A stretch of 64,000 bases of DNA from Campylobacterales bacterium. Lineage in GTDB: Bacteria; Campylobacterota; Campylobacteria; Campylobacterales; Sulfurimonadaceae. Location of the stretch: the NCBI GenBank assembly GCA_026390165.1, contig JAPLGM010000014.1:1-64000 (forward strand), given 5' to 3'. Of this stretch, positions 1 through 64,000 are shown in pieces; position 1 is the first letter of the stretch; the number at the start of each line of letters is the position of its first letter. The position numbers and the translations under genes are program-made. The notes below the pieces were generated by a model. The model searched no databases. It was not told where the DNA came from and saw nothing but the letters and a program-made list of their open reading frames with translations.

Positions 1-339
1 TTGGATTTTATCCCCAAACAATACGAAGAGATACCCGAATTTAATGAAGCATTCTTAATAGCGACACGATACAAATGGAATAAAGAAGATATGAGAGTCT
101 ATGATTGGGTTGCTATGAAAGAGAGAGATGAAGAGAATGCGTTAAGAAAAGCTAGGGATATGGCTCTGGCGAAGGGGATGGCAGAGGGGATGGCAGAGGG
201 GATTGAGCAAGGTCGAGAAGAAGGGGAGAAAAATAAGGCAATTGAAATCGCGAAAAATCTTCTTGATATTCTTGATGATGAAACGATTGCCCTCAAAACA
301 GGATTGACCCCTACCGATGTTAAGAAACTTAGAAACTAA
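1..339 (+). CDS. Rpn-family PD-(D/E)XK nuclease/transposase-like protein, C-terminal part
   Basis: Only the C-terminal 112 residues are in the window; the reading frame is open to base 1, so the true start lies upstream. What is visible is the region after the nuclease core: a segment around 'YDWVAMKERDEENA', then a charged helix with the repeats GMAEGMAEGIEQG, then a short helical tail. Such Gly/Glu-rich repeats followed by a small C-terminal helix pair are typical of the Rpn (recombination-promoting nuclease, YhgA-like) family. Catalytic residues are not in view, so activity cannot be judged. pglB follows 12 bases downstream on the same strand, but the two are probably unrelated in function. 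Confidence 0.6.
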   Translation: MDFIPKQYEEIPEFNEAFLIATRYKWNKEDMRVYDWVAMKERDEENALRKARDMALAKGMAEGMAEGIEQGREEGEKNKAIEIAKNLLDILDDETIALKTGLTPTDVKKLRN

Positions 340-351
340 GGAACTATTTTT

Positions 352-2454
352 ATGAAACTACAACTCCCCAACGAGACAACCAACACCAAAACGGTACTCC
401 TCCTCATCGTCGTAGCCTATCTCTTCTCCCTAGCCATGCGCTATTTTTGGGTTATGGAGGTTCAAGCTATCCCCTCTTTTTATTGGAATCATGCCCTCAT
501 GATCAATACCAATGATGGATATTTCTTCGCGGAAGGGGCACGTGATATTCTCAACGGGACTCATCAAGCCAATGATCTTTCCCCTATTAATGAGCCACTA
601 TCGCTTTTAACGGCGTGGCTTGCGAAAATCATCCCCGTAAGCTTTGAAACCCTGCTTCTCACTATGCCTGCATTTCTTGGGTCGCTGATTGTTATCCCTC
701 TAGTGTTGATCGGACGCTCTCTCAATCAAACGACGATGGGGTTTATCGCTGCCCTTATTGGCTCTGTCGCTTATAGCTACTACAATCGTACGATGAGTGG
801 CTATTACGATACGGATATGCTCAATATCGTCTTCCCTGTGTTCGAAATTTATTCCCTTATTCTCGCCCTTACCCATCAACGCAACCGCTATTTGATCCCC
901 ATTACCGTTTCAATTGCCCTCTATCAATGGTGGTATCCCCAAGCGTACTCCTTGGACAGCGCCCTTTTTGGGATCATTATCGCATATGCCCTTTTCTCTG
1001 ATCGAAAAAATATCTATTTTTATAAAATAGCCCTTTTTATCCTCATCGGTATTTTATCGCTCCCTATTTGGATGAAACTACTTCTTGCCTTGGCTATTTT
1101 TGCTGTGTTTCATTTTCAACCCAAACAAAATCAAAAATGGTTTTGGGCTCTTTTTGCAGGGGTTGCACTCCTTTATTTCGCAACAGGGGGGATTGATCCG
1201 ATTTGGGGGCAGCTCAAAAGCTATCTTTTCCGTGAAAGTACTTCCAATGATGCTGAACTCCATTTTTACAATGTAGCCCAAACGGTTCGTGAAGCGGGGC
1301 ATATCCCCTTTACGGTTTTTGCCGAACGAATCAGCGGACATACCATCACCTTTTTACTCGCATGTATCGGTTATATTCTTAGCCTTATCGCGTACCGTCC
1401 CCTTATCATCACCCTCCCCCTCGTTGCCCTTGGATTTATTGCCATGTCAGCAGGTCTACGTTTTACGATCTATGCCGTTGCCCCTATGGCACTTGGATTC
1501 GCCTATTTAGTACTGCTCATCACCCAGAGTATCGAAAAACGTTGGCTACAAATCGTTACCCTCATTGTCTTCACGGGAGTTGCCCTTTATCCCAATTATC
1601 TTCATATCAAAGAATATATGACCCCCACTGTTTTCACCACGCAAGAGGTGTCGATGCTCGATAAGCTCGGGAAAATAGCAGACCGTGAAGATTATGTTAT
1701 CTCATGGTGGGATTATGGCTACCCGATTCGCTACTACAGCGATGTTAAAACGCTCGTTGACGGAGGGAAACACAGTGGTGATGTCAATTACCCTGCCAGT
1801 TATATCCTCACGCAGCCACAGCAAAATGCAGCCGCTATGGCGCGTCTGAGTGTCGAATACACCGAGAAGGGGTTTGAGAACAACAAAAGTGCCATTATTG
1901 CGCAAATGCTCAAAGAGTCCAAAGCCGATAGTGTCGATGATATGATGGTCAATCTTCAGCTTAATCCAACCTCTCTTCCTAAACCGACCCGCGATGTCTA
2001 TCTCTATCTCCCCCTTCGGATGATGGATATTCTCCCCACTGTCACCCTCTTTAGCCATCTCGATCTCAAAAATCCTGATAACAAAGAGGAACAACCTTTC
2101 TTTTACACGACTCAGCAGATACAAGATACGGGCAAAATAATTGAGCTGGGGAATGGGATTTCGATCCTCAAGGAGAAAAGTATCCTCACAATGGGAGGTC
2201 AAGAGGTTCCCATCAAAGGGTTTTATGAGGTCGGCTACAATAAGGAAAATAAACTTCAAATGAATGCACAACATTTCTCATCCGAAGGGCTTAATGTTAT
2301 TTATATGGCAAGCTATGGACGGTTTGTGATTGTGGATGATTTTTATTTCAACTCTGCCTATATTCAGATGTTTGTTTTTGACCATTACGACCCCAAATTG
2401 TTTGAGCCTGTCTTGAGCGATCCGATGACCAAAATTTACAAATTAAAAGTGTAA
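352..2454 (+). CDS. pglB: PglB/STT3-type oligosaccharyltransferase
   Basis: 700-residue membrane protein, close to the 713 residues of Campylobacter PglB. It transfers a lipid-linked oligosaccharide onto Asn in D/E-X-N-X-S/T sequons on the periplasmic side of the inner membrane. About the first 430 residues are hydrophobic, with many membrane spans; the rest is a periplasmic domain opening with the family signature WWDYG (W452-G456), which recognises the +2 Ser/Thr of the sequon. The first loop holds 'NTNDGYFFAEGARD', where the metal-binding Asp of STT3 proteins lies. The start follows GGAACTATTTTT. The DegT aminotransferase begins 3 bases after the stop and pglF overlaps that gene, so the three form an N-glycosylation operon. 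Family assignment is secure; the glycan is unknown. Confidence 0.93.
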   Translation: MKLQLPNETTNTKTVLLLIVVAYLFSLAMRYFWVMEVQAIPSFYWNHALMINTNDGYFFAEGARDILNGTHQANDLSPINEPLSLLTAWLAKIIPVSFETLLLTMPAFLGSLIVIPLVLIGRSLNQTTMGFIAALIGSVAYSYYNRTMSGYYDTDMLNIVFPVFEIYSLILALTHQRNRYLIPITVSIALYQWWYPQAYSLDSALFGIIIAYALFSDRKNIYFYKIALFILIGILSLPIWMKLLLALAIFAVFHFQPKQNQKWFWALFAGVALLYFATGGIDPIWGQLKSYLFRESTSNDAELHFYNVAQTVREAGHIPFTVFAERISGHTITFLLACIGYILSLIAYRPLIITLPLVALGFIAMSAGLRFTIYAVAPMALGFAYLVLLITQSIEKRWLQIVTLIVFTGVALYPNYLHIKEYMTPTVFTTQEVSMLDKLGKIADREDYVISWWDYGYPIRYYSDVKTLVDGGKHSGDVNYPASYILTQPQQNAAAMARLSVEYTEKGFENNKSAIIAQMLKESKADSVDDMMVNLQLNPTSLPKPTRDVYLYLPLRMMDILPTVTLFSHLDLKNPDNKEEQPFFYTTQQIQDTGKIIELGNGISILKEKSILTMGGQEVPIKGFYEVGYNKENKLQMNAQHFSSEGLNVIYMASYGRFVIVDDFYFNSAYIQMFVFDHYDPKLFEPVLSDPMTKIYKLKV

Positions 2455-2456
2455 CG

Positions 2457-3566
2457 ATGCAAAATTCTCGCCTCTTCCTCTCCCCTCCCGATATGAGCGG
2501 TCGAGAACAAACGTATATTGCCCAAGCGTTTGAGAGCAATTATATCGCCCCCGTAGGGCCTATGGTGGATCGCTTTGAAAACAGTATCATAGAGCTTACC
2601 CATACCCCAAATGCCCTCGCCCTTTCATCCGCTACCGCCGCACTTCATCTTGCCCTTCGTGTATTGGGCATTGGGGCAGGAGATATTGTCCTCGCCTCCT
2701 CATTTACCTTTATCGGCTCCATTGCCCCCATCCTCTACCAAAATGCCATCCCCTATTTTATCGACAGTGATACTCAAAGTTGGAATTTAGACCCCACTCT
2801 TTTAGAAGAGGCGATACACAAAGCTCCTAAAAAACCCAAAGCCCTCATCCTAACCCATCTGTACGGTCAATGCGCCGATTTAAAACAAATCAGTGAAATT
2901 TGTATGGCTCACGGCATTTATCTCATCGAAGATGCCGCCGAAAGTTTGGGAGCATCTTTTTCGAAAAAGCAAAGCGGAACATTTGGAATTTTCGGTGTCT
3001 ACAGTTTTAACGGCAATAAGATTCTCACGACCTCTGGGGGTGGGATGCTTATTTCGCCCCATAAAGAGCTTATCGAAAAAGCCCGTTTTTACTCTACTCA
3101 AGCACGTGAGGATGCCCCTTATTATGAGCATACCGAGTTTGGATACAACTATCGCCTAAGCAATATTTTAGCGGCTATCGGAGTGGCACAGATGGAAGTA
3201 TTACACGAACGAATTGCAAAAAAACAGATGATTTTTGAGTGGTACCGTGAAGAGCTAAAGAACATTAATGAAATCTCTTTTATGCCCTCTCTCCCCAATG
3301 CAGAGGGGAATCGTTGGCTCACAACGGTTACTTTTGAAAACAGTAACCCCGAAAAAATCCGTCTTGCATTGGAAGAGGAGAATATCGAAAGCCGTCCCTT
3401 GTGGAAGCCGATGCACCTTCAGCCTCTTTTCAAAGAAGCTCTTCATCACGAGAATAGGACATCTCAAACCCTCTTTGAAAAAGGGCTTTGCCTCCCCAGT
3501 GGAACCAAAATGTCTCGTGCTGATGTAGCAAGAGTCTGTAATCTCCTCAAAAAGTCTCTTGCATGA
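2457..3566 (+). CDS. pglE: DegT/DnrJ/EryC1 sugar aminotransferase (PglE-like)
   Basis: 369-residue PLP-dependent aminotransferase of the DegT family. In the Pgl pathway PglE aminates the UDP-4-keto-6-deoxy-GlcNAc made by PglF. The PLP-binding lysine is in 'FNGNKILTT' with the usual downstream GGG; the cofactor-binding 'EDAAES' lies just before it. The protein opens with 'FLSPPDMSGREQTYI', typical of the family's N-terminal arm. It is 3 bases after pglB and its stop overlaps the pglF start (ATGA). Substrate is inferred from the neighbours. No acetyltransferase (PglD) is seen nearby, so that step must be encoded elsewhere. Confidence 0.85.
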   Translation: MQNSRLFLSPPDMSGREQTYIAQAFESNYIAPVGPMVDRFENSIIELTHTPNALALSSATAALHLALRVLGIGAGDIVLASSFTFIGSIAPILYQNAIPYFIDSDTQSWNLDPTLLEEAIHKAPKKPKALILTHLYGQCADLKQISEICMAHGIYLIEDAAESLGASFSKKQSGTFGIFGVYSFNGNKILTTSGGGMLISPHKELIEKARFYSTQAREDAPYYEHTEFGYNYRLSNILAAIGVAQMEVLHERIAKKQMIFEWYREELKNINEISFMPSLPNAEGNRWLTTVTFENSNPEKIRLALEEENIESRPLWKPMHLQPLFKEALHHENRTSQTLFEKGLCLPSGTKMSRADVARVCNLLKKSLA

Positions 3567-5344
3567 GGGGATGGCTACGCCCAAACAGCACCAACCGAAC
3601 CTCTTTTTTTATCCTAACCGATACACTTTTATCCATCTTCACCCTCTATATCGCGTATCTTCTTCGCTTTAATTTTGAGATACCCAATGCGTTCTTAACT
3701 GTGTTTTGGTCCGTTTTTTTCACCCTCTTCGGGCTCAAACTTCTCTTTATCGCTCTCTTTAAGAATTACACGATTATCTGGCGTTTTTTTGCTTTGAGCG
3801 ACGCAAAAGGACTTTTTCAAGCCCATCTTGTGGCATATACCCTTTTTGCCCTACTTTATACCCTTGTTCCTGAACCTTTTTCCCCTTTTCCTCGTAGCGT
3901 TATCATCATCGATTTTCTCCTCTCCTTTACTACTCTGGGGCTACTGCGGTTTTCAAAACGGCTTCTCCTCGAATCACGTCGCCATGTTCATAACTATAGC
4001 CCTACCCTCATTGTCGGTATCTCCTCCAATACCTCCCACCTCATCAAAAGCACCCTTGAAAACTCCAGTGAGTACTACCCTATCGCCATCCTTGCCCTCC
4101 AAGAAAAGAACCTTAATATGATCGGCTCCACGATCCAAAACCTAAAAATTATCGGGATCGACAAGCTTAAAGAATCGATCAAAATCCACCCTATCACCGC
4201 CGCTATCATCGACGGTTCACTCTCTACTACCTATTTACGTGAAGCCTACCAACTGTTAAGCGATGCAGGAATCCAAGAGATCAAACGCTCACGGTTATTG
4301 GATGAGTCCCATAACACCATCGAATCGCTCTCTCTCGAAGAGCTTCTCGCCCGTCACCCCAAAGATCTTGACCAAAAAACCATTGGAGCTTTCATAGCGG
4401 GGAAAACCGTCGTTATCACAGGAGCTGGGGGAAGTATCGGAAGTGAGATAGCACTACAGTGTCATACGTTTGGAGCAAAAGCCCTTATCTTGATCGATAA
4501 CAGTGAATACAACCTTTATCAAATCGGCGAAAAACTCCCCTTGGCATCTCTCCACTTAACCAATATTTTAGACAAAAAAGCTCTCGATACCCTTATTGGC
4601 TCCTCCAAGCCTGACATCCTCATCCATGCCGCCGCCTACAAGCACGTACCGCTATGTGAAGCAAACATTCACGCCACAATCATGAACAATATCATCGGAA
4701 GCCGCAACGTTATCGACAGCGCTATTACTAACCGTGTTCGTAAAATTGTTATTATCTCAACCGATAAAGCGGTACGTCCTACCAATATTATGGGGGCAAC
4801 GAAACGGATTGTGGAGCTCTACGCCCAAAACGTTGACCCCAAAGAGAGTGAAATCGTCTCCGTCCGCTTTGGAAATGTTCTAGGCTCCAGCGGAAGTGTT
4901 ATCCCCAAATTCAAAGCCCAAATCGATAGCGGTGGACCCGTCACCCTCACCCACCCCGACATCACCCGCTATTTTATGCTAATCGGCGAAGCGTGCCAAC
5001 TCGTTCTTCAAGCTGCCGCTATTGCCAAAGGGGGAGAACTCTTCATCCTCGACATGGGAGAGCCGATTAAAATCATCGATTTAGCGCGCACAATGATCCG
5101 CCTCTATGCGACGAAACCGATTGAGATAATTATGAGCGGATTACGTCCGGGGGAGAAACTGTACGAAGAGTTGTTAATTGATGATAGTGAGCAAAAAACA
5201 GTATTTGAATCGATCTTCATCGCCCGCTCAACCCCCTATCCGATAGAGAAGCTGTGTGACGATATAGAAAAATTAGTGGGGAGCAACACCCCTATTGAAG
5301 CGTTGCAAAAAATTGTACCGGAGTTTAAACCCTCCGGCGTATAA
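3563..5344 (+). CDS. pglF: PglF-like UDP-N-acetylglucosamine 4,6-dehydratase
   Basis: 593 residues, the usual length of the membrane-bound PglF/WbpM/CapD class. About residues 15-135 form four membrane spans; a cytoplasmic CoA-binding-like region follows, then an extended SDR dehydratase domain. Visible signatures are the NAD-binding GAGGSIGSE, the 'STDKAVRPTN' segment, and MGATKR, where Met replaces the SDR tyrosine, as is usual in this dehydratase class. The product is the 4-keto-6-deoxy sugar used by the preceding aminotransferase, giving a bacillosamine-type precursor. The start codon overlaps the stop of that gene. The downstream neighbour ilvD is convergent, with 1 base between the stops, so the operon ends here. 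Confidence 0.9.
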   Translation: MRGWLRPNSTNRTSFFILTDTLLSIFTLYIAYLLRFNFEIPNAFLTVFWSVFFTLFGLKLLFIALFKNYTIIWRFFALSDAKGLFQAHLVAYTLFALLYTLVPEPFSPFPRSVIIIDFLLSFTTLGLLRFSKRLLLESRRHVHNYSPTLIVGISSNTSHLIKSTLENSSEYYPIAILALQEKNLNMIGSTIQNLKIIGIDKLKESIKIHPITAAIIDGSLSTTYLREAYQLLSDAGIQEIKRSRLLDESHNTIESLSLEELLARHPKDLDQKTIGAFIAGKTVVITGAGGSIGSEIALQCHTFGAKALILIDNSEYNLYQIGEKLPLASLHLTNILDKKALDTLIGSSKPDILIHAAAYKHVPLCEANIHATIMNNIIGSRNVIDSAITNRVRKIVIISTDKAVRPTNIMGATKRIVELYAQNVDPKESEIVSVRFGNVLGSSGSVIPKFKAQIDSGGPVTLTHPDITRYFMLIGEACQLVLQAAAIAKGGELFILDMGEPIKIIDLARTMIRLYATKPIEIIMSGLRPGEKLYEELLIDDSEQKTVFESIFIARSTPYPIEKLCDDIEKLVGSNTPIEALQKIVPEFKPSGV

Positions 5345-5345
5345 A

Positions 5346-7034
5346 TTATAACTCGGTTTTTAACGCGGCACCATTGGAGGCATTGGATACGAGAAGGCTA
5401 TAACGTTTAAGCCATTTAGACTTGATCTCTTTTTTTAGAGGTTTCCAGTGAAGACGTCGTTGTTCAAGCACTTCATAACTTACATTGAGCTGCAAGAGGT
5501 GTTTATCGACATCGAGACTGATCTCATCCCCGTCTTCAACAAGTCCGATCAATCCCCCCTCAGCAGCTTCCGGACTAACGTGTCCGATACTAGCTCCCCG
5601 AGTCGCCCCCGAAAAACGGCCATCGGTGATAAGGGCAACGCTCTCACCCAATCCCATCCCCATAATAAGAGCCGTAGGGGCGAGCATCTCTTGCATCCCC
5701 GGACCCCCTTTTGGCCCTTCATAACGGATAACGACGACATCACCCGCTTTGACTTTGTGTCCCATAATCCCTTTGATCGCTTCATCTTGAGAGTTAAAAC
5801 AAATCGCTTTACCGGTAAACTGACGCATATTAGGGGTGATTCCCGCTGTTTTAACAACCGCCCCCTCTTCGGCAAGATTACCGAATAGAATCGACAATCC
5901 ACCCACAGGAGAGAAAGCGTTTTCATTAGTATGGATGATATTCGTATCTTTAATCACTGCATCTTTAATCCGCTCACCCAACGTCTCACCGGTGATCGTC
6001 ATTGCATCAAGATGCAAAACACCGCCGCGACGACTCACCTCTTTCATAACGGCATTGACACCGCCTGCGCGGTTGATATCATCCATATGGACGGTAGAGA
6101 GTGATGGGGAAATTTTGGCGATATGGGCCACTTTTTCAGAGATTTCATTGATTTTTGTAATATCGAAATCAACTTCCGCCTCTTTGGCAATACTCAATAG
6201 ATGAAGAACGGTATTGGAAGACCCCCCCATCGCCATATCAATAACAAACGCATTATGAATGGCTTTATCATTGAGGATATTGCGCATATTCCATTTTTCA
6301 CTGTTTTCGTCTTTGACCATCTCAACGATCCGCTTTGCCGCCTCTTTTACCATCGCGATACGCTCCGGTGTCATTGCCAAAACCGTACCATTTCCCGGCA
6401 GTGCTACCCCCATCGCTTCACAGAGGGTATTCATTGAGTTAGCGGTAAACATCCCCGAACACGATCCCCCAGACGGACACGCTTCACACTCGATTTCATA
6501 CAGCTCTTCATCGGACATTTTACCATCCGCGTGTTTTCCGACTGCTTCAAATGCCGTGGCCAAATCAATAGCCGTTCCGTCTTTTTTATGTCCCGCCTTC
6601 ATCGGCCCGCCCGAGACGAAAATGGTCGGTACATTGACGCGCAACGCCCCCATCAACATCCCCGGAACGATTTTGTCACAGTTGGGGATACAAATCAACC
6701 CATCCAGCTTGTGGGCATTCATCACCGTCTCAATACTGTCAGCAATGAGTTCACGACTAGGAAGTGAGTACAACATCCCATCATGCCCCATCGCGATTCC
6801 GTCATCGACACCGATCGTATTAAATTCAAACGGGACACCGCCCGCCTCACGAATCGCCTCTTTGACGATACGGCCGTACTCTTGGAGGAAAAAGTGCCCC
6901 GGAATAATATCAATATGAGAGTTGGCTACCCCAATAAACGGTTTATCAAAATCTTCATCTTTTAACCCTGTCGCCCGTAGCAAACTGCGGTGGGGAGTTT
7001 TATCAAACCCTTTTTTAATCGTATCACTGCGCAT
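5346..7034 (-). CDS. ilvD: Dihydroxy-acid dehydratase
   Basis: 562 residues, full length for IlvD. It dehydrates 2,3-dihydroxy-isovalerate and 2,3-dihydroxy-3-methylvalerate in valine and isoleucine synthesis, in the cytoplasm. Iron-sulfur ligands are in 'CIPNCDK' and '[16 protein letters not shown]'. The N-terminus '[19 protein letters not shown]' and the C-terminal '[19 protein letters not shown]' are family hallmarks. The start is supported by GAAGGATATTT just before the ATG. It is monocistronic: pglF converges from one side and the tRNA cluster diverges on the other. Many long antisense frames across it are shadows. Confidence 0.96.
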
Positions 7035-7113
7035 AAATATCCTTCATTTGACTTTTTATTTTCTATATTATTATAGCTAAACTCCACTTTTTTCTAAAAT
7101 TATCAAAAACCTC

Positions 7114-7142
7114 TTTACAACACTTATTTTTTTTGGTATACT
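7114..7142 (+). promoter_or_regulatory. sigma-70 type promoter for the tRNA cluster
   Basis: TTTACA at 7114-7119 and TATACT at 7137-7142 are separated by 17 bases and sit 20 bases before tRNA-Gly. Spacing and hexamers match a housekeeping promoter. Assignment is by sequence only. Confidence 0.7.
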
Positions 7143-7161
7143 TCCACTCCACAAAGAAAGT

Positions 7162-7236
<75 letters not shown>

Positions 7237-7237
7237 T

Positions 7238-7289
7238 ATACCTCAGTTAAGATATTTGGAAACAATGTTTTAGTTGAGGTATTTTTTTG
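7238..7289 (+). terminator. Stem-loop with T-tract between tRNA-Gly and tRNA-Leu
   Basis: ATACCTCAGTTAA (7238-7250) is nearly complementary to TTAGTTGAGGTAT (7270-7282), with two mismatches, and a run of T follows to 7288. It has the form of an intrinsic terminator or a processing hairpin. It lies inside the tRNA cluster, so readthrough to the later tRNAs, or a separate promoter, is implied. Confidence 0.5.
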
Positions 7290-7297
7290 TTATCGTT

Positions 7298-7384
7298 GCC
7301 CGGATGGCGAAATCGGTAGACGCAAGGGACTTAAAATCCCTCGGTGGTAACACTGTGCCGGTTCAAGTCCGGCTCCGGGCACCA
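7298..7384 (+). tRNA. tRNA-Leu (UAA)
   Basis: Acceptor GCCCGGA pairs with TCCGGGC. Anticodon loop CTTAAAA within stem AGGGA/TCCCT gives UAA. A long variable arm (class II) is present and CCA is encoded. Confidence 0.97.
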
Positions 7385-7393
7385 CAAATGGAT

Positions 7394-7467
7394 GGTGGTA
7401 TGGCCAAGCGGTAAGGCGCTGGTTTGCAAAACCTTGACCCCCAGTTCGAATCTGGGTACCACCTCCA
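7394..7467 (+). tRNA. tRNA-Cys (GCA)
   Basis: Acceptor GGTGGTA pairs with TACCACC and the T-stem is CCCAG/CTGGG; anticodon loop TTGCAAA gives GCA and CCA is encoded. The lower anticodon stem is imperfect: CTGGT (7419-7423) faces ACCTT (7431-7435), giving C-T and T-T mismatches at 27:43 and 28:42. The last 17 bases recur at 8426-8442. Confidence 0.93.
7451..7467 (+). repeat. 17-bp tRNA-Cys 3'-end repeat, copy within the gene
   Basis: TCTGGGTACCACCTCCA, running from the T-loop through the CCA of tRNA-Cys, is repeated exactly in direct orientation at 8426-8442. A direct copy of a tRNA 3' end is the usual attachment-site signature of tRNA-targeting integrases. Confidence 0.7.
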
Positions 7468-7494
7468 AATTGTAAGATAGTCTCACTTTTATAC

Positions 7495-7582
7495 GGGTCA
7501 CTGGCAGAGTGGTCGATTGCACCGGTCTTGAAAACCGGCGAGGGTTAAACCTCCTAAGGTTCAAATCCTTAGTGGCCCGCCA
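7495..7582 (+). tRNA. tRNA-Ser (UGA)
   Basis: Acceptor GGGTCAC pairs with GTGGCCC. Anticodon stem CCGGT/ACCGG encloses CTTGAAA, giving UGA. The long variable arm GAGGGTTAAACCTC identifies a class II serine tRNA. CCA is encoded. It lies between the two copies of the tRNA-Cys 3' end. Confidence 0.97.
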
Positions 7583-7790
7583 TCTACACACAAAAAAAAT
7601 CTTCACAACTCCCTTATTTATGGTACTTTCAGAATTACATTTCAATATTTTTTTCAGAACCATTTTTTCAAAAAAAAACTATTTATTGGTGTAAAACAGT
7701 GCTTCACTGCCATACCTTTGGAGCATACGGCGACGTTCATTGATGTTATGCTATAATTTTCTTATAAATAATTAGAAAAAGGGGTTTAGA

Positions 7791-7934
7791 ATGTCATACA
7801 TTATTCGTGATAATCAACTACAGACCGCCAAACCTATTAAAAATTTGACCGATGAGCAAAAAAAAGTGCTTCGTATCGGCACTGTCAAACAAATAGATAA
7901 GATCAAATCTCTCAAAGCACAGCTTGCAAGTTAA
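7791..7934 (+). CDS. Small hypothetical protein, 47 aa
   Basis: An ATG preceded by AAAAAGGGGTTTAGA opens a 47-codon frame. The product is charged, with many Lys (RDNQLQTAKPIKNLTDEQKK, then a basic helix ending in AQLAS). A TATAAT at 7752-7757 could be a promoter element. It shows no domain I recognise. It lies in the otherwise decayed stretch between the tRNA cluster and dsbD, so it may be cargo left from an integrated element. The good ribosome-binding site is the main reason to believe it is translated. Confidence 0.5.
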   Translation: MSYIIRDNQLQTAKPIKNLTDEQKKVLRIGTVKQIDKIKSLKAQLAS

Positions 7935-7943
7935 GCTGGCTTC

Positions 7944-8195
7944 TTGATAACTCCCCTTTCTGTAAGTGATATAGCCTCTTTTTTCAATTCATTTGATTTT
8001 AAAAATGAATCTATCCATATTCAAAAATTAGTCAGTCTACTCGGTGAAACAGCTTATTGTTACCAAAATATCATCCATGCAGGATTTAATGGGGAAACCC
8101 CATACGGATTTGAAAACATTCCCAATTCAGGTAAAAATGCTTTTGAAGATTATATGGTTTTTAACCTGCTCCCCAACGATCCCACCATTTTTTAA
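7944..8195 (+). CDS. Possible hypothetical protein fragment, 83 codons
   Basis: A frame open from a TTG codon 10 bases after the 47-aa ORF. Its product is protein-like in composition (for example 'DIASFFNSFDF', 'GFNGETPYGFENI'), but no domain is recognised and no convincing ribosome-binding site precedes it. It may be the tail of a gene whose start was lost, or a coupled small gene. It ends beside a broken regulator on the other strand, in a region that looks like the remains of an insertion. Confidence 0.3.
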   Translation: MITPLSVSDIASFFNSFDFKNESIHIQKLVSLLGETAYCYQNIIHAGFNGETPYGFENIPNSGKNAFEDYMVFNLLPNDPTIF

Positions 8196-8203
8196 TTTCG
8201 CTT

Positions 8204-8419
8204 TTATAAATTATCTGCAAGCGGGGTAGGTTCAAAAAACTTAGCGATAGGGACATCCAAAACTTTACTTATTTTATACAGATGTTCGATGTTGAAGTGT
8301 TTGTCGTTACTTCATAATTCAGCGGCTGATACGAGGCTAACAGAGTTGTATCCTATTTCATACGATAAAGCAAGTCATCGTGTTTTAGGCGTAAAGAAAA
8401 TAAATTTAATTTTTGAAAG
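8204..8419 (-). pseudogene. XRE-family (Cro/CI-type HTH) regulator, frameshifted and stop-interrupted
   Basis: Read on the minus strand, this stretch gives 'SLRLKHDDL', then after a one-base frame change near 8370 'ALSYEIGYNSVSLVSAAEL', an in-frame TGA at 8312-8314, and 'NDKHFNIEHLYKISKVL' followed by 'DVPIAKFFEP'. The order (D-L-A helix, recognition-like helix, 'hxxLxKIxKxLDVPxxxFF') is that of XRE-type helix-turn-helix proteins. No intact frame spans it. It probably was the regulator of a lost mobile or toxin-antitoxin element. The family call rests on pattern only, but the break in the frame is directly visible. Confidence 0.6.
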
Positions 8420-8425
8420 CCCCTC

Positions 8426-8442
8426 TCTGGGTACCACCTCCA
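8426..8442 (+). repeat. Displaced copy of the tRNA-Cys 3' end (candidate att remnant)
   Basis: Identical over 17 bases, in the same orientation, to the 3' end of tRNA-Cys (7451-7467), ending exactly at the encoded CCA. Identity stops abruptly on both sides. The interval between the copies carries tRNA-Ser, the 47-aa ORF and the XRE pseudogene, but no integrase. Confidence 0.65.
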
Positions 8443-8511
8443 GATCTGTTTACCCATCGAGCTCCGCTAATAGTGAACTCGTAGAAGTAACGTGACTAAG
8501 AGGATTTTTTA

Positions 8512-10350
8512 TTATTTCTCCAATGATTTAATATGGGTGATGAACGCTTGCGTATCTTTATATCCGTTCAAATCACCCCCTTTAATTTGAACACCTTTTT
8601 CACAAAAGAAGATCATAGCCGGAGGGCCGAAGAGTCCAAACCGCTTGGTCAGTGCTTTTTCTTCCTCACTGTTATCCGTTATATCAGCACGCACCAATAC
8701 ATAATTTTTAAGGGCTTCGATTACAGTAGGATCTTTAAACGTGACGGCATCGAGTTCTTTACACGAGGTGCACCAGTCCGCATAAAAATCAAGCATCACT
8801 TTTTTCCCTTTGCTCTGAGCCAATATCGTGTCCAACTCTTCAGAGGAATGAATCGTTTTAAACTCAATTTTTTTTGCTGCAACTGTTTGTTGTTCATTAG
8901 CAAAGGTTAGAGGAGAAAGAGGATTTTCTCCCCCTTTGACCCCTCCATAGAACATCATCAGACCATATACCAACAGGATAATTCCAACCCCTTTATAAAA
9001 AGCTTTTAGCCCTTTATGATGACCGTTAAGCGATTCGAGTGCTCCCAGATAGACCGAGACAATAATAAGTAAGAACGACCATAATAATAGTGCAATAGAG
9101 GCCGTTACGATTCGGCTAAGCATCAAGATAGCGATAGCAATCATTACAACACCGAAGATGTGGGATACGGTATCCATCCATCCACCAGGATGAGGCATAT
9201 ATTTGCCAGCACCTATTCCGATCAACAGCAGCGGAATCCCCATCCCGATACTGAGTACAAAAAGAGCTGCCCCACCAAGGAGAGCATCTCCACTTTGACC
9301 GATATAGACAAGTGCTCCCGCAAGAGGAGGAGCGACACAAGGGCCTACAATGAGGGCTGAAAAAAAGCCCATAATGGCAACACCGATATAACCACCTTTG
9401 GAACTGGCATTTTCAGATGACTTTGAGAGCTTTGTTTGCCACGAGTGAGGAAGCCCTATTTTGAAGAATCCAAACATTGACATAGCCAACCCTACAAAGA
9501 GAAGAGCAAACGTCGAAATGACCCACGGATTCTGCATCGCAATTTGAATGTTTCCGCCAAACAATCCTGCCAGAACACCGGCAATCGTATAGGCGACCGA
9601 CATGGCAAGAACATACACCAAAGAGAGGATAAAACCTCGTTTGGCATTCATATTTTTTCCCTGAGCGACAATAATCGAAGAGAGAATCGGAATCATCGGG
9701 AAAATACACGGTGTTAGAGAGAGTAAAAGTCCGAAGGTAAAAAAGGTCAACAGGATCAACGGGACATTCCCTTCAATAAAGGTTTGCGTTATTTGATCGG
9801 TTTCCGATACAACGATAGGACTTCTTTTTCGTACCATCGGCTTGGATACGTTTAGTTCACTTTTAACGACGCTAGGCACAACGACAGGTTCAGCTTTTAC
9901 GATATTAGGAACCTTTTCCTCAGTAGCGATAAATTGAGCCGAATCGATTTTTAGAGGTATCTTTTGGACGATGGGTTCATAACACAGTCCATCTTCCGAA
10001 CACCCCTGAAATTCAAGCTGTAACGTAATAGGAACTAGTCCGCTTACTCTCTTAGACGCTTTGAGTGCAATGCTAATGTTAGGCGATTTTGTAAAAACCG
10101 TTTGCCCCTCGTGATCGACCCCTTCGGGTAAGGTTATGTGATCGATCGCAATGCCGCTTTTACCGAGAATCTTGGCATGTAGTTTCGATTTATAAAGATA
10201 GATGTGATTGCCAAGTTCAATTTTAGCGGCAATCTCACCTTTTTTTGTAATCGCTGCCGAAGGTTTGAAAGCCTCTTCCGGCATTAAAAATTGGGGTTCG
10301 GCAAACACCAAAGTATTGATAAACAACACAAAAAGTAAAAAATATTTCAT
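8512..10350 (-). CDS. dsbD: Thiol:disulfide interchange protein DsbD
   Basis: 612 residues with the complete DsbD plan: signal peptide (1-17), periplasmic N-terminal domain with the redox pair C117/C123 in GCSEDGLC, eight-span membrane domain with C215 (LTPCIFP) and C338 (GPCVAPP), and a C-terminal thioredoxin domain with C527/C530 (DWCTSC). It carries electrons from cytoplasmic thioredoxin to periplasmic reductases. The rhodanese gene lies 77 bases upstream on the same strand, with a 15-codon frame between them. A single half-site TAGCTAA lies just before the start, but the nearest full operator of this island is in front of the rhodanese gene, which suggests co-transcription. Confidence 0.95.
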   Translation of the reverse strand: MKYFLLFVLFINTLVFAEPQFLMPEEAFKPSAAITKKGEIAAKIELGNHIYLYKSKLHAKILGKSGIAIDHITLPEGVDHEGQTVFTKSPNISIALKASKRVSGLVPITLQLEFQGCSEDGLCYEPIVQKIPLKIDSAQFIATEEKVPNIVKAEPVVVPSVVKSELNVSKPMVRKRSPIVVSETDQITQTFIEGNVPLILLTFFTFGLLLSLTPCIFPMIPILSSIIVAQGKNMNAKRGFILSLVYVLAMSVAYTIAGVLAGLFGGNIQIAMQNPWVISTFALLFVGLAMSMFGFFKIGLPHSWQTKLSKSSENASSKGGYIGVAIMGFFSALIVGPCVAPPLAGALVYIGQSGDALLGGAALFVLSIGMGIPLLLIGIGAGKYMPHPGGWMDTVSHIFGVVMIAIAILMLSRIVTASIALLLWSFLLIIVSVYLGALESLNGHHKGLKAFYKGVGIILLVYGLMMFYGGVKGGENPLSPLTFANEQQTVAAKKIEFKTIHSSEELDTILAQSKGKKVMLDFYADWCTSCKELDAVTFKDPTVIEALKNYVLVRADITDNSEEEKALTKRFGLFGPPAMIFFCEKGVQIKGGDLNGYKDTQAFITHIKSLEK

Positions 10351-10369
10351 CTAGCTAATTCATCCTCTT

Positions 10370-10417
10370 TTAAAAAGTTAACACTTGGCTTACATGGTTC
10401 AAAATCAAGGTAATCAT
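10370..10417 (-). CDS. Candidate 15-residue leader/coupling ORF upstream of dsbD
   Basis: On the minus strand TAAGGAGATCGAT precedes an ATG at 10417 that opens a 15-codon frame (MITLILNHVSQVLTF), stopping 19 bases before the dsbD start. The ribosome-binding site is stronger than that of dsbD itself. The frame could deliver ribosomes to dsbD or be a small peptide. It has no cysteine or run of rare codons that would suggest attenuation. It could also be chance. Confidence 0.3.
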   Translation of the reverse strand: MITLILNHVSQVLTF

Positions 10418-10427
10418 ATCGATCTCC

Positions 10428-10895
10428 TTATTGCTCTTTGCTCAAACGGGTAACCCCTAAGCCGGTTTCGATTGGATACCCTTCCTCAGCCCACCCTTTA
10501 AGTCCACCTTTAAGGGTTGTTGCATTAACGTATCCAAGCTTTCTGAGTGTTTGAGCGGCCAATGCACCACGGCTTCCGCCACGACAGTAGGTGACGATCA
10601 CGGCATTTTTGTCTTTGATTTTATTCATTACTTCAAATTCCAAATTTCCGCGTGTCATCGCCACCATGTTTGAAGCATATATCTCCCCCTCTGCACGTTG
10701 ATTCTCTTCTCGTACATCCATCACAATCACTTTTTTTTCAGTATCGAGCATCTCTTTGAGCTGTTTAGGAGCCATCTCTCCTGCCTCTTGTCTCGCCGTA
10801 TCGATCAATTTTTCACTTTCTGGATGCCCAGCCGCCATTAATGACGATCCCACCATTAAACCTGTAACCATTAGTACCATTTTCAACGTTCTCAT
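10428..10895 (-). CDS. Periplasmic rhodanese-like sulfurtransferase
   Basis: 155 residues: a signal peptide (about 1-22, ending LMAAG) and one rhodanese domain with catalytic Cys104 in the loop CRGGSRG. Single-domain rhodaneses move sulfane sulfur between donors and thiol acceptors. The signal peptide places it in the periplasm, where DsbD, the next gene, could supply reductant. A consensus promoter and a TTAGC-N6-GCTAA operator precede it. The physiological sulfur donor is unknown. The domain call is firm. Confidence 0.9.
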   Translation of the reverse strand: MRTLKMVLMVTGLMVGSSLMAAGHPESEKLIDTARQEAGEMAPKQLKEMLDTEKKVIVMDVREENQRAEGEIYASNMVAMTRGNLEFEVMNKIKDKNAVIVTYCRGGSRGALAAQTLRKLGYVNATTLKGGLKGWAEEGYPIETGLGVTRLSKEQ

Positions 10896-10920
10896 CCATA
10901 ACCCCCAAATACTTAAGATG

Positions 10921-10936
10921 TTAGCTAAATAGCTAA
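10921..10936. promoter_or_regulatory. ArsR-type operator upstream of rhodanese-dsbD
   Basis: TTAGCTAAATAGCTAA is a perfect inverted repeat of form TTAGC-N6-GCTAA. It lies between the -10 element and the rhodanese start, where bound repressor would block transcription. Three related sites occur at 11507, 13350 and 13845. Confidence 0.75.
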
Positions 10937-10945
10937 GTTACATGT

Positions 10946-10974
10946 ATGATAGTACAATTGTGATAATCTGTCAA
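10946..10974 (-). promoter_or_regulatory. sigma-70 promoter for the rhodanese gene
   Basis: On the minus strand TTGACA (10974-10969) and TATCAT (10951-10946) are separated by 17 bases. The start codon is 51 bases downstream of the -10 and the operator lies between them. Confidence 0.75.
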
Positions 10975-10977
10975 GTA

Positions 10978-11439
10978 TTAATCAATCGGGATATACGCAA
11001 AATGGTTGTTTTGTTTATCGATCAGTCCGATCGTTGAGTTGGGAACCAGCTTAACATAGTCGTATACATTACTTTTATCGATTTTCAGTTTTGTCATTGT
11101 CGTCTCACACATCAAAAACTCTACTTCGTAGGTATCCGCCATTGTGGCGATTCGCTTACTAAGCTGATCGTGCGCCGCGGTAAGCGCTTGATCGTTCTTG
11201 TACGGGGAGTTTTTTAAATCTTTGACGAAAAATTTGTAAGCATCACCATGAATAACAACGGCCACATCAAGTTTTTCAAGTTTCCCTTCATAATAACTTT
11301 TATGATAGGCTATCCCTTGCAGCACTTTTTTTTCAAATGTTTCAATACTTCCCGTTTTAAGATCAAAAACAACCTGCTTGACCCCCTCTTCCGCAAATAA
11401 AATTCCGGAGAGAGCGAGGATGAGTAACCATTTTTTCAT
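10978..11439 (-). CDS. DsrE/DsrF-like exported protein
   Basis: 153 residues from the chosen ATG at 11439, preceded by AAAGGTTCACT; a longer frame reaches 11481 but adds a non-signal-like extension. The first ~16 residues are a signal peptide (MKKWLLILALSGILFA). The body fits the DsrE-like fold seen in small sulfur-relay proteins: a 'VVIHGDAYKFF' strand-loop near residue 70, and 'VEFLMCETTM' with one Cys near residue 108, the position of the usual sulfur-carrying cysteine. It sits between the rhodanese and ArsR genes, with an operator of the shared type upstream. Role in periplasmic sulfur or thiol transfer is inferred. Confidence 0.75.
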   Translation of the reverse strand: MKKWLLILALSGILFAEEGVKQVVFDLKTGSIETFEKKVLQGIAYHKSYYEGKLEKLDVAVVIHGDAYKFFVKDLKNSPYKNDQALTAAHDQLSKRIATMADTYEVEFLMCETTMTKLKIDKSNVYDYVKLVPNSTIGLIDKQNNHFAYIPID

Positions 11440-11506
11440 AGTGAACCTTTGTGAAAATTTTATATCATTGTAATCTATCATTGTAAAAATACTGTAAATA
11501 TACTAA

Positions 11507-11522
11507 TTAGCTAATTTGCCAA
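11507..11522. promoter_or_regulatory. ArsR-type operator between dsrE-like and arsR1
   Basis: TTAGCTAATTTGCCAA matches TTAGC-N6-GCTAA with one change, and a perfect 12-base palindrome AATTAGCTAATT (11505-11516) is embedded in it. It overlaps the -35 of the arsR1 promoter, so it could control both divergent genes. Confidence 0.65.
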
Positions 11523-11543
11523 TCTCTGCTTCTATGCTATAAT
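11516..11543 (+). promoter_or_regulatory. Promoter of arsR1
   Basis: TTGCCA (11516-11521) and TATAAT (11538-11543) with a 16-base spacer. The same geometry is found at arsR2. Confidence 0.65.
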
Positions 11544-11583
11544 CAACCCAGTAATTCAGGGCAATTTAATAAAAAGGCAATCG

Positions 11584-11961
11584 ATGTTAGATATGGAACA
11601 AAAACTCAAAATCTTTAAAGCACTCAGTAATGAGACCCGCTTTTTGATTTTCAAAAACGTTTTTACGGGAGGGTATACCTGCTCTCTCGATAAAAAACAG
11701 CCGGGAGTAGAAGTCAATCCTATCGCTACGTGCGTCAGTACCGTCGCGGAACATTTTAATTTTTCCCTCCCGACGATTTCGGCCCATATCAAAGAGCTTA
11801 AAGAGGCAAAAATCATCTCTGTTGAAAAAAAAGGGAACAAAGTTTACATTGAACCGAATATTGAAACAATCCGAGAGATGGCAGGATGTTTTCAAACGTT
11901 GGTCACTAATTTTGATAACAACCGAGCATTATTTTTTGATCATACTCTTGCTTTAAAATAA
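11584..11961 (+). CDS. ArsR/SmtB-family repressor, paralogue 1
   Basis: 125 residues with a winged helix-turn-helix: 'KIFKALSNETRFLIF', then the recognition region 'FSLPTISAHIKELKEA', then a wing 'EKKGNKVYIEP'. An insertion around 'GGYTCSLDKK' precedes the usual DNA-binding helices. Cysteines at 33, 50 and 102 are all conserved at the same positions in the second paralogue (13416-13793), which makes them candidate ligands for a metalloid or targets of sulfane sulfur. Its own promoter overlaps a TTAGC-N6-GCCAA operator, consistent with autoregulation. It runs opposite to the dsrE-like gene on one side and converges with the methyltransferase on the other. The inducer is not known. Confidence 0.88.
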   Translation: MLDMEQKLKIFKALSNETRFLIFKNVFTGGYTCSLDKKQPGVEVNPIATCVSTVAEHFNFSLPTISAHIKELKEAKIISVEKKGNKVYIEPNIETIREMAGCFQTLVTNFDNNRALFFDHTLALK

Positions 11962-11964
11962 ACC

Positions 11965-13326
11965 CTAATCCATTGGTTTCAAGATAAAAAAGCAATAGTG
12001 TTGTTCGCTACCGCTGGGAGTGATATGGGTCTCATCAATCACTTCGAGTATATCAAAGCGCCCTTGCACGAGATTCTTCATTTTCTCTTCGTTGTATTGA
12101 CACACGGGTAATGCGCTACAGCTTTCAGGTCCGTTTACCCCAAACGTGCCGATAATAGCGTGACCTTGAGGAGAAAGTGATTTATGCAGTGTTTCTAGGT
12201 AGGATTGCTGCTCCTCTTCTTTTTGAAGAAAATGAAACACGGCACGGTCATGCCATACGTCAAATATCTTATCCGATGAAAAAGTGCACACATCGCCGAC
12301 ACAATAAACAGGTAAATCAGCCGTTGCACCCAGTCGTTTTTTGATTATCTCCAGTGCACTAGAGGAAATATCGAGGAGTGTAATATCGTGGTAACCAGAG
12401 TGGATCAAGGTATCTGCAAGGATAGAAGCACCACACCCAACATCGATGAAGCTATCCTTAGGAGCTGAACCAACTTTTTGGAGAAGAGAGAGGGAGAGGG
12501 AAGGCATTTCTTGATACCACCCTACTTTACTCACATCCTTCGTTGTATAGACGTTTTCCCAGTGGCGTTGTTGGACGTTTCCATCCCCTTTGGTCGCGCT
12601 AAAGGTAGCTCCTACCGTCGTCGGTGCTGTCGTATAGTGGTTGGTTCCCATGCACGCAACATCCACAAATCCGACTTCGTTCATCATCTCAATCAAACCC
12701 TCTTTTGAGAGGGTTCCCTCCACACAGTTTGCCCAGTCTCCCGAAGAACTTTGCGAACAGCATGATGGGGCACACTCTCCCTCAGAAATATCAATCATAT
12801 CGGCGAAATAGAGCTTTCCAGCAGGTTTTAAAACACGAAAAATTTCTGCAAAGACGTTGGGCTTAGAGGTGGCGAGGTTAATAGCGCCGTTGGAGATGAC
12901 GATATCGACACTTTCATTTTCAAGGGGGATATTTTCAAGATTCCCTTCCATAACGTCAACATTCTCAAATCCAGATTCTATTGCGTGACGCTGTGCCGTT
13001 TGAACCATCATCGGTGTGAGGTCAATGCCGATCACTTTTCCTGTTTTTCCCACAAGCAATGCTGCAACACACAGATCAACGCCCGCTCCGCAACCAAGAT
13101 CCACAACGGTAGAACCTTCGGGGAATTCTCCTAGGGAGAATGGATTGCCAACAGCAGCACAGTAATCCCAAATATGTGATGGCAAACGCTCAATCCACTC
13201 CTCTTTATACCCGTGCGCTTTGGCGTTGTTCAACCCTTTGTCCCATCCGAAATTTTTTTCAGGATTAAGAGCCAATTGGGTATATAAAGCGATAACGCCC
13301 TGTGTTGCACATTCTGATGAAGCCAT
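11965..13326 (-). CDS. Two-domain SAM methyltransferase (ArsM-like domain fused to a second class I domain)
   Basis: 453 residues with two Rossmann methyltransferase domains in tandem. The N-terminal one (about 40-245) has the SAM loop 'VVDLGCGAGVDL', the acidic 'IGIDLT', and a cysteine-bearing segment 'CAPSCCSQ' followed by 'WANCVEGTL', resembling arsenite methyltransferases (ArsM). The C-terminal one (about 250-453) begins 'QQRHWENVYTTKDVSKVGWY', has 'FIDVGCGASILADTL', and resembles stand-alone small-molecule methyltransferases of the thiopurine/tellurite type. Such domains usually occur as separate proteins. It diverges from arsR2 across a 9+9-base inverted repeat and so is probably de-repressed by the ArsR effector. 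Arsenic is the likely substrate by family, but a selenium, tellurium or thiol substrate is also possible. Confidence 0.8.
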   Translation of the reverse strand: MASSECATQGVIALYTQLALNPEKNFGWDKGLNNAKAHGYKEEWIERLPSHIWDYCAAVGNPFSLGEFPEGSTVVDLGCGAGVDLCVAALLVGKTGKVIGIDLTPMMVQTAQRHAIESGFENVDVMEGNLENIPLENESVDIVISNGAINLATSKPNVFAEIFRVLKPAGKLYFADMIDISEGECAPSCCSQSSSGDWANCVEGTLSKEGLIEMMNEVGFVDVACMGTNHYTTAPTTVGATFSATKGDGNVQQRHWENVYTTKDVSKVGWYQEMPSLSLSLLQKVGSAPKDSFIDVGCGASILADTLIHSGYHDITLLDISSSALEIIKKRLGATADLPVYCVGDVCTFSSDKIFDVWHDRAVFHFLQKEEEQQSYLETLHKSLSPQGHAIIGTFGVNGPESCSALPVCQYNEEKMKNLVQGRFDILEVIDETHITPSGSEQHYCFFILKPMD

Positions 13327-13345
13327 AACGAATCCTTATGTGTAG

Positions 13346-13369
13346 CAATTTAGCTATTTTGCTAAATTG
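13346..13369. promoter_or_regulatory. ArsR-type operator between the methyltransferase and arsR2
   Basis: CAATTTAGC (13346-13354) and GCTAAATTG (13361-13369) form a perfect 9-bp inverted repeat with a 6-base centre, containing TTAGC-N6-GCTAA. It overlaps the -35 of arsR2 and lies 20 bases before the methyltransferase start, so it can control both. Confidence 0.82.
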
Positions 13370-13387
13370 TTTCCACAATGGTATAAT
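13360..13387 (+). promoter_or_regulatory. Promoter of arsR2
   Basis: TTGCTA (13360-13365) and TATAAT (13382-13387), spacer 16 bases. The right operator arm covers the -35. Confidence 0.7.
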
Positions 13388-13415
13388 ATTGTACATTAAT
13401 TGTCAAGGTGTCCCG

Positions 13416-13793
13416 ATGCTCGATATGGATAAAAAAATAAAAATATTTAAAGCTCTTGGTCACGAGACCCGTTTTCTGATTTTCAAGAATGTCTTTACTG
13501 GAGGCTATGCCTGTTCTATCGACCCGACGAAACCAAAAGATGACCTGATCGCTCAAGCCACCTGTGTCAGCTCCATCGCCGAACATTTCAACTACTCTTT
13601 ACCCACCATTTCACGCCATCTTAAAGAGTTGAAAGATGCGGATATTATCATTATGAGAAAAGTGGCAAGCAAAATCTACATCGAACCTAATTTTGAAACA
13701 ATAAATCAGATTTCGGGCTGCTTTGAGACGCTTCTAAAAGAGTTTGAGGGAAACCGCACCTATATTTTTGACAATACGAAAGAAGGGGCGTAA
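13416..13793 (+). CDS. ArsR/SmtB-family repressor, paralogue 2
   Basis: 125 residues from the ATG at 13416, chosen because AAGGTG lies 6 bases before it and because this start aligns exactly with paralogue 1 (MLDM). Helices and wing match paralogue 1 ('KIFKALGHETRFLIF', 'YSLPTISRHLKELKDA'), and Cys33, Cys50 and Cys102 are conserved. Residues between the two copies differ most in the 36-47 loop and the wing, so the two may answer to different signals or form heterodimers. The promoter overlaps a perfect operator; autoregulation is likely. It lies between the divergent methyltransferase and the thioredoxin-like gene. Confidence 0.88.
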   Translation: MLDMDKKIKIFKALGHETRFLIFKNVFTGGYACSIDPTKPKDDLIAQATCVSSIAEHFNYSLPTISRHLKELKDADIIIMRKVASKIYIEPNFETINQISGCFETLLKEFEGNRTYIFDNTKEGA

Positions 13794-13842
13794 TCCTCTT
13801 TAATTTCTTTTTTAGTTTTGAATCTATACTATTCGTTTATCA

Positions 13843-13862
13843 ATTTAGCAAATTTGCTAAAT
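13843..13862. promoter_or_regulatory. ArsR-type operator upstream of the thioredoxin-like gene
   Basis: ATTTAGCAAATTTGCTAAAT is a perfect 20-base palindrome containing TTAGC-N6-GCTAA. A TATACT at 13825-13830 lies upstream, so the operator falls at or just after the transcription start. Confidence 0.8.
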
Positions 13863-13879
13863 AAGTAATTGGAGAGAGA

Positions 13880-14281
13880 ATGAAAAAAATTGCCGTAATG
13901 ATGTTGTTGGCGATGGGGCTTAATGCTGCACAATTCAACTGGATTTATACCTATAAAGAAGCTTCAGCTAAAGCTCTTGCACAAAACAAGCCAATGGTTG
14001 TTTACATGCACCGACCTGGTTGCGAATCGTGTGAGTTCTTGGAACAAAAAGTTTTTAATGACGAAAATTTGAGTGCTTACGTCAATGAGCATTATGTCCC
14101 CGTATTGCTCAATGTCAAAAAGTCGGATGCCCCAAAACAGCTTATTGTTAAAGCAAGTCCCGTATTTCACTTCGTTAACGGTAAAGGGGAGTTTATTGAG
14201 GAAACGCAATATGGCGGAAAAAATGCAAAAACTTTTTTGAAAATTCTTCAAGATGTTGAAATAAAGTTCAGTAAAAAATAA
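13880..14281 (+). CDS. Periplasmic thioredoxin-like protein with CESC motif
   Basis: 133 residues with a signal peptide (about 1-17, ending LNAAQ) and a thioredoxin fold. The redox pair is C48/C51 in RPGCESCEFLE, similar to SoxW/DsbD-gamma-like proteins; 'VKASPVFHFV' holds a Ser-Pro where thioredoxins have the cis-proline. It could receive electrons from DsbD encoded in the same island. GGAGAGAGA precedes the ATG and a perfect operator palindrome lies 18 bases upstream, placing it in the ArsR regulon. Partner proteins are not known. Confidence 0.85.
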   Translation: MKKIAVMMLLAMGLNAAQFNWIYTYKEASAKALAQNKPMVVYMHRPGCESCEFLEQKVFNDENLSAYVNEHYVPVLLNVKKSDAPKQLIVKASPVFHFVNGKGEFIEETQYGGKNAKTFLKILQDVEIKFSKK

Positions 14282-14375
14282 TCAGTAACGACCAAGTGAC
14301 TACATCTGTACCACACTGCTATTCGTATCGTAAGCAAGTCTCCTCAGCCACCTATTTGAGCTTCGCACTTGACAG

Positions 14376-16985
14376 CTAAAGCTCTTGTTTAGCATCAAAA
14401 ATATGATAACGGTTTTTACCCGATTGCTTAGCTGTATACATTGCCTGATCGGATTGACGGATAAGCTGATCCCCGTCAGCTTCATCCTCCTGCGGATAAA
14501 AAGTCACTCCGATACTGGCAGATACTTGAACCATTAAATCACCCAGCTGTATTGGTAGACTTGCTGCTTCGAGAAGCCTGTGAATAATAGGTATTGCCGC
14601 TGACGTATCCTGTAAATCGACAAGAATGGCGACAAATTCATCTCCACCCAATCTGGCAAGGGTATCCCCTTCCCGCAATGCTTTTTTCATCCGTAGTGAA
14701 AGGCCTATAAGCAATTGATCTCCAACGGGATGTCCATAGGTATCGTTTACCGCTTTAAAACCATCAAGATCAAGATAGAGGACTGCCAATCGATCTCCCC
14801 GTCGTAGGGTTTGAATCATCCCTTGGTGCAAACGGTCTCCTTCCAAAATACGGTTAGGGAGACCCGTAAGTGCATCATAATGGGCTATGTATTCGAGTTC
14901 CCGTGCATGTTCCTTCATCGCGGTAATATCTTTTGTACTGACCAAGATACGTTTTTTATCCGGTAAGAGGGTGGCAGTCATATTGATGTAAAGCTGTTTC
15001 CCATCTTTTACAATACATGTTTTTTCAAAACCTTTGATAAAACCAACCTCAAAAATACTTTTCATTGCTTCAATCGAACGTTCTATGTCCTCTGGAATAC
15101 TAAGCAATATACAATTCATTTTCAGCAGTTCTTCCCGTGTGAATCCAGTCATTTCCAAATAAGCGTCATTGAAATCCAAAAAATTGGCTGCTTTGTCCAA
15201 GATGGCGATTCCGTCTTTTGAGGTATTAAAAATGGTTTTAAATTCATCTCTTTGTTGTTCTACTTCTTTTTGGAGATTTTTTTCTTTAGTAATATCATAA
15301 AACCATCCCAAGACACAGGGTTCCCCTTCAAAGTCTATGGGCATATATGACGCTAATGCCCAACTAGTTTGATTATTTATGGAGAGTTCTACAAGTCGAT
15401 CGTAGATAACTTCTTTATTATTGATTTGAGTTACAAACGCATCGTACTCTTCTTTATTCGTATAATAATTTTTTGGATTTTTCCCTAAAACAGCGGCTAT
15501 ATCTTCTTTAATTAGACGTGAATATGCTTCATTGGCAAAAATAACTTCACTCCCTTCGCTTTTTGCAATTCGAACAGCAATCGGAGACATTTTTAACAGA
15601 TACAAAAGGGTGTGTTCGCTTTTTTCCAACCGAACTTGATATTTCATCTGCTCGCTGATATCCTGAACCGTACCTAAGGAACAAATTGGTTTTCCGTTCT
15701 GATCAAACTTTGTTTCACATTGTTCACTGACATATTTGATTCTCCCGTCCTTCATTAGAAGTCTATGGGTTATTTCGTATTTTTGTTTCGTAATCAGTGA
15801 AGTCTCATAGGCATTTGCGACCTTCATACGGTCATCAGGATGGACAATATTTAAAAAGGCATCGTATGTAGGGACAAATGTCTCTTTATCCAGTTCAAAT
15901 ATATGAAAAATCTCATCCGACCAATCGAGTTTATTACAACCCAAATCAAGATGCCAATTGCCGATTTGTGCAATTTTCTCGGCTTGTCTAAGGTTAGTTA
16001 ATAGCTTTTTTGTTTCCTCTTCAGCTATTTTTCGCTCGGTGATATCTTCGAAAATTGCAATCGCACCTTCGATAGTACCATCCGTATCGCGAAGCGGTGT
16101 ATAGAACATAATTAACCAGAGTTGCGTATTGCTAAGCGTCGAGTTGTATTCACCTTCAAACGAGCCCTCTTTTCCCTCAATGGCTTCTCTTAATGCAGGT
16201 AATATTCTTTTATCATTCAACGTATTCATATCGAAGCCGATAATATCCTCTTTAGGCGCTCTCATAACGTGTGTAAAACGGTCATTACAATAGGTAATAA
16301 TAAGATCTTTATTATACTGAAGTATCCCTGCTGGCGTATATTGAAGGATGAGGCGATAGCGTTCCTCACTGATTCGCGCTTCTTTTTCACTTAATTCAGC
16401 TTTGTATTGCAAAATGGTACTCTGGATCATAGTTGCATTAATAAATCGCCCAATAACAACCATAAATCCGAAATAGATGAGAAGGGCTATCCCCATATTG
16501 GTGGATATACTAGTTTCGTCTAATAATAAATCAACGGTGATGGGGGACAACGTCAAAATAGAAAAACCAATACTGCTGGGAAGGTCAGATGCATTTGAAA
16601 CCGTGTTACCGGCTGTCAAACCGGCTAAGATAAGAATTAAAAATATTAGATGATCCATATCATTGGTAGAAAACAATAAAATGCCGATTAAGCCCCATAA
16701 AATTCCGGATAAAAAGGTACCTATCCGTATATTCCTTAGACGCACCCTTGTCATTTCTATATTTGTATCGGTGGCGCGCTGATAAATGGTAATAAGCCTT
16801 ATCCGTATTAGTGACACGAGAAGTAGCGTAACGAACCATACAAGGATCATCTTTGGATTGGATAGGTTTCGCTCGGCAAAAACAAGGACCAATCCCAGTA
16901 ACAAACTAGTAAGAATACCAATTTTACTTGTTTTGAGCAAGTTTTGTAATTGATCCGTTTTTGATAATTGATTTATTGTTGTCAT
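14376..16985 (-). CDS. Membrane diguanylate cyclase with multiple PAS domains
   Basis: 869 residues from the ATG at 16985, favoured over one 12 bases upstream because AAAGGA is then correctly spaced. The N-terminal ~190 residues carry about six hydrophobic segments (MASE-like sensor). Three or four PAS/PAC units follow; PAS cues include 'NDRFTHVMRAPKEDIIG', 'ANEAYSRLIKED' and 'FLDFNDAYLEMTGFTREEL'. The C-terminal GGDEF domain has an intact RLGGDEF active site and an RxxD product-inhibition site (REGD) five residues before it. No EAL domain follows, so it should make cyclic di-GMP only. Its signal is unknown. It converges with the thioredoxin-like gene. Confidence 0.9.
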   Translation of the reverse strand: MTTINQLSKTDQLQNLLKTSKIGILTSLLLGLVLVFAERNLSNPKMILVWFVTLLLVSLIRIRLITIYQRATDTNIEMTRVRLRNIRIGTFLSGILWGLIGILLFSTNDMDHLIFLILILAGLTAGNTVSNASDLPSSIGFSILTLSPITVDLLLDETSISTNMGIALLIYFGFMVVIGRFINATMIQSTILQYKAELSEKEARISEERYRLILQYTPAGILQYNKDLIITYCNDRFTHVMRAPKEDIIGFDMNTLNDKRILPALREAIEGKEGSFEGEYNSTLSNTQLWLIMFYTPLRDTDGTIEGAIAIFEDITERKIAEEETKKLLTNLRQAEKIAQIGNWHLDLGCNKLDWSDEIFHIFELDKETFVPTYDAFLNIVHPDDRMKVANAYETSLITKQKYEITHRLLMKDGRIKYVSEQCETKFDQNGKPICSLGTVQDISEQMKYQVRLEKSEHTLLYLLKMSPIAVRIAKSEGSEVIFANEAYSRLIKEDIAAVLGKNPKNYYTNKEEYDAFVTQINNKEVIYDRLVELSINNQTSWALASYMPIDFEGEPCVLGWFYDITKEKNLQKEVEQQRDEFKTIFNTSKDGIAILDKAANFLDFNDAYLEMTGFTREELLKMNCILLSIPEDIERSIEAMKSIFEVGFIKGFEKTCIVKDGKQLYINMTATLLPDKKRILVSTKDITAMKEHARELEYIAHYDALTGLPNRILEGDRLHQGMIQTLRRGDRLAVLYLDLDGFKAVNDTYGHPVGDQLLIGLSLRMKKALREGDTLARLGGDEFVAILVDLQDTSAAIPIIHRLLEAASLPIQLGDLMVQVSASIGVTFYPQEDEADGDQLIRQSDQAMYTAKQSGKNRYHIFDAKQEL

Positions 16986-17148
16986 GAAGTGTCTCATCCT
17001 TTTAGTGCAACTATATAAAGTTTAATTTAATTCTACTAGATAGCTTTATAGCATTTTATTATAAAGGATATTGCTTTAAAAACATATCTTCCGGCCAGTA
17101 CAACCGCTCACCAAATATAGTAACCGGCGAGGGTATCATAACAACATT

Positions 17149-18936
17149 TTAAATACTACCAACTTGATTTCTCCCCTGTTCTTTTGCATAATAGAGCCCT
17201 TGATCTACCCGTTTGAACAAGTCGCTAAAGGTGTCATCTTCTCTAAATGTACTGACTCCGAGGCTGATGGTTATATGATTGACTTTTGGAAAAAGGGTGT
17301 TTTCGACCGCCAAGCGCAGTTTCTCTGCTAGTATTTGAATATTTTCCAGATCGGTACTTGGGCTTAACACAAGAAACTCTTCTCCCCCCCACCGTGCAAA
17401 AATATCAATCTTACGAATATTTTCATATACGATATCCGTTAATGTTTTAAGCACTTCGTCTCCGACATCATGACCGTAGGTATCATTCACTGCTTTAAAA
17501 TGGTCAATGTCGATCATTATCAAGGAAAGAGGTTGTGAAAATCGGCGTGAACGCTCCGCTTCAAGGGTGAACAGTTCTTCGAATTTATGTCGGTTATAAA
17601 TACCAGTGAGCTGATCAATCGTAGCGATACGCTGCATCTCTTGATTCATCAGTGCATCCGCGGTAACGTCTTTACCGGTGGAGACAAAACCGATGATCTC
17701 ATTTTTATCATCTTTCAGCGGTGTGATGGTCTTATTTTCATAATAGAGATCGCCGTTTTTCTTACGGTTGATTATCGTTTCTCGAAAAATATTCCCACCT
17801 AAAATCATTCTCCATAATTTTTTATAAAATTCACTATCGTAGTGGTCTGATTTCAAAATCCTAAAACTTTGTCCGATTACCTCCTCTCTTGTATACCCCG
17901 TATGAACGCAAAATGCTTGATTGACGTAGGTGATTGTTCCCAGCTTATCGGTAATGGCGACGATGTCGTCAATTTGTTCGATAACTTTGGAGAGTTTGTT
18001 GATCTCTTCTTGTTCAGCCTTCGTACGAAGTTTGACGTGATAGTTGAGAGAGCGATTCCAAATAATTATTACAAGTGAGATCAATAATACAACGCCGACT
18101 ATCGCCCAAAACCGCCAATCATTGAAAACGGTTTGAGTGGATGCATTGATCCAACGATTGCGGATCTCTTGGCGTTGCTCATCGGTAATCGCTCCGAGCC
18201 CTTTTTGCAGAATGCTCCGCAAAACCGGTTCCTCGATTGAAGTCGCCATCGAAAGGTTAATATTAAACTCTATCTCGCCGGCGACGCGTAGATTGGTGAT
18301 CCCATTTTTAGAGATGAGATACGACGCCGTAGCCAGATCGACGACAGCCGCATCGGATTTTCCAAAGGAGACATTCAAAAGGGCTTCCAAATCGTTAGAC
18401 GCCAGATCGGGGGTGATTGCAAGATTTTTTTTCATAAGATATTCCGTAACCGCATAGCTTTTTACGAGAGATACGCTCAGTCCAAATAAATCTTTTTCTT
18501 CCATCCAACGTTGTCTCTCTTTATTGACCACGATGACATTCGGTACGGAAATAAAAGAATCGGTAAATAAAAGAAAAACGGACCGTTCGGGAGTTACTGT
18601 GACCGCATTAACAATATCTATCTCTTTGCTGTGAACTTTGCTAAAAATATCAGCCAATGATGAAAAGCGTCTCTCTTTGAAGTTCACCCCAAGTTTTGAC
18701 TCCACTAAACGGATATAGTCATACGCAAGCCCTGCGGGTTGCTCATTTGAGTCGATAAATACGAACGGCGCATAATTGGTTTCGACGGCATAAACGATGC
18801 GTGATTGATTTTTATTCAGCCAAAGGCGCTCATCCGGTGTCAAAATATCTTTCGCAGTGCTATTACCATAGGCGTAAGCCGTAAGGAAAAATCCCGTAAT
18901 TATATAAATCAGCGCTAAAAAAGTAGTTCTTTTCAC
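17149..18936 (-). CDS. Solute-binding-domain sensor diguanylate cyclase (SBP3-PAS-GGDEF)
   Basis: 595 residues. A signal sequence (about 1-24) is followed by a periplasmic family-3 solute-binding domain (about 45-260: 'VYAVETNYAPFVFID', 'IDIVNAVTVTPERS'), one membrane span near 275, a PAS domain ('IVAITDKLGTITYVNQAF') and a GGDEF domain with active site RWGGEEF. RKID five residues before it is an intact inhibition site. It probably senses an amino acid or similar small ligand and makes cyclic di-GMP. The start is a GTG with AAGG upstream. Between it and the preceding cyclase is a 160-base gap with no clear feature. Confidence 0.9.
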   Translation of the reverse strand: MKRTTFLALIYIITGFFLTAYAYGNSTAKDILTPDERLWLNKNQSRIVYAVETNYAPFVFIDSNEQPAGLAYDYIRLVESKLGVNFKERRFSSLADIFSKVHSKEIDIVNAVTVTPERSVFLLFTDSFISVPNVIVVNKERQRWMEEKDLFGLSVSLVKSYAVTEYLMKKNLAITPDLASNDLEALLNVSFGKSDAAVVDLATASYLISKNGITNLRVAGEIEFNINLSMATSIEEPVLRSILQKGLGAITDEQRQEIRNRWINASTQTVFNDWRFWAIVGVVLLISLVIIIWNRSLNYHVKLRTKAEQEEINKLSKVIEQIDDIVAITDKLGTITYVNQAFCVHTGYTREEVIGQSFRILKSDHYDSEFYKKLWRMILGGNIFRETIINRKKNGDLYYENKTITPLKDDKNEIIGFVSTGKDVTADALMNQEMQRIATIDQLTGIYNRHKFEELFTLEAERSRRFSQPLSLIMIDIDHFKAVNDTYGHDVGDEVLKTLTDIVYENIRKIDIFARWGGEEFLVLSPSTDLENIQILAEKLRLAVENTLFPKVNHITISLGVSTFREDDTFSDLFKRVDQGLYYAKEQGRNQVGSI

Positions 18937-19106
18937 CTTTAATTGCCTTTTTATTGCTTAACGAACCGTAGGGTGTATCGTATCTAAAATTATTGCCTTA
19001 AACCTCTTTTTTAGAAAAATATGTAATAATTTTTTAGAGGATTCCATTCTCAAAGCAGTTGATGTTTTACCTCTGCACCCACATCTCCTTCTTCAAAAGA
19101 GTAAAA

Positions 19107-19679
19107 ATGAATCGCGTTGATAATGAACACTTTTATCATGTGGGTATCCTAGATCACGGATATACCCCTCAAGGGTTACGCTGGCATTCACGTGAATCAC
19201 AAGAGGTTCGGTTTCATCAACTAGTATCGCTTTTACCCCTTGATACCCAATCGATTGTAGATGCGGGGTGCGGCTTCGGTGATTTGTGCGGCTATATCCG
19301 TACTCAAGGAAAACACACCCTCAGCTATATTGGTCTCGATGCCCTCGATGTCATGGTCGATGAAGCGGCCTTTCGAACCAAAGAGACTATTTACCAATGC
19401 GATATTCTCTCCGATCCCCTCCCTGAGGCGGAGTTTTATCTCTGTAGCGGTGCTCTTAATATTCTCACCCGTAATGCCACCACCCTCTTTCTCCAACGAT
19501 GCTACCATGCTTCCACACGAGGAGTGATTTTCAATTTTTTAGAAGGGACAAAACAATCAAAAACCTTCAATTACCTCCAAGCATCCTCCCTACAAAAATT
19601 GGGGGATAAACTTGGAGCACGGGTTGTTTTTCGTCGCCATTATTACGATAACGATTGCACTGCGGCATTTTATAAATAA
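19107..19679 (+). CDS. Class I SAM-dependent methyltransferase
   Basis: 190 residues from the ATG at 19107; a longer frame from 19059 is less likely because the shorter start has AGAG before it and aligns with the family N-terminus. The SAM loop is 'IVDAGCGFGDLCGYI' and the acidic end of strand 2 is 'YIGLDALDVMV'. The substrate cannot be read from sequence. It stands alone between the cyclase genes and the thrE pair. Confidence 0.75.
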   Translation: MNRVDNEHFYHVGILDHGYTPQGLRWHSRESQEVRFHQLVSLLPLDTQSIVDAGCGFGDLCGYIRTQGKHTLSYIGLDALDVMVDEAAFRTKETIYQCDILSDPLPEAEFYLCSGALNILTRNATTLFLQRCYHASTRGVIFNFLEGTKQSKTFNYLQASSLQKLGDKLGARVVFRRHYYDNDCTAAFYK

Positions 19680-19773
19680 CTGACCTTACGTAAGGGGATA
19701 AAATATAAACTAAAGTAGCTTTTTTTTAACGTACAATATATTCTATAGTTCTCAGTTAAAAAAAAGGGTTGGT

Positions 19774-20553
19774 ATGGAAAAAGCGGAACTGAGCCGAGAA
19801 GAACTCAAAAAAATAGCCGATACTTCGCTTCTGGTGGGTAAGACGATGCTGGAGTCTGGAGCTGAAATATGTATTGTAGAGGAGACACTCTCAAAGCTAG
19901 TGCAGACTTTTGGTTGTGATAAAGCAAATCTCTCTGTTTTACCGCAGACCATTGCTATGACCCTTGTCAGCGGGAATGAGTTTCGTACCAAAATGGTCCA
20001 TATCGGGACGCTTAAACCCGATATGCACAGGCTGTCCGAACTTTATAAGCTGACGAAAAATGTATGTTCTGAGTGTACTCCCACGGATCTATTAAAACAG
20101 ACGAAAGATCTACTCTCACAAAATCAGCAATTTAGCGGATACCAAAAAGTTTTTGCAGCTGCTCTTGCTTGTGCCTCATTTGCAGCACTTTTTAACGGTA
20201 CTGCGGCAGAATTTGCAGCAGCTTTTATCGCTACTTTCTTGGCTGCGTCACTCAAAAAAACATTAGACGCTAAAGAGCTCAATCCTCTCCTTAGTATAAT
20301 GGTAGCATCTCTGCTGGCTACGGTGTGTGTCGGAGTATTTTCATCACTGGGGCTGTTGGAGGATACTAAAATTGCATTGGCTTCGTCCGTATTATTTCTC
20401 GTTCCCGGGGTACAGCTTATAAACACGTTTGAAGACATCATAAAAGGGCATTATCTAAGCGGTCTCGCACGGGGACTGCACGGACTTTTGATCTCGTTTG
20501 CCATCGTTTTTGGTATCGCACTTGGATTAAAACTATTAGGTGGTAACGTATGA
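19774..20553 (+). CDS. Threonine/serine exporter ThrE, N-terminal-domain subunit
   Basis: 259 residues. A soluble N-terminal part (about 1-115, with 'LLVGKTMLESGAEICIVEET' typical of the DUF1212 domain) is followed by five hydrophobic segments. The ThrE carrier is often split into two genes, as here: the next gene begins 4 bases before this one stops and encodes the second membrane half. Together they probably export threonine/serine or a dicarboxylate; the substrate is inferred from family. The pair has its own intergenic region upstream. Confidence 0.85.
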   Translation: MEKAELSREELKKIADTSLLVGKTMLESGAEICIVEETLSKLVQTFGCDKANLSVLPQTIAMTLVSGNEFRTKMVHIGTLKPDMHRLSELYKLTKNVCSECTPTDLLKQTKDLLSQNQQFSGYQKVFAAALACASFAALFNGTAAEFAAAFIATFLAASLKKTLDAKELNPLLSIMVASLLATVCVGVFSSLGLLEDTKIALASSVLFLVPGVQLINTFEDIIKGHYLSGLARGLHGLLISFAIVFGIALGLKLLGGNV

Positions 20554-20987
20554 TTATCCACTATGACCCATTGTTCGCAGCATTGGCGGCATTGGGATTC
20601 GCGATTATTTTCAATGTACCCAAAAAATTTCTGCTTTTTGTGGGTATTACCGCGATAATCGGCTTTGCCGTAAAAAGTCTCCTCTCACAAAGTGGTATCG
20701 GTATTGAACTCTCTACTCTTCTTGGCGCCATAGTTATCGGTTCAATCGGAAAAATATTTTCTACTATTTATAAAGAGCCACATCAAATTATCACTATTGC
20801 ATCCGTTATCCCGATGGTACCTGGCACGTTTGCATTTAAGACTATTATCTCATTACTCGATTTTGTCTCAGCACCTGCCCCCTCGTATGAGCTTTTGGCA
20901 CAGACAACTTTTTATGCTGCTAAAACAGGTTTTATTTTAGCCGCTATAGCATTGGGAGTCGCCGCCCCTTCACTTTTGAAAAAGTAG
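20550..20987 (+). CDS. Threonine/serine exporter ThrE, C-terminal-domain subunit
   Basis: 145 residues, almost entirely membrane spanning (about four or five segments), of the ThrE_2/DUF3815 type. It overlaps the preceding subunit by 4 bases (ATGA), the arrangement expected of a two-subunit carrier made in equal amounts. 'IPMVPGTFAFKTI' is the conserved motif of this half. Confidence 0.85.
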   Translation: MIIHYDPLFAALAALGFAIIFNVPKKFLLFVGITAIIGFAVKSLLSQSGIGIELSTLLGAIVIGSIGKIFSTIYKEPHQIITIASVIPMVPGTFAFKTIISLLDFVSAPAPSYELLAQTTFYAAKTGFILAAIALGVAAPSLLKK

Positions 20988-21134
20988 CAAAAAAGTTAAC
21001 AAAAAAAGTTAAAATAGTATGATGGATTTTATTTCGAGAGTTGGGTTAAATACGACCGATTTACCAAAAACAGTGACGATCATTTTGAAGTGCTCGAGTT
21101 AAAGCAATAAAAAATTACCCATAAAGAGAATACC

Positions 21135-22196
21135 ATGATAAAAACACTAACCGGCAAAATCGATTTCGCGGAGAGTTTGCGGGGACAAAGCGCGACCTTT
21201 ATCCTCAGCATGAGTAACACCAAAACGGCGAATATTGAAGGGATTACCCAAGCGGGGATTCCAGGGATGCTTCATCTCACCCCAACCCTTGATGCGGAAT
21301 TTCTCTGTACGGGAGAGGTGCGAAGCTTAGAAAACATCGCCACAACCCCAAAAGGGGTTCCAACCCCTGCCTTGATAACCCGTGCTGTCCATTTACTCCA
21401 TCCTTTTGGAACGGTTGAACTTTTAAATCTAGGGATTGAGGTGACCCCAAAAGTGGACTATTTCACATGTCACGACATGGAGATATCAGGAAGTGACTCG
21501 ATCGATACGGGAGCCAATATTGATGCGTTAACGGTGTTTCAAAAGGGGTTGGCATTTGGGCAAAGTTACACGCCTAAAAACGATTATGTGATTTTGGGGG
21601 AATCCGTTCCCAGCGGAACAACAACGGCATTGGCTACGGCGTTGGCGCTTGGGTATGCATGTGAGGATAAATTCAGCAGCAGTTTTAAGAACGCACCGCA
21701 CACTATCAAAAAAGAGGTCGTAGAATCGGCGCTTAAAAATATTGATCCCGCCGATGATCTGTTCACTATCCTCTCAAAAGTAAGCGACAACATGCTTATT
21801 TTTAACGCAGGATTCATCCTCGGAGCCAATGACAAAAACACCCCCATTGTATTGGCAGGGGGTACCCAAATGGCATGTGTCCTTCTCGTGGTAAACCGTA
21901 TTTTGGAAGCAATGGAAGGGGAGATTGATGCAACGAAAATCTCCCTTTGTACGACAAAATGGGTCGCCGAAGATCCCCATAGCGATATACAAGGGCTTTT
22001 GGAGATGCTCAGCTTTCCGGTCAACAGCTATTACACAAATTTCGATTTTTCACTCACGGCTCATCCTGCTCTCAAGCTTTATGATGAGGGGGAAGCCAAA
22101 GAGGGGGTCGGTGCAGGGGGGGCACTGATGTACGGCGTATTAAATGGTCTGACGAAAGAGGAAATTACTCGTAAAGTGGAGAGCTTTTTGGGATGA
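21135..22196 (+). CDS. cobT: Nicotinate-nucleotide-dimethylbenzimidazole phosphoribosyltransferase-like
   Basis: 353 residues of the CobT-like (TIGR00303-type) group. The enzyme joins the lower-ligand base to the ribose phosphate of nicotinate mononucleotide, giving alpha-ribazole phosphate for cobalamin. Family cues are 'ESVPSGTTTALATALALGY', 'AGGTQMACVLLVVNRI' and 'GAGGALMYG'. It is the first gene of the cobalamin group; cobU, cobQ, cobS and cobC follow, but two ATPase-HNH pairs lie among them. No cobalamin riboswitch is seen in the 147 bases before it. Confidence 0.85.
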   Translation: MIKTLTGKIDFAESLRGQSATFILSMSNTKTANIEGITQAGIPGMLHLTPTLDAEFLCTGEVRSLENIATTPKGVPTPALITRAVHLLHPFGTVELLNLGIEVTPKVDYFTCHDMEISGSDSIDTGANIDALTVFQKGLAFGQSYTPKNDYVILGESVPSGTTTALATALALGYACEDKFSSSFKNAPHTIKKEVVESALKNIDPADDLFTILSKVSDNMLIFNAGFILGANDKNTPIVLAGGTQMACVLLVVNRILEAMEGEIDATKISLCTTKWVAEDPHSDIQGLLEMLSFPVNSYYTNFDFSLTAHPALKLYDEGEAKEGVGAGGALMYGVLNGLTKEEITRKVESFLG

Positions 22197-22301
22197 AGAT
22201 TCTCAGATACCATGAGTAAGAGATTTTGATTAATCATCAAAGTATTTGTATCCATTGGCTACAATGTTAAAGATAAATATTTAAAAATTTAAGGATATTT
22301 T

Positions 22302-23630
22302 GTGCAAGTAGATAATTTTTACATAGAAAGTATACTTGTCAAAAACTATAAGAAATTTGATGATTTATCACTTGATTTCACCAATCAATTTACCCTCATT
22401 ATTGGTGAAAATGGAAGTGGTAAAACAAGTGTTTTAGATGCTGTTGCCACGCTTCTTGGTGGATACTTGCATACTTTTAAAGATATTTCGTCGGCGCAAA
22501 GACACTCTATCACAAAAAGGGACATTAAATTAGACATTTTTGATTATGATAACAATATATCAGTTGAATATAATACCCCTGTTATTATTAGTGGAATGTG
22601 TAAACTCGATAATCAAACGGTGTCCATTAAGCGTATAAGACAAAATGCGGGAACTACCACAGCCACAAAACTTCCAGCGGATGAAAACAGAAAGCTGATT
22701 GATATTATTCGCTTGTTTGAAAAAGATAATAATAAAGTTTTGCCTCTTGTATCGTATCACGGTACGGGTAGATTATGGGAGCAAGACAACAAAAATAGCT
22801 CTTCAATGGAAAAGCTTACACGGTATGATGGGTATAGAGATTGTTTAAATGCTAAATCAAATTACAAAAATTTTATAGCTTGGTTTAAAAAACAAGAGAT
22901 GAATACTTTTAATTTACGAAGAGTGATTCCTATTTTAGAAGCGGTTAGAGTAACCGTTATCCAAATGCTTTCAATAGTAACAGGTAAAGAAGTAGAACTT
23001 TTTATATACCGTGAAGGTGACTTAGAAATTAAATATAAAAATGAAGATAAACGGGAAAAATTTTCTAATTTAAGCGATGGATACAGAAATATTATTGGTA
23101 TGGTTTCTGATATAGCGTATCGAATGGCTATTTTAAATCCAAATTTAGGATTGGAAGTGACACAAAAAACGTCTGGTGTTGTTTTGATAGATGAGATAGA
23201 TTTACATCTTCATCCTAAATGGCAAAAAGAAATTGTGAATATTTTGACATCACTTTTTCCGAGAGTACAATTTATAGCAACATCCCATTCTCCTTTTATC
23301 ATACAATCTATAGGTAAAAACAGCATCATCAAACTTGATCAATCAAATGAAACGTTGTCTGTAGATGCAACAAAACTAAGTATCGAAGATATATCAGAAA
23401 ATATTCAAAACATTCCAACTCCTCAAATGAGTTCTAAAAAAATTGAGATGCTTGAAGTTGCAAAAGAGTATTTTGAAAAATTAGAGCTTTTAGAAAAGGG
23501 TGGAATTTCACAAGAAGAGATAGAAGAAATAAAAAATAGATTAGATGAAGTCTCAGCAATATATGATGACAACATGGCATATGTTGCATTTTTGGAACGA
23601 AAGAGACTTATTACAGAAAGTAAGCTATGA
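22302..23630 (+). CDS. PtuA-like ABC/AAA ATPase, Septu-like module 1
   Basis: 442 residues from a GTG with AAGGATATTTT upstream. A single SMC/OLD-type ATPase: Walker A GENGSGKTS (35-43), ABC-like signature 'NLSDGYRN', Walker B with D-loop 'VLIDEIDLHLHP', and switch His in 'ATSHSPF'. The C-terminal ~80 residues are helical and charged. No TOPRIM domain is seen, which argues against OLD nucleases. Its stop overlaps the start of an HNH nuclease gene (ATGA). That pairing is the Septu (PtuA-PtuB) anti-phage plan, also found as a retron effector pair. The gene is strikingly AT-rich (22861-22920 has 12 G+C in 60 bases, against 34 of 60 at 21601-21660 in cobT), a sign of transfer. Confidence 0.8.
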   Translation: MQVDNFYIESILVKNYKKFDDLSLDFTNQFTLIIGENGSGKTSVLDAVATLLGGYLHTFKDISSAQRHSITKRDIKLDIFDYDNNISVEYNTPVIISGMCKLDNQTVSIKRIRQNAGTTTATKLPADENRKLIDIIRLFEKDNNKVLPLVSYHGTGRLWEQDNKNSSSMEKLTRYDGYRDCLNAKSNYKNFIAWFKKQEMNTFNLRRVIPILEAVRVTVIQMLSIVTGKEVELFIYREGDLEIKYKNEDKREKFSNLSDGYRNIIGMVSDIAYRMAILNPNLGLEVTQKTSGVVLIDEIDLHLHPKWQKEIVNILTSLFPRVQFIATSHSPFIIQSIGKNSIIKLDQSNETLSVDATKLSIEDISENIQNIPTPQMSSKKIEMLEVAKEYFEKLELLEKGGISQEEIEEIKNRLDEVSAIYDDNMAYVAFLERKRLITESKL

Positions 23631-24337
23631 GACCTGTCAACAAAGGGGCTATACCCAAAAATGCAGATGGAAGTGATAAAAATTTTACTGATTATAAACA
23701 AGCAAAAGATGATTTACGAACTAGATTGGGTTCTTTTTGCTCCTATTGTGAGATGAATATTGATAATCAACCTGATATAGAACATATTTCTCCTAAGAGC
23801 AAAAAGCCTGAACTAGAAAAAGAATGGAATAATTTTTTAGTTGCGTGTAAATCATGCAACATTATAAAAGATAACAATAATGAAGATAGAGATGGGTTTG
23901 TATTTCCTGATACTCACAATACCGCATTTTTGTATAACTATTCAATTCTTGGTGTAAGCGTCAAAGATAATTTACCTAACGATGTTAAAATATTAGCAAC
24001 TGCAACTTTTAATTTGGTGCAATTAAACAGAAAACTAGATACTTCGAGTCGAACTGATGATAGAGCATTGGCGCGATTACATGCGTGGGATAAAGCTCAA
24101 GATGCTTTGAAAGATTTTTTAGAGTTACTCCCTGTAACTTCAACTCCTGAGAAAAAACACGCTTTAGTAAATTTGGCTGCAAATACTTGCAACGGATTTT
24201 TTTCACTATGGATTCAAATTTTCAAAGATTATCCTGAAGTAAAAAAAGCTATATTGGAAAATGTACGTGGAACAGCTATAGAATGTTATGACGAAAGCTT
24301 CAATCCTAAAGAAAATTTACGAAGAAGTGATAGTTAG
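23627..24337 (+). CDS. PtuB-like HNH endonuclease, Septu-like module 1
   Basis: 236 residues with a zinc-finger HNH core: C38-x2-C41, E52-H53 and C74-x2-C77 (FCSYCEM...IEHISP...ACKSCN). The C-terminal ~150 residues are helical and of no known function. It resembles the PtuB nuclease (TIGR02646-like). It is coupled to the ATPase by a 4-base overlap, and its TAG stop shares one base with the GTG start of cobU, so ribosomes leaving the nuclease gene can begin cobU. AT-rich like its partner. Nuclease activity is predicted, not shown. Confidence 0.78.
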   Translation: MRPVNKGAIPKNADGSDKNFTDYKQAKDDLRTRLGSFCSYCEMNIDNQPDIEHISPKSKKPELEKEWNNFLVACKSCNIIKDNNNEDRDGFVFPDTHNTAFLYNYSILGVSVKDNLPNDVKILATATFNLVQLNRKLDTSSRTDDRALARLHAWDKAQDALKDFLELLPVTSTPEKKHALVNLAANTCNGFFSLWIQIFKDYPEVKKAILENVRGTAIECYDESFNPKENLRRSDS

Positions 24338-24828
24338 TGAAAATCCTCTACTTCGGGGGACAAAAAAGTGGCAAAAGTTCTCTGGCGGAGAAAAAAGCGT
24401 TGGAACTCTTTACCCTCAAACCCTATTATATTGCCACCTATAATAACGGTTATAACGATACAGAGATGAACCTTCGGGTGGAGAAACATCGCCTTTCACG
24501 TAAAGATGATTTCATTACGATCGAAGAGACCCATCACCTTTCACCCGTTATCAAACCACACAACACGTACCTCATCGATTGTATTTCGATGTGGTTGCTT
24601 AACCGTTTGGAGGATGACGAAACAACCCTCATTGAAGAGATCGAGAAAATATGTGCCATCAATGCCACGCTCATCTTTGTCCTCAATGATGTCACCAATG
24701 GCGTGATCCCGAATGATCCCATAAGTCGCCGTTTTGTCGATCTCAGCGGCATTATCGGTCAAAAACTCGCCTCTTTGTGCGATGAAGTTTACGAGGTGAA
24801 ATTGGGATTGGGGAATCGGCTTAAATGA
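24337..24828 (+). CDS. cobU: Adenosylcobinamide kinase/adenosylcobinamide-phosphate guanylyltransferase
   Basis: 163 residues. The P-loop 'GGQKSGKSSLAE' and the guanylylated His in 'VEKHRLSR' match CobU/CobP, which phosphorylates adenosylcobinamide and then forms adenosylcobinamide-GDP. The protein is a little shorter than the usual 170-180 residues but complete. The GTG start at 24337 overlaps the stop of the upstream HNH gene by one base. Base composition returns to the host norm at this gene. Confidence 0.9.
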   Translation: MKILYFGGQKSGKSSLAEKKALELFTLKPYYIATYNNGYNDTEMNLRVEKHRLSRKDDFITIEETHHLSPVIKPHNTYLIDCISMWLLNRLEDDETTLIEEIEKICAINATLIFVLNDVTNGVIPNDPISRRFVDLSGIIGQKLASLCDEVYEVKLGLGNRLK

Positions 24829-24870
24829 GCCCGTTTTGAATTCAATTTTAAAATCCATAGAGGAGTTTTT

Positions 24871-25551
24871 ATGACCATTTGGCAACACGTCCCTTTTGAA
24901 AACGAAGCGGCAATAGGGGAATGGGCTCGACTGCGCGGAATCACCTACCGCCTCATTCGATGCTGGGAAAACGCTCCCCTAGAAGCCGATGATCTGCTAG
25001 TCATATTGGGCGGTTCAATGAGTGCATACGATGATGTCGATTTTCTTCATCATGAAATAGAGTTCTTGCGTCAACGAATCCGTGATGGGGGGAAAATATT
25101 CGGTATATGTTTAGGGGCACAACTATTGGCTAGTGCAATGGGGGCATCCGTGTACAGCAGTAATACACGAGAGGCGGGATGGCGTGACATTGAGATTTTA
25201 CCCCATCTCCTCACCGCAAATTTGGAGCCTAAAATCAAAGTTTTTCATTGGCATGGCGATACATTTGATCTACCAAAAGGGTGTATCCGTATTGCGACGA
25301 ACGATGCCTTTGAGAATCAAGCTTTTGCCACCCCTGATGGTCGTATCGTCGCAACGCAATTTCATTTTGAAACAACGGCTGAGAGTATGAACGCTTTAAT
25401 GGATGCGGACGGGTCGTATCTCGATTTTGACTCACCCTATGTTGATAACGCCTCCCTTATTCGTGAAGAAGCCCATAATAGTGCCAATGCCAATAAAGCG
25501 TTATTTGATTTATTGGATCAATGGGTGAAAGTGGAGAACAGATGGAATTAG
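24871..25551 (+). CDS. Class I glutamine amidotransferase-like protein
   Basis: 226 residues of the GATase1 fold: nucleophile C80 in the elbow GICLGAQ, and the His of the triad in 'ATQFHFETTAES'. GMP-synthase-type GATase domains of this kind act alone on small substrates. The ATG has GAGG 8 bases upstream. It overlaps the second PtuA-like gene by 10 bases, sitting between the two ATPase-HNH modules and after cobU. The base composition is host-like, so it was probably part of the original operon. Its role in cobalamin or lower-ligand metabolism is unproven. Confidence 0.75.
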   Translation: MTIWQHVPFENEAAIGEWARLRGITYRLIRCWENAPLEADDLLVILGGSMSAYDDVDFLHHEIEFLRQRIRDGGKIFGICLGAQLLASAMGASVYSSNTREAGWRDIEILPHLLTANLEPKIKVFHWHGDTFDLPKGCIRIATNDAFENQAFATPDGRIVATQFHFETTAESMNALMDADGSYLDFDSPYVDNASLIREEAHNSANANKALFDLLDQWVKVENRWN

Positions 25552-27080
25552 TCTATTTATGGGTCGAAGATTATAAAAATATTCATCAGCAGGGTTTTAA
25601 TTTTAGTGGGCGGTATCGATGTGATTATGACCATGAGAAAAATGAATTAACGATTGATAAAAATAAAGACTACATCCATATCTTTCCTGAAAATATTAGT
25701 ATTACGGCGATTGTGGGGGAGAATGGGAGTGGGAAGAGTAGTCTTTTTGAATTGATTTTACTGCATTTTACTGATCTCAGTCGTTTAAATTCAAAACCGC
25801 AATATTGCTGTATTTATCATGAAAATGATGTTTTATATATAGCAAAAAATATCGAAAATTTAACATCGACGTATAAACTATTAGAAGAAAAAATACCGTA
25901 TTACATTCATTATGATTATTCTCTTACTGATAATAAAGATTACTATAGCAGAAGAACCTACCCACACAATAATATAGTTGTGATTCCATCGTATGAACAA
26001 ATATTTGATAAAACTATTTACGATGATGAATTGAAAAATATCTTATCCCTGATGAAAGAAAATTTTTATAATAGCTCAAAGCACCCCTATTTTTCTCCTA
26101 ATCAGATTACAATAAATTTAACAAAAGGTCTTTCGCATATTAGTCCAGAAAATTTAAATAACAATTGCGAAGATTTAAAATTCTATATTTATGAGCAATA
26201 TCGATTATTTGAAATACGAAATCATTTGGATGAAAAGTTAAAAATACCAAAATTAGATAATGGACGGACAAATTGGGATGAAATTATTGCAAATCTTGTA
26301 AATAATCCAACCTATAAGATTTTCATTGATGAAATTTTGAGATTTGATAAATTATTGAAAAACTGCAATATGTTGGTAAAGCCTAATAATCGTTTTAAAG
26401 AGATTGTAATCCAAAAGGATCGTATAAATAAAGATACAATCAATTTATTAGCTGAATTTCCAAAAAGTATAGGATTTGAAATATTTGATAATACTAAAGG
26501 AATTTCATATAATCACCTTAGTAACGGAGAAAAAGCACTTTTAAATATTAGACTCTATTTGGAAAATGTTATTATTAAAAAACCTGACGAAAGTTATATC
26601 ATTTTACTGGATGAAGCAGAAAAAGAGTTACATCCACAATGGCAAAAACAAGTTGTGAATTATCTAATAGATAGTTTTGAAAACTATAAAGTACATTTCA
26701 TATTGAGTTCTCACTCCCCCTTTATCCTCTCTGATATTCCAAAAGACAATGTGATTTTTCTCAAAGATGGCAAACAATTTGACGTGAATATGGAAACCTT
26801 CGGAGCCAATATCCACACTCTTCTCTCTCACGGCTTTTTTATGAAAGACGGTTTGATGGGGGAGTTTGCAAAAGAGAAAATTAATCAGATCATCAACTAT
26901 CTCAATGATAAAGAATCAGAAATTACCGATAATAAAACAGCGCAAAAATATATCAATATTATCGGTGAACCAATTTTAAAACGACAACTTCAAAAAATGC
27001 TTGATAGCAAACGTATTTCTCGCATTGATGAAATTGATGAGTTAAAAAAACGAATTGCACTTTTAGAAAGTAAACAATGA
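25542..27080 (+). CDS. PtuA-like ABC/AAA ATPase, Septu-like module 2
   Basis: 512 residues from the ATG at 25542 (GGAGAACAG upstream; an in-frame start 21 bases earlier lacks support). Walker A is GENGSGKSS (59-67), signature 'LSNGEKALLNI', Walker B 'YIILLDEAEKELHP' and switch His 'LSSHSPFIL'. About 250 AT-rich residues separate Walker A from the signature, so the lobe between them differs from module 1. The last ~90 residues are charged and helical. It shares only the ATPase motifs with module 1, so it is probably a separate acquisition, not a tandem duplication. The stop overlaps the HNH start (ATGA). Defence role is inferred from the pairing. Confidence 0.78.
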   Translation: MELVYLWVEDYKNIHQQGFNFSGRYRCDYDHEKNELTIDKNKDYIHIFPENISITAIVGENGSGKSSLFELILLHFTDLSRLNSKPQYCCIYHENDVLYIAKNIENLTSTYKLLEEKIPYYIHYDYSLTDNKDYYSRRTYPHNNIVVIPSYEQIFDKTIYDDELKNILSLMKENFYNSSKHPYFSPNQITINLTKGLSHISPENLNNNCEDLKFYIYEQYRLFEIRNHLDEKLKIPKLDNGRTNWDEIIANLVNNPTYKIFIDEILRFDKLLKNCNMLVKPNNRFKEIVIQKDRINKDTINLLAEFPKSIGFEIFDNTKGISYNHLSNGEKALLNIRLYLENVIIKKPDESYIILLDEAEKELHPQWQKQVVNYLIDSFENYKVHFILSSHSPFILSDIPKDNVIFLKDGKQFDVNMETFGANIHTLLSHGFFMKDGLMGEFAKEKINQIINYLNDKESEITDNKTAQKYINIIGEPILKRQLQKMLDSKRISRIDEIDELKKRIALLESKQ

Positions 27081-27916
27081 TAAAAATTACTCATCCAGAC
27101 TTATCGAAACTTGCACAAGAACATTACGAGAAGTTAAAAAGTAAAATCAAGATATTTCCGACCTGTAACTATGCTCTTGAAGAAGTTATGACTGCAAAAC
27201 CTGAAAAACTTCATGAAATTGCTCTTCACTATAAAAATGACACTAATTTTAATTTTATGAAAGCTCTTTACGAGAACTTTTCGAATAAAAAAAAAGAGTA
27301 TGATGCTTATGATTTAGCAGAATCTTTACAAATTGATGTTTGCCCTTACTGCAACCGAAATTATACTTTTACGATTAAATCTAAAAGCGGTTCAACTCGT
27401 CCGCAATTTGACCATTTTTACGACAAAGCCACTTACCCCATTTTGGCACTTTCATTTTACAATCTCATTCCCTGCTGTCCTACGTGTAACAGCACAATGA
27501 AAGGATCAACACCTTTTTCGATTACAACTCATTTACATCCGTATCAAGATAGTTTTAACGATCACGCAAAATTTTCGCTCAAGATTCAAAATAGCAATTT
27601 CTATTATGATGAAAATGGATTTGATGTAAAGATCGAGACAAAAGAACCAAAAGCACAAAAAATAATCGATGATTTTGCTTTGCAGACACTCTATGATGAG
27701 CACAAAGATATTACTCTCGAACTTATCCAAAAAGCCGAAATATACAACGAAAGCTATATTGATGAACTAATGCAAAAATACGATGGGACGCTATTCAAAA
27801 ATCGTGAGGATTTACTACGCCTCATCACCTGTGGCTATATCACCGACGAAGAGATCAGCAAACGCCCACTTAGCAAACTCATCAAAGACATTTCAGAAGA
27901 GTTGGAACTCATTTGA
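27077..27916 (+). CDS. HNH endonuclease, Septu-like module 2
   Basis: 279 residues with a zinc-ribbon HNH core: C89-x2-C92 (VCPYCNRN), D112-H113 (FDHFYDK) and C134-x2-C137 (CCPTCNS). The order matches the module 1 nuclease but the sequence is very different, with a long N-terminal helical segment before the core. It overlaps the ATPase stop by 4 bases. The final ~45 codons have a less AT-rich composition than the core. cobQ follows 34 bases later on the same strand. Confidence 0.78.
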   Translation: MIKITHPDLSKLAQEHYEKLKSKIKIFPTCNYALEEVMTAKPEKLHEIALHYKNDTNFNFMKALYENFSNKKKEYDAYDLAESLQIDVCPYCNRNYTFTIKSKSGSTRPQFDHFYDKATYPILALSFYNLIPCCPTCNSTMKGSTPFSITTHLHPYQDSFNDHAKFSLKIQNSNFYYDENGFDVKIETKEPKAQKIIDDFALQTLYDEHKDITLELIQKAEIYNESYIDELMQKYDGTLFKNREDLLRLITCGYITDEEISKRPLSKLIKDISEELELI

Positions 27917-27950
27917 AAGCTATCCATTCCCTCCCATCAAGGTACACAGA

Positions 27951-29342
27951 ATGACCCCCATCTCCATCTTCGGCACCTCCTCCGACGCAGGCAAATCAAC
28001 CTTAACTTTTGTTATCGCCAAAATCATCCAAAATGCGGGCTACACCGTAGCCCCCTTCAAAGCCCAAAACGTCTCCAATAACTCCCATGTCGCCGATGAT
28101 GGATCTGAAATCGCCATCGCCCAATTCTTCCAAGCGGAAGTTCTTGGAGTTCCCACAAGCTACCATCTCAATCCCGTCCTCCTCAAATCGGGACGTGGAA
28201 ACACTGCCTCGATGATCGTCAATGGACGTGTTGCAGGGGAGAAAGAGGTGCGGGAGTATTACCGCGACCTTGACACCCTCAAACCTTCGGTAGATGCTTC
28301 GTTTGAATATCTCTCTTCACGTTATGACTGTGTTGTGTGTGAGGGGGCGGGGAGTCCTGTGGAACTCAATCTGATGGACAAAGACCTCTCCAATATCTAC
28401 ATCGCGGAGCGTTTTAATACCAAGATCATTCTCGTCGCCGACATTGAGCGAGGGGGCGTTTTCGCTTCCATTTGGGGAGTGTATAATCTCCTTCCCGACG
28501 AATTGAAAAAAAATGTGATCGGGGTGATCGTCAATAAGTTTCGGGGGGATATGAGTCTCTTTGATGAGGGGGTTACGATTATCGAAGAGCGTTTCGGGAT
28601 TCCTGTCCTTGGGGTATTGCCCTATGGAGAACTTAACCTTGGATTTGAAGATTCTCAAAGCCTAATGAACTACGTTCAAAATAAAACCGACACCAAAATC
28701 AGCGTCGGAGTGATCGCCTATCCAACGATGAGCAACTACAACGACATCGAACCCCTCATTCACGATGAGGAGCTCTCCGTTGAATTTATCCGTGGGGATA
28801 TGGCGTTGGAAGCGTACGATGTGATACTCCTCCCTGGGTCGAAACTCGTCATTAACGATCTCCGCTGGTTGAAGAAAACGGGACTTTACGGGCGGTTACG
28901 GGAGCGAACTAAAGCGGTTTACGGTATCTGTGGCGGGTATCAGATGATGTTTGCGCGTATTGATGACCTCTATGCGATTGAGAATCTGGAACCAACCTCG
29001 GAAGAGGGATTCGGGTGGATAGAGGATGTTATAACGTTGGAGAGGGATAAAATCCTGACCAAGGGAACGTATCCCCTTTTTGACCACGAGATAAAAGGAT
29101 TTGAAATCCGTCATGGTATCAGTCTTCAAAATATCCAATGGTTTGCGAACAAGCACGTTAGGGGTTCGTTCGTCCACGGTATTTTTGAAAACAATGCTTT
29201 TCGCACCCGCTTTTTTCATAAGCTCCACGCTGAGTATATCGGGTATGATTTCCAAAAAAGAAAAGCCGCTATTTTGGACGAATTTATCGGCGAATGCGCT
29301 GGGCGGATTGATGTGAAAAGGATACTCGACAATGTCATATAA
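27951..29342 (+). CDS. cobQ: Cobyric acid synthase
   Basis: 463 residues from the ATG at 27951, preceded by AAGGTACACAG. A much longer frame runs back to 27783 across the HNH gene but is not credible. The N-terminal ATP-dependent domain has 'FGTSSDAGKS'; the C-terminal amidotransferase domain has its catalytic Cys in 'VYGICGGYQMMF'. CobQ/CbiP amidates the b, d, e and g side chains of adenosylcobyric acid precursors. It is slightly short for the family (usually 480-510). It lies directly after module 2 of the ATPase-HNH pairs and before the cysteine-rich protein, which it overlaps. Confidence 0.9.
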   Translation: MTPISIFGTSSDAGKSTLTFVIAKIIQNAGYTVAPFKAQNVSNNSHVADDGSEIAIAQFFQAEVLGVPTSYHLNPVLLKSGRGNTASMIVNGRVAGEKEVREYYRDLDTLKPSVDASFEYLSSRYDCVVCEGAGSPVELNLMDKDLSNIYIAERFNTKIILVADIERGGVFASIWGVYNLLPDELKKNVIGVIVNKFRGDMSLFDEGVTIIEERFGIPVLGVLPYGELNLGFEDSQSLMNYVQNKTDTKISVGVIAYPTMSNYNDIEPLIHDEELSVEFIRGDMALEAYDVILLPGSKLVINDLRWLKKTGLYGRLRERTKAVYGICGGYQMMFARIDDLYAIENLEPTSEEGFGWIEDVITLERDKILTKGTYPLFDHEIKGFEIRHGISLQNIQWFANKHVRGSFVHGIFENNAFRTRFFHKLHAEYIGYDFQKRKAAILDEFIGECAGRIDVKRILDNVI

Positions 29343-29754
29343 AAAATGGTTCGATGCTCACGGCTCTAAACACCGTGTTATTATGGAAAAATTAACCCAT
29401 CTCAGTGATGCGGAAGTGATCGAGTATTTTCGATTTGAGAATATGGTGGTGAATGAAACAGATTTTTGCCCCCTCTATGCAGAGAATAAAAAATGTCACG
29501 ATATGGAAGATCTTAATTGCTACCTCTGCGCTTGTCCTAATTTTCGATTTAACGATCAAGGGTTTACAAAAGAGGGGGAGAAAACCCTCTTTAGCACGTG
29601 TGGAATCGAGAGTCCCGACGGGGATCAGTACGTGAGCGAAAACGCTATCCACCAAAACTGTGCCGGATGTCTCGTCCCCCACCGTGAGAGCTATGTACGT
29701 AAAGTATTCGATCGAGACTGGTTCACTATTATGAAAAAGGTACCGTGTGAATAA
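29332..29754 (+). CDS. Cysteine-rich small-domain protein of cobalamin operons
   Basis: 140 residues with nine cysteines, in CPLYAENKKC, NCYLCAC, FSTCGI, NCAGC and a final VPC. The arrangement is that of the 'cysteine-rich small domain' found beside cobalamin genes in several bacteria, probably zinc-binding. A charged N-terminal helix precedes it. It overlaps cobQ by 11 bases and cobS by 8. Function is unknown; association with cobinamide or lower-ligand handling is inferred only from position. Confidence 0.8.
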   Translation: MSYKKWFDAHGSKHRVIMEKLTHLSDAEVIEYFRFENMVVNETDFCPLYAENKKCHDMEDLNCYLCACPNFRFNDQGFTKEGEKTLFSTCGIESPDGDQYVSENAIHQNCAGCLVPHRESYVRKVFDRDWFTIMKKVPCE

Positions 29755-30493
29755 CATCTATTTGGGGATCAAATTTGCCCTGAGCTATTTCACGATTCTC
29801 CCTATAGGTTTTAAAGAGGGGGATGATCTGTCACACTCACGCGTATTATCCACGATGCTCTATACCCTCCCTTTCATCGGGATTCTCCTCTCATCGCTTG
29901 CTATTGGAGTATTTCTCCTCACCGAACCGTTGGGGTGGCTGGGGGCGATCCTTTCTGCGGTGGCGTATATGGTGCTGTATGGATTTATCCACACCGAAGC
30001 AATTTTCGATGTGACCGATGCCCTTTATGCCGCCCATAGCGGTAAAGATCCGTATCTCGTTATCAAAGAGCCGACGGTGGGGGCGATGGGGGTTTTGTAT
30101 GGGGTGAGTTTTCTGATTCTCAAAATTGCTGCCTTAGCGACGTTGTTGATGCACCATCTCTTTTGGGAATTTGTCGCTATTGCCCTCATCAGCCGCCTCT
30201 CTTTGGTATGGCTTATCAAAAGCTATACGTTTCGCTCCTCTTTTGTCTCCCAACTGCGCGAGAGCCTCACCCTTACCACACTACTGCTACTAAGTGGACT
30301 CACTACGGTTCTTGGTTTTTGGTTTCTTTCTTTCCCGTTTATCGCACTCTTGGGAGGGGGGGTTCTTGTCTCATTTTTGATTGTCTTCCTTACTCGAAAA
30401 TCACTTGGATTTATCAACGGTGACGTATTGGGGATGACATTAGAGCTTGTTGAACTGACCCTTCTTTTCGCGGTATTACGACTATGGAGCTAA
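29747..30493 (+). CDS. cobS: Adenosylcobinamide-GDP ribazoletransferase (cobalamin synthase)
   Basis: 248-residue membrane protein with six or more spans. The motif 'FIHTEAIFDVTDALYA' carries the acidic residues that bind metal and substrate in CobS. It joins adenosylcobinamide-GDP (from CobU) with alpha-ribazole (from CobT and the phosphatase encoded next). GTG start at 29747, overlapping the cysteine-rich gene; it also overlaps cobC by 10 bases. Confidence 0.9.
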   Translation: MNNIYLGIKFALSYFTILPIGFKEGDDLSHSRVLSTMLYTLPFIGILLSSLAIGVFLLTEPLGWLGAILSAVAYMVLYGFIHTEAIFDVTDALYAAHSGKDPYLVIKEPTVGAMGVLYGVSFLILKIAALATLLMHHLFWEFVAIALISRLSLVWLIKSYTFRSSFVSQLRESLTLTTLLLLSGLTTVLGFWFLSFPFIALLGGGVLVSFLIVFLTRKSLGFINGDVLGMTLELVELTLLFAVLRLWS

Positions 30494-31005
30494 CTCTCTT
30501 GCGACACGCGCCACTTCCCAAACATCTCCAAAAACGATACATAGGGCACTCCGATATTTCTATCGATACCACCCTTTTTGAAAAGAACAAAATTGCCCCT
30601 CTTATGGGAAAGAAATACGATGCACTTTACAGCTCCGATCTCCTCCGATGTACCCAAACGCTAGAACATATCGGATGGAACGATTTTATCTCCGATGGGC
30701 GACTGAGGGAGGTTCGTTTTAAACGCCACATAGAGGGGAAGAGTTTCGGTGAGATTGAAGCGATGGACGATTTCGACCCCCTCTTTTTGGAGTCACAAGA
30801 GAGGTGGCATTCCTTTATCTGTGATGAATCGCTTTCACTGTTTCAAGAGCGACTTCAAAATTTTCTGGATGAACTCCCGAATGAGGGAAATATTTTATGC
30901 TGTGCCCATGGGGGGACAATACGGGAAATTCTGACCCTTTTGACCCCTAAAAACCCACCACAAACCCTCGACTACCTCGACTACACAATAGTTAGGGTAA
31001 AATAA
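30484..31005 (+). CDS. cobC: Alpha-ribazole phosphatase, histidine phosphatase superfamily
   Basis: 173 residues. The phosphoryl-accepting His is in 'LLRHAPL', with the second His in 'CAHGGTIREIL'. RHA replaces the usual RHG, a common variant in CobC proteins. It should dephosphorylate alpha-ribazole 5'-phosphate. Last gene of the cobalamin set; tamA starts 25 bases later. Confidence 0.82.
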   Translation: MELTLLRHAPLPKHLQKRYIGHSDISIDTTLFEKNKIAPLMGKKYDALYSSDLLRCTQTLEHIGWNDFISDGRLREVRFKRHIEGKSFGEIEAMDDFDPLFLESQERWHSFICDESLSLFQERLQNFLDELPNEGNILCCAHGGTIREILTLLTPKNPPQTLDYLDYTIVRVK

Positions 31006-31030
31006 CATACCAAAATTTTCAAGGGTGACG

Positions 31031-32719
31031 ATGCGGATACTTTTACTCTCTATCGTAGTGTTCGCGTCACTCTTTGGCAAGCCGTTACTGCTGCTTTTTT
31101 CAGGTAATGAGAAAATTTCTTCGAGCGATCTTTACAGCACTTTGGGGCTTCGCCTCCCCTACGCCCTCGAAGTATGGGAAGACAAACCCGCTATCGAACC
31201 GATTCTCATCTCTCAAAGCGTGACGACACTTACGGGTTATTATCACTCTCATGGCTATTTTGAAGCCAAAATTACCCCTGATGAGACCAACAACTCCATC
31301 ACCTTGACCATCCAAGAAAATACTCCCGTAGAGATTACCGATATTCAGATCAACAGCACCCTCGATATTCATAAAGCGATTGAATTGGATGAAGGGGATT
31401 TGTTTGACCAAGAGAAATTTTCGAATACCAAAACAAAAATCAAAAAACAGTATTACGCAGCAGGGTATTGCAACGCGACGTTTAATTCAAAAGCATGGAT
31501 TGACACCCAAGAGCACAAAGCGCATCTATTGTTTGAAGCCACCCCCAATGAACGTTGTACGTTTGGTCCTATTGTCGCCTCCTCCACCCCCAATATCGAC
31601 GGAAATCTTACCGCCTCAATGCTGCGCTTTCATGAGGGGGATCCCTATACCCTAGAAGCGATACAACGAAGCTATGAAACCCTCTATGCCCAAGAGGCAA
31701 TAGCGCGGGTTAGTATCAACGATATCGATAGGAATGGGAATATTGTCCCCATTACACTGGGGATTGAAGAGGTGGATAAGCCCATACGATTTAGCACAGG
31801 GCTAGGGTACAGTACCGATCAAGGCGTCGGTGCTCAAATGGGGATAAAACATCGTAATTTTTTAGGAGATATGAAAACCCTCTCACTCGATGCAAAATAT
31901 ACCCAAATCAAAGAGAATGGTTCCGCCATCCTCTCTGTTCCCTTATGGGATCACCTCTCTGCACACGGTGAAGTGGGATATGTCAATGAGCAATTTCAAG
32001 GGTACCGCTCTCAAAGTGTTTTTGAAAAACTGACCCTAAAGTATCAAAACATCCCCACTTCCCTCCTCGCAGCACTCCTCGTTGATCAGGCAAAAACTTA
32101 TGCAAGTAATAACCCCGAAGCGTTTCCAGAGAGTAATTTATTTATTATCTCTCCCATGATGGAGTTCAACCGCGATACCCGTGACAAACTCCTCGAGCCC
32201 ACGAAAGGGAACTGGATTAATGCCAAAGCGCAAGGGTCGCTTCTCTCATCCTACTCCGATGCAACCTATCTTAAAACCTTTCTCTCTGGCGCGCATATTG
32301 AGAGCTTCGGTGACCATATTATTGCTGCACGCTTCCACTGGGGGGTATTGCGGACGTATGAGGGAGCCGTCCCGAGTGCTTACCGTTTTTATGCGGGGGG
32401 GATGAACTCTAACCGCGCCTATACCTACCGCAGTTTGGGGCCCAAAGATCTCAATGGAGATCCTCTGGGATTCAACTCTCTTTTGGAGGGGACGTTGGAA
32501 TACCGATTCCCCATCTACTCTCAGCTAAGAGGGGTCATCTTTAGTGATCTCACCTACGGTTCTAATCACTATTTCCCCGATTATACCCTCCCCTATTGGG
32601 GAGTAGGGGTAGGATTACGCTATGTCACTCCCGTGGGACCTATTGCTATCGATATTGGGGCTGATCCCCATAATTTTGGACAACACACACTCCAGTTTCG
32701 AATAGGGGAGCTATTTTGA
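31031..32719 (+). CDS. tamA: TamA-like outer membrane assembly protein (Omp85 family)
   Basis: 562 residues from the ATG at 31031, with AAGGG 5 bases upstream; a GTG two codons earlier is in frame but less likely. Signal peptide about 1-17, POTRA-like domains about 25-250 (for example 'IEPILISQSVTTLTGYYHSH'), then a beta-barrel of about 300 residues with 'RVGGDNSNRAYTYR'-type Omp85 turn seen as 'YAGGMNSNRAYTYR' and a C-terminal strand ending 'LQFRIGELF'. TamA works with TamB, encoded immediately after, to move lipids or assemble proteins at the outer membrane. It is separate from the cobalamin genes in function. Confidence 0.85.
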   Translation: MRILLLSIVVFASLFGKPLLLLFSGNEKISSSDLYSTLGLRLPYALEVWEDKPAIEPILISQSVTTLTGYYHSHGYFEAKITPDETNNSITLTIQENTPVEITDIQINSTLDIHKAIELDEGDLFDQEKFSNTKTKIKKQYYAAGYCNATFNSKAWIDTQEHKAHLLFEATPNERCTFGPIVASSTPNIDGNLTASMLRFHEGDPYTLEAIQRSYETLYAQEAIARVSINDIDRNGNIVPITLGIEEVDKPIRFSTGLGYSTDQGVGAQMGIKHRNFLGDMKTLSLDAKYTQIKENGSAILSVPLWDHLSAHGEVGYVNEQFQGYRSQSVFEKLTLKYQNIPTSLLAALLVDQAKTYASNNPEAFPESNLFIISPMMEFNRDTRDKLLEPTKGNWINAKAQGSLLSSYSDATYLKTFLSGAHIESFGDHIIAARFHWGVLRTYEGAVPSAYRFYAGGMNSNRAYTYRSLGPKDLNGDPLGFNSLLEGTLEYRFPIYSQLRGVIFSDLTYGSNHYFPDYTLPYWGVGVGLRYVTPVGPIAIDIGADPHNFGQHTLQFRIGELF

Positions 32720-35526
32720 TTTTCAAGCGTCACCATTTTAAAAGAGTTTTGAAGCACCTTTTTGTCGCTTTTCATGTACTCCTTGTGATGAGTATCCTCC
32801 TTATTGCTGCCCTCTTTTACCTCTTTTTTCAGCCCAATGGGCTCTCTTTACTCAACACCTATATTCTCCCCCCATTGGGGATTCACACCCAAGCAGAGGG
32901 TTCCCTCACAAACGGTGTTACGTTGCGCAATCTCCACACGAACACTATTGATGCCAAAACCCTTACCCTCGATTACAATCTCACCGCTATTTTAAAAGGG
33001 AAACACATTATTGATTCAGTTAGTATCGATGGGTTGAGGATTCATCTCGATGATTTTATCAGCGGAAGCGATAACTCACCGCTTCCCATTCCCACCTTTG
33101 CCCTCAAAAAGGTCACATTGACGAATCTGCAACTTATCAGTTCCTACCCTGTAGAACTTAACCTCGATGCAAAAGAGGGTTCATTTGATGGGAAGCGTCT
33201 CAATTTTAACGCGTTCAATGCAACCGTGGCAAGCCGTTACGCCAGCGGTTCGTTATCGGGGAGAATCAAAAACAGTTCCATCTCAGGCTCCGCTCTTATT
33301 TATCAAAATGCCACTGAACTCGATCCCTATATTGCCAAAATCACCACGCTTCCTGAGGCACAGCGCGTAGAGATACTCGAACTTTCAAGCTCACGTGTCC
33401 AGCTAAAAGCACTGTTTGATCGTCTTGATGCCAATTTTGATCCCAAAATGTCACTTCAAAATATTGCCCTCTCAATGGACTATCGCTATCGTGACCGTAC
33501 CCTCAATTTTAATGCCACCCATACGCTCCTACGCGAAAATGAGAGTATTAAAATAGCTCAAAAACTAAGCTACAATCTTAACAAAACGACAACAACAAGC
33601 ATAGAAGGGGTCATCACCTCATCACGTCCCCTCCCCTCAAATACCATTACGGCACACTTTAGAGATGATCCTCAAGGGCTCGTGGGGAGAGTCGTTTTAG
33701 GGGGGAGCGATCTACTCCTCCAAAGCGGTGATTATGATCACTTCGTATGGAGTCTCACAAGCCTCAATCCGACTCTCAACTTCCTCCCCTCGCTCCCTGA
33801 AAAACTCAAGGACTCCTACCTCAATGCAAATGCGCAGGGGAGCTTTACCGCAACGACCAACACCCTTACAGGTACACTAAATGCCCATCACAATCACGGC
33901 AACCTCGATGGGACATTTCAGATTCACAATGACGAAATAACGCTAAACGGGGAACTTTTTCTCCCCTCCGATGCCCCATTTTGGAAAACTTGGGCGCTAA
34001 AACCCCCTGAAAAAGTAGCTATCTCCCTTATCCACACTGTAAACTCCACGAAGATAGATCTCAACGGGAAAGGGTTAGCCCTCTCTCTGGAACAAACCGA
34101 TGATCGAATCAAAGGTTCGGGAAACTATTTGGAAAGCTATTTTGATCTTAACGGCTCCACGAGTACCATTCGTCTCTCCTCGCGCACCCCATCCTTGGCG
34201 AAGACCCTTTCTCTCATCCCCTCAATGCCCCACCCTAATATAGACTATTATGATGCCGAGATACACACAACGACCTCCATCACATTTGACCCTCAAATAA
34301 GTGCCTCTATGGATATTGAGATTCCATGGTATGGAGTTATTGTAGATTCCACACACCAATACAGCGGTATCAATAATATCCTGACACTTCACTATAATGA
34401 TGGCATTATTATCCTCGATAAATACCGTCTTGATATTGCCGATCATCCGATCTTTAGCAATCAACCCTCATACGCCCATATCAATGGTGTAGGTAATTTC
34501 ATCCTTGATGATATACGAATATTTGACACTCTTCGTCTAAATGGTTCTATTGACCCCAACACCCTTGCCACACAACTAAATCTTACCTCTGAAAGTTTTA
34601 CATATGAGGGTCCTGAGGGAGATGCACACATTGCTGCTGATTTACACTTCACCCGTGATGCCAATGCGACTCAAAATCTCGAAGGTTCCTTCACTATTTT
34701 GGATGCCGCCATCACCCATCTCCCTCTTCAACAATTCAAAGGTATGGATGACGATATTATCCTTGTTCAAGACATCCGTCCCCCAAGTACCTCGTCTCTG
34801 GGGATAAATGTTCACATCACCGCCAAACACCCCATAGAATACAGTTCTAAAGAGCTTAAAATGCAGCTTAATCCTGACATTACCCTTTGGAAAGATCCCC
34901 TAGGAGCTATCGAAATACTCGGAATGGTAACCATCCCAACAGGAAGTGCTACCAACAATGCCAAACATTTCGACATCCGACACAGCGAAATTTATTTTGA
35001 CGGAACCCTCCCCTTCAACCCCTATCTCAACCTCACGATAGAGCATGAAGTGGATTACAGAAAAATTTTTATCTACGTTACCCACACTCTCGAGTCCCCT
35101 ATCTTCTTGTTTACCTCCGATCCGGTCATGAGCCAAAATGACATTATGAGCTACCTCCTCTTCGGAGCCCCCGCCAGTGCCTCTATGAGCAATGAAAAAA
35201 GTGCCCCTACCGTGCGTGCTGATGCGACTAATTTCATGTTGGGTGCAGGGCTCAAAGGGCTGATAGGGGGAGTCACCAAGATTCAGCTGGACACCATGAA
35301 TATCCTCACGACCAAAGAGGGGGGGATGGGGTTTGAAGTAGGAACCCGTCTCAACAAAGATCTACGTATCCTCTACAAAAATGATTCCGTTTCAAGTGTA
35401 TTAGTCCAATATACCCTCAACCGATGGCTCCGTATTGATGCCGATATCCACGATTTGGGTCAAGGGATAAATGCTATCTATATCAAAGATTTTCGGGATT
35501 TTCTCCCTCATAACAAAGTAAAATAA
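32716..35526 (+). CDS. tamB: TamB-like translocation and assembly module protein
   Basis: 936 residues. One N-terminal membrane anchor (about 12-35), a long periplasmic beta-rich body and the conserved C-terminal TamB domain (DUF490) with 'FTSDPVMSQNDIMSYLLFGAP' features such as SQNDIMSYLLFG and a terminal 'TLNRWLRIDADIHDLGQGI'. The start is a TTG that overlaps the tamA stop (TTGA). Shorter than Escherichia TamB (about 1260), which is usual in this phylum. It bridges the periplasm for phospholipid transport. Confidence 0.85.
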   Translation: MIFKRHHFKRVLKHLFVAFHVLLVMSILLIAALFYLFFQPNGLSLLNTYILPPLGIHTQAEGSLTNGVTLRNLHTNTIDAKTLTLDYNLTAILKGKHIIDSVSIDGLRIHLDDFISGSDNSPLPIPTFALKKVTLTNLQLISSYPVELNLDAKEGSFDGKRLNFNAFNATVASRYASGSLSGRIKNSSISGSALIYQNATELDPYIAKITTLPEAQRVEILELSSSRVQLKALFDRLDANFDPKMSLQNIALSMDYRYRDRTLNFNATHTLLRENESIKIAQKLSYNLNKTTTTSIEGVITSSRPLPSNTITAHFRDDPQGLVGRVVLGGSDLLLQSGDYDHFVWSLTSLNPTLNFLPSLPEKLKDSYLNANAQGSFTATTNTLTGTLNAHHNHGNLDGTFQIHNDEITLNGELFLPSDAPFWKTWALKPPEKVAISLIHTVNSTKIDLNGKGLALSLEQTDDRIKGSGNYLESYFDLNGSTSTIRLSSRTPSLAKTLSLIPSMPHPNIDYYDAEIHTTTSITFDPQISASMDIEIPWYGVIVDSTHQYSGINNILTLHYNDGIIILDKYRLDIADHPIFSNQPSYAHINGVGNFILDDIRIFDTLRLNGSIDPNTLATQLNLTSESFTYEGPEGDAHIAADLHFTRDANATQNLEGSFTILDAAITHLPLQQFKGMDDDIILVQDIRPPSTSSLGINVHITAKHPIEYSSKELKMQLNPDITLWKDPLGAIEILGMVTIPTGSATNNAKHFDIRHSEIYFDGTLPFNPYLNLTIEHEVDYRKIFIYVTHTLESPIFLFTSDPVMSQNDIMSYLLFGAPASASMSNEKSAPTVRADATNFMLGAGLKGLIGGVTKIQLDTMNILTTKEGGMGFEVGTRLNKDLRILYKNDSVSSVLVQYTLNRWLRIDADIHDLGQGINAIYIKDFRDFLPHNKVK

Positions 35527-35540
35527 CAAAAAGAGAGACT

Positions 35541-36332
35541 ATGACCACTAAAACCATCGATTTTTCCCGCTTCAGCTCCCTTCGTATTGGCCCTGTCGTC
35601 GAGGTAGCCCTTATTGAAAATGATATTGTTCCGCAAGGATATACCATCGTCGGAAGCGCCAACAACCTTCTCATCTCCCCCACTCCTCCACCCTTAATGA
35701 TCCTCTCTAAACAGTACGATTTTATCCGTATCGAAAATAACCGTCTCATCATCGGTGCGGCAACTCCGGGGGGGCGTGTTGTCTCCTTTTGTAAAAAACA
35801 CAATATCGCCCATTTCGAGTATCTTTCCAAACTTCCGGGAACCCTTGGGGGGATGGTGAAGATGAACGCAGGGCTCAAAGAGTATGAGATCTTTAACCAT
35901 CTTGTGGAAATTCGTACCGAAAGCGGCTGGATTTCCAAAGAGGCAATTGAGTATGGCTATCGAAAAACCTCCATCAATACGGTAATTTTTGAGATAGCGT
36001 TTGAACTCGAAAGTGGATTTTCCTTTGAACGATTAGAGATGTTTGCCCAAATGCGTTCGAATCAACCCAGCCAACCCAGTGCAGGGAGCTGTTTCAAAAA
36101 TCCCGTAGACGATTATGCAGGACGGCTTATCGAGGCGGTGGATCTTAAGGGCAAGCGCGTAGGGGCAATGGCATTTAGTGAGGTGCATGCTAATTTCCTC
36201 GTCAATACGGGGGGAGGATCGTTTGAGGATGCCATTTATCTTATCAAAGAGGGACAACATAGAGTTTTAGAAAAATTTGGGATTGAGTTGCAATGCGAGG
36301 TTGTCATTCTAGATAGAGCACATTTGACGTAA
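35541..36332 (+). CDS. murB: UDP-N-acetylenolpyruvoylglucosamine reductase
   Basis: 263 residues, the short MurB form found in Campylobacter and Helicobacter. FAD-binding residues are in 'TIVGSANNLLISP', the catalytic Ser in 'PSAGSCFKNPVDDYAG' and the C-terminal Glu region in 'HANFLVNTGGGSFED'. It reduces the enolpyruvyl group to give UDP-MurNAc. It follows tamB after 14 bases with AAAGAGAGACT before the ATG. The downstream gap holds 82 bases before the resolvase-like gene. Confidence 0.92.
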   Translation: MTTKTIDFSRFSSLRIGPVVEVALIENDIVPQGYTIVGSANNLLISPTPPPLMILSKQYDFIRIENNRLIIGAATPGGRVVSFCKKHNIAHFEYLSKLPGTLGGMVKMNAGLKEYEIFNHLVEIRTESGWISKEAIEYGYRKTSINTVIFEIAFELESGFSFERLEMFAQMRSNQPSQPSAGSCFKNPVDDYAGRLIEAVDLKGKRVGAMAFSEVHANFLVNTGGGSFEDAIYLIKEGQHRVLEKFGIELQCEVVILDRAHLT

Positions 36333-36414
36333 AAATAGATTTTATTATTGACTTTAATCGTCTATTTTAGCTATTATGACGAATAAACTAAGCTCAAGAA
36401 GGAATTTAAACGTT

Positions 36415-37077
36415 ATGGTTGTAAGTTATATCCGTCCTGATAAGGATTTTGAAAACGTTTACGAACAACTTAAACTAATCAATGCGTACAGTACACAAAT
36501 GGATCTTCCCATAGAAACAGAGATGATTGATCAGTTATCTCAAAACAAGCGGTTGAGTGAGCGCTGTGATGTTGTTCGACTCTTTCGTTCATTGAAAAAC
36601 GATACCGTATTGATTTATGACACATGGGTTTTAAGCACCAATATTGAAGATATCGTCCAGCTGTTTAGCTGTCTTTTGAAAAATAGTATCGAAGTCCACT
36701 TTGTCAAACAAGGGATTGTTATCAACCCACAAAGTGATACAATGGTGGTTTTAGGATTGATCGATCAGCTTCGTCAGCTGGTACAAAACGAGGAAAAAAA
36801 GGGGATAGGACGCCCTAAGGGTTCCAAATCCGTTTCCAAATTTGATGGGCAACTTGATGAGATAATTGCCTTGCTCAAAAGCGGGAACAGTGTCAGCGAA
36901 ATTTCCCGCCTATTAAAGGTGAGCCGAAGTTCATTAAAAGATTATGTCGAATCCCGTGAACTTAAGACGTTAGTACGTGATGTCGTTTTATCCAATAACG
37001 GCGAGAATACAAGGGCAATAATGATTGAAACAATTCAGTGCCCCAGTGTAAAAACAATCAAAGAGGAGAGTCGATGA
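36415..37077 (+). CDS. Degenerate serine-recombinase-like DNA-binding protein
   Basis: 220 residues from the ATG at 36415 (AAGAAGGA upstream; an ATG at 36376 would add 13 residues without a site). The N-terminal ~130 residues follow the fold of serine resolvases, but the catalytic Ser motif is replaced (VSYIRPDKDFENV, where YxRVSxxxQ is expected) and the D-R-L-x-R-N motif reads DTWVLSTN. 'GRPKGSKSVSKFDGQ' then leads to a helix-turn-helix ('GNSVSEISRLLKVSRSSLKDYV'). It should bind DNA without cutting it. Its stop overlaps the ccoG start (ATGA), hinting at a regulator of terminal-oxidase genes. Function is inferred. Confidence 0.7.
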   Translation: MVVSYIRPDKDFENVYEQLKLINAYSTQMDLPIETEMIDQLSQNKRLSERCDVVRLFRSLKNDTVLIYDTWVLSTNIEDIVQLFSCLLKNSIEVHFVKQGIVINPQSDTMVVLGLIDQLRQLVQNEEKKGIGRPKGSKSVSKFDGQLDEIIALLKSGNSVSEISRLLKVSRSSLKDYVESRELKTLVRDVVLSNNGENTRAIMIETIQCPSVKTIKEESR

Positions 37078-38513
37078 GTGAAGAAGTAACCCCAAAAGGG
37101 AAAGCCTATTTAGCAGGCTGGGTTTCATGGCGGATTAAACGGTATTGGTTTTATGGATTTATAACAATAATATCACTAGTGGTACCATGGATCACCGTAA
37201 ATGGAAATCACCTTTTTCTATTGAGTTTTGATAAACTGAAGCTTCACTTGATGTTTATTCAGTTTGATATGCAAGAGCTCTATTTGATGCCGTTTTTATT
37301 GATGCTTTTGTTTATCGGTATTTTCGGTATCACCGTATTGGGCGGACGGGTTTTTTGTGGATGGATGTGTCCGCAAACAATCTTCCGTGTCCTCTACCGT
37401 GATTGGATTGAGACAAAACTGCTCGGTCTTCGTAAACGGATCAAAAACAAACAGCAAGAGCCTGATTACTCTAAAGCAGAGAATAAAATCAAACGCCTTG
37501 TGGCAATATTAATCTGGACAGGGTTGGCATTTATCGCAGCAGCCGATTTGATGTGGTATTTTGTCCCTCCCGAAGATTTTATGGCATACATCCAAAACCC
37601 TTCTGAGCACTCTGTCCTTGTTGGAAGCATCCTTGGAATTGTTGCCTTTTTGGTCTATGACGTTATCTTTATGAAAGAGAACTTTTGTGTCTACGTTTGC
37701 CCCTATTCTCGTATCCAATCGGTACTGTATGATGATGATACCGTTATGGCAGTCTATAACCCTAATCGTGGGGGAGAGATTTACAATGAGAATAAAGAGA
37801 AAGTGTTCACCAAACAAAAAGACCTTTTAGCCGTTAACACGCATGCTGAATGTACAACATGTGAGAGCTGTGTGACCGTTTGTCCTACCCACATCGATAT
37901 TCGTAAAGGACTTCAACTCGAGTGTATCAACTGTCTTGAGTGCGTCGATGCGTGTACCGAAGTTATGGGTAAACTGGGTAAACCCTCTCTTGTTGAATGG
38001 TCAAGTGAAAAAGAGACCCTTTATATGAAAGGGAAAACGCACTATTTCCGTCCAAAAATTTTGGGCTATATCGCTATCTTGGTAATTGTCGCCGTTATCT
38101 TGGCGATGATGGGAAGTAAAAAAGAGTATATGCTCCTCAATATCAATAAAGAGAACCGCCTGTATGCGATCACTAAAACCGATGAGGGGAAAGTACGTGT
38201 CGACAATGCCTATACGTTCTTGTTGCAAAACACCCTTAACGCAGACCATAAATACTATTTTGATGTTATCCCTCCCAAAGGGATGGAAGGGAAAATCAAA
38301 ATTGCGCAACCGGAAGTACCGTTTAACGTGAAACCGGGAGTGGTGAAGAAAAAAGTGGTTGTCTTGTATACCGATGAGATGTTAGTCAATGATGATCGTA
38401 AAGATACCGTTGTCCCTATCACTATCAAAGCCTATGCAATGGACGATAAAACAAAAGTAATGGTTATTCGTCAATCAACCTTTACTTTCCCACGTGCAGA
38501 TTTGGTCAAATAA
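37074..38513 (+). CDS. ccoG: Cytochrome c oxidase accessory protein CcoG
   Basis: 479 residues. About five membrane spans, a CPQT copper-pathway motif (CGWMCPQT) and a CVYVCPY motif, then two iron-sulfur motifs C-x2-C-x2-C-x3-CP (CTTCESCVTVCP and CINCLECVDAC) and a C-terminal Ig-like periplasmic domain. It reduces copper for cbb3-type oxidase assembly. The start at 37074 is chosen over one 36 bases earlier because ATGA couples it to the upstream gene and AGAGGAGAG precedes it. The oxidase subunits are not in the window. Confidence 0.9.
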   Translation: MSEEVTPKGKAYLAGWVSWRIKRYWFYGFITIISLVVPWITVNGNHLFLLSFDKLKLHLMFIQFDMQELYLMPFLLMLLFIGIFGITVLGGRVFCGWMCPQTIFRVLYRDWIETKLLGLRKRIKNKQQEPDYSKAENKIKRLVAILIWTGLAFIAAADLMWYFVPPEDFMAYIQNPSEHSVLVGSILGIVAFLVYDVIFMKENFCVYVCPYSRIQSVLYDDDTVMAVYNPNRGGEIYNENKEKVFTKQKDLLAVNTHAECTTCESCVTVCPTHIDIRKGLQLECINCLECVDACTEVMGKLGKPSLVEWSSEKETLYMKGKTHYFRPKILGYIAILVIVAVILAMMGSKKEYMLLNINKENRLYAITKTDEGKVRVDNAYTFLLQNTLNADHKYYFDVIPPKGMEGKIKIAQPEVPFNVKPGVVKKKVVVLYTDEMLVNDDRKDTVVPITIKAYAMDDKTKVMVIRQSTFTFPRADLVK

Positions 38514-38528
38514 GCTTTCGCCCTTCCC

Positions 38529-38588
38529 GTCATACCGTACTTGATACAGTATCCACAAATTTGATTCCGTGTCATGGCACGGAATGAC
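38529..38588. repeat. Imperfect palindromic repeat after ccoG
   Basis: ATTCCGTG (38564-38571) and CACGGAAT (38578-38585) form an 8-bp hairpin, and GTCATACCGTA (38529-38539) is close to the complement of CACGGAATGAC (38578-38588), with two mismatches. It fills the space between convergent genes and looks like a dispersed intergenic repeat that can also serve as a bidirectional terminator. Confidence 0.5.
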
Positions 38589-38597
38589 ACGATGTAT

Positions 38598-39044
38598 TTA
38601 CTGCTTTTCCTCTTTTTTTCCGAATGTTTTTTCTAATCCGTTAATAAGTTCTTGTTTTTCGGTAGCACTCAATTTAGCTTCGGGATGGGTAGGGAGATAA
38701 AACCATGGGGGCATCCCCCCCTCACGTACCTCCTCAGCCGCATCTTTTCCTTTATTCTTCTTCGAAGCACCCCATGCCGAGACATTGAAATGTTCACGCC
38801 CTTCCTCTACATCACGTTCCAAAAGCCACGAAACAGGGGCAACATTGCTATACCATGGATATGTCGTCTCATGCGAGTGACAGTTAGCACACGCGTTCGC
38901 AAAAAGCTCCTTGGTGCGGGGAGAATCCCATTGGGGCTCGCTGATAATCGGGGGATTGGTGTGATCTTTCCCATACGGGACAAATTGAAGTGCAGCAAAC
39001 AGGACAAGAGAACCGATCGCTATTGTTTTAAAAGAGGGTTTCAT
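38598..39044 (-). CDS. Periplasmic haem-binding protein (CxxCH)
   Basis: 148 residues. An N-terminal membrane anchor or signal (about 8-22) precedes a single haem-binding site CANCHSH, with '[19 protein letters not shown]' after it, the signature of the haem-binding domain protein family. Probably a c-type mono-haem protein facing the periplasm. Its C-terminus is lysine-rich (FGKKEEKQ). It reads toward ccoG; the hairpin lies between them. Confidence 0.85.
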
Positions 39045-39093
39045 GTAATAATCCTTGCAATAAAGATGAAAGCAAAGATTATTCTAACATAAT

Positions 39094-40089
39094 TTAGACT
39101 AATACCGCTTCGCGTACCCCTGCTTCGAGATGCCCGATAACATAACCGTCTGTTGCACTCAAAACAGCATCAACATTTTCAGCTTTAACCACCAAAATCA
39201 TCCCAACACCCATATTAAACGCACGGAACATTTCAGCACGCGCAATGTGTGGAGCCATTAATTCATAGATAGGGAGAACACGAATAGAGGATTCGGTGAT
39301 AACCGCACGCAACCCTTGCGGAAGTACACGAGGGAGATTTTCAACAATCCCGCCACCCGTGATATGAGCTAATGCTTGGATTTTATCTTTGAGTGCTTTA
39401 AAGGTTTTTACATAAATACGTGTTGGAGTTAGCAACGTATCAATAAGTGGTTTCCCCTCAAATTCGTCCTCAAATTTCATCCCCATTTTCTCAAAAAGGA
39501 CTTTACGTGCCAATGAGAAACCATTGGAGTGAAGACCTGAACTCGGCAGTGCCACTAAAATATCCCCTGCATTAACGTGCGCGGTACGATCAAGTTCGCT
39601 TTTCTCACCAATACCTACCGCAAACCCTGCAAGGTCATAATCGTCACTGTGGTACATTCCCGGCATCTCTGCTGTTTCGCCACCGATGAGGGCACATTCA
39701 GATTCAATGCACCCTGCGGCGATTCCGCTCACAACTGCCGTTGCAGCTTTGACATCAAGTTTGCCCGTTGCATAATAATCGAGGAAAAAAGAGGGGGTTC
39801 CGAAGTTACAAATCAAATCATTAACACACATCGCGACCAAATCGATCCCAACCGTGTTGTGAATCCCTGAATCAATGGCAAGCTTGAGTTTGGTTCCTAC
39901 ACCGTCTGTTGCGGCAAGCATAACCGGTTCACGGTATCCTGTAGGAAGTTCAAACGCCCCAGCAAATGAGCCGATTCCACCAAGAACTCCGGGTATGGCA
40001 GTCGATTTAACAAGAGGTTTAATATTTTCGACGAAACTGTTACCTGCATCAATATCGACACCGGCATCTTTGTAGCTGATTTGGCTCAT
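39094..40089 (-). CDS. purM: Phosphoribosylformylglycinamidine cyclo-ligase (AIR synthase)
   Basis: 331 residues from the ATG at 40089, with GGTGGGG upstream; a frame starting at 40131 has no such support. The N-terminus 'MSQISYKDAGVDIDAGNSFV', 'ATDGVGTKLKLA' and 'LIGGETAEMPGMYH' are PurM signatures. It converts FGAM to AIR in purine synthesis. Confidence 0.94.
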   Translation of the reverse strand: MSQISYKDAGVDIDAGNSFVENIKPLVKSTAIPGVLGGIGSFAGAFELPTGYREPVMLAATDGVGTKLKLAIDSGIHNTVGIDLVAMCVNDLICNFGTPSFFLDYYATGKLDVKAATAVVSGIAAGCIESECALIGGETAEMPGMYHSDDYDLAGFAVGIGEKSELDRTAHVNAGDILVALPSSGLHSNGFSLARKVLFEKMGMKFEDEFEGKPLIDTLLTPTRIYVKTFKALKDKIQALAHITGGGIVENLPRVLPQGLRAVITESSIRVLPIYELMAPHIARAEMFRAFNMGVGMILVVKAENVDAVLSATDGYVIGHLEAGVREAVLV

Positions 40090-40149
40090 TGGAAATTCCC
40101 CACCTAATTTTAATGGGGAAATTATAACCAATCTTCTTTTAGGGGAGTG

Positions 40150-40362
40150 TTATACCGAGGGGGTTTTTGGAGAACAATGTCCAAAAAGTTTAGCAAATAT
40201 CCACAATGAAGGGCAAAAATCAAATAAAGCCCATACGATAACCATAACAACAACCAGTGTTTGAAGGATCATCGCATAAAGCATTTGGTTACTGGAGAAC
40301 AGTACCATCGCCACCGTCAGAACAATTGCCATTAAGAAACGTTGTATTTTTTCAGCGCACAT
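40150..40362 (-). CDS. Small membrane protein, YgaP/DUF2892-like
   Basis: 70 residues with two predicted membrane spans (about 8-24 and 28-46) and cysteines at 50 and 62 ('FDFCPSLWIF', 'GHCSP'). The pattern, a short helical hairpin followed by CPSL, resembles the DUF2892/YgaP transmembrane domain often fused to rhodaneses. AAAGGATATTAAATT precedes the ATG. Function unknown. Confidence 0.65.
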   Translation of the reverse strand: MCAEKIQRFLMAIVLTVAMVLFSSNQMLYAMILQTLVVVMVIVWALFDFCPSLWIFAKLFGHCSPKTPSV

Positions 40363-40522
40363 AATTTAATATCCTTTTTTTTATGATAAAAATTTGATAA
40401 AAGTATAGTGAAACAATTTGACCCTATCCTTAAGACTACACTCCATCATTCGCGGTTTCAATGCGGTTTAATCTCTACGTGTTACAATCGCTCAAAATTA
40501 ACCCAGTAAAGAGTTTACCTCC

Positions 40523-41077
40523 ATGAAAACATTTATTTATCCCGAAATGATGGTTCACGTCGCCTTGTGTACCCATAAATTGCCGACGCATGTCGTCATT
40601 GCGAGTGACTCCAGTGATCTTTTAATGGGAGAACTCTCTCGTTACCGTGATTCATCTGTCACCAATTGTAGCGGTAGTGCCCTTTTGGAGTCGTTTCGTG
40701 ATATGGACGATAGCAGTGCCGATGTTATTTTAGTGGACGCACTGACGGCTGATCCTGCTGTCATTGCCCATATCAATCGTGTGCTAAAAGAGGATGGTTT
40801 AGTTGTAATGCAGCATCCAAACTTGGAGAACATCGCCGATAACACAACCCTTATGCAGATTTTGGGCAACACTTTCAAAATCATTATGCCCTATCATCTT
40901 GAAGACGGTTCGACGCTATTGTTGTGTTCCAAAGAGTATCACCCAACGGCTGATATTATCTTGCAACGTAGCGATTTGTTGGAAGGTCAGAGTTATTATA
41001 ACTGTGATGTTCATAACGCCGCATTTGCAATGCCGCAATATATTCGTAAAAATTACCTCGGCATCATTCGCAACTAA
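40523..41077 (+). CDS. Spermidine-synthase-like protein (short form)
   Basis: 184 residues. It has the C-terminal half of a Rossmann aminopropyltransferase fold ('SADVILVDALTAD', 'INRVLKEDGLVVMQHP') and the C-terminal 'NAAFAMPQYIRKNYL', as in epsilonproteobacterial SpeE. The G-x-G-x-G loop and the canonical catalytic Asp region are not obvious and the protein is much shorter than SpeE (about 260-300), so it may be a divergent or non-catalytic relative. coaE starts 3 bases after the stop. Confidence 0.6.
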   Translation: MKTFIYPEMMVHVALCTHKLPTHVVIASDSSDLLMGELSRYRDSSVTNCSGSALLESFRDMDDSSADVILVDALTADPAVIAHINRVLKEDGLVVMQHPNLENIADNTTLMQILGNTFKIIMPYHLEDGSTLLLCSKEYHPTADIILQRSDLLEGQSYYNCDVHNAAFAMPQYIRKNYLGIIRN

Positions 41078-41080
41078 CGT

Positions 41081-41686
41081 ATGGCTTACCAATACGCTAT
41101 TGCCCTAACAGGAGGGATTGCAACAGGTAAAAGCACCGTTGCGTCCCTGATGGGATTGAACGGTTTGCGCATTATTGATGCGGATGCGATTTCCCACCGA
41201 CTATTGGATGAAAATTCCTCGTGGGTAGGGGAACATTTTGGGACTGAGTATGTGAATGGCTCCAAAGTTAATCGCCCCCTTTTAGGTCAAAAAATCTTCT
41301 CAAATCCCGATGCGAAAAAAGAGTTGGAAGCATTTTTACACCCAAAAATTCGCGCCGCTATTGAAGAAGCAAGCGAAAAGCAAGACCGTCTCAAATACCC
41401 CTACCTCATCGACATCCCCCTCTTTTTTGAAACTTCTTCCTATCCGATAAAGCACTCCGTTGTAGTTTATACCCCAAAAGAAGTACAATTAGAGCGATTT
41501 ATGCAACGTAACGGTTTCTCTCGTGAAGAGTCCTTGCGTCGTATCGAAACTCAGATGGATATTGAAGAGAAGAAAAAACGTGCCACGTGGGTAATTGATA
41601 ATTCTCAAAATCTCAAACATTTACAAAAAGAGTGTGAACAGTTTGTTGATGCGATTAAAGTGCTTTATCCGGCTCCAAAAGTTTAA
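41081..41686 (+). CDS. coaE: Dephospho-CoA kinase
   Basis: 201 residues. P-loop 'TGGIATGKSTVASL', lid and catalytic regions 'IIDADAISHRL' and 'LIDIPLFFET' match CoaE, which phosphorylates dephospho-CoA in the last step of coenzyme A synthesis. Full length for the family. It follows the speE-like gene closely and dapF follows after 19 bases. Confidence 0.93.
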   Translation: MAYQYAIALTGGIATGKSTVASLMGLNGLRIIDADAISHRLLDENSSWVGEHFGTEYVNGSKVNRPLLGQKIFSNPDAKKELEAFLHPKIRAAIEEASEKQDRLKYPYLIDIPLFFETSSYPIKHSVVVYTPKEVQLERFMQRNGFSREESLRRIETQMDIEEKKKRATWVIDNSQNLKHLQKECEQFVDAIKVLYPAPKV

Positions 41687-41705
41687 TTCACTACAAGGAT
41701 TTTTT

Positions 41706-42455
41706 ATGCTTCAAATCGCCAAATACTGCGCCAGCGGTAACGACTTCGTCATCTTCCACGCCTTTAGCGGAGCGGATCGCTCTACTCTTTCAAAAACCCT
41801 TTGTGATCGTCAACACGGCATCGGTGCCGATGGGCTGATCGTCCTTCTCCCCCATCCAGAATACGATTTCGAGTGGGAGTTTTACAATGCCGACGGTTCT
41901 ACCGCCTCCATGTGCGGTAATGGAAGCCGTGCGTGTGCTCACTATGCCCACCGTTTTGGGTTGGCGGAAGCTAGCATGGAGTTTTTAACAGGGGCAGGGG
42001 TGATAAAAGCACAAGTGGACGGCAATAGCGTTCAAAGCGATTTAACGCCTCCCGTCGTCATTAATGATGAGATCGTTGAATATGAGATGAAATGGTGGCT
42101 TATTGACACAGGGGTTCCCCATCTCGTCACCTTTGATGCAGATATGGGCAACTTTGATATAGAGATGGCACGTACCCTTCGTCACAAATACAATGCCAAT
42201 GTCAACATCGCCCATATCCAAAGCAATGGCTCTATTTTGGTTCGTACATATGAACGCGGAGTAGAAGATGAAACCTTAGCATGCGGTACGGGGATGGCAG
42301 CGTGTTTTTATCGTGCTTGCCTTGAAGATTTTGTAGCGGAGAAGGCACGTGTCTATCCTAAAAGCGGCGAAACGCTTTATCTTGGGTTAGAAGATGGGAC
42401 GATTACTTTTAAAGGGGAAGTGCAAGGGGTGTTTGAGACGGTTTGGAGAGAGTAG
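41706..42455 (+). CDS. dapF: Diaminopimelate epimerase
   Basis: 249 residues from the ATG at 41706 (CAAGGATTTTTT upstream). The two catalytic cysteines are in CGNGSRAC and CGTGMAAC. It converts LL- to meso-diaminopimelate for lysine and peptidoglycan. A longer frame reaching back into coaE is not used. The palindromic element at 42459-42516 follows the stop at once. Confidence 0.94.
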   Translation: MLQIAKYCASGNDFVIFHAFSGADRSTLSKTLCDRQHGIGADGLIVLLPHPEYDFEWEFYNADGSTASMCGNGSRACAHYAHRFGLAEASMEFLTGAGVIKAQVDGNSVQSDLTPPVVINDEIVEYEMKWWLIDTGVPHLVTFDADMGNFDIEMARTLRHKYNANVNIAHIQSNGSILVRTYERGVEDETLACGTGMAACFYRACLEDFVAEKARVYPKSGETLYLGLEDGTITFKGEVQGVFETVWRE

Positions 42456-42458
42456 AAG

Positions 42459-42516
42459 TCCGTTCGTGGTGAGCGTGTCGAACCATGAACCCTTCGACAA
42501 GCTCAGGGCGAACGGA
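42459..42516. repeat. REP-like palindromic element between dapF and prfA
   Basis: Left arm TCCGTTCGTGGTGAGCGTGTCGAA (42459-42482) pairs with TTCGACAAGCTCAGGGCGAA and onward (42493-42516) across a 10-base loop. This is a dispersed palindrome known from many proteobacterial genomes. It lies between convergent genes, where it may also terminate transcription. A half copy lies at 47400-47415. Confidence 0.7.
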
Positions 42517-42520
42517 AATA

Positions 42521-43588
42521 TTATAACCCGTTTCTCTCCATCAATTTCGACTGCATATCGGCGATCAACGGTTCAATAATATCATCCATCAATCCCCCCT
42601 GCATAATCTCTTCAAGACGATAAAGAGTCAGCGTAATGCGGTGATCGGAGATGCGGTTTTGAGGGTAGTTGTAGGTACGAATACGTCCACTGCGGTCACC
42701 TGTTCCCACTTGATCTTTACGCTCATTCATCTCTTTTTCTTTTGCCTCTTGCATTTGCATATCATAAATACGGGCTTTGAGGATTTGCATCGCTTTGTCT
42801 TTATTTTTGTGCTGTGATTTTTGATCTTGGTTGTTAACGACGATACCCGTAGGAAGATGGGTGATACGTACCGCAGAGTCGGTGGTATTGACGCTTTGCC
42901 CGCCACATCCGCTTGAGCGCATAACGTCAATTTTCAGATCACTCTCATTGATAACGACTTCGACATCATCGACTTCAGGCATAACGGCAACGGTAATCGC
43001 CGAAGTATGAACACGTCCTTGAGATTCGGTCGCAGGGACACGCTGTACGCGGTGGACGCCCGCTTCGTGTTTGAGGCGTGAATAAACTTGATCCCCTTTG
43101 ATAAGGGCAATCACCTCTTTAAATCCCCCTGCATCGGAGGGGCTAGTACTCATAAGTTCGATTTTCCATCCGCGTACATCGGCATAACGAACGTAGGCGT
43201 TAAATAAATCTCCGACAAAAATAGCCGCTTCATCCCCGCCTGTTCCTGCCCGTAACTCAATAAAGATATTACGCTTATCGTTAGGATCGGTCGGAATGAG
43301 AAGTTTTTTAATCTCTTCTTCGAGCTCACCCACTTGAGGCTCTAATAGTTTGAGCTCCTCTTTGGCAAGTTCACCGAGCTCGGGGTCAAACGCAAGTGAT
43401 TTATTCTCTTCGATCTCCTCTAATACCTTTTTGTATTCCGTTGCTTTGGTAAAAATGGCTTGAAGAGAGGATTGCTCTTTGGAAAGGTCCGTCATTCGTT
43501 TAATGTCGTTTCCAATGTCAGGAGAACTCAATAATTCGGTTAATTCGTTGTAGCGGTTAATAAAAGGGGTAAGTTTAGTGGATAACAT
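42521..43588 (-). CDS. prfA: Peptide chain release factor 1
   Basis: 355 residues. The GGQ tripeptide that triggers peptide release is in '[10 protein letters not shown]', and the PxT anticodon-like element that reads UAA/UAG is represented by '[15 protein letters not shown]'. Domain order is that of RF1. rpsT lies 68 bases upstream on the same strand and may be co-transcribed. Confidence 0.95.
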
Positions 43589-43656
43589 AAGGTGTTCCTA
43601 AAATAAGGCGTTAAAAAGGTAGATAAAGAGGGATATTTTACCCCGAAGGGAAAAAC

Positions 43657-43923
43657 TTATGCTGCGATTGCGTTAACAGCGAGGTGAAGACGACTTACTT
43701 TACGAGAAGCAGTCTCTTTTTTCAAGACACCCTTGCTAACGTATTTATGTAAGTTTGCATTTGCAACAACAAGTGCTGCTTGTGCTTCTTCTTTGTTCCC
43801 TGCATCGATTGCAGAACGAACAGCCTTAACGATATTTTTTACACGCGTACGGTAGAATCGGTTACGCTCAGTGCGCTTTTCCGTCTGACGGATACGTTTT
43901 AATGCTGACTTATGGTTTGCCAT
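43657..43923 (-). CDS. rpsT: Small ribosomal subunit protein bS20
   Basis: 88 residues, very basic, with the three-helix S20 sequence ('[17 protein letters not shown]', '[14 protein letters not shown]'). It binds 16S rRNA early in 30S assembly. AAGGATAA precedes the ATG. Confidence 0.97.
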
Positions 43924-44018
43924 GGCATTTATCCTTGTCGAATTTTTTTTAGGGTAGAATACTACCTTAAAGATAATTAAAATTAAGTTAAATTTTATCC
44001 ATCAAAGGGAAAGCTCAC

Positions 44019-45359
44019 ATGAAATTATTTGGAACAGACGGGGTACGCGGGGAAGCTGGCTCTTTTTTGAGTGCAGAGTTGGCAATGCGCGTAGCGATGG
44101 CAGCAGGTATTTATTTTAAGGATAACGCGAAAACAAAAAAGATTTTGGTCGGTAAAGATACCCGTAGAAGTGGTTATATGATTGAGAACGCCATCGTAAG
44201 TGGCTTGACAGCAGTCGGGTACGATGTGATCCAAATCGGACCTATGCCGACCCCTGCTATTGCTTTCTTAACGGAGAATATGCGCTGTGATGCGGGGATT
44301 ATGATTTCGGCGAGCCATAATTCGTATGAAGATAACGGGATTAAATTTTTTGATTCCCATGGCGATAAACTCTCTGAAGAGATAGAAAAAGAAATTGAAG
44401 CTATTGTTCATGATACGGAACGGTTAAAAACCGGATGGGTAACAGGCAAGGCAATCGGTTCGGCAAAGCGGATTGATGACGTCATTGGACGCTATATTAT
44501 ACAGCTCAAAAACTCTTTTCATAGCAATTTGAGTCTTGTAGGAATGCGCATCGTCCTCGATACCGCCAACGGAGCAGGATACAAGGTAGGGCCTACCGTC
44601 CTTGAAGAATTGGGCGCGGAGGTGATTGTACTGCACGATAAGCCCAATGGTTTTAACATTAACGAAGGGTGTGGAGCATTACACACCAAAGATCTGCGTG
44701 AAGCGGTAAAAAAATATCGTGCTGACATAGGTTTGGCGCTCGATGGGGATGCAGATCGTCTGATTGTGGTTGATGAGCATGGTAAAGAAGTAGACGGGGA
44801 TCAGATTTTAGGGGCACTTGGGCTATTTTTGCATCGGGAGGGGAAACTCAAGGGGGACGGTATCGTTTCTACGGTGATGAGTAATCAGGCATTGGAAGAT
44901 TTCATGATCGCCAATGATCTTGTGCTGCATCGTGCCAACGTGGGAGACAAATACGTACTGGAACGTATGAGAGAATACGGTATTAACTTTGGTGGTGAGC
45001 AAAGCGGTCACATTGTACTGCACGATTTTGCCAAAACAGGGGATGGGCTAATGAGTGCCTTGCAGATTCTAGCCCTTTTACTGATATCAAAAGAAAAAGC
45101 CAGTACTGCCCTTCGCCCTTTTGAACTCTATCCTCAAAAACTGGTCAATATCAAAGTAAAAATAAAAAAACCATTGGAAGAAATCGAGGGGCTAGAGGAG
45201 GAGCTACAAAAAACGGACGCGCTCCATATTCGTCATCTTATCCGCTATTCGGGGACAGAAAACAAACTACGTCTCCTTTTGGAAGGTAAAGACGCCAAAG
45301 CAATGGAAAAAGAGATGGAACATCTTGTGAAATTTTTTGAAAGTGCCTTAAATGATTAA
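44019..45359 (+). CDS. glmM: Phosphoglucosamine mutase
   Basis: 446 residues. The phosphorylated Ser is in '[11 protein letters not shown]', the metal loop is 'LDGDADRLI' and the sugar-binding loop is 'GGEQSGHI'; phosphate-binding '[11 protein letters not shown]' closes the protein. GlmM makes glucosamine-1-phosphate for UDP-GlcNAc, which also feeds murB and the pgl genes of this window. The start has AAAGGGAAAGC upstream. It overlaps lspA by 8 bases. Confidence 0.96.
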
Positions 45360-45795
45360 GTCACTTCTCTTAATCCTCTTCGTCGCCTTGGGTGTTTTCG
45401 TTGCGGACCAAGCCCTTAAAACGATTTTCGTGGAGGGATTTCGGTATTACACACACTGTATTGATTTAATTTTAGTCTATAACAAAGGGGTTGCATTTTC
45501 AATGTTTGCCTTTTTGGAAGAGGCACTCAAATGGATACAGCTGGCTCTTTTAGCGAGCGTTGTCGGATATACCCTTTGGCTCAAACAAAAATGCTATCTC
45601 CTCCCCGTTGGGATCATGGTAGGGGCTGGCTTTTCCAACGTTGCCGACCGTTTTATCCACGGCGGTGTTGTTGATTACGTCTATTGGCATTGCGGATTTA
45701 ACTTTGCTGTCTTTAATGCGGCGGATGTAATGATCGATATTGCCGTCGTATGGTTGCTTATTTTGAATTATAAACCGAAATCATGCAAGGGTTAA
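45352..45795 (+). CDS. lspA: Lipoprotein signal peptidase (signal peptidase II)
   Basis: 147 residues, four membrane spans. The catalytic Asp residues lie in '[18 protein letters not shown]' and '[13 protein letters not shown]', as in LspA, which cleaves lipidated prolipoproteins. Translationally coupled to glmM. Confidence 0.94.
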
Positions 45796-45842
45796 GTCAT
45801 TTTTAACCTCTTGCGCATTATAATTCCTTCCCTTAAAAAAAT

Positions 45843-45918
45843 GGTCTCATAGCTCAGTTGGTAGAGCACTACCTCGACAAGGTAGGGGTCACTGGTTCGA
45901 GTCCAGTTGGGACCACCA
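45843..45918 (+). tRNA. tRNA-Val (GAC)
   Basis: Acceptor GGTCTCA pairs with TGGGACC; anticodon stem CTACC/GGTAG encloses TCGACAA, giving GAC. CCA is encoded. A TATAAT at 45819-45824 lies 18 bases upstream of the gene. Confidence 0.97.
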
Positions 45919-46020
45919 TCCATCAACCTTCTTTAATTTTTATTCCTGAAATACCAAAACAAAAAAGAACACTATTTTAATCCACATTTGAGTACAATCA
46001 TCAAAAAAAAGTAGGTAGTT

Positions 46021-47379
46021 ATGGGTCTCTTCACCACCAAAATTCCAAAAACGGAAGGCTCCGGTCTTGGGCGTCACCTCAATCTTCTCGATGTCTCTTT
46101 TATCGGCGTCGGGGCGATTATCGGGGCGGGTATTTTCGTCATTACGGGTCAAGCGGCAGCAACGACGGCGGGACCTGCTATCGTCATTGCCTTTCTTATT
46201 GGAGCCATTGCCGTCGGGATTACTGCTCTTATTTACGCAGAGATGAGTTCCATCTACCCTGTCTCAGGGAGTGCGTATAACTACACCTACGCCACACTGG
46301 GGGAGTTCTTCGCGTGGCTCGTGGGCTGGAATCTACTGCTCGAATACGGCGTTGCCACCAGTGCCGTTGCCACCGGATGGTCAGGATATTTTCGTACCTT
46401 TATCGATACCAACTTTCATCTTCATCTCCCCACGGCGCTCAGTGGTGCTTATAATCCTGCGGCTGGAACCTACATCGACATTAGCGCGTTTAGTGTTATC
46501 GCCATTATTTTTGTCCTCCTCGCCATCGGGATCAAAGAGAGCGCTCGCGTCAACAACATCGTTGTTTATATCAAAATTATTGTCCTCTCTATCTTTGTCA
46601 TCGTTGGGCTGCAACACTTCGACATCAACAATATCCGCAATTTCTTCCCTTTTGGCTGGGAGGGAGTATGGCATGCAACGAGTCTTATTATCTTCGCCTA
46701 TCTCGGATTTGACGCCATCAGTACCGTCGCCGAAGAGACCAAAGACCCGACCAAAACAATCCCCAAAGCGTTGATGCTTGCCTTGGCATTTTCGACAATG
46801 TTTTTTATCTTAGTCAGCTTTACCCTCACCTCCATGGTAAGCTATAAAGAGCTTGCTGTCCCTCATGCCCTTGCCTTTGCCATGGTGAGAGTGAATGAGC
46901 CCTTTGTTGCCAGTATTGTAGCCCTTGGGGCCGTTCTTACGATCACCACCGTTATGCTCGTTATGGGGCTTGGATTTACCCGTGTTGCCTTTGCCCTCTC
47001 CCGTGATGGATTTTTACCCAAACGACTCTGCGAGATACATCCTCGTACCAATACCCCCTTTAAACTCACCTTGTATGGGGGTCTCTTCCTTGCAAGCTTA
47101 GCAGGATTTTTTCCCCTCAAAGTATTAGCGGAACTGGTTAATATAGGAACCCTTTTTGCCTACTTTATTGTCGCCATTGCTATCATTATTTTGCGTAAAA
47201 AAGGGTTGGTGGGAAGTTTTCGTCTCCCCATGTTCTGGGTTCTTATTCCGCTAAATTTTGCATTGTTGATTTTTATTATGGCAGGACTTGAGGTGCATAC
47301 GTGGATACGCTTTGGTGTTTGGAGCAGTATCGGAATCGGTATTTATTTTCTGATGCGTCACCGACTACCCACTGAATAA
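46021..47379 (+). CDS. APC-family amino acid permease
   Basis: 452 residues, about 12 membrane spans. The first helix carries 'GVGAIIGAGIFVITG', the unwound substrate-binding motif of the APC superfamily, and helix 6 has 'FAYLGFDAISTVAEETKD'. It resembles cationic amino acid transporters, but the substrate cannot be fixed. The gene is alone, after tRNA-Val. Confidence 0.9.
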   Translation: MGLFTTKIPKTEGSGLGRHLNLLDVSFIGVGAIIGAGIFVITGQAAATTAGPAIVIAFLIGAIAVGITALIYAEMSSIYPVSGSAYNYTYATLGEFFAWLVGWNLLLEYGVATSAVATGWSGYFRTFIDTNFHLHLPTALSGAYNPAAGTYIDISAFSVIAIIFVLLAIGIKESARVNNIVVYIKIIVLSIFVIVGLQHFDINNIRNFFPFGWEGVWHATSLIIFAYLGFDAISTVAEETKDPTKTIPKALMLALAFSTMFFILVSFTLTSMVSYKELAVPHALAFAMVRVNEPFVASIVALGAVLTITTVMLVMGLGFTRVAFALSRDGFLPKRLCEIHPRTNTPFKLTLYGGLFLASLAGFFPLKVLAELVNIGTLFAYFIVAIAIIILRKKGLVGSFRLPMFWVLIPLNFALLIFIMAGLEVHTWIRFGVWSSIGIGIYFLMRHRLPTE

Positions 47380-47399
47380 CAGTACAACCCTTTTCACAC

Positions 47400-47415
47400 G
47401 CTCAGGGCGAACGGA
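47400..47415. repeat. Half copy of the REP-like element
   Basis: GCTCAGGGCGAACGGA is identical to 42501-42516, the distal part of the right arm of the complete element. The left arm is missing, so this copy is a remnant. Confidence 0.6.
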
Positions 47416-47419
47416 GGGA

Positions 47420-47632
47420 TTACCCTCTTGGGGCTATCGTAATCGTATAATTCCCCGCCATCTGCGTCAGTACAAATTGATGTTTTTTACAATAGTTCTT
47501 TTCCATCCGTTCCAGCAATCGCTCCGCCTCCTCTTTGGCATCATTACTGGTAGAGAAGTGCTGCTGCTCCACCCCGCCATCGCGCATAAAACAGCGACAC
47601 GGATTTTTTACTTCTACTCGATATACCATCAT
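47420..47632 (-). CDS. Small hypothetical protein, 70 aa
   Basis: 70 residues with a Cys-rich front ('VEVKNPCRCFMRDG') and a charged middle. AGGAGTTT precedes the ATG. It is 6 bases downstream of the response-regulator gene of the chemosensory cluster, so it may be its last, translated member. No domain recognised. Confidence 0.55.
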   Translation of the reverse strand: MMVYRVEVKNPCRCFMRDGGVEQQHFSTSNDAKEEAERLLERMEKNYCKKHQFVLTQMAGNYTITIAPRG

Positions 47633-47638
47633 AAACTC

Positions 47639-48940
47639 CTAAAAATCGAAAATGTCGTCCAAATTTTCTTCTCCACCCTCTACATTATCATCCATCGTCA
47701 AAATAGATTCAATCATTTGAGCATTCGTGATGATGGTGTCATCCATATAGTTGACAAAGCTAGCCCCCTCACTAAAAATAAGCCGAATCCAGCTATTCAA
47801 ATCACGTCCAAACGCCGCACACATAGGGGCGATAGCCCTCGATTTCTCCATAAAAGCATCCGTATGCTCGACAATACTATTTCCCATGGATGCAAGAGCT
47901 TGTCCTATCCGATAACTATCGGTATACCCTGTCGTAATCCGGCTGATTTGTTGAAGATTATACGCAATCTCCTCAACCTCATGCGCATCAATCTCACCAC
48001 CAACAATCAACATAAGAGAGTTTAGTTTTCCAACATACCCTTTCAACTCATCCAAGTCATCCTCATCCATATAATCATAGACATGAAGAGTCTCTACTGG
48101 TTGAAGCGTCTCTTTGGGTGCAAGGTATGGTGTTTCAACCTCCACTATACTCTTTTGAATTGGAGCAACTTTTTTTGGACGGAGCACGCGAATTGAGAGC
48201 TTATCCTCTGTTAGTTTATAATCTGTAATATCTGAGTTTTTAATCAAAATTAGCTTAATAATATTTGCTTTTATTCCCCCAAACCCAACCATCGTCATAT
48301 ACAAATATTCATCCGCATCTTCCACAATAATCTGAATATCCTTTTTTAATTTAACCCCGACAGATCCAAGTGCGTAGAGGGTACGTACGGTATCACTGAG
48401 TTCTTCACTCCCCTCCTCCTGATCAAGGAGATAATATTCCCAAAACTCAGCAAGCTCATCATCGTTTCGAATATAAAAAAGGAGTTTACGGCTAAATGTT
48501 TCGGAGGTGAATAAGTTTGCAGGGCTGGGATTAAACCGCTTTTGAATCCCATGACGCGAATCAATCAATGAAAAGTAGTTCCCCAAACGCGCGGAAAAAA
48601 TATTCATATCAAGTGGTTTAGAGAGATAATCCTCTGCCCCATTGGTCAGTATCTCTTTTTGTTTTTCTGCATCATCAATCGCCGATACGGCGATAATCAT
48701 CACTTTTGAATCCATCTGACGAATGCGTCTTGTTGCTTCAACACCGTCCATGACGGGCATCATAATATCCATAAAAATAAGATCAAAACGGTTGTTTTCG
48801 ACCAAGGTACACGCTACAGCCCCATTAGCTGCTTCCATAATAGTAACCTCTATGGCACCCTCTTGCGTGTAATGTTCAAGCATTGCCCGCACTAACATCC
48901 GATTGTTACTGCTATCATCAACGATGAGTATTTTTTTCAT
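47639..48940 (-). CDS. Response regulator with C-terminal effector of unknown type
   Basis: 433 residues. A receiver domain (1-125: 'LIVDDSSNNRMLV', phospho-Asp in 'FMDIMMPVMDG', Lys in 'LSKPL') is followed by an uncharacterised region and a C-terminal helical domain (about 290-420: 'DEDDLDELKGYVGKLNSLML'). The last residues are acidic and aromatic, 'ENLDDIFDF'. It is the first gene of the chemosensory cluster by position, reading with the others on the minus strand. The C-terminal tail resembles the CheY-binding peptide at the end of CheZ. Output is unknown. Confidence 0.75.
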   Translation of the reverse strand: MKKILIVDDSSNNRMLVRAMLEHYTQEGAIEVTIMEAANGAVACTLVENNRFDLIFMDIMMPVMDGVEATRRIRQMDSKVMIIAVSAIDDAEKQKEILTNGAEDYLSKPLDMNIFSARLGNYFSLIDSRHGIQKRFNPSPANLFTSETFSRKLLFYIRNDDELAEFWEYYLLDQEEGSEELSDTVRTLYALGSVGVKLKKDIQIIVEDADEYLYMTMVGFGGIKANIIKLILIKNSDITDYKLTEDKLSIRVLRPKKVAPIQKSIVEVETPYLAPKETLQPVETLHVYDYMDEDDLDELKGYVGKLNSLMLIVGGEIDAHEVEEIAYNLQQISRITTGYTDSYRIGQALASMGNSIVEHTDAFMEKSRAIAPMCAAFGRDLNSWIRLIFSEGASFVNYMDDTIITNAQMIESILTMDDNVEGGEENLDDIFDF

Positions 48941-48999
48941 GATCCCACCACTTCATTTTTTATTATCTGTTTATTATAACCTATTTAAGAACTCTCGTC

Positions 49000-49740
49000 T
49001 CAGAGTCTACTGAGCAACTCTTCGACAAAACGGCGGTAATCTTTGATCCCACGGGAGCGTTCTTCATCGCTGACGGTAGGATTACCCCCTTCAAACTGGT
49101 TTGAGAGCCTAATATCAATCCCTATTGGGGGTAAAAGTTTCTCGGCTCCAAACTGTGTTTTGATTTTTGAAATAGCCTCACGATGCTCTGGTATATGGGG
49201 ATTAACCATTACGGGCAATATCCAGACATTCGGAGTGGATTGACCATTAAACGAAGCATTCTGGTAGATCGCTCGCATCATTTGACCTACAGCAACCACA
49301 CCCAGATGGTGAGGGATAAAAGGGATCACAACAGCGTCCGCAACTTCAAGGGCATTTTTGAGGAGAGAATCAAAAGTGGGGGGGGTATCGATCACAACGT
49401 AATCAAAAAATTCATGAATACTCTCCCCGTAAAATCGATTTTTCAGTATCCCTCTCAAGTCACCATTTTCATACACATCAAAAAATTCGGTCGCAGGGGA
49501 GAGGGTGAGCTGATCGTACACCGTGGGGACAAACGTCTCACTCAGGGTTTTACCAAAAAAAATGGAATGAACCCCATTATCAAAAGAGGCATTCGAACCC
49601 ACCCCCATAGAGGCATGAGCTTGGGTGTCAAAATCGATTAACAGCACCGATCCCAAGCGAGCAAGTTCACATGCAAGATTGACGGCAGTCGTCGTCTTGG
49701 CCGAACCCCCTTTACGATTACTAACAACAATAGTTTTCAT
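49000..49740 (-). CDS. ParA/MinD-type ATPase of a chemosensory cluster
   Basis: 246 residues with the deviant Walker A 'KGGSAKTTTAVNL', including the signature lysine (K10) and the phosphate-binding lysine (K15), Walker A' 'LLIDFDTQAHASM' and Walker B 'YVVIDTPP'. ParA-type ATPases next to chemotaxis genes (PpfA in Rhodobacter, ParC in Vibrio) place signalling arrays so both daughter cells receive one. Here it is flanked by STAS, cheW and cheA, and the receptor is soluble, so the same role is likely. No ParB gene is seen; the receptor itself may supply the activating peptide. Confidence 0.85.
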   Translation of the reverse strand: MKTIVVSNRKGGSAKTTTAVNLACELARLGSVLLIDFDTQAHASMGVGSNASFDNGVHSIFFGKTLSETFVPTVYDQLTLSPATEFFDVYENGDLRGILKNRFYGESIHEFFDYVVIDTPPTFDSLLKNALEVADAVVIPFIPHHLGVVAVGQMMRAIYQNASFNGQSTPNVWILPVMVNPHIPEHREAISKIKTQFGAEKLLPPIGIDIRLSNQFEGGNPTVSDEERSRGIKDYRRFVEELLSRL

Positions 49741-49749
49741 GGTCTCTCT

Positions 49750-50019
49750 TTACCCACAGTGTTCATCACTCACATCGAATCCTTCGCACACTTTTTGATA
49801 CAGCTTCATCTCTGGTCCAAAGTGATATTGGGCAGTATAAAGTTTTTGATACGCAAACAGCAGTTGCAATACCCCCAAATGGAGATCATTGCATCCGCTA
49901 AAATCGAATACGAGAGGTTCAGGAGAGGAGAGTTGTAAATAGTCCCGCAATACACCGATCGCATCCTCATAAATAACCCCATCAAACGTTACCGTATTAT
50001 TTTCCATTACCATAGACAT
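49750..50019 (-). CDS. STAS-domain protein
   Basis: 89 residues of the STAS fold with 'PLVFDFSGCNDLHLGVLQLL'. In anti-sigma-antagonists the residue after DxSG is a phosphorylated Ser or Thr; here the segment is FSGCNDL, so phosphorylation is doubtful. It sits 3 bases after cheW and 9 before the ParA-type gene, with AAAGGAG upstream of its ATG, which also ends cheW. It may serve as a docking or stability module of the array. Confidence 0.7.
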   Translation of the reverse strand: MSMVMENNTVTFDGVIYEDAIGVLRDYLQLSSPEPLVFDFSGCNDLHLGVLQLLFAYQKLYTAQYHFGPEMKLYQKVCEGFDVSDEHCG

Positions 50020-50022
50020 TTT

Positions 50023-50466
50023 TTACTCCTTTACGGGCATAGAGACCGATTTAATCACATTGACCAACCGCTTGGAAAGTTCTACAATCCCCTCAAGCTC
50101 GACAAAATCACACCCATCTTCATGTTGATCCAAACGCTTTAACATAGAGGGATCTAAACTAACAATATCTTCAATTTGATCTACCTTTATCCCAAAAAAA
50201 CTCTCTTTGGTCTGATACATCAACAGCTTTTGTGATTTTTGCGATTTGTCCCTACGCAAATCTTCTTCCAATAACTCCAGCCCCATCATTGCACGGAAGT
50301 CTACTACCTTGCTCACCTTATTCTCATACGACATCATCCCCTCGATAAAGGGGTGGGAATTGGGGATAGGGGTGATAGAGGGGACTTGAACAATCCGCTG
50401 AATCGAGGCAACTTGGAGCGCATAATAATTGCCACTCACTGTAAAAATAATATAATCGTTCACCAA
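50023..50466 (-). CDS. cheW: CheW coupling protein
   Basis: 147 residues, a single CheW SH3-like domain ('YYALQVASIQRIVQVPSITPI', 'IEGMMSYENKVSKVVDFRAM'). It links CheA to receptors. It lies 11 bases after the CheA stop. The N-terminal VNDY start is at a GTG or ATG; the ATG at 50466 is used. Confidence 0.85.
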   Translation of the reverse strand: MVNDYIIFTVSGNYYALQVASIQRIVQVPSITPIPNSHPFIEGMMSYENKVSKVVDFRAMMGLELLEEDLRRDKSQKSQKLLMYQTKESFFGIKVDQIEDIVSLDPSMLKRLDQHEDGCDFVELEGIVELSKRLVNVIKSVSMPVKE

Positions 50467-50477
50467 AAGTCCTTTAC

Positions 50478-53255
50478 TTAACTGGCGTGCGCATGATTAT
50501 GGGCAAGAACATGAGAAATCCCTAGAATCCCAAGAGGATCGATTGCCATGATAATCTGCCCATTCCCCAGTAATGCTGTACCGCTAAAGATCGGGTGGTG
50601 TTCCATAATCCCCTCAAGCGGTTTTTGAACAACATCCAGCTGACCTAGCAAATCATTGACCACAACAGCCAGCAAATTCCCTTTGATGTTCAACACCACA
50701 ATAGGAAGGGCTTTGTTTATCAATGCTTTCTCATCCAGCATACTTTTTGCAAACAAGAGGGGGATAACTTCACCACGTAAATAGATAAACGGCTCATTTT
50801 GAAGATACTCGATTTTCGATGATTCAATTTTTACCGTCTCTGACACGCTGTCCATTGGGAACCCATAGTGGACACCACTCATCATCACGTGAAGGAGTGA
50901 TGTCACTGCAAGAGATACAGGGATGGAGAGATAAATCGTCGTCCCTTGATTCGGGAGTGTCTTGATGCGAATCGTCCCCCCAAATCCTTCAATCGACTTA
51001 CGGACAACATCCATCCCCACACCTCGACCGCTGTATTCGCTGATTGTTTCCGCCGTAGAGAGTCCGGGGAGCATCACCAGCTCCGCTTTTTGCTCATCGC
51101 TCATTCCATCAATCTGATCGAGAGTCAACAACTCTTTTTCCAACACTTTTTGGACAACGCGATCAATATTAATTCCCGCACCGTCGTCTTTGATTTCGAT
51201 AATAATCTTATCACTTTGAGGATAGGCTTTAAGGGTGATCAACCCATCCGGATTTTTCCCTTTTTGTGCTCTCACATCGGGAAGTTCGATACCGTGATCA
51301 AGGGAGTTTCGCATAATATGGATCATCGGATCAGCGAGCATCTCGATCATATTCTTATCCAGTGTCGTATCTCCCCCCTCCATTGTTAGCATTACCCGCT
51401 TGTTAAGATTTTTCGAAATATCGCGTACCAATTTAGGGTAACGGTCAAAGACATACGAAATAGGGAGCATCCGCATCGACATAATCAAATCTTGAAGCTG
51501 TTCGGTGAGACGGTTAATAAAGGTATATTTCTCCATAATCGCCCGCTTCGTCCCTTCATGGCTCATCTCATGCACCCCATCGGCAAGATAAGGGAGTGAA
51601 TTTTTGGCAACCAATAATTCCCCAACGACATTCATTAGATGATCAATGGACTCTTGCTCGATTTTTACCGTTTTTCCAATAACACTTTTTTTGACTCCGC
51701 CACTATGAAGATCCAATTCCACTTTTACTTCTGGCTGAGTAGGTTCTGGGGCACTGTTCGTGCTTGGCTGTACCGATGGTGATGTCACTCTCGGTATCTC
51801 CACTACATTCCCGCTCGGAGTTGAAATGATTTTTTCGGGGACACTTACGACGTGAACTTCTTGGATTTGCGCTGATTTTTCTTCTAACCCAAGCTCTTGG
51901 CGTAACCACGTCATCATCGTCTCTCTCGACCTAAACTCAGGGGGCATTGTCTCACAATAGCCTTTAAGATAATGGGTCAATATCCCCATCACCCTCTCCG
52001 TTACGATAGGATCATCCAACCATTCAAGCGTCTGAAGCTGTTGTTTTAACACGGCTTGAAGTTTCTCAACACCATTTTTATCGAGAGTTGGAAGAGAAGT
52101 TTCATTCTGAACATCCATAACTGCATCGTGACTCTCTTCAAGAGAACTTTCACACGGTGTCTCGTCTTGAAAAGTAGGATCATAGAGATAAACACTCCCC
52201 TGAGGCAGCTGCACAAAAAATGATTTTAATAACCCTAAATCTCTTATCTCAACCATCCCTATAAGATCAAGGAGTCGATGAAGCTGCACGCTTTGGATCG
52301 TATCTTCCCCAATCAATGGTAAGGTGTTGGTGATGCTTTGGACGATTGAGGAGTAATTTTTTTCATCGATTTGAAGCGTGCATTGTGTTCCAAGTTCTTT
52401 GAGGAGATCGAGAGTATGCCCTCTCTCCCCCTCATCAATTTGCAATAATGTAGCAATATCGAGGGGAGTAAACGTCAGCTCATCGACAAAGTTAAAGAGT
52501 GCGTCGCTAATCTCCTCATACGTGGCATAGATAAATGCTGTCATACTCAATCGTAACAACAACCCTTCAGGATCATCAAGTCCTGAAAGAAGCGATTTTG
52601 CACTGTTCTCAGACATACACGAATGGATCCCAACTACTTTATCTCCCAGCAGGGAGAGGGTATAAACAGGATCGTTTCCGTAGACCATACACGATTCATC
52701 AATGTCGAATACCACCGCATAGAGCTGTTCGCTCAAACAAAACGCTTCATCAATCTCTCCTTGTTTAAAGGGGATTGTTTGAGAAAATGTCCGTAAAAAT
52801 GGCATAGGAAGATTCACGATACTGCGTACATCCTTATGAAGTCTAAAAGGGCAATTCCACTTTTGTACTTCGCTAGTTTTTCCCATTAATCCACTCAGCT
52901 CTTGAGAAATAGCATCAATGCGTGATTCGTCTGCCTGAACAATATCCCCACTCTCTTCGGCTGCTTCGATCAGATTCACCACCTCATCAAATGCGTTAAA
53001 TAAAGACTCAATCATCTCTTCTCTAAAAACAATCTTCCCCGCACGAAGCATATCAAGGAGATCTTCCGCATGATGGGTAATCCGCTTAACCGCTTCAAAC
53101 CCCACAATTCCTGATCCCCCTTTGAGGGTATGGGCAGCACGAAAAACAGAGTTGAGCAGTTCAGGATCATCCCCGCCTATTTTATCAATATTCTGATCAA
53201 TAAAGGCGAGATTTTCTCTGGCTTCCAGTAAAAATTGTTCGAGTAAGGGGTTCAC
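50478..53255 (-). CDS. cheA: CheA histidine kinase with long central region
   Basis: 925 residues from a GTG at 53255, chosen because AAAGGAG lies 6 bases upstream; the frame runs further back but overlaps the cheY gene and lacks a site. HPt domain 1-110 with the phosphorylated His in 'FRAAHTLKGGSG'. A ~400-residue middle (about 130-540) has no recognisable P2 CheY-docking domain. Dimerisation domain follows, then the HATPase with N-box 'HIMRNSLDHGIELP' and G-boxes 'DDGAGI' and 'GRGVGMDV', and a CheW-like C-terminus. Cytosolic core of the pathway. Confidence 0.92.
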   Translation of the reverse strand: MNPLLEQFLLEARENLAFIDQNIDKIGGDDPELLNSVFRAAHTLKGGSGIVGFEAVKRITHHAEDLLDMLRAGKIVFREEMIESLFNAFDEVVNLIEAAEESGDIVQADESRIDAISQELSGLMGKTSEVQKWNCPFRLHKDVRSIVNLPMPFLRTFSQTIPFKQGEIDEAFCLSEQLYAVVFDIDESCMVYGNDPVYTLSLLGDKVVGIHSCMSENSAKSLLSGLDDPEGLLLRLSMTAFIYATYEEISDALFNFVDELTFTPLDIATLLQIDEGERGHTLDLLKELGTQCTLQIDEKNYSSIVQSITNTLPLIGEDTIQSVQLHRLLDLIGMVEIRDLGLLKSFFVQLPQGSVYLYDPTFQDETPCESSLEESHDAVMDVQNETSLPTLDKNGVEKLQAVLKQQLQTLEWLDDPIVTERVMGILTHYLKGYCETMPPEFRSRETMMTWLRQELGLEEKSAQIQEVHVVSVPEKIISTPSGNVVEIPRVTSPSVQPSTNSAPEPTQPEVKVELDLHSGGVKKSVIGKTVKIEQESIDHLMNVVGELLVAKNSLPYLADGVHEMSHEGTKRAIMEKYTFINRLTEQLQDLIMSMRMLPISYVFDRYPKLVRDISKNLNKRVMLTMEGGDTTLDKNMIEMLADPMIHIMRNSLDHGIELPDVRAQKGKNPDGLITLKAYPQSDKIIIEIKDDGAGINIDRVVQKVLEKELLTLDQIDGMSDEQKAELVMLPGLSTAETISEYSGRGVGMDVVRKSIEGFGGTIRIKTLPNQGTTIYLSIPVSLAVTSLLHVMMSGVHYGFPMDSVSETVKIESSKIEYLQNEPFIYLRGEVIPLLFAKSMLDEKALINKALPIVVLNIKGNLLAVVVNDLLGQLDVVQKPLEGIMEHHPIFSGTALLGNGQIIMAIDPLGILGISHVLAHNHAHAS

Positions 53256-53307
53256 ATTTTCTCCTTTATATACACCGATGACGTAACGCTTGTTTTTTTC
53301 ATTTTCA

Positions 53308-53673
53308 TTAGATTTTGAGTAATAGCTGAAGATATCCTTTGAGGGCATCAGGCTTGATGGGTTTGGTTTCAAAGAGATTGGCCCCGACTTTGAACGCTTC
53401 AAGCTTATCGGTCGATTCCTCCTGCGTCGTAATCATCATAACGGGAGTCCCCTTGTGTTGTGGCTGTCGTCTCAATTCACTCACGAACGAATATCCATCC
53501 ATCACGGGCATATTGACATCCACGAGATAAAGATCAATCTCATTGCTCAGTGTCTTTTCAAGGGCTTCCATCCCATTTTCCGCTTCCAGAACGGTTACCC
53601 CTAAATCCCGCAGAATCGCTCCGTGATAACTTCGTACCGTTTTTGAATCATCGACTACCATAACTGTTGCCAT
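53308..53673 (-). CDS. CheY-like single-domain response regulator (first)
   Basis: 121 residues, one receiver domain: acidic 'VDDSKTVRS', phospho-Asp in 'LVDVNMPVMDGYSF', conserved 'MITTQEE' and 'ETKPIKP'. Likely carries phosphate from CheA. It lies directly upstream of cheA in the operon and 11 bases downstream of the CheZ-like gene. A second CheY is 374 bases upstream. Confidence 0.9.
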   Translation of the reverse strand: MATVMVVDDSKTVRSYHGAILRDLGVTVLEAENGMEALEKTLSNEIDLYLVDVNMPVMDGYSFVSELRRQPQHKGTPVMMITTQEESTDKLEAFKVGANLFETKPIKPDALKGYLQLLLKI

Positions 53674-53684
53674 ATCTTTTTCTC

Positions 53685-54044
53685 CTAAAAAAACTCTACG
53701 CCATCATCAAAATCGTGATGCTGTGTTTTTCCGCCAAAAGCGGAGTGCTTCTCCTGTGCCCTTTTGAGCACAGAACTTAGCTTATCATCCATCTCATCTA
53801 AACCTACTTCTTTATCGTCCAAATGAGCTTGCATCGTCTCAATCGCCTCGATGGTCGCACTGAGTTGTTGTGCAATAATATCTTGGTATTGCATCACCTC
53901 TAGCATCTCATCATCAAGACGGAGAGAACTTTTCTCAATAAACTTCACCAACTGAAGATGTCCCTCTCTCGTTAGGTCAATGGTCTCACGTTCTACCGTT
54001 TTAATATGCTCCAGCAATCTATTGAGTGTTTGTACAAACTGCAT
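53685..54044 (-). CDS. CheZ-like phosphatase candidate
   Basis: 119 residues, largely helical. The segment 'MQYQDIIAQQLSATIEAIE' carries the D-x3-Q pair (D55, Q59) used by CheZ to activate water on phospho-CheY, and the C-terminus 'DFDDGVEFF' is acidic-aromatic like the CheY-binding tail of CheZ. It is half the length of classical CheZ but the order helix-catalytic pair-acidic tail is kept. It sits between two cheY genes. I infer that it dephosphorylates one or both. Confidence 0.65.
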   Translation of the reverse strand: MQFVQTLNRLLEHIKTVERETIDLTREGHLQLVKFIEKSSLRLDDEMLEVMQYQDIIAQQLSATIEAIETMQAHLDDKEVGLDEMDDKLSSVLKRAQEKHSAFGGKTQHHDFDDGVEFF

Positions 54045-54047
54045 GGA

Positions 54048-54419
54048 TTACGCCAAACGTAAAACACGCGCTATTGCTTGCTTAAGCTGTGCTGGATTAA
54101 AAGGCTTCACAATCCATCCCGTCAACCCAAACGCCTTTCCTTGCTGCTTAAGTTCATCACGGGTTTCCGTTGTAAGCATCAGCACGGGAGTACGGATAGT
54201 AGAAGGGACCGTACGCAACGCCTGCAAAAATTCAAATCCGTTCATGACGGGCATATTCATATCGGTAATAATCAAATCGGGAGTCATCCCCTCTTTAATG
54301 TCACGCAACGCATCTGTAGCACTTAGGTATTGCTTTACCGTAATGGGCATCGTATCCGTCACCATCCGCGTAGAGGCAAGGGCTGTCTCTGAATCATCAA
54401 CAAATATAACTAATGGCAT
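54048..54419 (-). CDS. CheY-like single-domain response regulator (second)
   Basis: 123 residues. 'VDDSETALASTRM', phospho-Asp in 'ITDMNMPVMNGFEFL' and 'WIVKPFNP'. Differs from the other CheY in the helix 4-beta 5 region ('KAFGLTG'), so the two may have different targets. Next to the CheZ-like gene and 12 bases from cheR. Confidence 0.88.
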   Translation of the reverse strand: MPLVIFVDDSETALASTRMVTDTMPITVKQYLSATDALRDIKEGMTPDLIITDMNMPVMNGFEFLQALRTVPSTIRTPVLMLTTETRDELKQQGKAFGLTGWIVKPFNPAQLKQAIARVLRLA

Positions 54420-54431
54420 TTTTTTATTCTC

Positions 54432-55262
54432 CTATTTCTGATAAATGAGTGTAGACTCAATCTTTTTTGCTTTAAATACTGACGTAATACGGCTCATATA
54501 CTCCGCATGACCGAGCAATACATAACCACCCGTATTGATCATATCGTAAAAAGTCATAGCAACCTCTTTTCGGCTTGAATCATCAAAATAGATGAGCATA
54601 TTACGCGAAAAAATAACATCAAATTTACCCAATTGACGCATTTGCATTTTATCAAATACATTCGCAACTTTGAAATCAACCGTACCAATAAGATCGTCAA
54701 TTAACTCATACCCCAACGTCCGTTTTCTAAAATTTTTTGCCAAAACTTTAGGGGGGATGGCGTGAATGGAACGCTCAGAATATTTACCTGCCTTGGCTTT
54801 TGTAATAACCGTACTGTCAATATCAATACCAACGACTTCAATATCTCGATCTTCAATGAGTCGCCCCTCTTCGATGAGATGCAAAATAATAGAGTAGGGT
54901 TCTTCTCCCGTTGAACACGGAGCACACAGAATACGAATCGTTTGCTGACGCGCTCTTGAGGCATGAAGTTCGGGTAAAATACGGTTAACCAATACTTCAA
55001 ACTGCTCTTTTTCTCGATAAAAGTAGGTCTCATTGACCGTTACCGCATTCATCAGCTCCTGAAACTCTGCCCCATCTTTATCTTCAAAACGGAGGGTATA
55101 AAAATATTTACGAAATGAATCTATCCCGATAGCTTTGGCCCGATTATCAATGTACTTAGCCAATTTCTCAAAATGTTTATCGACTTCTAAGAATATCCCC
55201 GTTTTACGATAGATATACTCCGCAATTTTTCCAAAATCAACGTTCGATAAAAGAGATGCCAT
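54432..55262 (-). CDS. cheR: CheR chemoreceptor methyltransferase
   Basis: 276 residues with the N-terminal helical domain and the SAM-binding domain ('APCSTGEEPYSI', 'VVGIDIDSTVITKAKAG', 'FDVIFSRNMLIYFDDS'). It methylates receptor glutamates. Full length for CheR. The C-terminal 'TLIYQK' is typical of the family. Confidence 0.94.
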   Translation of the reverse strand: MASLLSNVDFGKIAEYIYRKTGIFLEVDKHFEKLAKYIDNRAKAIGIDSFRKYFYTLRFEDKDGAEFQELMNAVTVNETYFYREKEQFEVLVNRILPELHASRARQQTIRILCAPCSTGEEPYSIILHLIEEGRLIEDRDIEVVGIDIDSTVITKAKAGKYSERSIHAIPPKVLAKNFRKRTLGYELIDDLIGTVDFKVANVFDKMQMRQLGKFDVIFSRNMLIYFDDSSRKEVAMTFYDMINTGGYVLLGHAEYMSRITSVFKAKKIESTLIYQK

Positions 55263-55265
55263 CCT

Positions 55266-55892
55266 CTACCCCCGAATGCTGCGAATAGCATTATCAATCG
55301 CGAACTCAACATACGGATCATGAAAACGACTTTTGACATTCTCTAATAAAGGGATATCTCCCATCTCTCCAATTTCTGCCATATAATCTACCGCCGTCAT
55401 CGCCACATTAATATCACTCTCATGTTCAAGAAGCTCACAAAGCATCTCTCTCGATTCAGAGAAAGTAACATCCCCAAGGACATTAATAGCAAAAATACGG
55501 AGATCACGATCATCTCCAATCAAAAATTTAACAATGTAATATTTAATAGCATCGCCATAGCTTTGAAGTATCGTAATTCCCAAATTACGAATATAGGCAT
55601 TACGTATTTTTAGCAAATCCATCACCGATTCAATGGGAGCACTTTTGGGATCAATATTACTCAGCAACGATGAAATATAACTCGCCATATCTTTGTGGAT
55701 ATAAGGGTTGTCAATCAACAACTCTACCAGTTTTTCTCCCCCACCCTCAAGTAGACTCATTTGATCAACCGCATACGTTTGGGCATCAAAATTATCTCTT
55801 TGATCTAAATAATACTCTACCGCCTCATCCAATGTCTCCAGATCAGGGAACTCTTGGACAAGAGGTGCCGTATGGTTTTTTATCAGTGCCAT
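55266..55892 (-). CDS. HEAT-repeat protein of the chemosensory cluster
   Basis: 208 residues of paired helices; repeats such as 'MDLLKIRNAYIRNLGITIL' and 'FAINVLGDVTFSESREML' show the HEAT periodicity. It is squeezed between cheR (3 bases) and cheB. A scaffold or receptor-modification helper role is inferred; such proteins are often seen in chemosensory operons of this phylum. Confidence 0.7.
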   Translation of the reverse strand: MALIKNHTAPLVQEFPDLETLDEAVEYYLDQRDNFDAQTYAVDQMSLLEGGGEKLVELLIDNPYIHKDMASYISSLLSNIDPKSAPIESVMDLLKIRNAYIRNLGITILQSYGDAIKYYIVKFLIGDDRDLRIFAINVLGDVTFSESREMLCELLEHESDINVAMTAVDYMAEIGEMGDIPLLENVKSRFHDPYVEFAIDNAIRSIRG

Positions 55893-55901
55893 CTATTTCC
55901 C

Positions 55902-56963
55902 CTAACGCAATGTTTGCAATGTACGTATAATTTTTGGAAATGGTAGCTGCTGTGATACACCACCACGCTCGTATGCTTCTCTTGGCATTCCGTACACGGT
56001 AGCCGTCTCTTCGCTCTCACCGATGGTAAAACCACCTGCTTTTTTGATTTTTACCATTCCATTGGCACCATCATCGCCGATACCCGTCAATAATACTGCC
56101 GTAATCTGATCTCCTGAAAATACCTTGAGGGCGCTCTCAAACATCTCATCCGCACTGGGTTGGAAAAAACGGCTATTCTTGTTTTTCTCTTCCCGTATCA
56201 CTATTTTACCCGTCACTTTTTTGGCAAAATGGAGATGAACCCCCCCTCGAGCAATATAAACCAACCCATTAGAGAGCTCCATATGATCTTTAGCCTCCAC
56301 TACGGGCAACGTGCTCACCTTATCCAAACGCGTTGCAAATGCAGCAGTAAACTGTTCGGGCATATGCTGTACGATACATACCGCATACGGGAATCCTTTT
56401 GGTAAGGATCGGCATATCTGTTCTATCAATCCTGGACCTCCCGTTGATGCCCCGATCAATAAAATTTTAGTGACATCCTCTCCCGTTCCTGAACGTTCGA
56501 GACGCGCACTTTCCCGTACACGTACAGGACGTTCACGTTGAAGGGGGCGACGAGTAGCTATTCTTAAACGACGAGGAGAGATGCGGCTAAGGATCTGAAT
56601 TTTTTGAAGAATATCGTCACGGTTCTCACTTTTCCCAACATTCATCGTCCCCGGTTTTGCAATATAATCTATCGCCCCCAGTTCAAGTGCCTCTATCGTA
56701 ATTTCCGCACTCTCTGTTGTTAAAGAGCTTATCATCAAAATAGGGGTTGGACGTACCGCCATAATCTTTTCAACCGCCGTAAGTCCATCCATTATAGGCA
56801 TATTGATGTCCATCGTGATAACATCGTACTGAGTATCAGTCGCTTTTTGAACGGCTTCGGCACCATTACGTGCCGTCTCGATCTCAAAGCCAAGGGTTGC
56901 AATAATCTCCGTCAGTTGTTTTCGAACGAGTGCTGAGTCATCAGCAATCAGCACTTTTTTCAT
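55902..56963 (-). CDS. cheB: CheB protein-glutamate methylesterase
   Basis: 353 residues: receiver domain (phospho-Asp in 'TMDINMPIMDG') joined to a methylesterase with the triad Ser in 'LIGASTGGPGLI', His in 'VQHMPEQF' and Asp in 'GIGDDGANGM'. Removes receptor methyl groups. Its start overlaps the stop of the triple-CheW gene by 4 bases. Confidence 0.94.
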   Translation of the reverse strand: MKKVLIADDSALVRKQLTEIIATLGFEIETARNGAEAVQKATDTQYDVITMDINMPIMDGLTAVEKIMAVRPTPILMISSLTTESAEITIEALELGAIDYIAKPGTMNVGKSENRDDILQKIQILSRISPRRLRIATRRPLQRERPVRVRESARLERSGTGEDVTKILLIGASTGGPGLIEQICRSLPKGFPYAVCIVQHMPEQFTAAFATRLDKVSTLPVVEAKDHMELSNGLVYIARGGVHLHFAKKVTGKIVIREEKNKNSRFFQPSADEMFESALKVFSGDQITAVLLTGIGDDGANGMVKIKKAGGFTIGESEETATVYGMPREAYERGGVSQQLPFPKIIRTLQTLR

Positions 56964-58330
56964 TCTGCCCCTTTGATAAGCTTCGATATATCCGAATTAA
57001 AAAGGAGAACCAACCGTTTACCGCCATCGAGATGTAAAATATTTGAAAACATCCCCCCCTCACTCTCATCTACGTGCATCTGTTCATGGGTAATACTCAT
57101 CACATCACTCACCCTCTTGACGAAAAATCCGACCCTACCTTTGGGTGTATGACAAATAATTATTTTTTGATCTTCGTTAGTGGGAGCAATAATCCCTAAC
57201 CGTTTGTACAAAGAGCCAATCGTCACAATCTGCCCTCGGATATTAATCACCCCATCAACCATTGCAGGGGCATTCGCTATGGGAGTAACCGACGTCATAT
57301 CAATAATCTCTGCCACCTCTTCGATGTTAAAGGCGTACTCCTCATTTCCAAGCTGAAAAACAACGACTTCAACGACTTGAGCCTCTTTTTCATTGGTAGC
57401 TGCAATTTCATTGGTCACAATCAGCTCCTCATTACGAAGCAAAATTGCATCCAGCAACTCCGTTCCAATGAGGGAAATAAGTCTCTCCCCATGTTTAATG
57501 ATCTCAAAACTCTGGCTATTGTCTCTGCTCTCATGGATCACATCAAAATCACTTTGAGCAAATTCATGAATATCAACAATTTCATCAATAATAAGCCCAA
57601 CCGTTTTACCTTGACGCTCAACAATCATAATTCTATTTTTATCGCTAATGTGGGGGACAACCCTAGAATAACGGCGTAAGTCAGCAACCACAATAAGCTC
57701 TTCCCGTAAGAGCATCATCCCTTGTATCTCGGGATTTGAGCCCGCGATAGGGGTGATGGCACTATTAACATGTAAAATCTCACGAAGATTATCAATGAGT
57801 ATGGCATACTCTGCACCCCCCATTTTAAAAACGAGATAACGTTCATTACTTTGGGTAAACCGTTTGATTTCTGTACTGTTTTTTTCACTCACACTCTGGA
57901 CATTCACCGTTACTTTTTGTATACACCGTATCGCATATTCCAAATCTACGACCTGAATCAGCTCATCCCCATGATGGACAACCGCGACAATCACCTCTTC
58001 ACGAGAATCCAGATATTCAATTTTATCGGGATCTATTTCCAAAGAAATTCCCACTTCATCTACTAATAAGGAGAAGCTATTTAGGGGAGAGATGAGGGTA
58101 ATAAGTCGATTCTTTTGACTCTTCCTCTCACATTTTTGGAGTCCGAGTAACGAGTTGAAATCCAAGACAGTAACAATATCTCCCCCCACTGCACACAATC
58201 CGCATACTTGAAAAGGGCTTAATGCCAATGCCGTAATATCCGGGACACGAAGAATTTGACCAATATAAGAGGTGGAGATACCAAAAGCAATTCCACCGTG
58301 ACGTACTATCAAAATTTCTTCGATACGCAT
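56960..58330 (-). CDS. Triple CheW-domain scaffold protein
   Basis: 456 residues made of three CheW-type domains in tandem: 1-130 ('YIGQILRVPDIT'), about 155-290 ('YAILIDNLREILHVN', 'EIQGMMLLREELIVVADLRR') and about 320-445 ('YAFNIEEVAEIIDMTSVTPI'). There is no receiver domain, so it is not CheV. Three CheW modules in one chain could join several receptors to one CheA. The first domain is the most divergent. It starts 5 bases after the receptor gene. Confidence 0.85.
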   Translation of the reverse strand: MRIEEILIVRHGGIAFGISTSYIGQILRVPDITALALSPFQVCGLCAVGGDIVTVLDFNSLLGLQKCERKSQKNRLITLISPLNSFSLLVDEVGISLEIDPDKIEYLDSREEVIVAVVHHGDELIQVVDLEYAIRCIQKVTVNVQSVSEKNSTEIKRFTQSNERYLVFKMGGAEYAILIDNLREILHVNSAITPIAGSNPEIQGMMLLREELIVVADLRRYSRVVPHISDKNRIMIVERQGKTVGLIIDEIVDIHEFAQSDFDVIHESRDNSQSFEIIKHGERLISLIGTELLDAILLRNEELIVTNEIAATNEKEAQVVEVVVFQLGNEEYAFNIEEVAEIIDMTSVTPIANAPAMVDGVINIRGQIVTIGSLYKRLGIIAPTNEDQKIIICHTPKGRVGFFVKRVSDVMSITHEQMHVDESEGGMFSNILHLDGGKRLVLLFNSDISKLIKGAE

Positions 58331-58335
58331 ACGAA

Positions 58336-60219
58336 CTATCCTTGTTGAAGTTCGTCAGCCATCACAGCAAGCTCTTCAACCCCCTCTGAGATATGACTGA
58401 CTGTCTCGATAATAAGTTCGCTCGCTTTGCGTGACTCTTGTGCATTTCGTGCAGAAAGTTCTACCGCTTTTTGAATTTCACTAATCCCGATAAGCCCTTG
58501 ATTTAACCCTTCGATATTTTGATCATTAATCGTCTTAAGCCCCGTAAAACGGTCCAAAAGATCAATCAGCATACTCGTAATTTTATCAATTTCATGGACA
58601 AGGGCAACGATTTGATCCCGTTCACCCTCTTGATTGACGAGAAGCTTCAACCACTCCGTACGTACCATATCAATCTCAGCATTCATCGATTCGATGGTAT
58701 CATTAATTTTTTCCGTATTGGATTCAGAATCTTTTGCCAAATTACGAATATCGGCACTCACAACCGCAAACCCTTTACCAAAATCTCCCGCACGCGCCGC
58801 TTCAATCGACCCGCTAATCGCCAACATATTAAGCTGAATAATACTGTTAGAGATACTTCCGACTGTTTTATCCACATTACGGGTCTCTTTGACAATCACA
58901 TCAAGCTCACCTTTTGCAGATCCCCCTTCTATCATAGAGGCGCTAAAATCATTTCCGATCCCCGTCATTTGCCCTTTAACATCAGCAAAAGAGACTTTGA
59001 GCAGATCAAAATTTCGACGGGCAATTTCGATTAGCTTACTAATGTCTTTAGAGGCACTAACTCCTTGTTCAAAGAGCTCTTTATTGGTAATAGCACTTTG
59101 ATTCGTCGCTTGTGACGCCGCTTCGATTTGGTTGAGTCCTGTTGTAACCTCTTTAAGAGAGCTTTGGATATCTTCCATTGAGGAGCTGATTGCATCGGCA
59201 GAAGCGGCAATCTCTTCCGCTGATTTCATGGTATCAGTAGAATATTTGAGCTCTTCTGAGAGGTTGTTCAGCTCTTTAATATCCTCTTCCGTTTGCATTA
59301 GTGAATTGCTTTGCATCTCAATACTGTTAAGGGTTTTTTCAACCGAACGGGCAATCTCACTCGACGCATCCGCAATATCTTTGCTTCCATCATTGATTTG
59401 GGCAATCGCGTGACTGAGACTTTGGGTGTAGCTGCTCATACTGCGTGCCGCTTCTACCGAATAAACAGCGATCTTCGTCAGCTCTTCCATTTTGAAACTC
59501 AGAGCACTCCCTCGCCCACCCGTTTGTTCGATAATATTCGTAGTAGCATTAATGCTTTTGATAATGTTATCAATGCTCTCTTGGATTTTATGCACCAAAC
59601 GAGAGATGAAATCGGCATTTTTTTCCGATTCACCCGCAAGGGCGCGTGTCTCATCGGCAACAACGGCGAACCCTTTTCCATGCTCTTTTGCACGGCTTGC
59701 TTCGATGGCGGCATTGAGGGCAAGAAGATTGGTTTGATCGGCAATTTTCGCGATAAATCCAACCGCTTCCCCAATGTTTTCAGAAGAGAGTTTAAGCTCT
59801 TCCGATTTTTTGGAGGACGTTTTAGCAACATTAACCGCTTTTGCCATCCGCTCTACAGAGGTATTAATCGTCCCTACTGACGCCATAATGTTATCCCCAG
59901 CTGCAAGCGTTGAGGAGATCACCGTATCGATACTGGATGTCATCCGCCCAATATTTGAACTGATAGAACGGACATTTTTAAGGGCTTGTTCACTTGCTCC
60001 GCTGTTCTCTTCGGCTGCTGTAGCAATCTGCTCCATTGAACTTTTAAGTTGTTCAATCGCACTGACACTTTCTTGCGCATTATCTAAGATCGTCGTTGCA
60101 ACCCCTGCGATACTCTCTGAAATTTGTTGCTGTTTTGCCAATGTACGCTGACGGCGTTTATCGGGTCCCACCCCTGCTACCGCCATGGGTGCAGACTCTC
60201 CTCGTCTAACTAGTGCCAT
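58336..60219 (-). CDS. Soluble methyl-accepting chemoreceptor with two signalling tips
   Basis: 627 residues, no membrane segment. N-terminal ~30 residues are basic ([19 protein letters not shown]). Two signalling hairpins are seen: residues 155-200, with the canonical tip '[17 protein letters not shown]' (161-177), and residues 457-500, with the variant '[17 protein letters not shown]' (461-477), exactly 300 residues apart. Each tip is flanked by long coiled-coil helices. So one chain appears to hold two receptor signalling domains, the second probably unable to activate CheA normally. It is encoded next to the triple-CheW gene and belongs to a cytoplasmic array. Signal input is unknown; the adjacent PAS protein is a candidate. 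Confidence 0.85.
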
Positions 60220-60228
60220 AATTTCTCC

Positions 60229-60657
60229 TTAATCCAGTGTTGCGTAAAGTGCTTCAGATTTTTTGATGTCATCACGTGAAGGTTTTATACGAATAGAGAC
60301 ATATTTTACGTTTCCATTTTTATCCGTAGAGCGCAAGACGGTGGCATATACCCAGTAATACCCTCCCCCTTTTCGGGCATTTTTTACAAATCCTGTCCAA
60401 AAGCCTTTGCTTTGAACATCTTCCCAAAGAGATTTAAAGGCAGCACGAGGCATATCAGGATGCCGAACGACATTATGCGGATTACCGAGTAGATCCGCCG
60501 CTTTCCATCCTGCTACTTTGGCAAACGAATCACTTACGTAGGTAATAATCCCTTTTTCATCCGTCTCCGATAATAAATACAAATCGTCATACAGCACCTC
60601 CCCGTCATCTAAAAACGTCAACCCATCGGTCTGAACTGTATCATTAACTTTTGCCAT
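60229..60657 (-). CDS. Aer-like PAS-domain protein
   Basis: 142 residues forming a single PAS domain of the Aer type ('GIITYVSDSFAKVAGW', 'NVVRHPDMPRAAFKSLW', 'YWVYATVLRSTDKNG'). Aer PAS domains bind FAD and sense redox state; the W and N positions of that pocket seem kept. It is first in transcription of the cluster and 9 bases before the receptor gene, so it is probably the sensor input. AAGGGGTAAGTT precedes its ATG. Confidence 0.82.
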   Translation of the reverse strand: MAKVNDTVQTDGLTFLDDGEVLYDDLYLLSETDEKGIITYVSDSFAKVAGWKAADLLGNPHNVVRHPDMPRAAFKSLWEDVQSKGFWTGFVKNARKGGGYYWVYATVLRSTDKNGNVKYVSIRIKPSRDDIKKSEALYATLD

Positions 60658-60879
60658 AACTTACCCCTTGTCCATAGATCCCTATAAGTGGTTGTAGCAT
60701 AACGTTAGAGTTCTAAATTACAACTGAAAAATAGGGGGAGTTAAAGACAGGTCAATCAGTTGTTTGATCCGACATTATATTTTTGAAAATTAAAACGTAC
60801 TGTATTAATAAAATCAATAGTTTATTACGATAGAATTAACGAATAGAAATAATTTAATACACAATAGTAGGTCTCTATA

Positions 60880-62466
60880 ATGAATAAAAGACACATTTTC
60901 CCCCTTTTGGCGGGAATCTTATTCGCCCCTCTTTTCCTCTCCGCAAGCCCATTAGAAAATGTTACCCTTCAGCTTCGATGGTTGCATCAGTTTCAATTTG
61001 CCGGTTATTATATGGCAAAAAATAAAGGGTACTATCGCGATGCAGGGCTTAATGTTACTATTTTAGAAGCCAACCAATCGAAATCCAGTCCTGTCGAAGA
61101 GGTCGTTTCGGGACGTGCTGAGTATGGCATTGGCAATTCAGGACTCATTAATGAGCGGCTTAACGGGAAACCCGTTGTCGTCTTGGCAGCACTCTTTCAA
61201 ACCTCCCCCAATGTATGGATTCTCCGCAAAGACTCCCATATTTCAACTATTATTGATTTGGCGCACAAACGGCTAATGATGACCAAGAATATTGAAAATG
61301 CAGAACTGATGGCGCTCTTTCATAACGAAGGAATCGATATCAGTAAACTAAACATCATCGAAAGCACTTTTAATATTGATGATTTGATTAACGGTAAAGT
61401 AGATGCCTACAACGGCTACTCTACTAATGAGCCTTATTATCTCAAAGAAAAAGGGATTGTCTATACAATAATTGATCCAAGAAAATACGGCATCGATTTT
61501 TACAGCGACTGCCTCTTTACCAGTGATAATGAACTCTCCCAAAATCCAGAACGGGTAAAAGCATTTCGTGAAGCAAGTTTAAAAGGGTGGGCGTATGCAC
61601 TGGCTCATCCTGAAGAGACCATTGATGTGATCCTCTCCGATTATTCTCACGAAAAAACACGGGATCATCTCCGATTTGAAGCGGCAGCTATTCATCAGCT
61701 TATGGAACCTGAACTCATTGAAATCGGGCATATGAATCCTGTACGGTGGGAGCATATTGTCCAAACCTATCATGCGTTAGGATTTGGTAAATCGGATACT
61801 GTTCCCGATGGATTTCTCTACAACCCAAATCAAGCCGAAAATAATACGTGGCTTTACTATTCTCTTACAGCTTCCATACTTTTACTCTTAGTGTTAGGGG
61901 CGATCGCTGGATATATCTACCGACTTAATGGTAAAATAAAAGAGCAAAGTATCCACGATCCTCTCACAGGGTTACACAATCGCTACTATCTCGATGAAAT
62001 AATGTCACAAGAACTCGAACGTGCCAAACGTGAATCGATTCCCCTCTCTATCGTTATCATTGATATAGACCATTTCAAAACAATTAACGATACATACGGT
62101 CATGCAGCGGGAGATGAAGTGCTCAAAGGGATAGCCACGTGTTTAATACAATCCGTTCGTAAAAATGATTTTCTTTTCCGCTATGGTGGGGAGGAGTTTG
62201 TTATTATCATCCCCACTATATCGTATGAACAGGCGATGCAGCGGATGGAAACCTGTCGTCAGGAGATTCAAGATATGCAAAGAAACTATGAGGGTGCCGA
62301 ACTTTCAGTCACAATCTCGGCGGGTATTGCCGTCTATTCACTGCATGGAACAACCCAAGACTCTCTTCTAATGGCTGCTGACAAGGCTCTTTATTACAGC
62401 AAAGAACATGGACGAAATCAAATCACCCTTGCACCCCTAAAAAATTCCGCTAAAGAGAGTCTATGA
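60880..62466 (+). CDS. NMT1/THI5-like binding domain fused to a diguanylate cyclase
   Basis: 528 residues. Signal peptide about 1-22, then a periplasmic NMT1/THI5-like domain (about 27-310; 'LRWLHQFQFAGYYMAKNKG' and 'NVWILRKDSHIS'), one membrane span near 330, and a GGDEF domain with active site RYGGEEF and an intact inhibition site RKND five residues before it. It probably senses a pyrimidine- or thiamine-like or other small ligand and makes cyclic di-GMP. Its stop overlaps the start of the Tsx-like porin (ATGA), which suggests the same ligand enters through it. Ligand identity is inferred only from family. Confidence 0.88.
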   Translation: MNKRHIFPLLAGILFAPLFLSASPLENVTLQLRWLHQFQFAGYYMAKNKGYYRDAGLNVTILEANQSKSSPVEEVVSGRAEYGIGNSGLINERLNGKPVVVLAALFQTSPNVWILRKDSHISTIIDLAHKRLMMTKNIENAELMALFHNEGIDISKLNIIESTFNIDDLINGKVDAYNGYSTNEPYYLKEKGIVYTIIDPRKYGIDFYSDCLFTSDNELSQNPERVKAFREASLKGWAYALAHPEETIDVILSDYSHEKTRDHLRFEAAAIHQLMEPELIEIGHMNPVRWEHIVQTYHALGFGKSDTVPDGFLYNPNQAENNTWLYYSLTASILLLLVLGAIAGYIYRLNGKIKEQSIHDPLTGLHNRYYLDEIMSQELERAKRESIPLSIVIIDIDHFKTINDTYGHAAGDEVLKGIATCLIQSVRKNDFLFRYGGEEFVIIIPTISYEQAMQRMETCRQEIQDMQRNYEGAELSVTISAGIAVYSLHGTTQDSLLMAADKALYYSKEHGRNQITLAPLKNSAKESL

Positions 62467-63158
62467 AACATTTTTTACTCACATCCACTTTACTTGCTGC
62501 CTCTTTGAGTGCTTTCTCGACGACTAATATCCAATATCTTTACGGTAATTTTGAAGGTCCAACATTTTTGGATACCCAAAGTGGTGCCAAGCAAACCATA
62601 ACGGCAGAGCACTATCGCACATGGGCGTATGGAGATTTATTCATGTTTGCCGATTATGCCTACGCGAAAAAAGGGCTTCAGTTTACAAATGAGAAGGATG
62701 ACCTCTACGGCGAAATTTCTCCACGTCTCAGCCTCAACAAAATCGGAGGATTTTCAACCTCAGATGGAGTTATTAAAGAGTATTACGCATCCTTTCAGTA
62801 CAACGGTTCCAATACCTATCACGCATGGCTATACGGAGGAGGGGTTGATCTAAATCTCCCTGGATTTGCCATTTTTGGACTCAATTTGTACCGAAAAATA
62901 CAAAATATCGGGGATGATACCTATCAGCTTTCGGCGAATTATTACGCACCGCTGAATGAACGGTGGCATTTTGAAGGATTCGTTGATTGGACAACCGTCG
63001 ATTTTTTGAGCCAAAATCAGTTGTTATTTAATCTTTCACCGAGTATGGGAATATCTAAGGGGAAAATAGAAGTAGGGACAGAGTGGCACTACTATCATGA
63101 GAACAGTTACCACACGGCTAACGATGTGTTTCAGGCAATGATCAAATACCGATGGTAA
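62463..63158 (+). CDS. Tsx-like (nucleoside-specific channel) outer membrane protein
   Basis: 231 residues. Signal peptide about 1-18, then a 12-stranded barrel-like pattern of alternating hydrophobic and aromatic segments ('TWAYGDLFMFADYAYA', 'EWHYYHENSYHTANDVFQAM') ending in 'MIKYRW', an outer membrane terminal strand. It matches the OmpK/Tsx family. Coupled by overlap to the binding-domain cyclase. Substrate could be nucleosides or related bases. Confidence 0.75.
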   Translation: MKHFLLTSTLLAASLSAFSTTNIQYLYGNFEGPTFLDTQSGAKQTITAEHYRTWAYGDLFMFADYAYAKKGLQFTNEKDDLYGEISPRLSLNKIGGFSTSDGVIKEYYASFQYNGSNTYHAWLYGGGVDLNLPGFAIFGLNLYRKIQNIGDDTYQLSANYYAPLNERWHFEGFVDWTTVDFLSQNQLLFNLSPSMGISKGKIEVGTEWHYYHENSYHTANDVFQAMIKYRW

Positions 63159-63167
63159 AAAGAGCCT

Positions 63168-63263
63168 CTACTCTTTTTTCATCACCACCCACACAAAACC
63201 GCCCAAACCACTTGCAACAACGATCACTAAAAATCCCACTTGAAACCAGTCCATTGCGCTCAT
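63168..63263 (-). CDS. 31-residue single-span membrane peptide coupled to rlmN
   Basis: On the minus strand an ATG at 63263 opens 31 codons. The product is '[20 protein letters not shown]' followed by a glycine-rich end and KKE: one membrane helix with a charged tail. Its ATG overlaps the rlmN stop (ATGA at 63263-63260), and the start lies in the rlmN reading direction, so it would be made by ribosomes that finish rlmN. No homologue is known to me. Confidence 0.55.
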
Positions 63264-64000
63264 GACACCGCCTCATTCAAATCTTTTTCTTTCAATTGAC
63301 CGCACGCTGCACTAATATCTAGCCCTTTGGAATCGCGTATCGTACACAACACGCCGTGGCTCGTCAGATACTCTTGAAACTTCACCATATCCCCTCTCGA
63401 TGGTCGAGCATAATCAGACCCCTCGTAGGGATTAAAAAAGATAAGATTGACTTTCGCTTTGATTCCGTGCAATAGCTTGACCAGTTTTTTCGCCGAAACC
63501 AAATCATCATTTTTATTTTTAATGACCAGATACTCAAACATCACCCGCTTACGGGTATCAATCGGGAACCGTTTCACCGCATCAATGATCGAGGCAATAT
63601 TATACGCTTTATTCATCGGGATCAATTCTGTTCGGAGTTCATCATCGACGGCGTGAAGCGAAATAGCAATATGGACACCCAAATCCATCTCCCCGAGTTT
63701 ATCGATTTTAGAACTCAGACCGCTCGTGGAGACTGTCTGCCGTTTGCCTGAGATGGAAAGCCCCTCTTCATCTTTGAAAATCGTAATTGCTTTCGCTAGA
63801 TTATCGAGATTATCCAGTGGCTCCCCCATTCCCATATAGACGATATTGAGACGCTTTGCAGCAGCCAAACCATTGTCCGATTTCACCGCAAGTACCTGTG
63901 CCACGATCTCCCCCGCACTCAAATCACGTGTAAATCCCCCCTTGGCAGTGAGACAAAATGTACACCCTACTTTGCACCCAACTTGTGTCGAAACACACAC
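63260..64000 (-). CDS. rlmN: Dual-specificity rRNA/tRNA adenine-C2 methyltransferase RlmN, C-terminal part
   Basis: 246 residues; the frame continues beyond base 64000, so the N-terminal ~100 residues and true start are missing. The radical-SAM cluster motif C-x3-C-x2-C is present as CKVGCTFC (C9, C13, C16), preceded by CVSTQVG. '[14 protein letters not shown]' and 'CGQL' near the end, with the catalytic Cys of the methyl-transfer pair in 'SAACGQL', are RlmN features. It methylates A2503 of 23S rRNA and A37 of some tRNAs. Confidence 0.93.

Follow-up and report, generated by a model that had tools for sequence, protein, structure and literature searches.

Within the window, by which we mean the whole stretch of 64,000 nucleotides that was analyzed, an open reading frame on the reverse strand (58336..60219) encodes a cytoplasmic chemoreceptor of 627 amino acids with two signalling domains, which we assign to the DosM type because of its place in an F9-class chemosensory gene cluster. 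No hydrophobic stretch of 19 residues, and thus no transmembrane segment, was found in the protein, and Pfam recognized no domain in it other than MCPsignal (PF00015), which matched twice, with domain scores of 105.8 and 62.4 bits in the whole-genome search (curated cut-off 34.6) and 173.8 bits for the protein as a whole. Signalling domain 1 (residues 27–326; 59242..60141, best Pfam stretch at residues 137–284) and signalling domain 2 (residues 327–626; 58342..59241, the 62.4-bit match) repeat with an exact tandem period of 300 residues, and are preceded by an N-terminal tail (residues 1–26; 60142..60219), all on the reverse strand. The initial annotation had described two hairpin tips 300 residues apart, and both are found where it placed them: tip 1 at residues 161–177 (59689..59739) and tip 2 at residues 461–477 (58789..58839), with an Asn-to-Asn distance of exactly 300 residues. 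It had also described GKGFAVV and an adapted D-E/I-R-x-L-A stretch behind each tip; GKGFAVV indeed recurs at residues 181–187 and 481–487, and is followed further downstream by D-E-T-R-A-L-A or D-I-R-N-L-A. This Sulfuricurvum genome has 24 MCP genes, of which six, including the one for this receptor, lack a membrane segment; it alone among the 24 has two tips. With six CheA-type dimerization domains in addition to the 24 MCP genes, the genome (2.6 Mb) contains many chemosensory systems for its size.

A complete F9 gene set

The receptor gene is part of a run of genes on the same strand (window positions 49000 to 60657), in the order PAS, dosM, triple-CheW, cheB, HEAT, cheR, cheY, a gene for a helical protein of 119 amino acids, a second cheY, cheA, cheW and parA. 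Directly downstream of dosM lies the gene for a triple-domain CheW (CheW3; 56960..58330), in which three CheW matches were found in one protein. It is followed by CheB with receiver and methylesterase domains (55902..56963), a HEAT-repeat protein (Pfam HEAT_2; 55266..55892), CheR (54432..55262), a first CheY-type receiver (Pfam Response_reg; 54048..54419), the 119-residue protein (53685..54044), and a second CheY-type receiver (Response_reg; 53308..53673). The CheA kinase (50478..53402) has Hpt, dimerization, ATPase, and CheW domains; its start codon is uncertain, and the listed open reading frame overlaps the upstream cheY. A single-domain CheW (50023..50466) and a ParA-family ATPase with AAA_31, CbiA, and MipZ matches (49000..49740) end the series. 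A search of the window revealed no exact sigma-54 promoter motif. Across phyla, relatives keep dosM, cheW3, cheB, HEAT, cheR, cheY, cheA, and often parA together.

Among chemosensory classes, only F9 has the DosM and triple-CheW architectures (PMC9321776). From the spacing, and thus not from class-specific models, we count arms of approximately 150 residues each and 43 heptads in all, where the F9 length class is 44H. The receptor is a further example of DosM and not a new receptor type. It shares its two tandem signalling domains and lack of a membrane segment with DosM (VC1403) of Vibrio cholerae, which belongs to the F9 class (cluster I) and whose gene likewise adjoins a triple-domain CheW and CheA, CheB, CheR, and CheY in the same cluster; this likeness is one of architecture and gene context, taken from the published description and not from an alignment with VC1403. 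The system described here differs in belonging to another phylum and in that dosM is immediately preceded by a stand-alone Aer-type PAS gene. What is new is the completeness of the set. For the Campylobacterota, the F9 sets listed in the surveys to date are only partial, without a kinase and response regulator of their own (PMC9321776, PMC9239204): Nitratiruptor and Nautilia have DosM and CheW3, but lack their own CheA and CheY (PMC9321776), whereas the cluster in the window combines dosM, cheW3, cheB, and cheR with its own cheA and cheY, and with the 300-residue spacing. Complete F9 sets of this kind recur in Sulfuricurvum and Sulfurimonas. The known distribution of the complete class is thereby extended to the Campylobacterota, and the literature view of this phylum as one with only partial sets needs to be amended. 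Most of what is known of DosM comes from a single organism.

Conservation of the spacing and of the second tip

To collect homologues, we searched for the most similar second tips, which yielded 80 loci. The Asn-to-Asn distance between the tips was exactly 300 residues in 74 of the 74 homologues with both tips intact, as well as in the query; two loci, one with 224 residues between its tips (L081) and one truncated (L092), were excluded here, since they are probably broken or incomplete. The spacing holds down to approximately 29% identity and among homologues from Campylobacterota, Alphaproteobacteria, Actinobacteria, Thermodesulfobacterium, and Eremiobacterota, and an alignment of 73 sequences contains not a single indel from residue 31 to about residue 626. 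Seven two-tip open reading frames from evenly sampled Pseudomonadota genomes likewise have 300 residues between the tips (the Pseudomonadota frame L150 comes from the same genome as L096). An exact spacing across phyla amounts to a sharp structural constraint, which can be tested against the thickness of the array. The initial annotation had called receptors with two tips rare. They are indeed uncommon, with DosM present in 16 of the 397 sampled Campylobacterota genomes, but they form an already described family. In the phylogenetic tree, of which we use only the placement of the Campylobacterota (the root is arbitrary, and the Pseudomonadota tip L156 is a wrong open reading frame), all sampled DosM proteins of this phylum fall in one grouping. 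A set of divergent Campylobacterota relatives (L037 and L127–L132) shows 27–30% identity, altered tips, and spacings of 293–299 residues, with two copies in some genomes; these loci resemble the partial F9 sets described in publications.

Tip 1 is near invariant across 52 homologues. Tip 2, in line with the initial annotation, does not have the NLLALNAA form; the implied degradation is not borne out, as relatives in several phyla share a form of its own, [IV]Q[LT]NMLA[IV][SN]GS[IV]EAARAG. Loci named Sulfuricurvum match tip 2 at up to 98%. Both the deviation from the NLLALNAA consensus and the lower score of the second domain (62.4 versus 105.8 bits) are what one would expect of an ordinary one-tip receptor carrying the decayed leftover of a gene duplication. 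Codon changes contradict decay: residues 450–510 show 0–8 non-synonymous versus 20–42 synonymous changes, and 0–3 versus 20–37 among the closest relatives, which indicates purifying selection on tip 2 equal in strength to that on tip 1. In addition, domain 2 is modeled as an MCP hairpin. In an AlphaFold2 monomer prediction based on 52 sequences (a single chain, in which a homodimer cannot be represented; mean pLDDT 87.6, pTM 0.57), residues 325–627 align with Thermotoga 2ch7_B (303 residues aligned, Z 13.5, 3.5 Å), and residues 388–608 align with Tsr 1qu7, where residue 479 corresponds to Tsr residue 391. Based on these alignments, the second tip is a real hairpin in the model, unlike the outcome that the initial annotation had set against its own proposal, in which one long antiparallel hairpin would contain the second segment as a helix without a tip. 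Given its conserved motif and the matching selection, we consider tip 2 to be specialized, and a decayed second domain to be very improbable.

The two domains differ in a further respect. Methylation-type E/Q pairs are found at the heptad-spaced residues 56, 63, 70, and 77 (59986..60054, reverse strand) of domain 1, and are kept in 85–99% of the homologues, whereas the homologue alignment revealed no equivalent series in domain 2. Since such sites are confined to domain 1, the sequences suggest that adaptation acts on one half of the DosM chain.

Extended rod or folded-back chain

According to published cryo-tomography, DosM of V. cholerae is an elongated rod that carries a signalling domain at either end and spans two CheA/CheW layers, and it is apparently indispensable to the array (PMC7534058). 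The proposal in the initial annotation that a receptor with two tips could bridge two such layers is thus right in kind and already published, and the homologous DosM together with the same class-defining genes supports it for the receptor studied here, whose array is predicted from the gene cluster. The chain consists of two 300-residue MCP hairpins, arranged head to tail, without a membrane segment or a sensory domain of its own, and by homology its dimer would be a rod with a signalling tip at either end. Tip 1 would then join one CheA/CheW baseplate and tip 2 the other, so that the chain would fix the spacing of a cytoplasmic double-layer array and hold its layers together, with both termini and the domain junction converging at the array midplane. 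These three regions are, apart from the tips, the conserved blocks in the homologue alignment. By simple arithmetic, a straight helix of 300 residues measures approximately 45 nm, and the CheA/CheW layers of V. cholerae are approximately 35 nm apart (PMC3964821); the order of magnitude fits, with the kinase layers expected inboard of the tips, which makes this a consistency and not a test.

The structure predictions point in another direction. Confidence in the monomer model dips at residues 171–180, 321–330, and 471–480, and the helix is broken at residues 327–329 (STD; 59233..59241, reverse strand), the domain junction, and folded back. A second AlphaFold2 run on residues 200–460 alone (pTM 0.52) breaks at the same residues and also folds back, and this middle fragment matches antiparallel hairpins from end to end; as structure searches with it return mostly generic coiled coils, only the hairpin shape is used here. 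Structure matches that use both chain ends place the two hairpins side by side in the monomer model, and those to 8c5v_I and 3zx6_A (about 300 residues aligned, from model residues ~34–604) imply a compact four-helix bundle. Heptad mapping places a register shift of one residue at the junction (phase of the 3.5-residue period, residues 315–345), and hydrophobic core residues are sparse over approximately 10 residues at the conserved junction sequence ELK-x-ST[DN]xxKSAEE. Given the fold-back in both single-chain runs and the register shift, the sequence does not establish that the 300-residue helix is continuous. Taken at face value, these features describe a single chain that turns at residues 327–329 into a pseudo-dimeric four-helix bundle, with the canonical and the DosM-specific tip next to each other on one baseplate; such a molecule would not bridge the layers by itself, and the layers would be bridged by contacts at the conserved midplane end instead. 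However, packing one hairpin onto the other is the only way in which a single chain can bury both of its hydrophobic faces, the homodimer being unavailable to the prediction, and the pTM values are only 0.57 and 0.52. Because a single-chain prediction cannot show a dimer, the fold-back does not overturn the published rod, which was reported from cryo-tomography of V. cholerae DosM (PMC7534058). We therefore regard the folded-back chain as unlikely, though a serious rival. Our main reading, to which we assign a probability of roughly 0.85, is that the receptor is the DosM of a complete F9 system, with tandem hairpins that would form a two-ended rod bridging a double-layer array, and with a probable input from the PAS protein.

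A candidate input and other cluster proteins

Almost no DosM has a sensory domain that would supply its input signal. In the window, the gene directly upstream of dosM (60229..60657, reverse strand) encodes a stand-alone Aer-type PAS protein of 142 amino acids, and ends 9 bp before dosM. Over 120 residues it matches the PAS domain of Escherichia coli Aer (8dik; E 1.5e-28), and the flavin-contact residues H53, N85, and R115 (Aer numbering by count) are aligned and identical. Of 39 Sulfuricurvum- and Sulfurimonas-type loci, 38 have the gene upstream of dosM, and the remaining one is at a contig end; the loci examined from other phyla and from more distant Campylobacterota showed no such gene next to dosM. 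Bipartite receptors that combine a small PAS protein with a transducer without a sensor are known from CetA/CetB (PMC12442639). In Campylobacter jejuni and Magnetospirillum, these likewise pair a small stand-alone PAS protein with a receptor that has no sensory domain; CetA, however, is linked to the membrane and has one tip, whereas the partner here would be a soluble scaffold with two tips. That dosM is immediately preceded by a conserved gene for a soluble Aer-type PAS protein is a new finding, and this protein is a candidate soluble FAD redox sensor partner of DosM. As a CetB-like protein it would dock onto the receptor and supply the input to the array; we put the odds of such a role at about even. 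In these free-living sulfur bacteria with a complete F9 cluster, the conserved soluble PAS protein is a specific candidate for the input to DosM.

Other proteins of the cluster are conserved as well. The gene of the HEAT-repeat protein is a constant member of F9 clusters across phyla, and the publications consulted here seem to describe no role for this protein. The 119-residue helical protein between the two cheY genes, conserved in 29 loci, has a QxQD..QQ motif (Q52, Q54, D55, Q59, and Q60) that is invariant in 29 relatives, and ends in IEFF-like residues in these relatives. At three F9 loci outside the Campylobacterota, open reading frames of 154–251 amino acids contain a QFQD..RQQ motif, and two of these end in VELF or IELF. 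Searches of Pfam, NCBIfam, and PDB sequences gave no match for the 119-residue protein, CheZ included; its D-x-x-x-Q spacing resembles the CheZ active site, and we consider the protein a possible CheZ-like phosphatase.

The N-terminal tail of DosM combines a MALV[KR]-type start, a linker, and a basic block before KQQQ. The start is conserved across phyla and the linker behind it varies in length, which suggests that the start is a putative short linear binding motif. We draw no link between this peptide and ParA, since clusters without a ParA match within approximately 9 kb have the motif as well. As for ParA itself, its gene lies next to the che genes in the window and beside cheA in many F9 clusters of other phyla, which suggests a ParA-type positioning of the cytoplasmic array. 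This would resemble the cytoplasmic sandwich array of Rhodobacter sphaeroides with TlpT and PpfA, where a ParA-family positioning ATPase is also encoded nearby, although TlpT has one signalling domain and the DosM described here has two.
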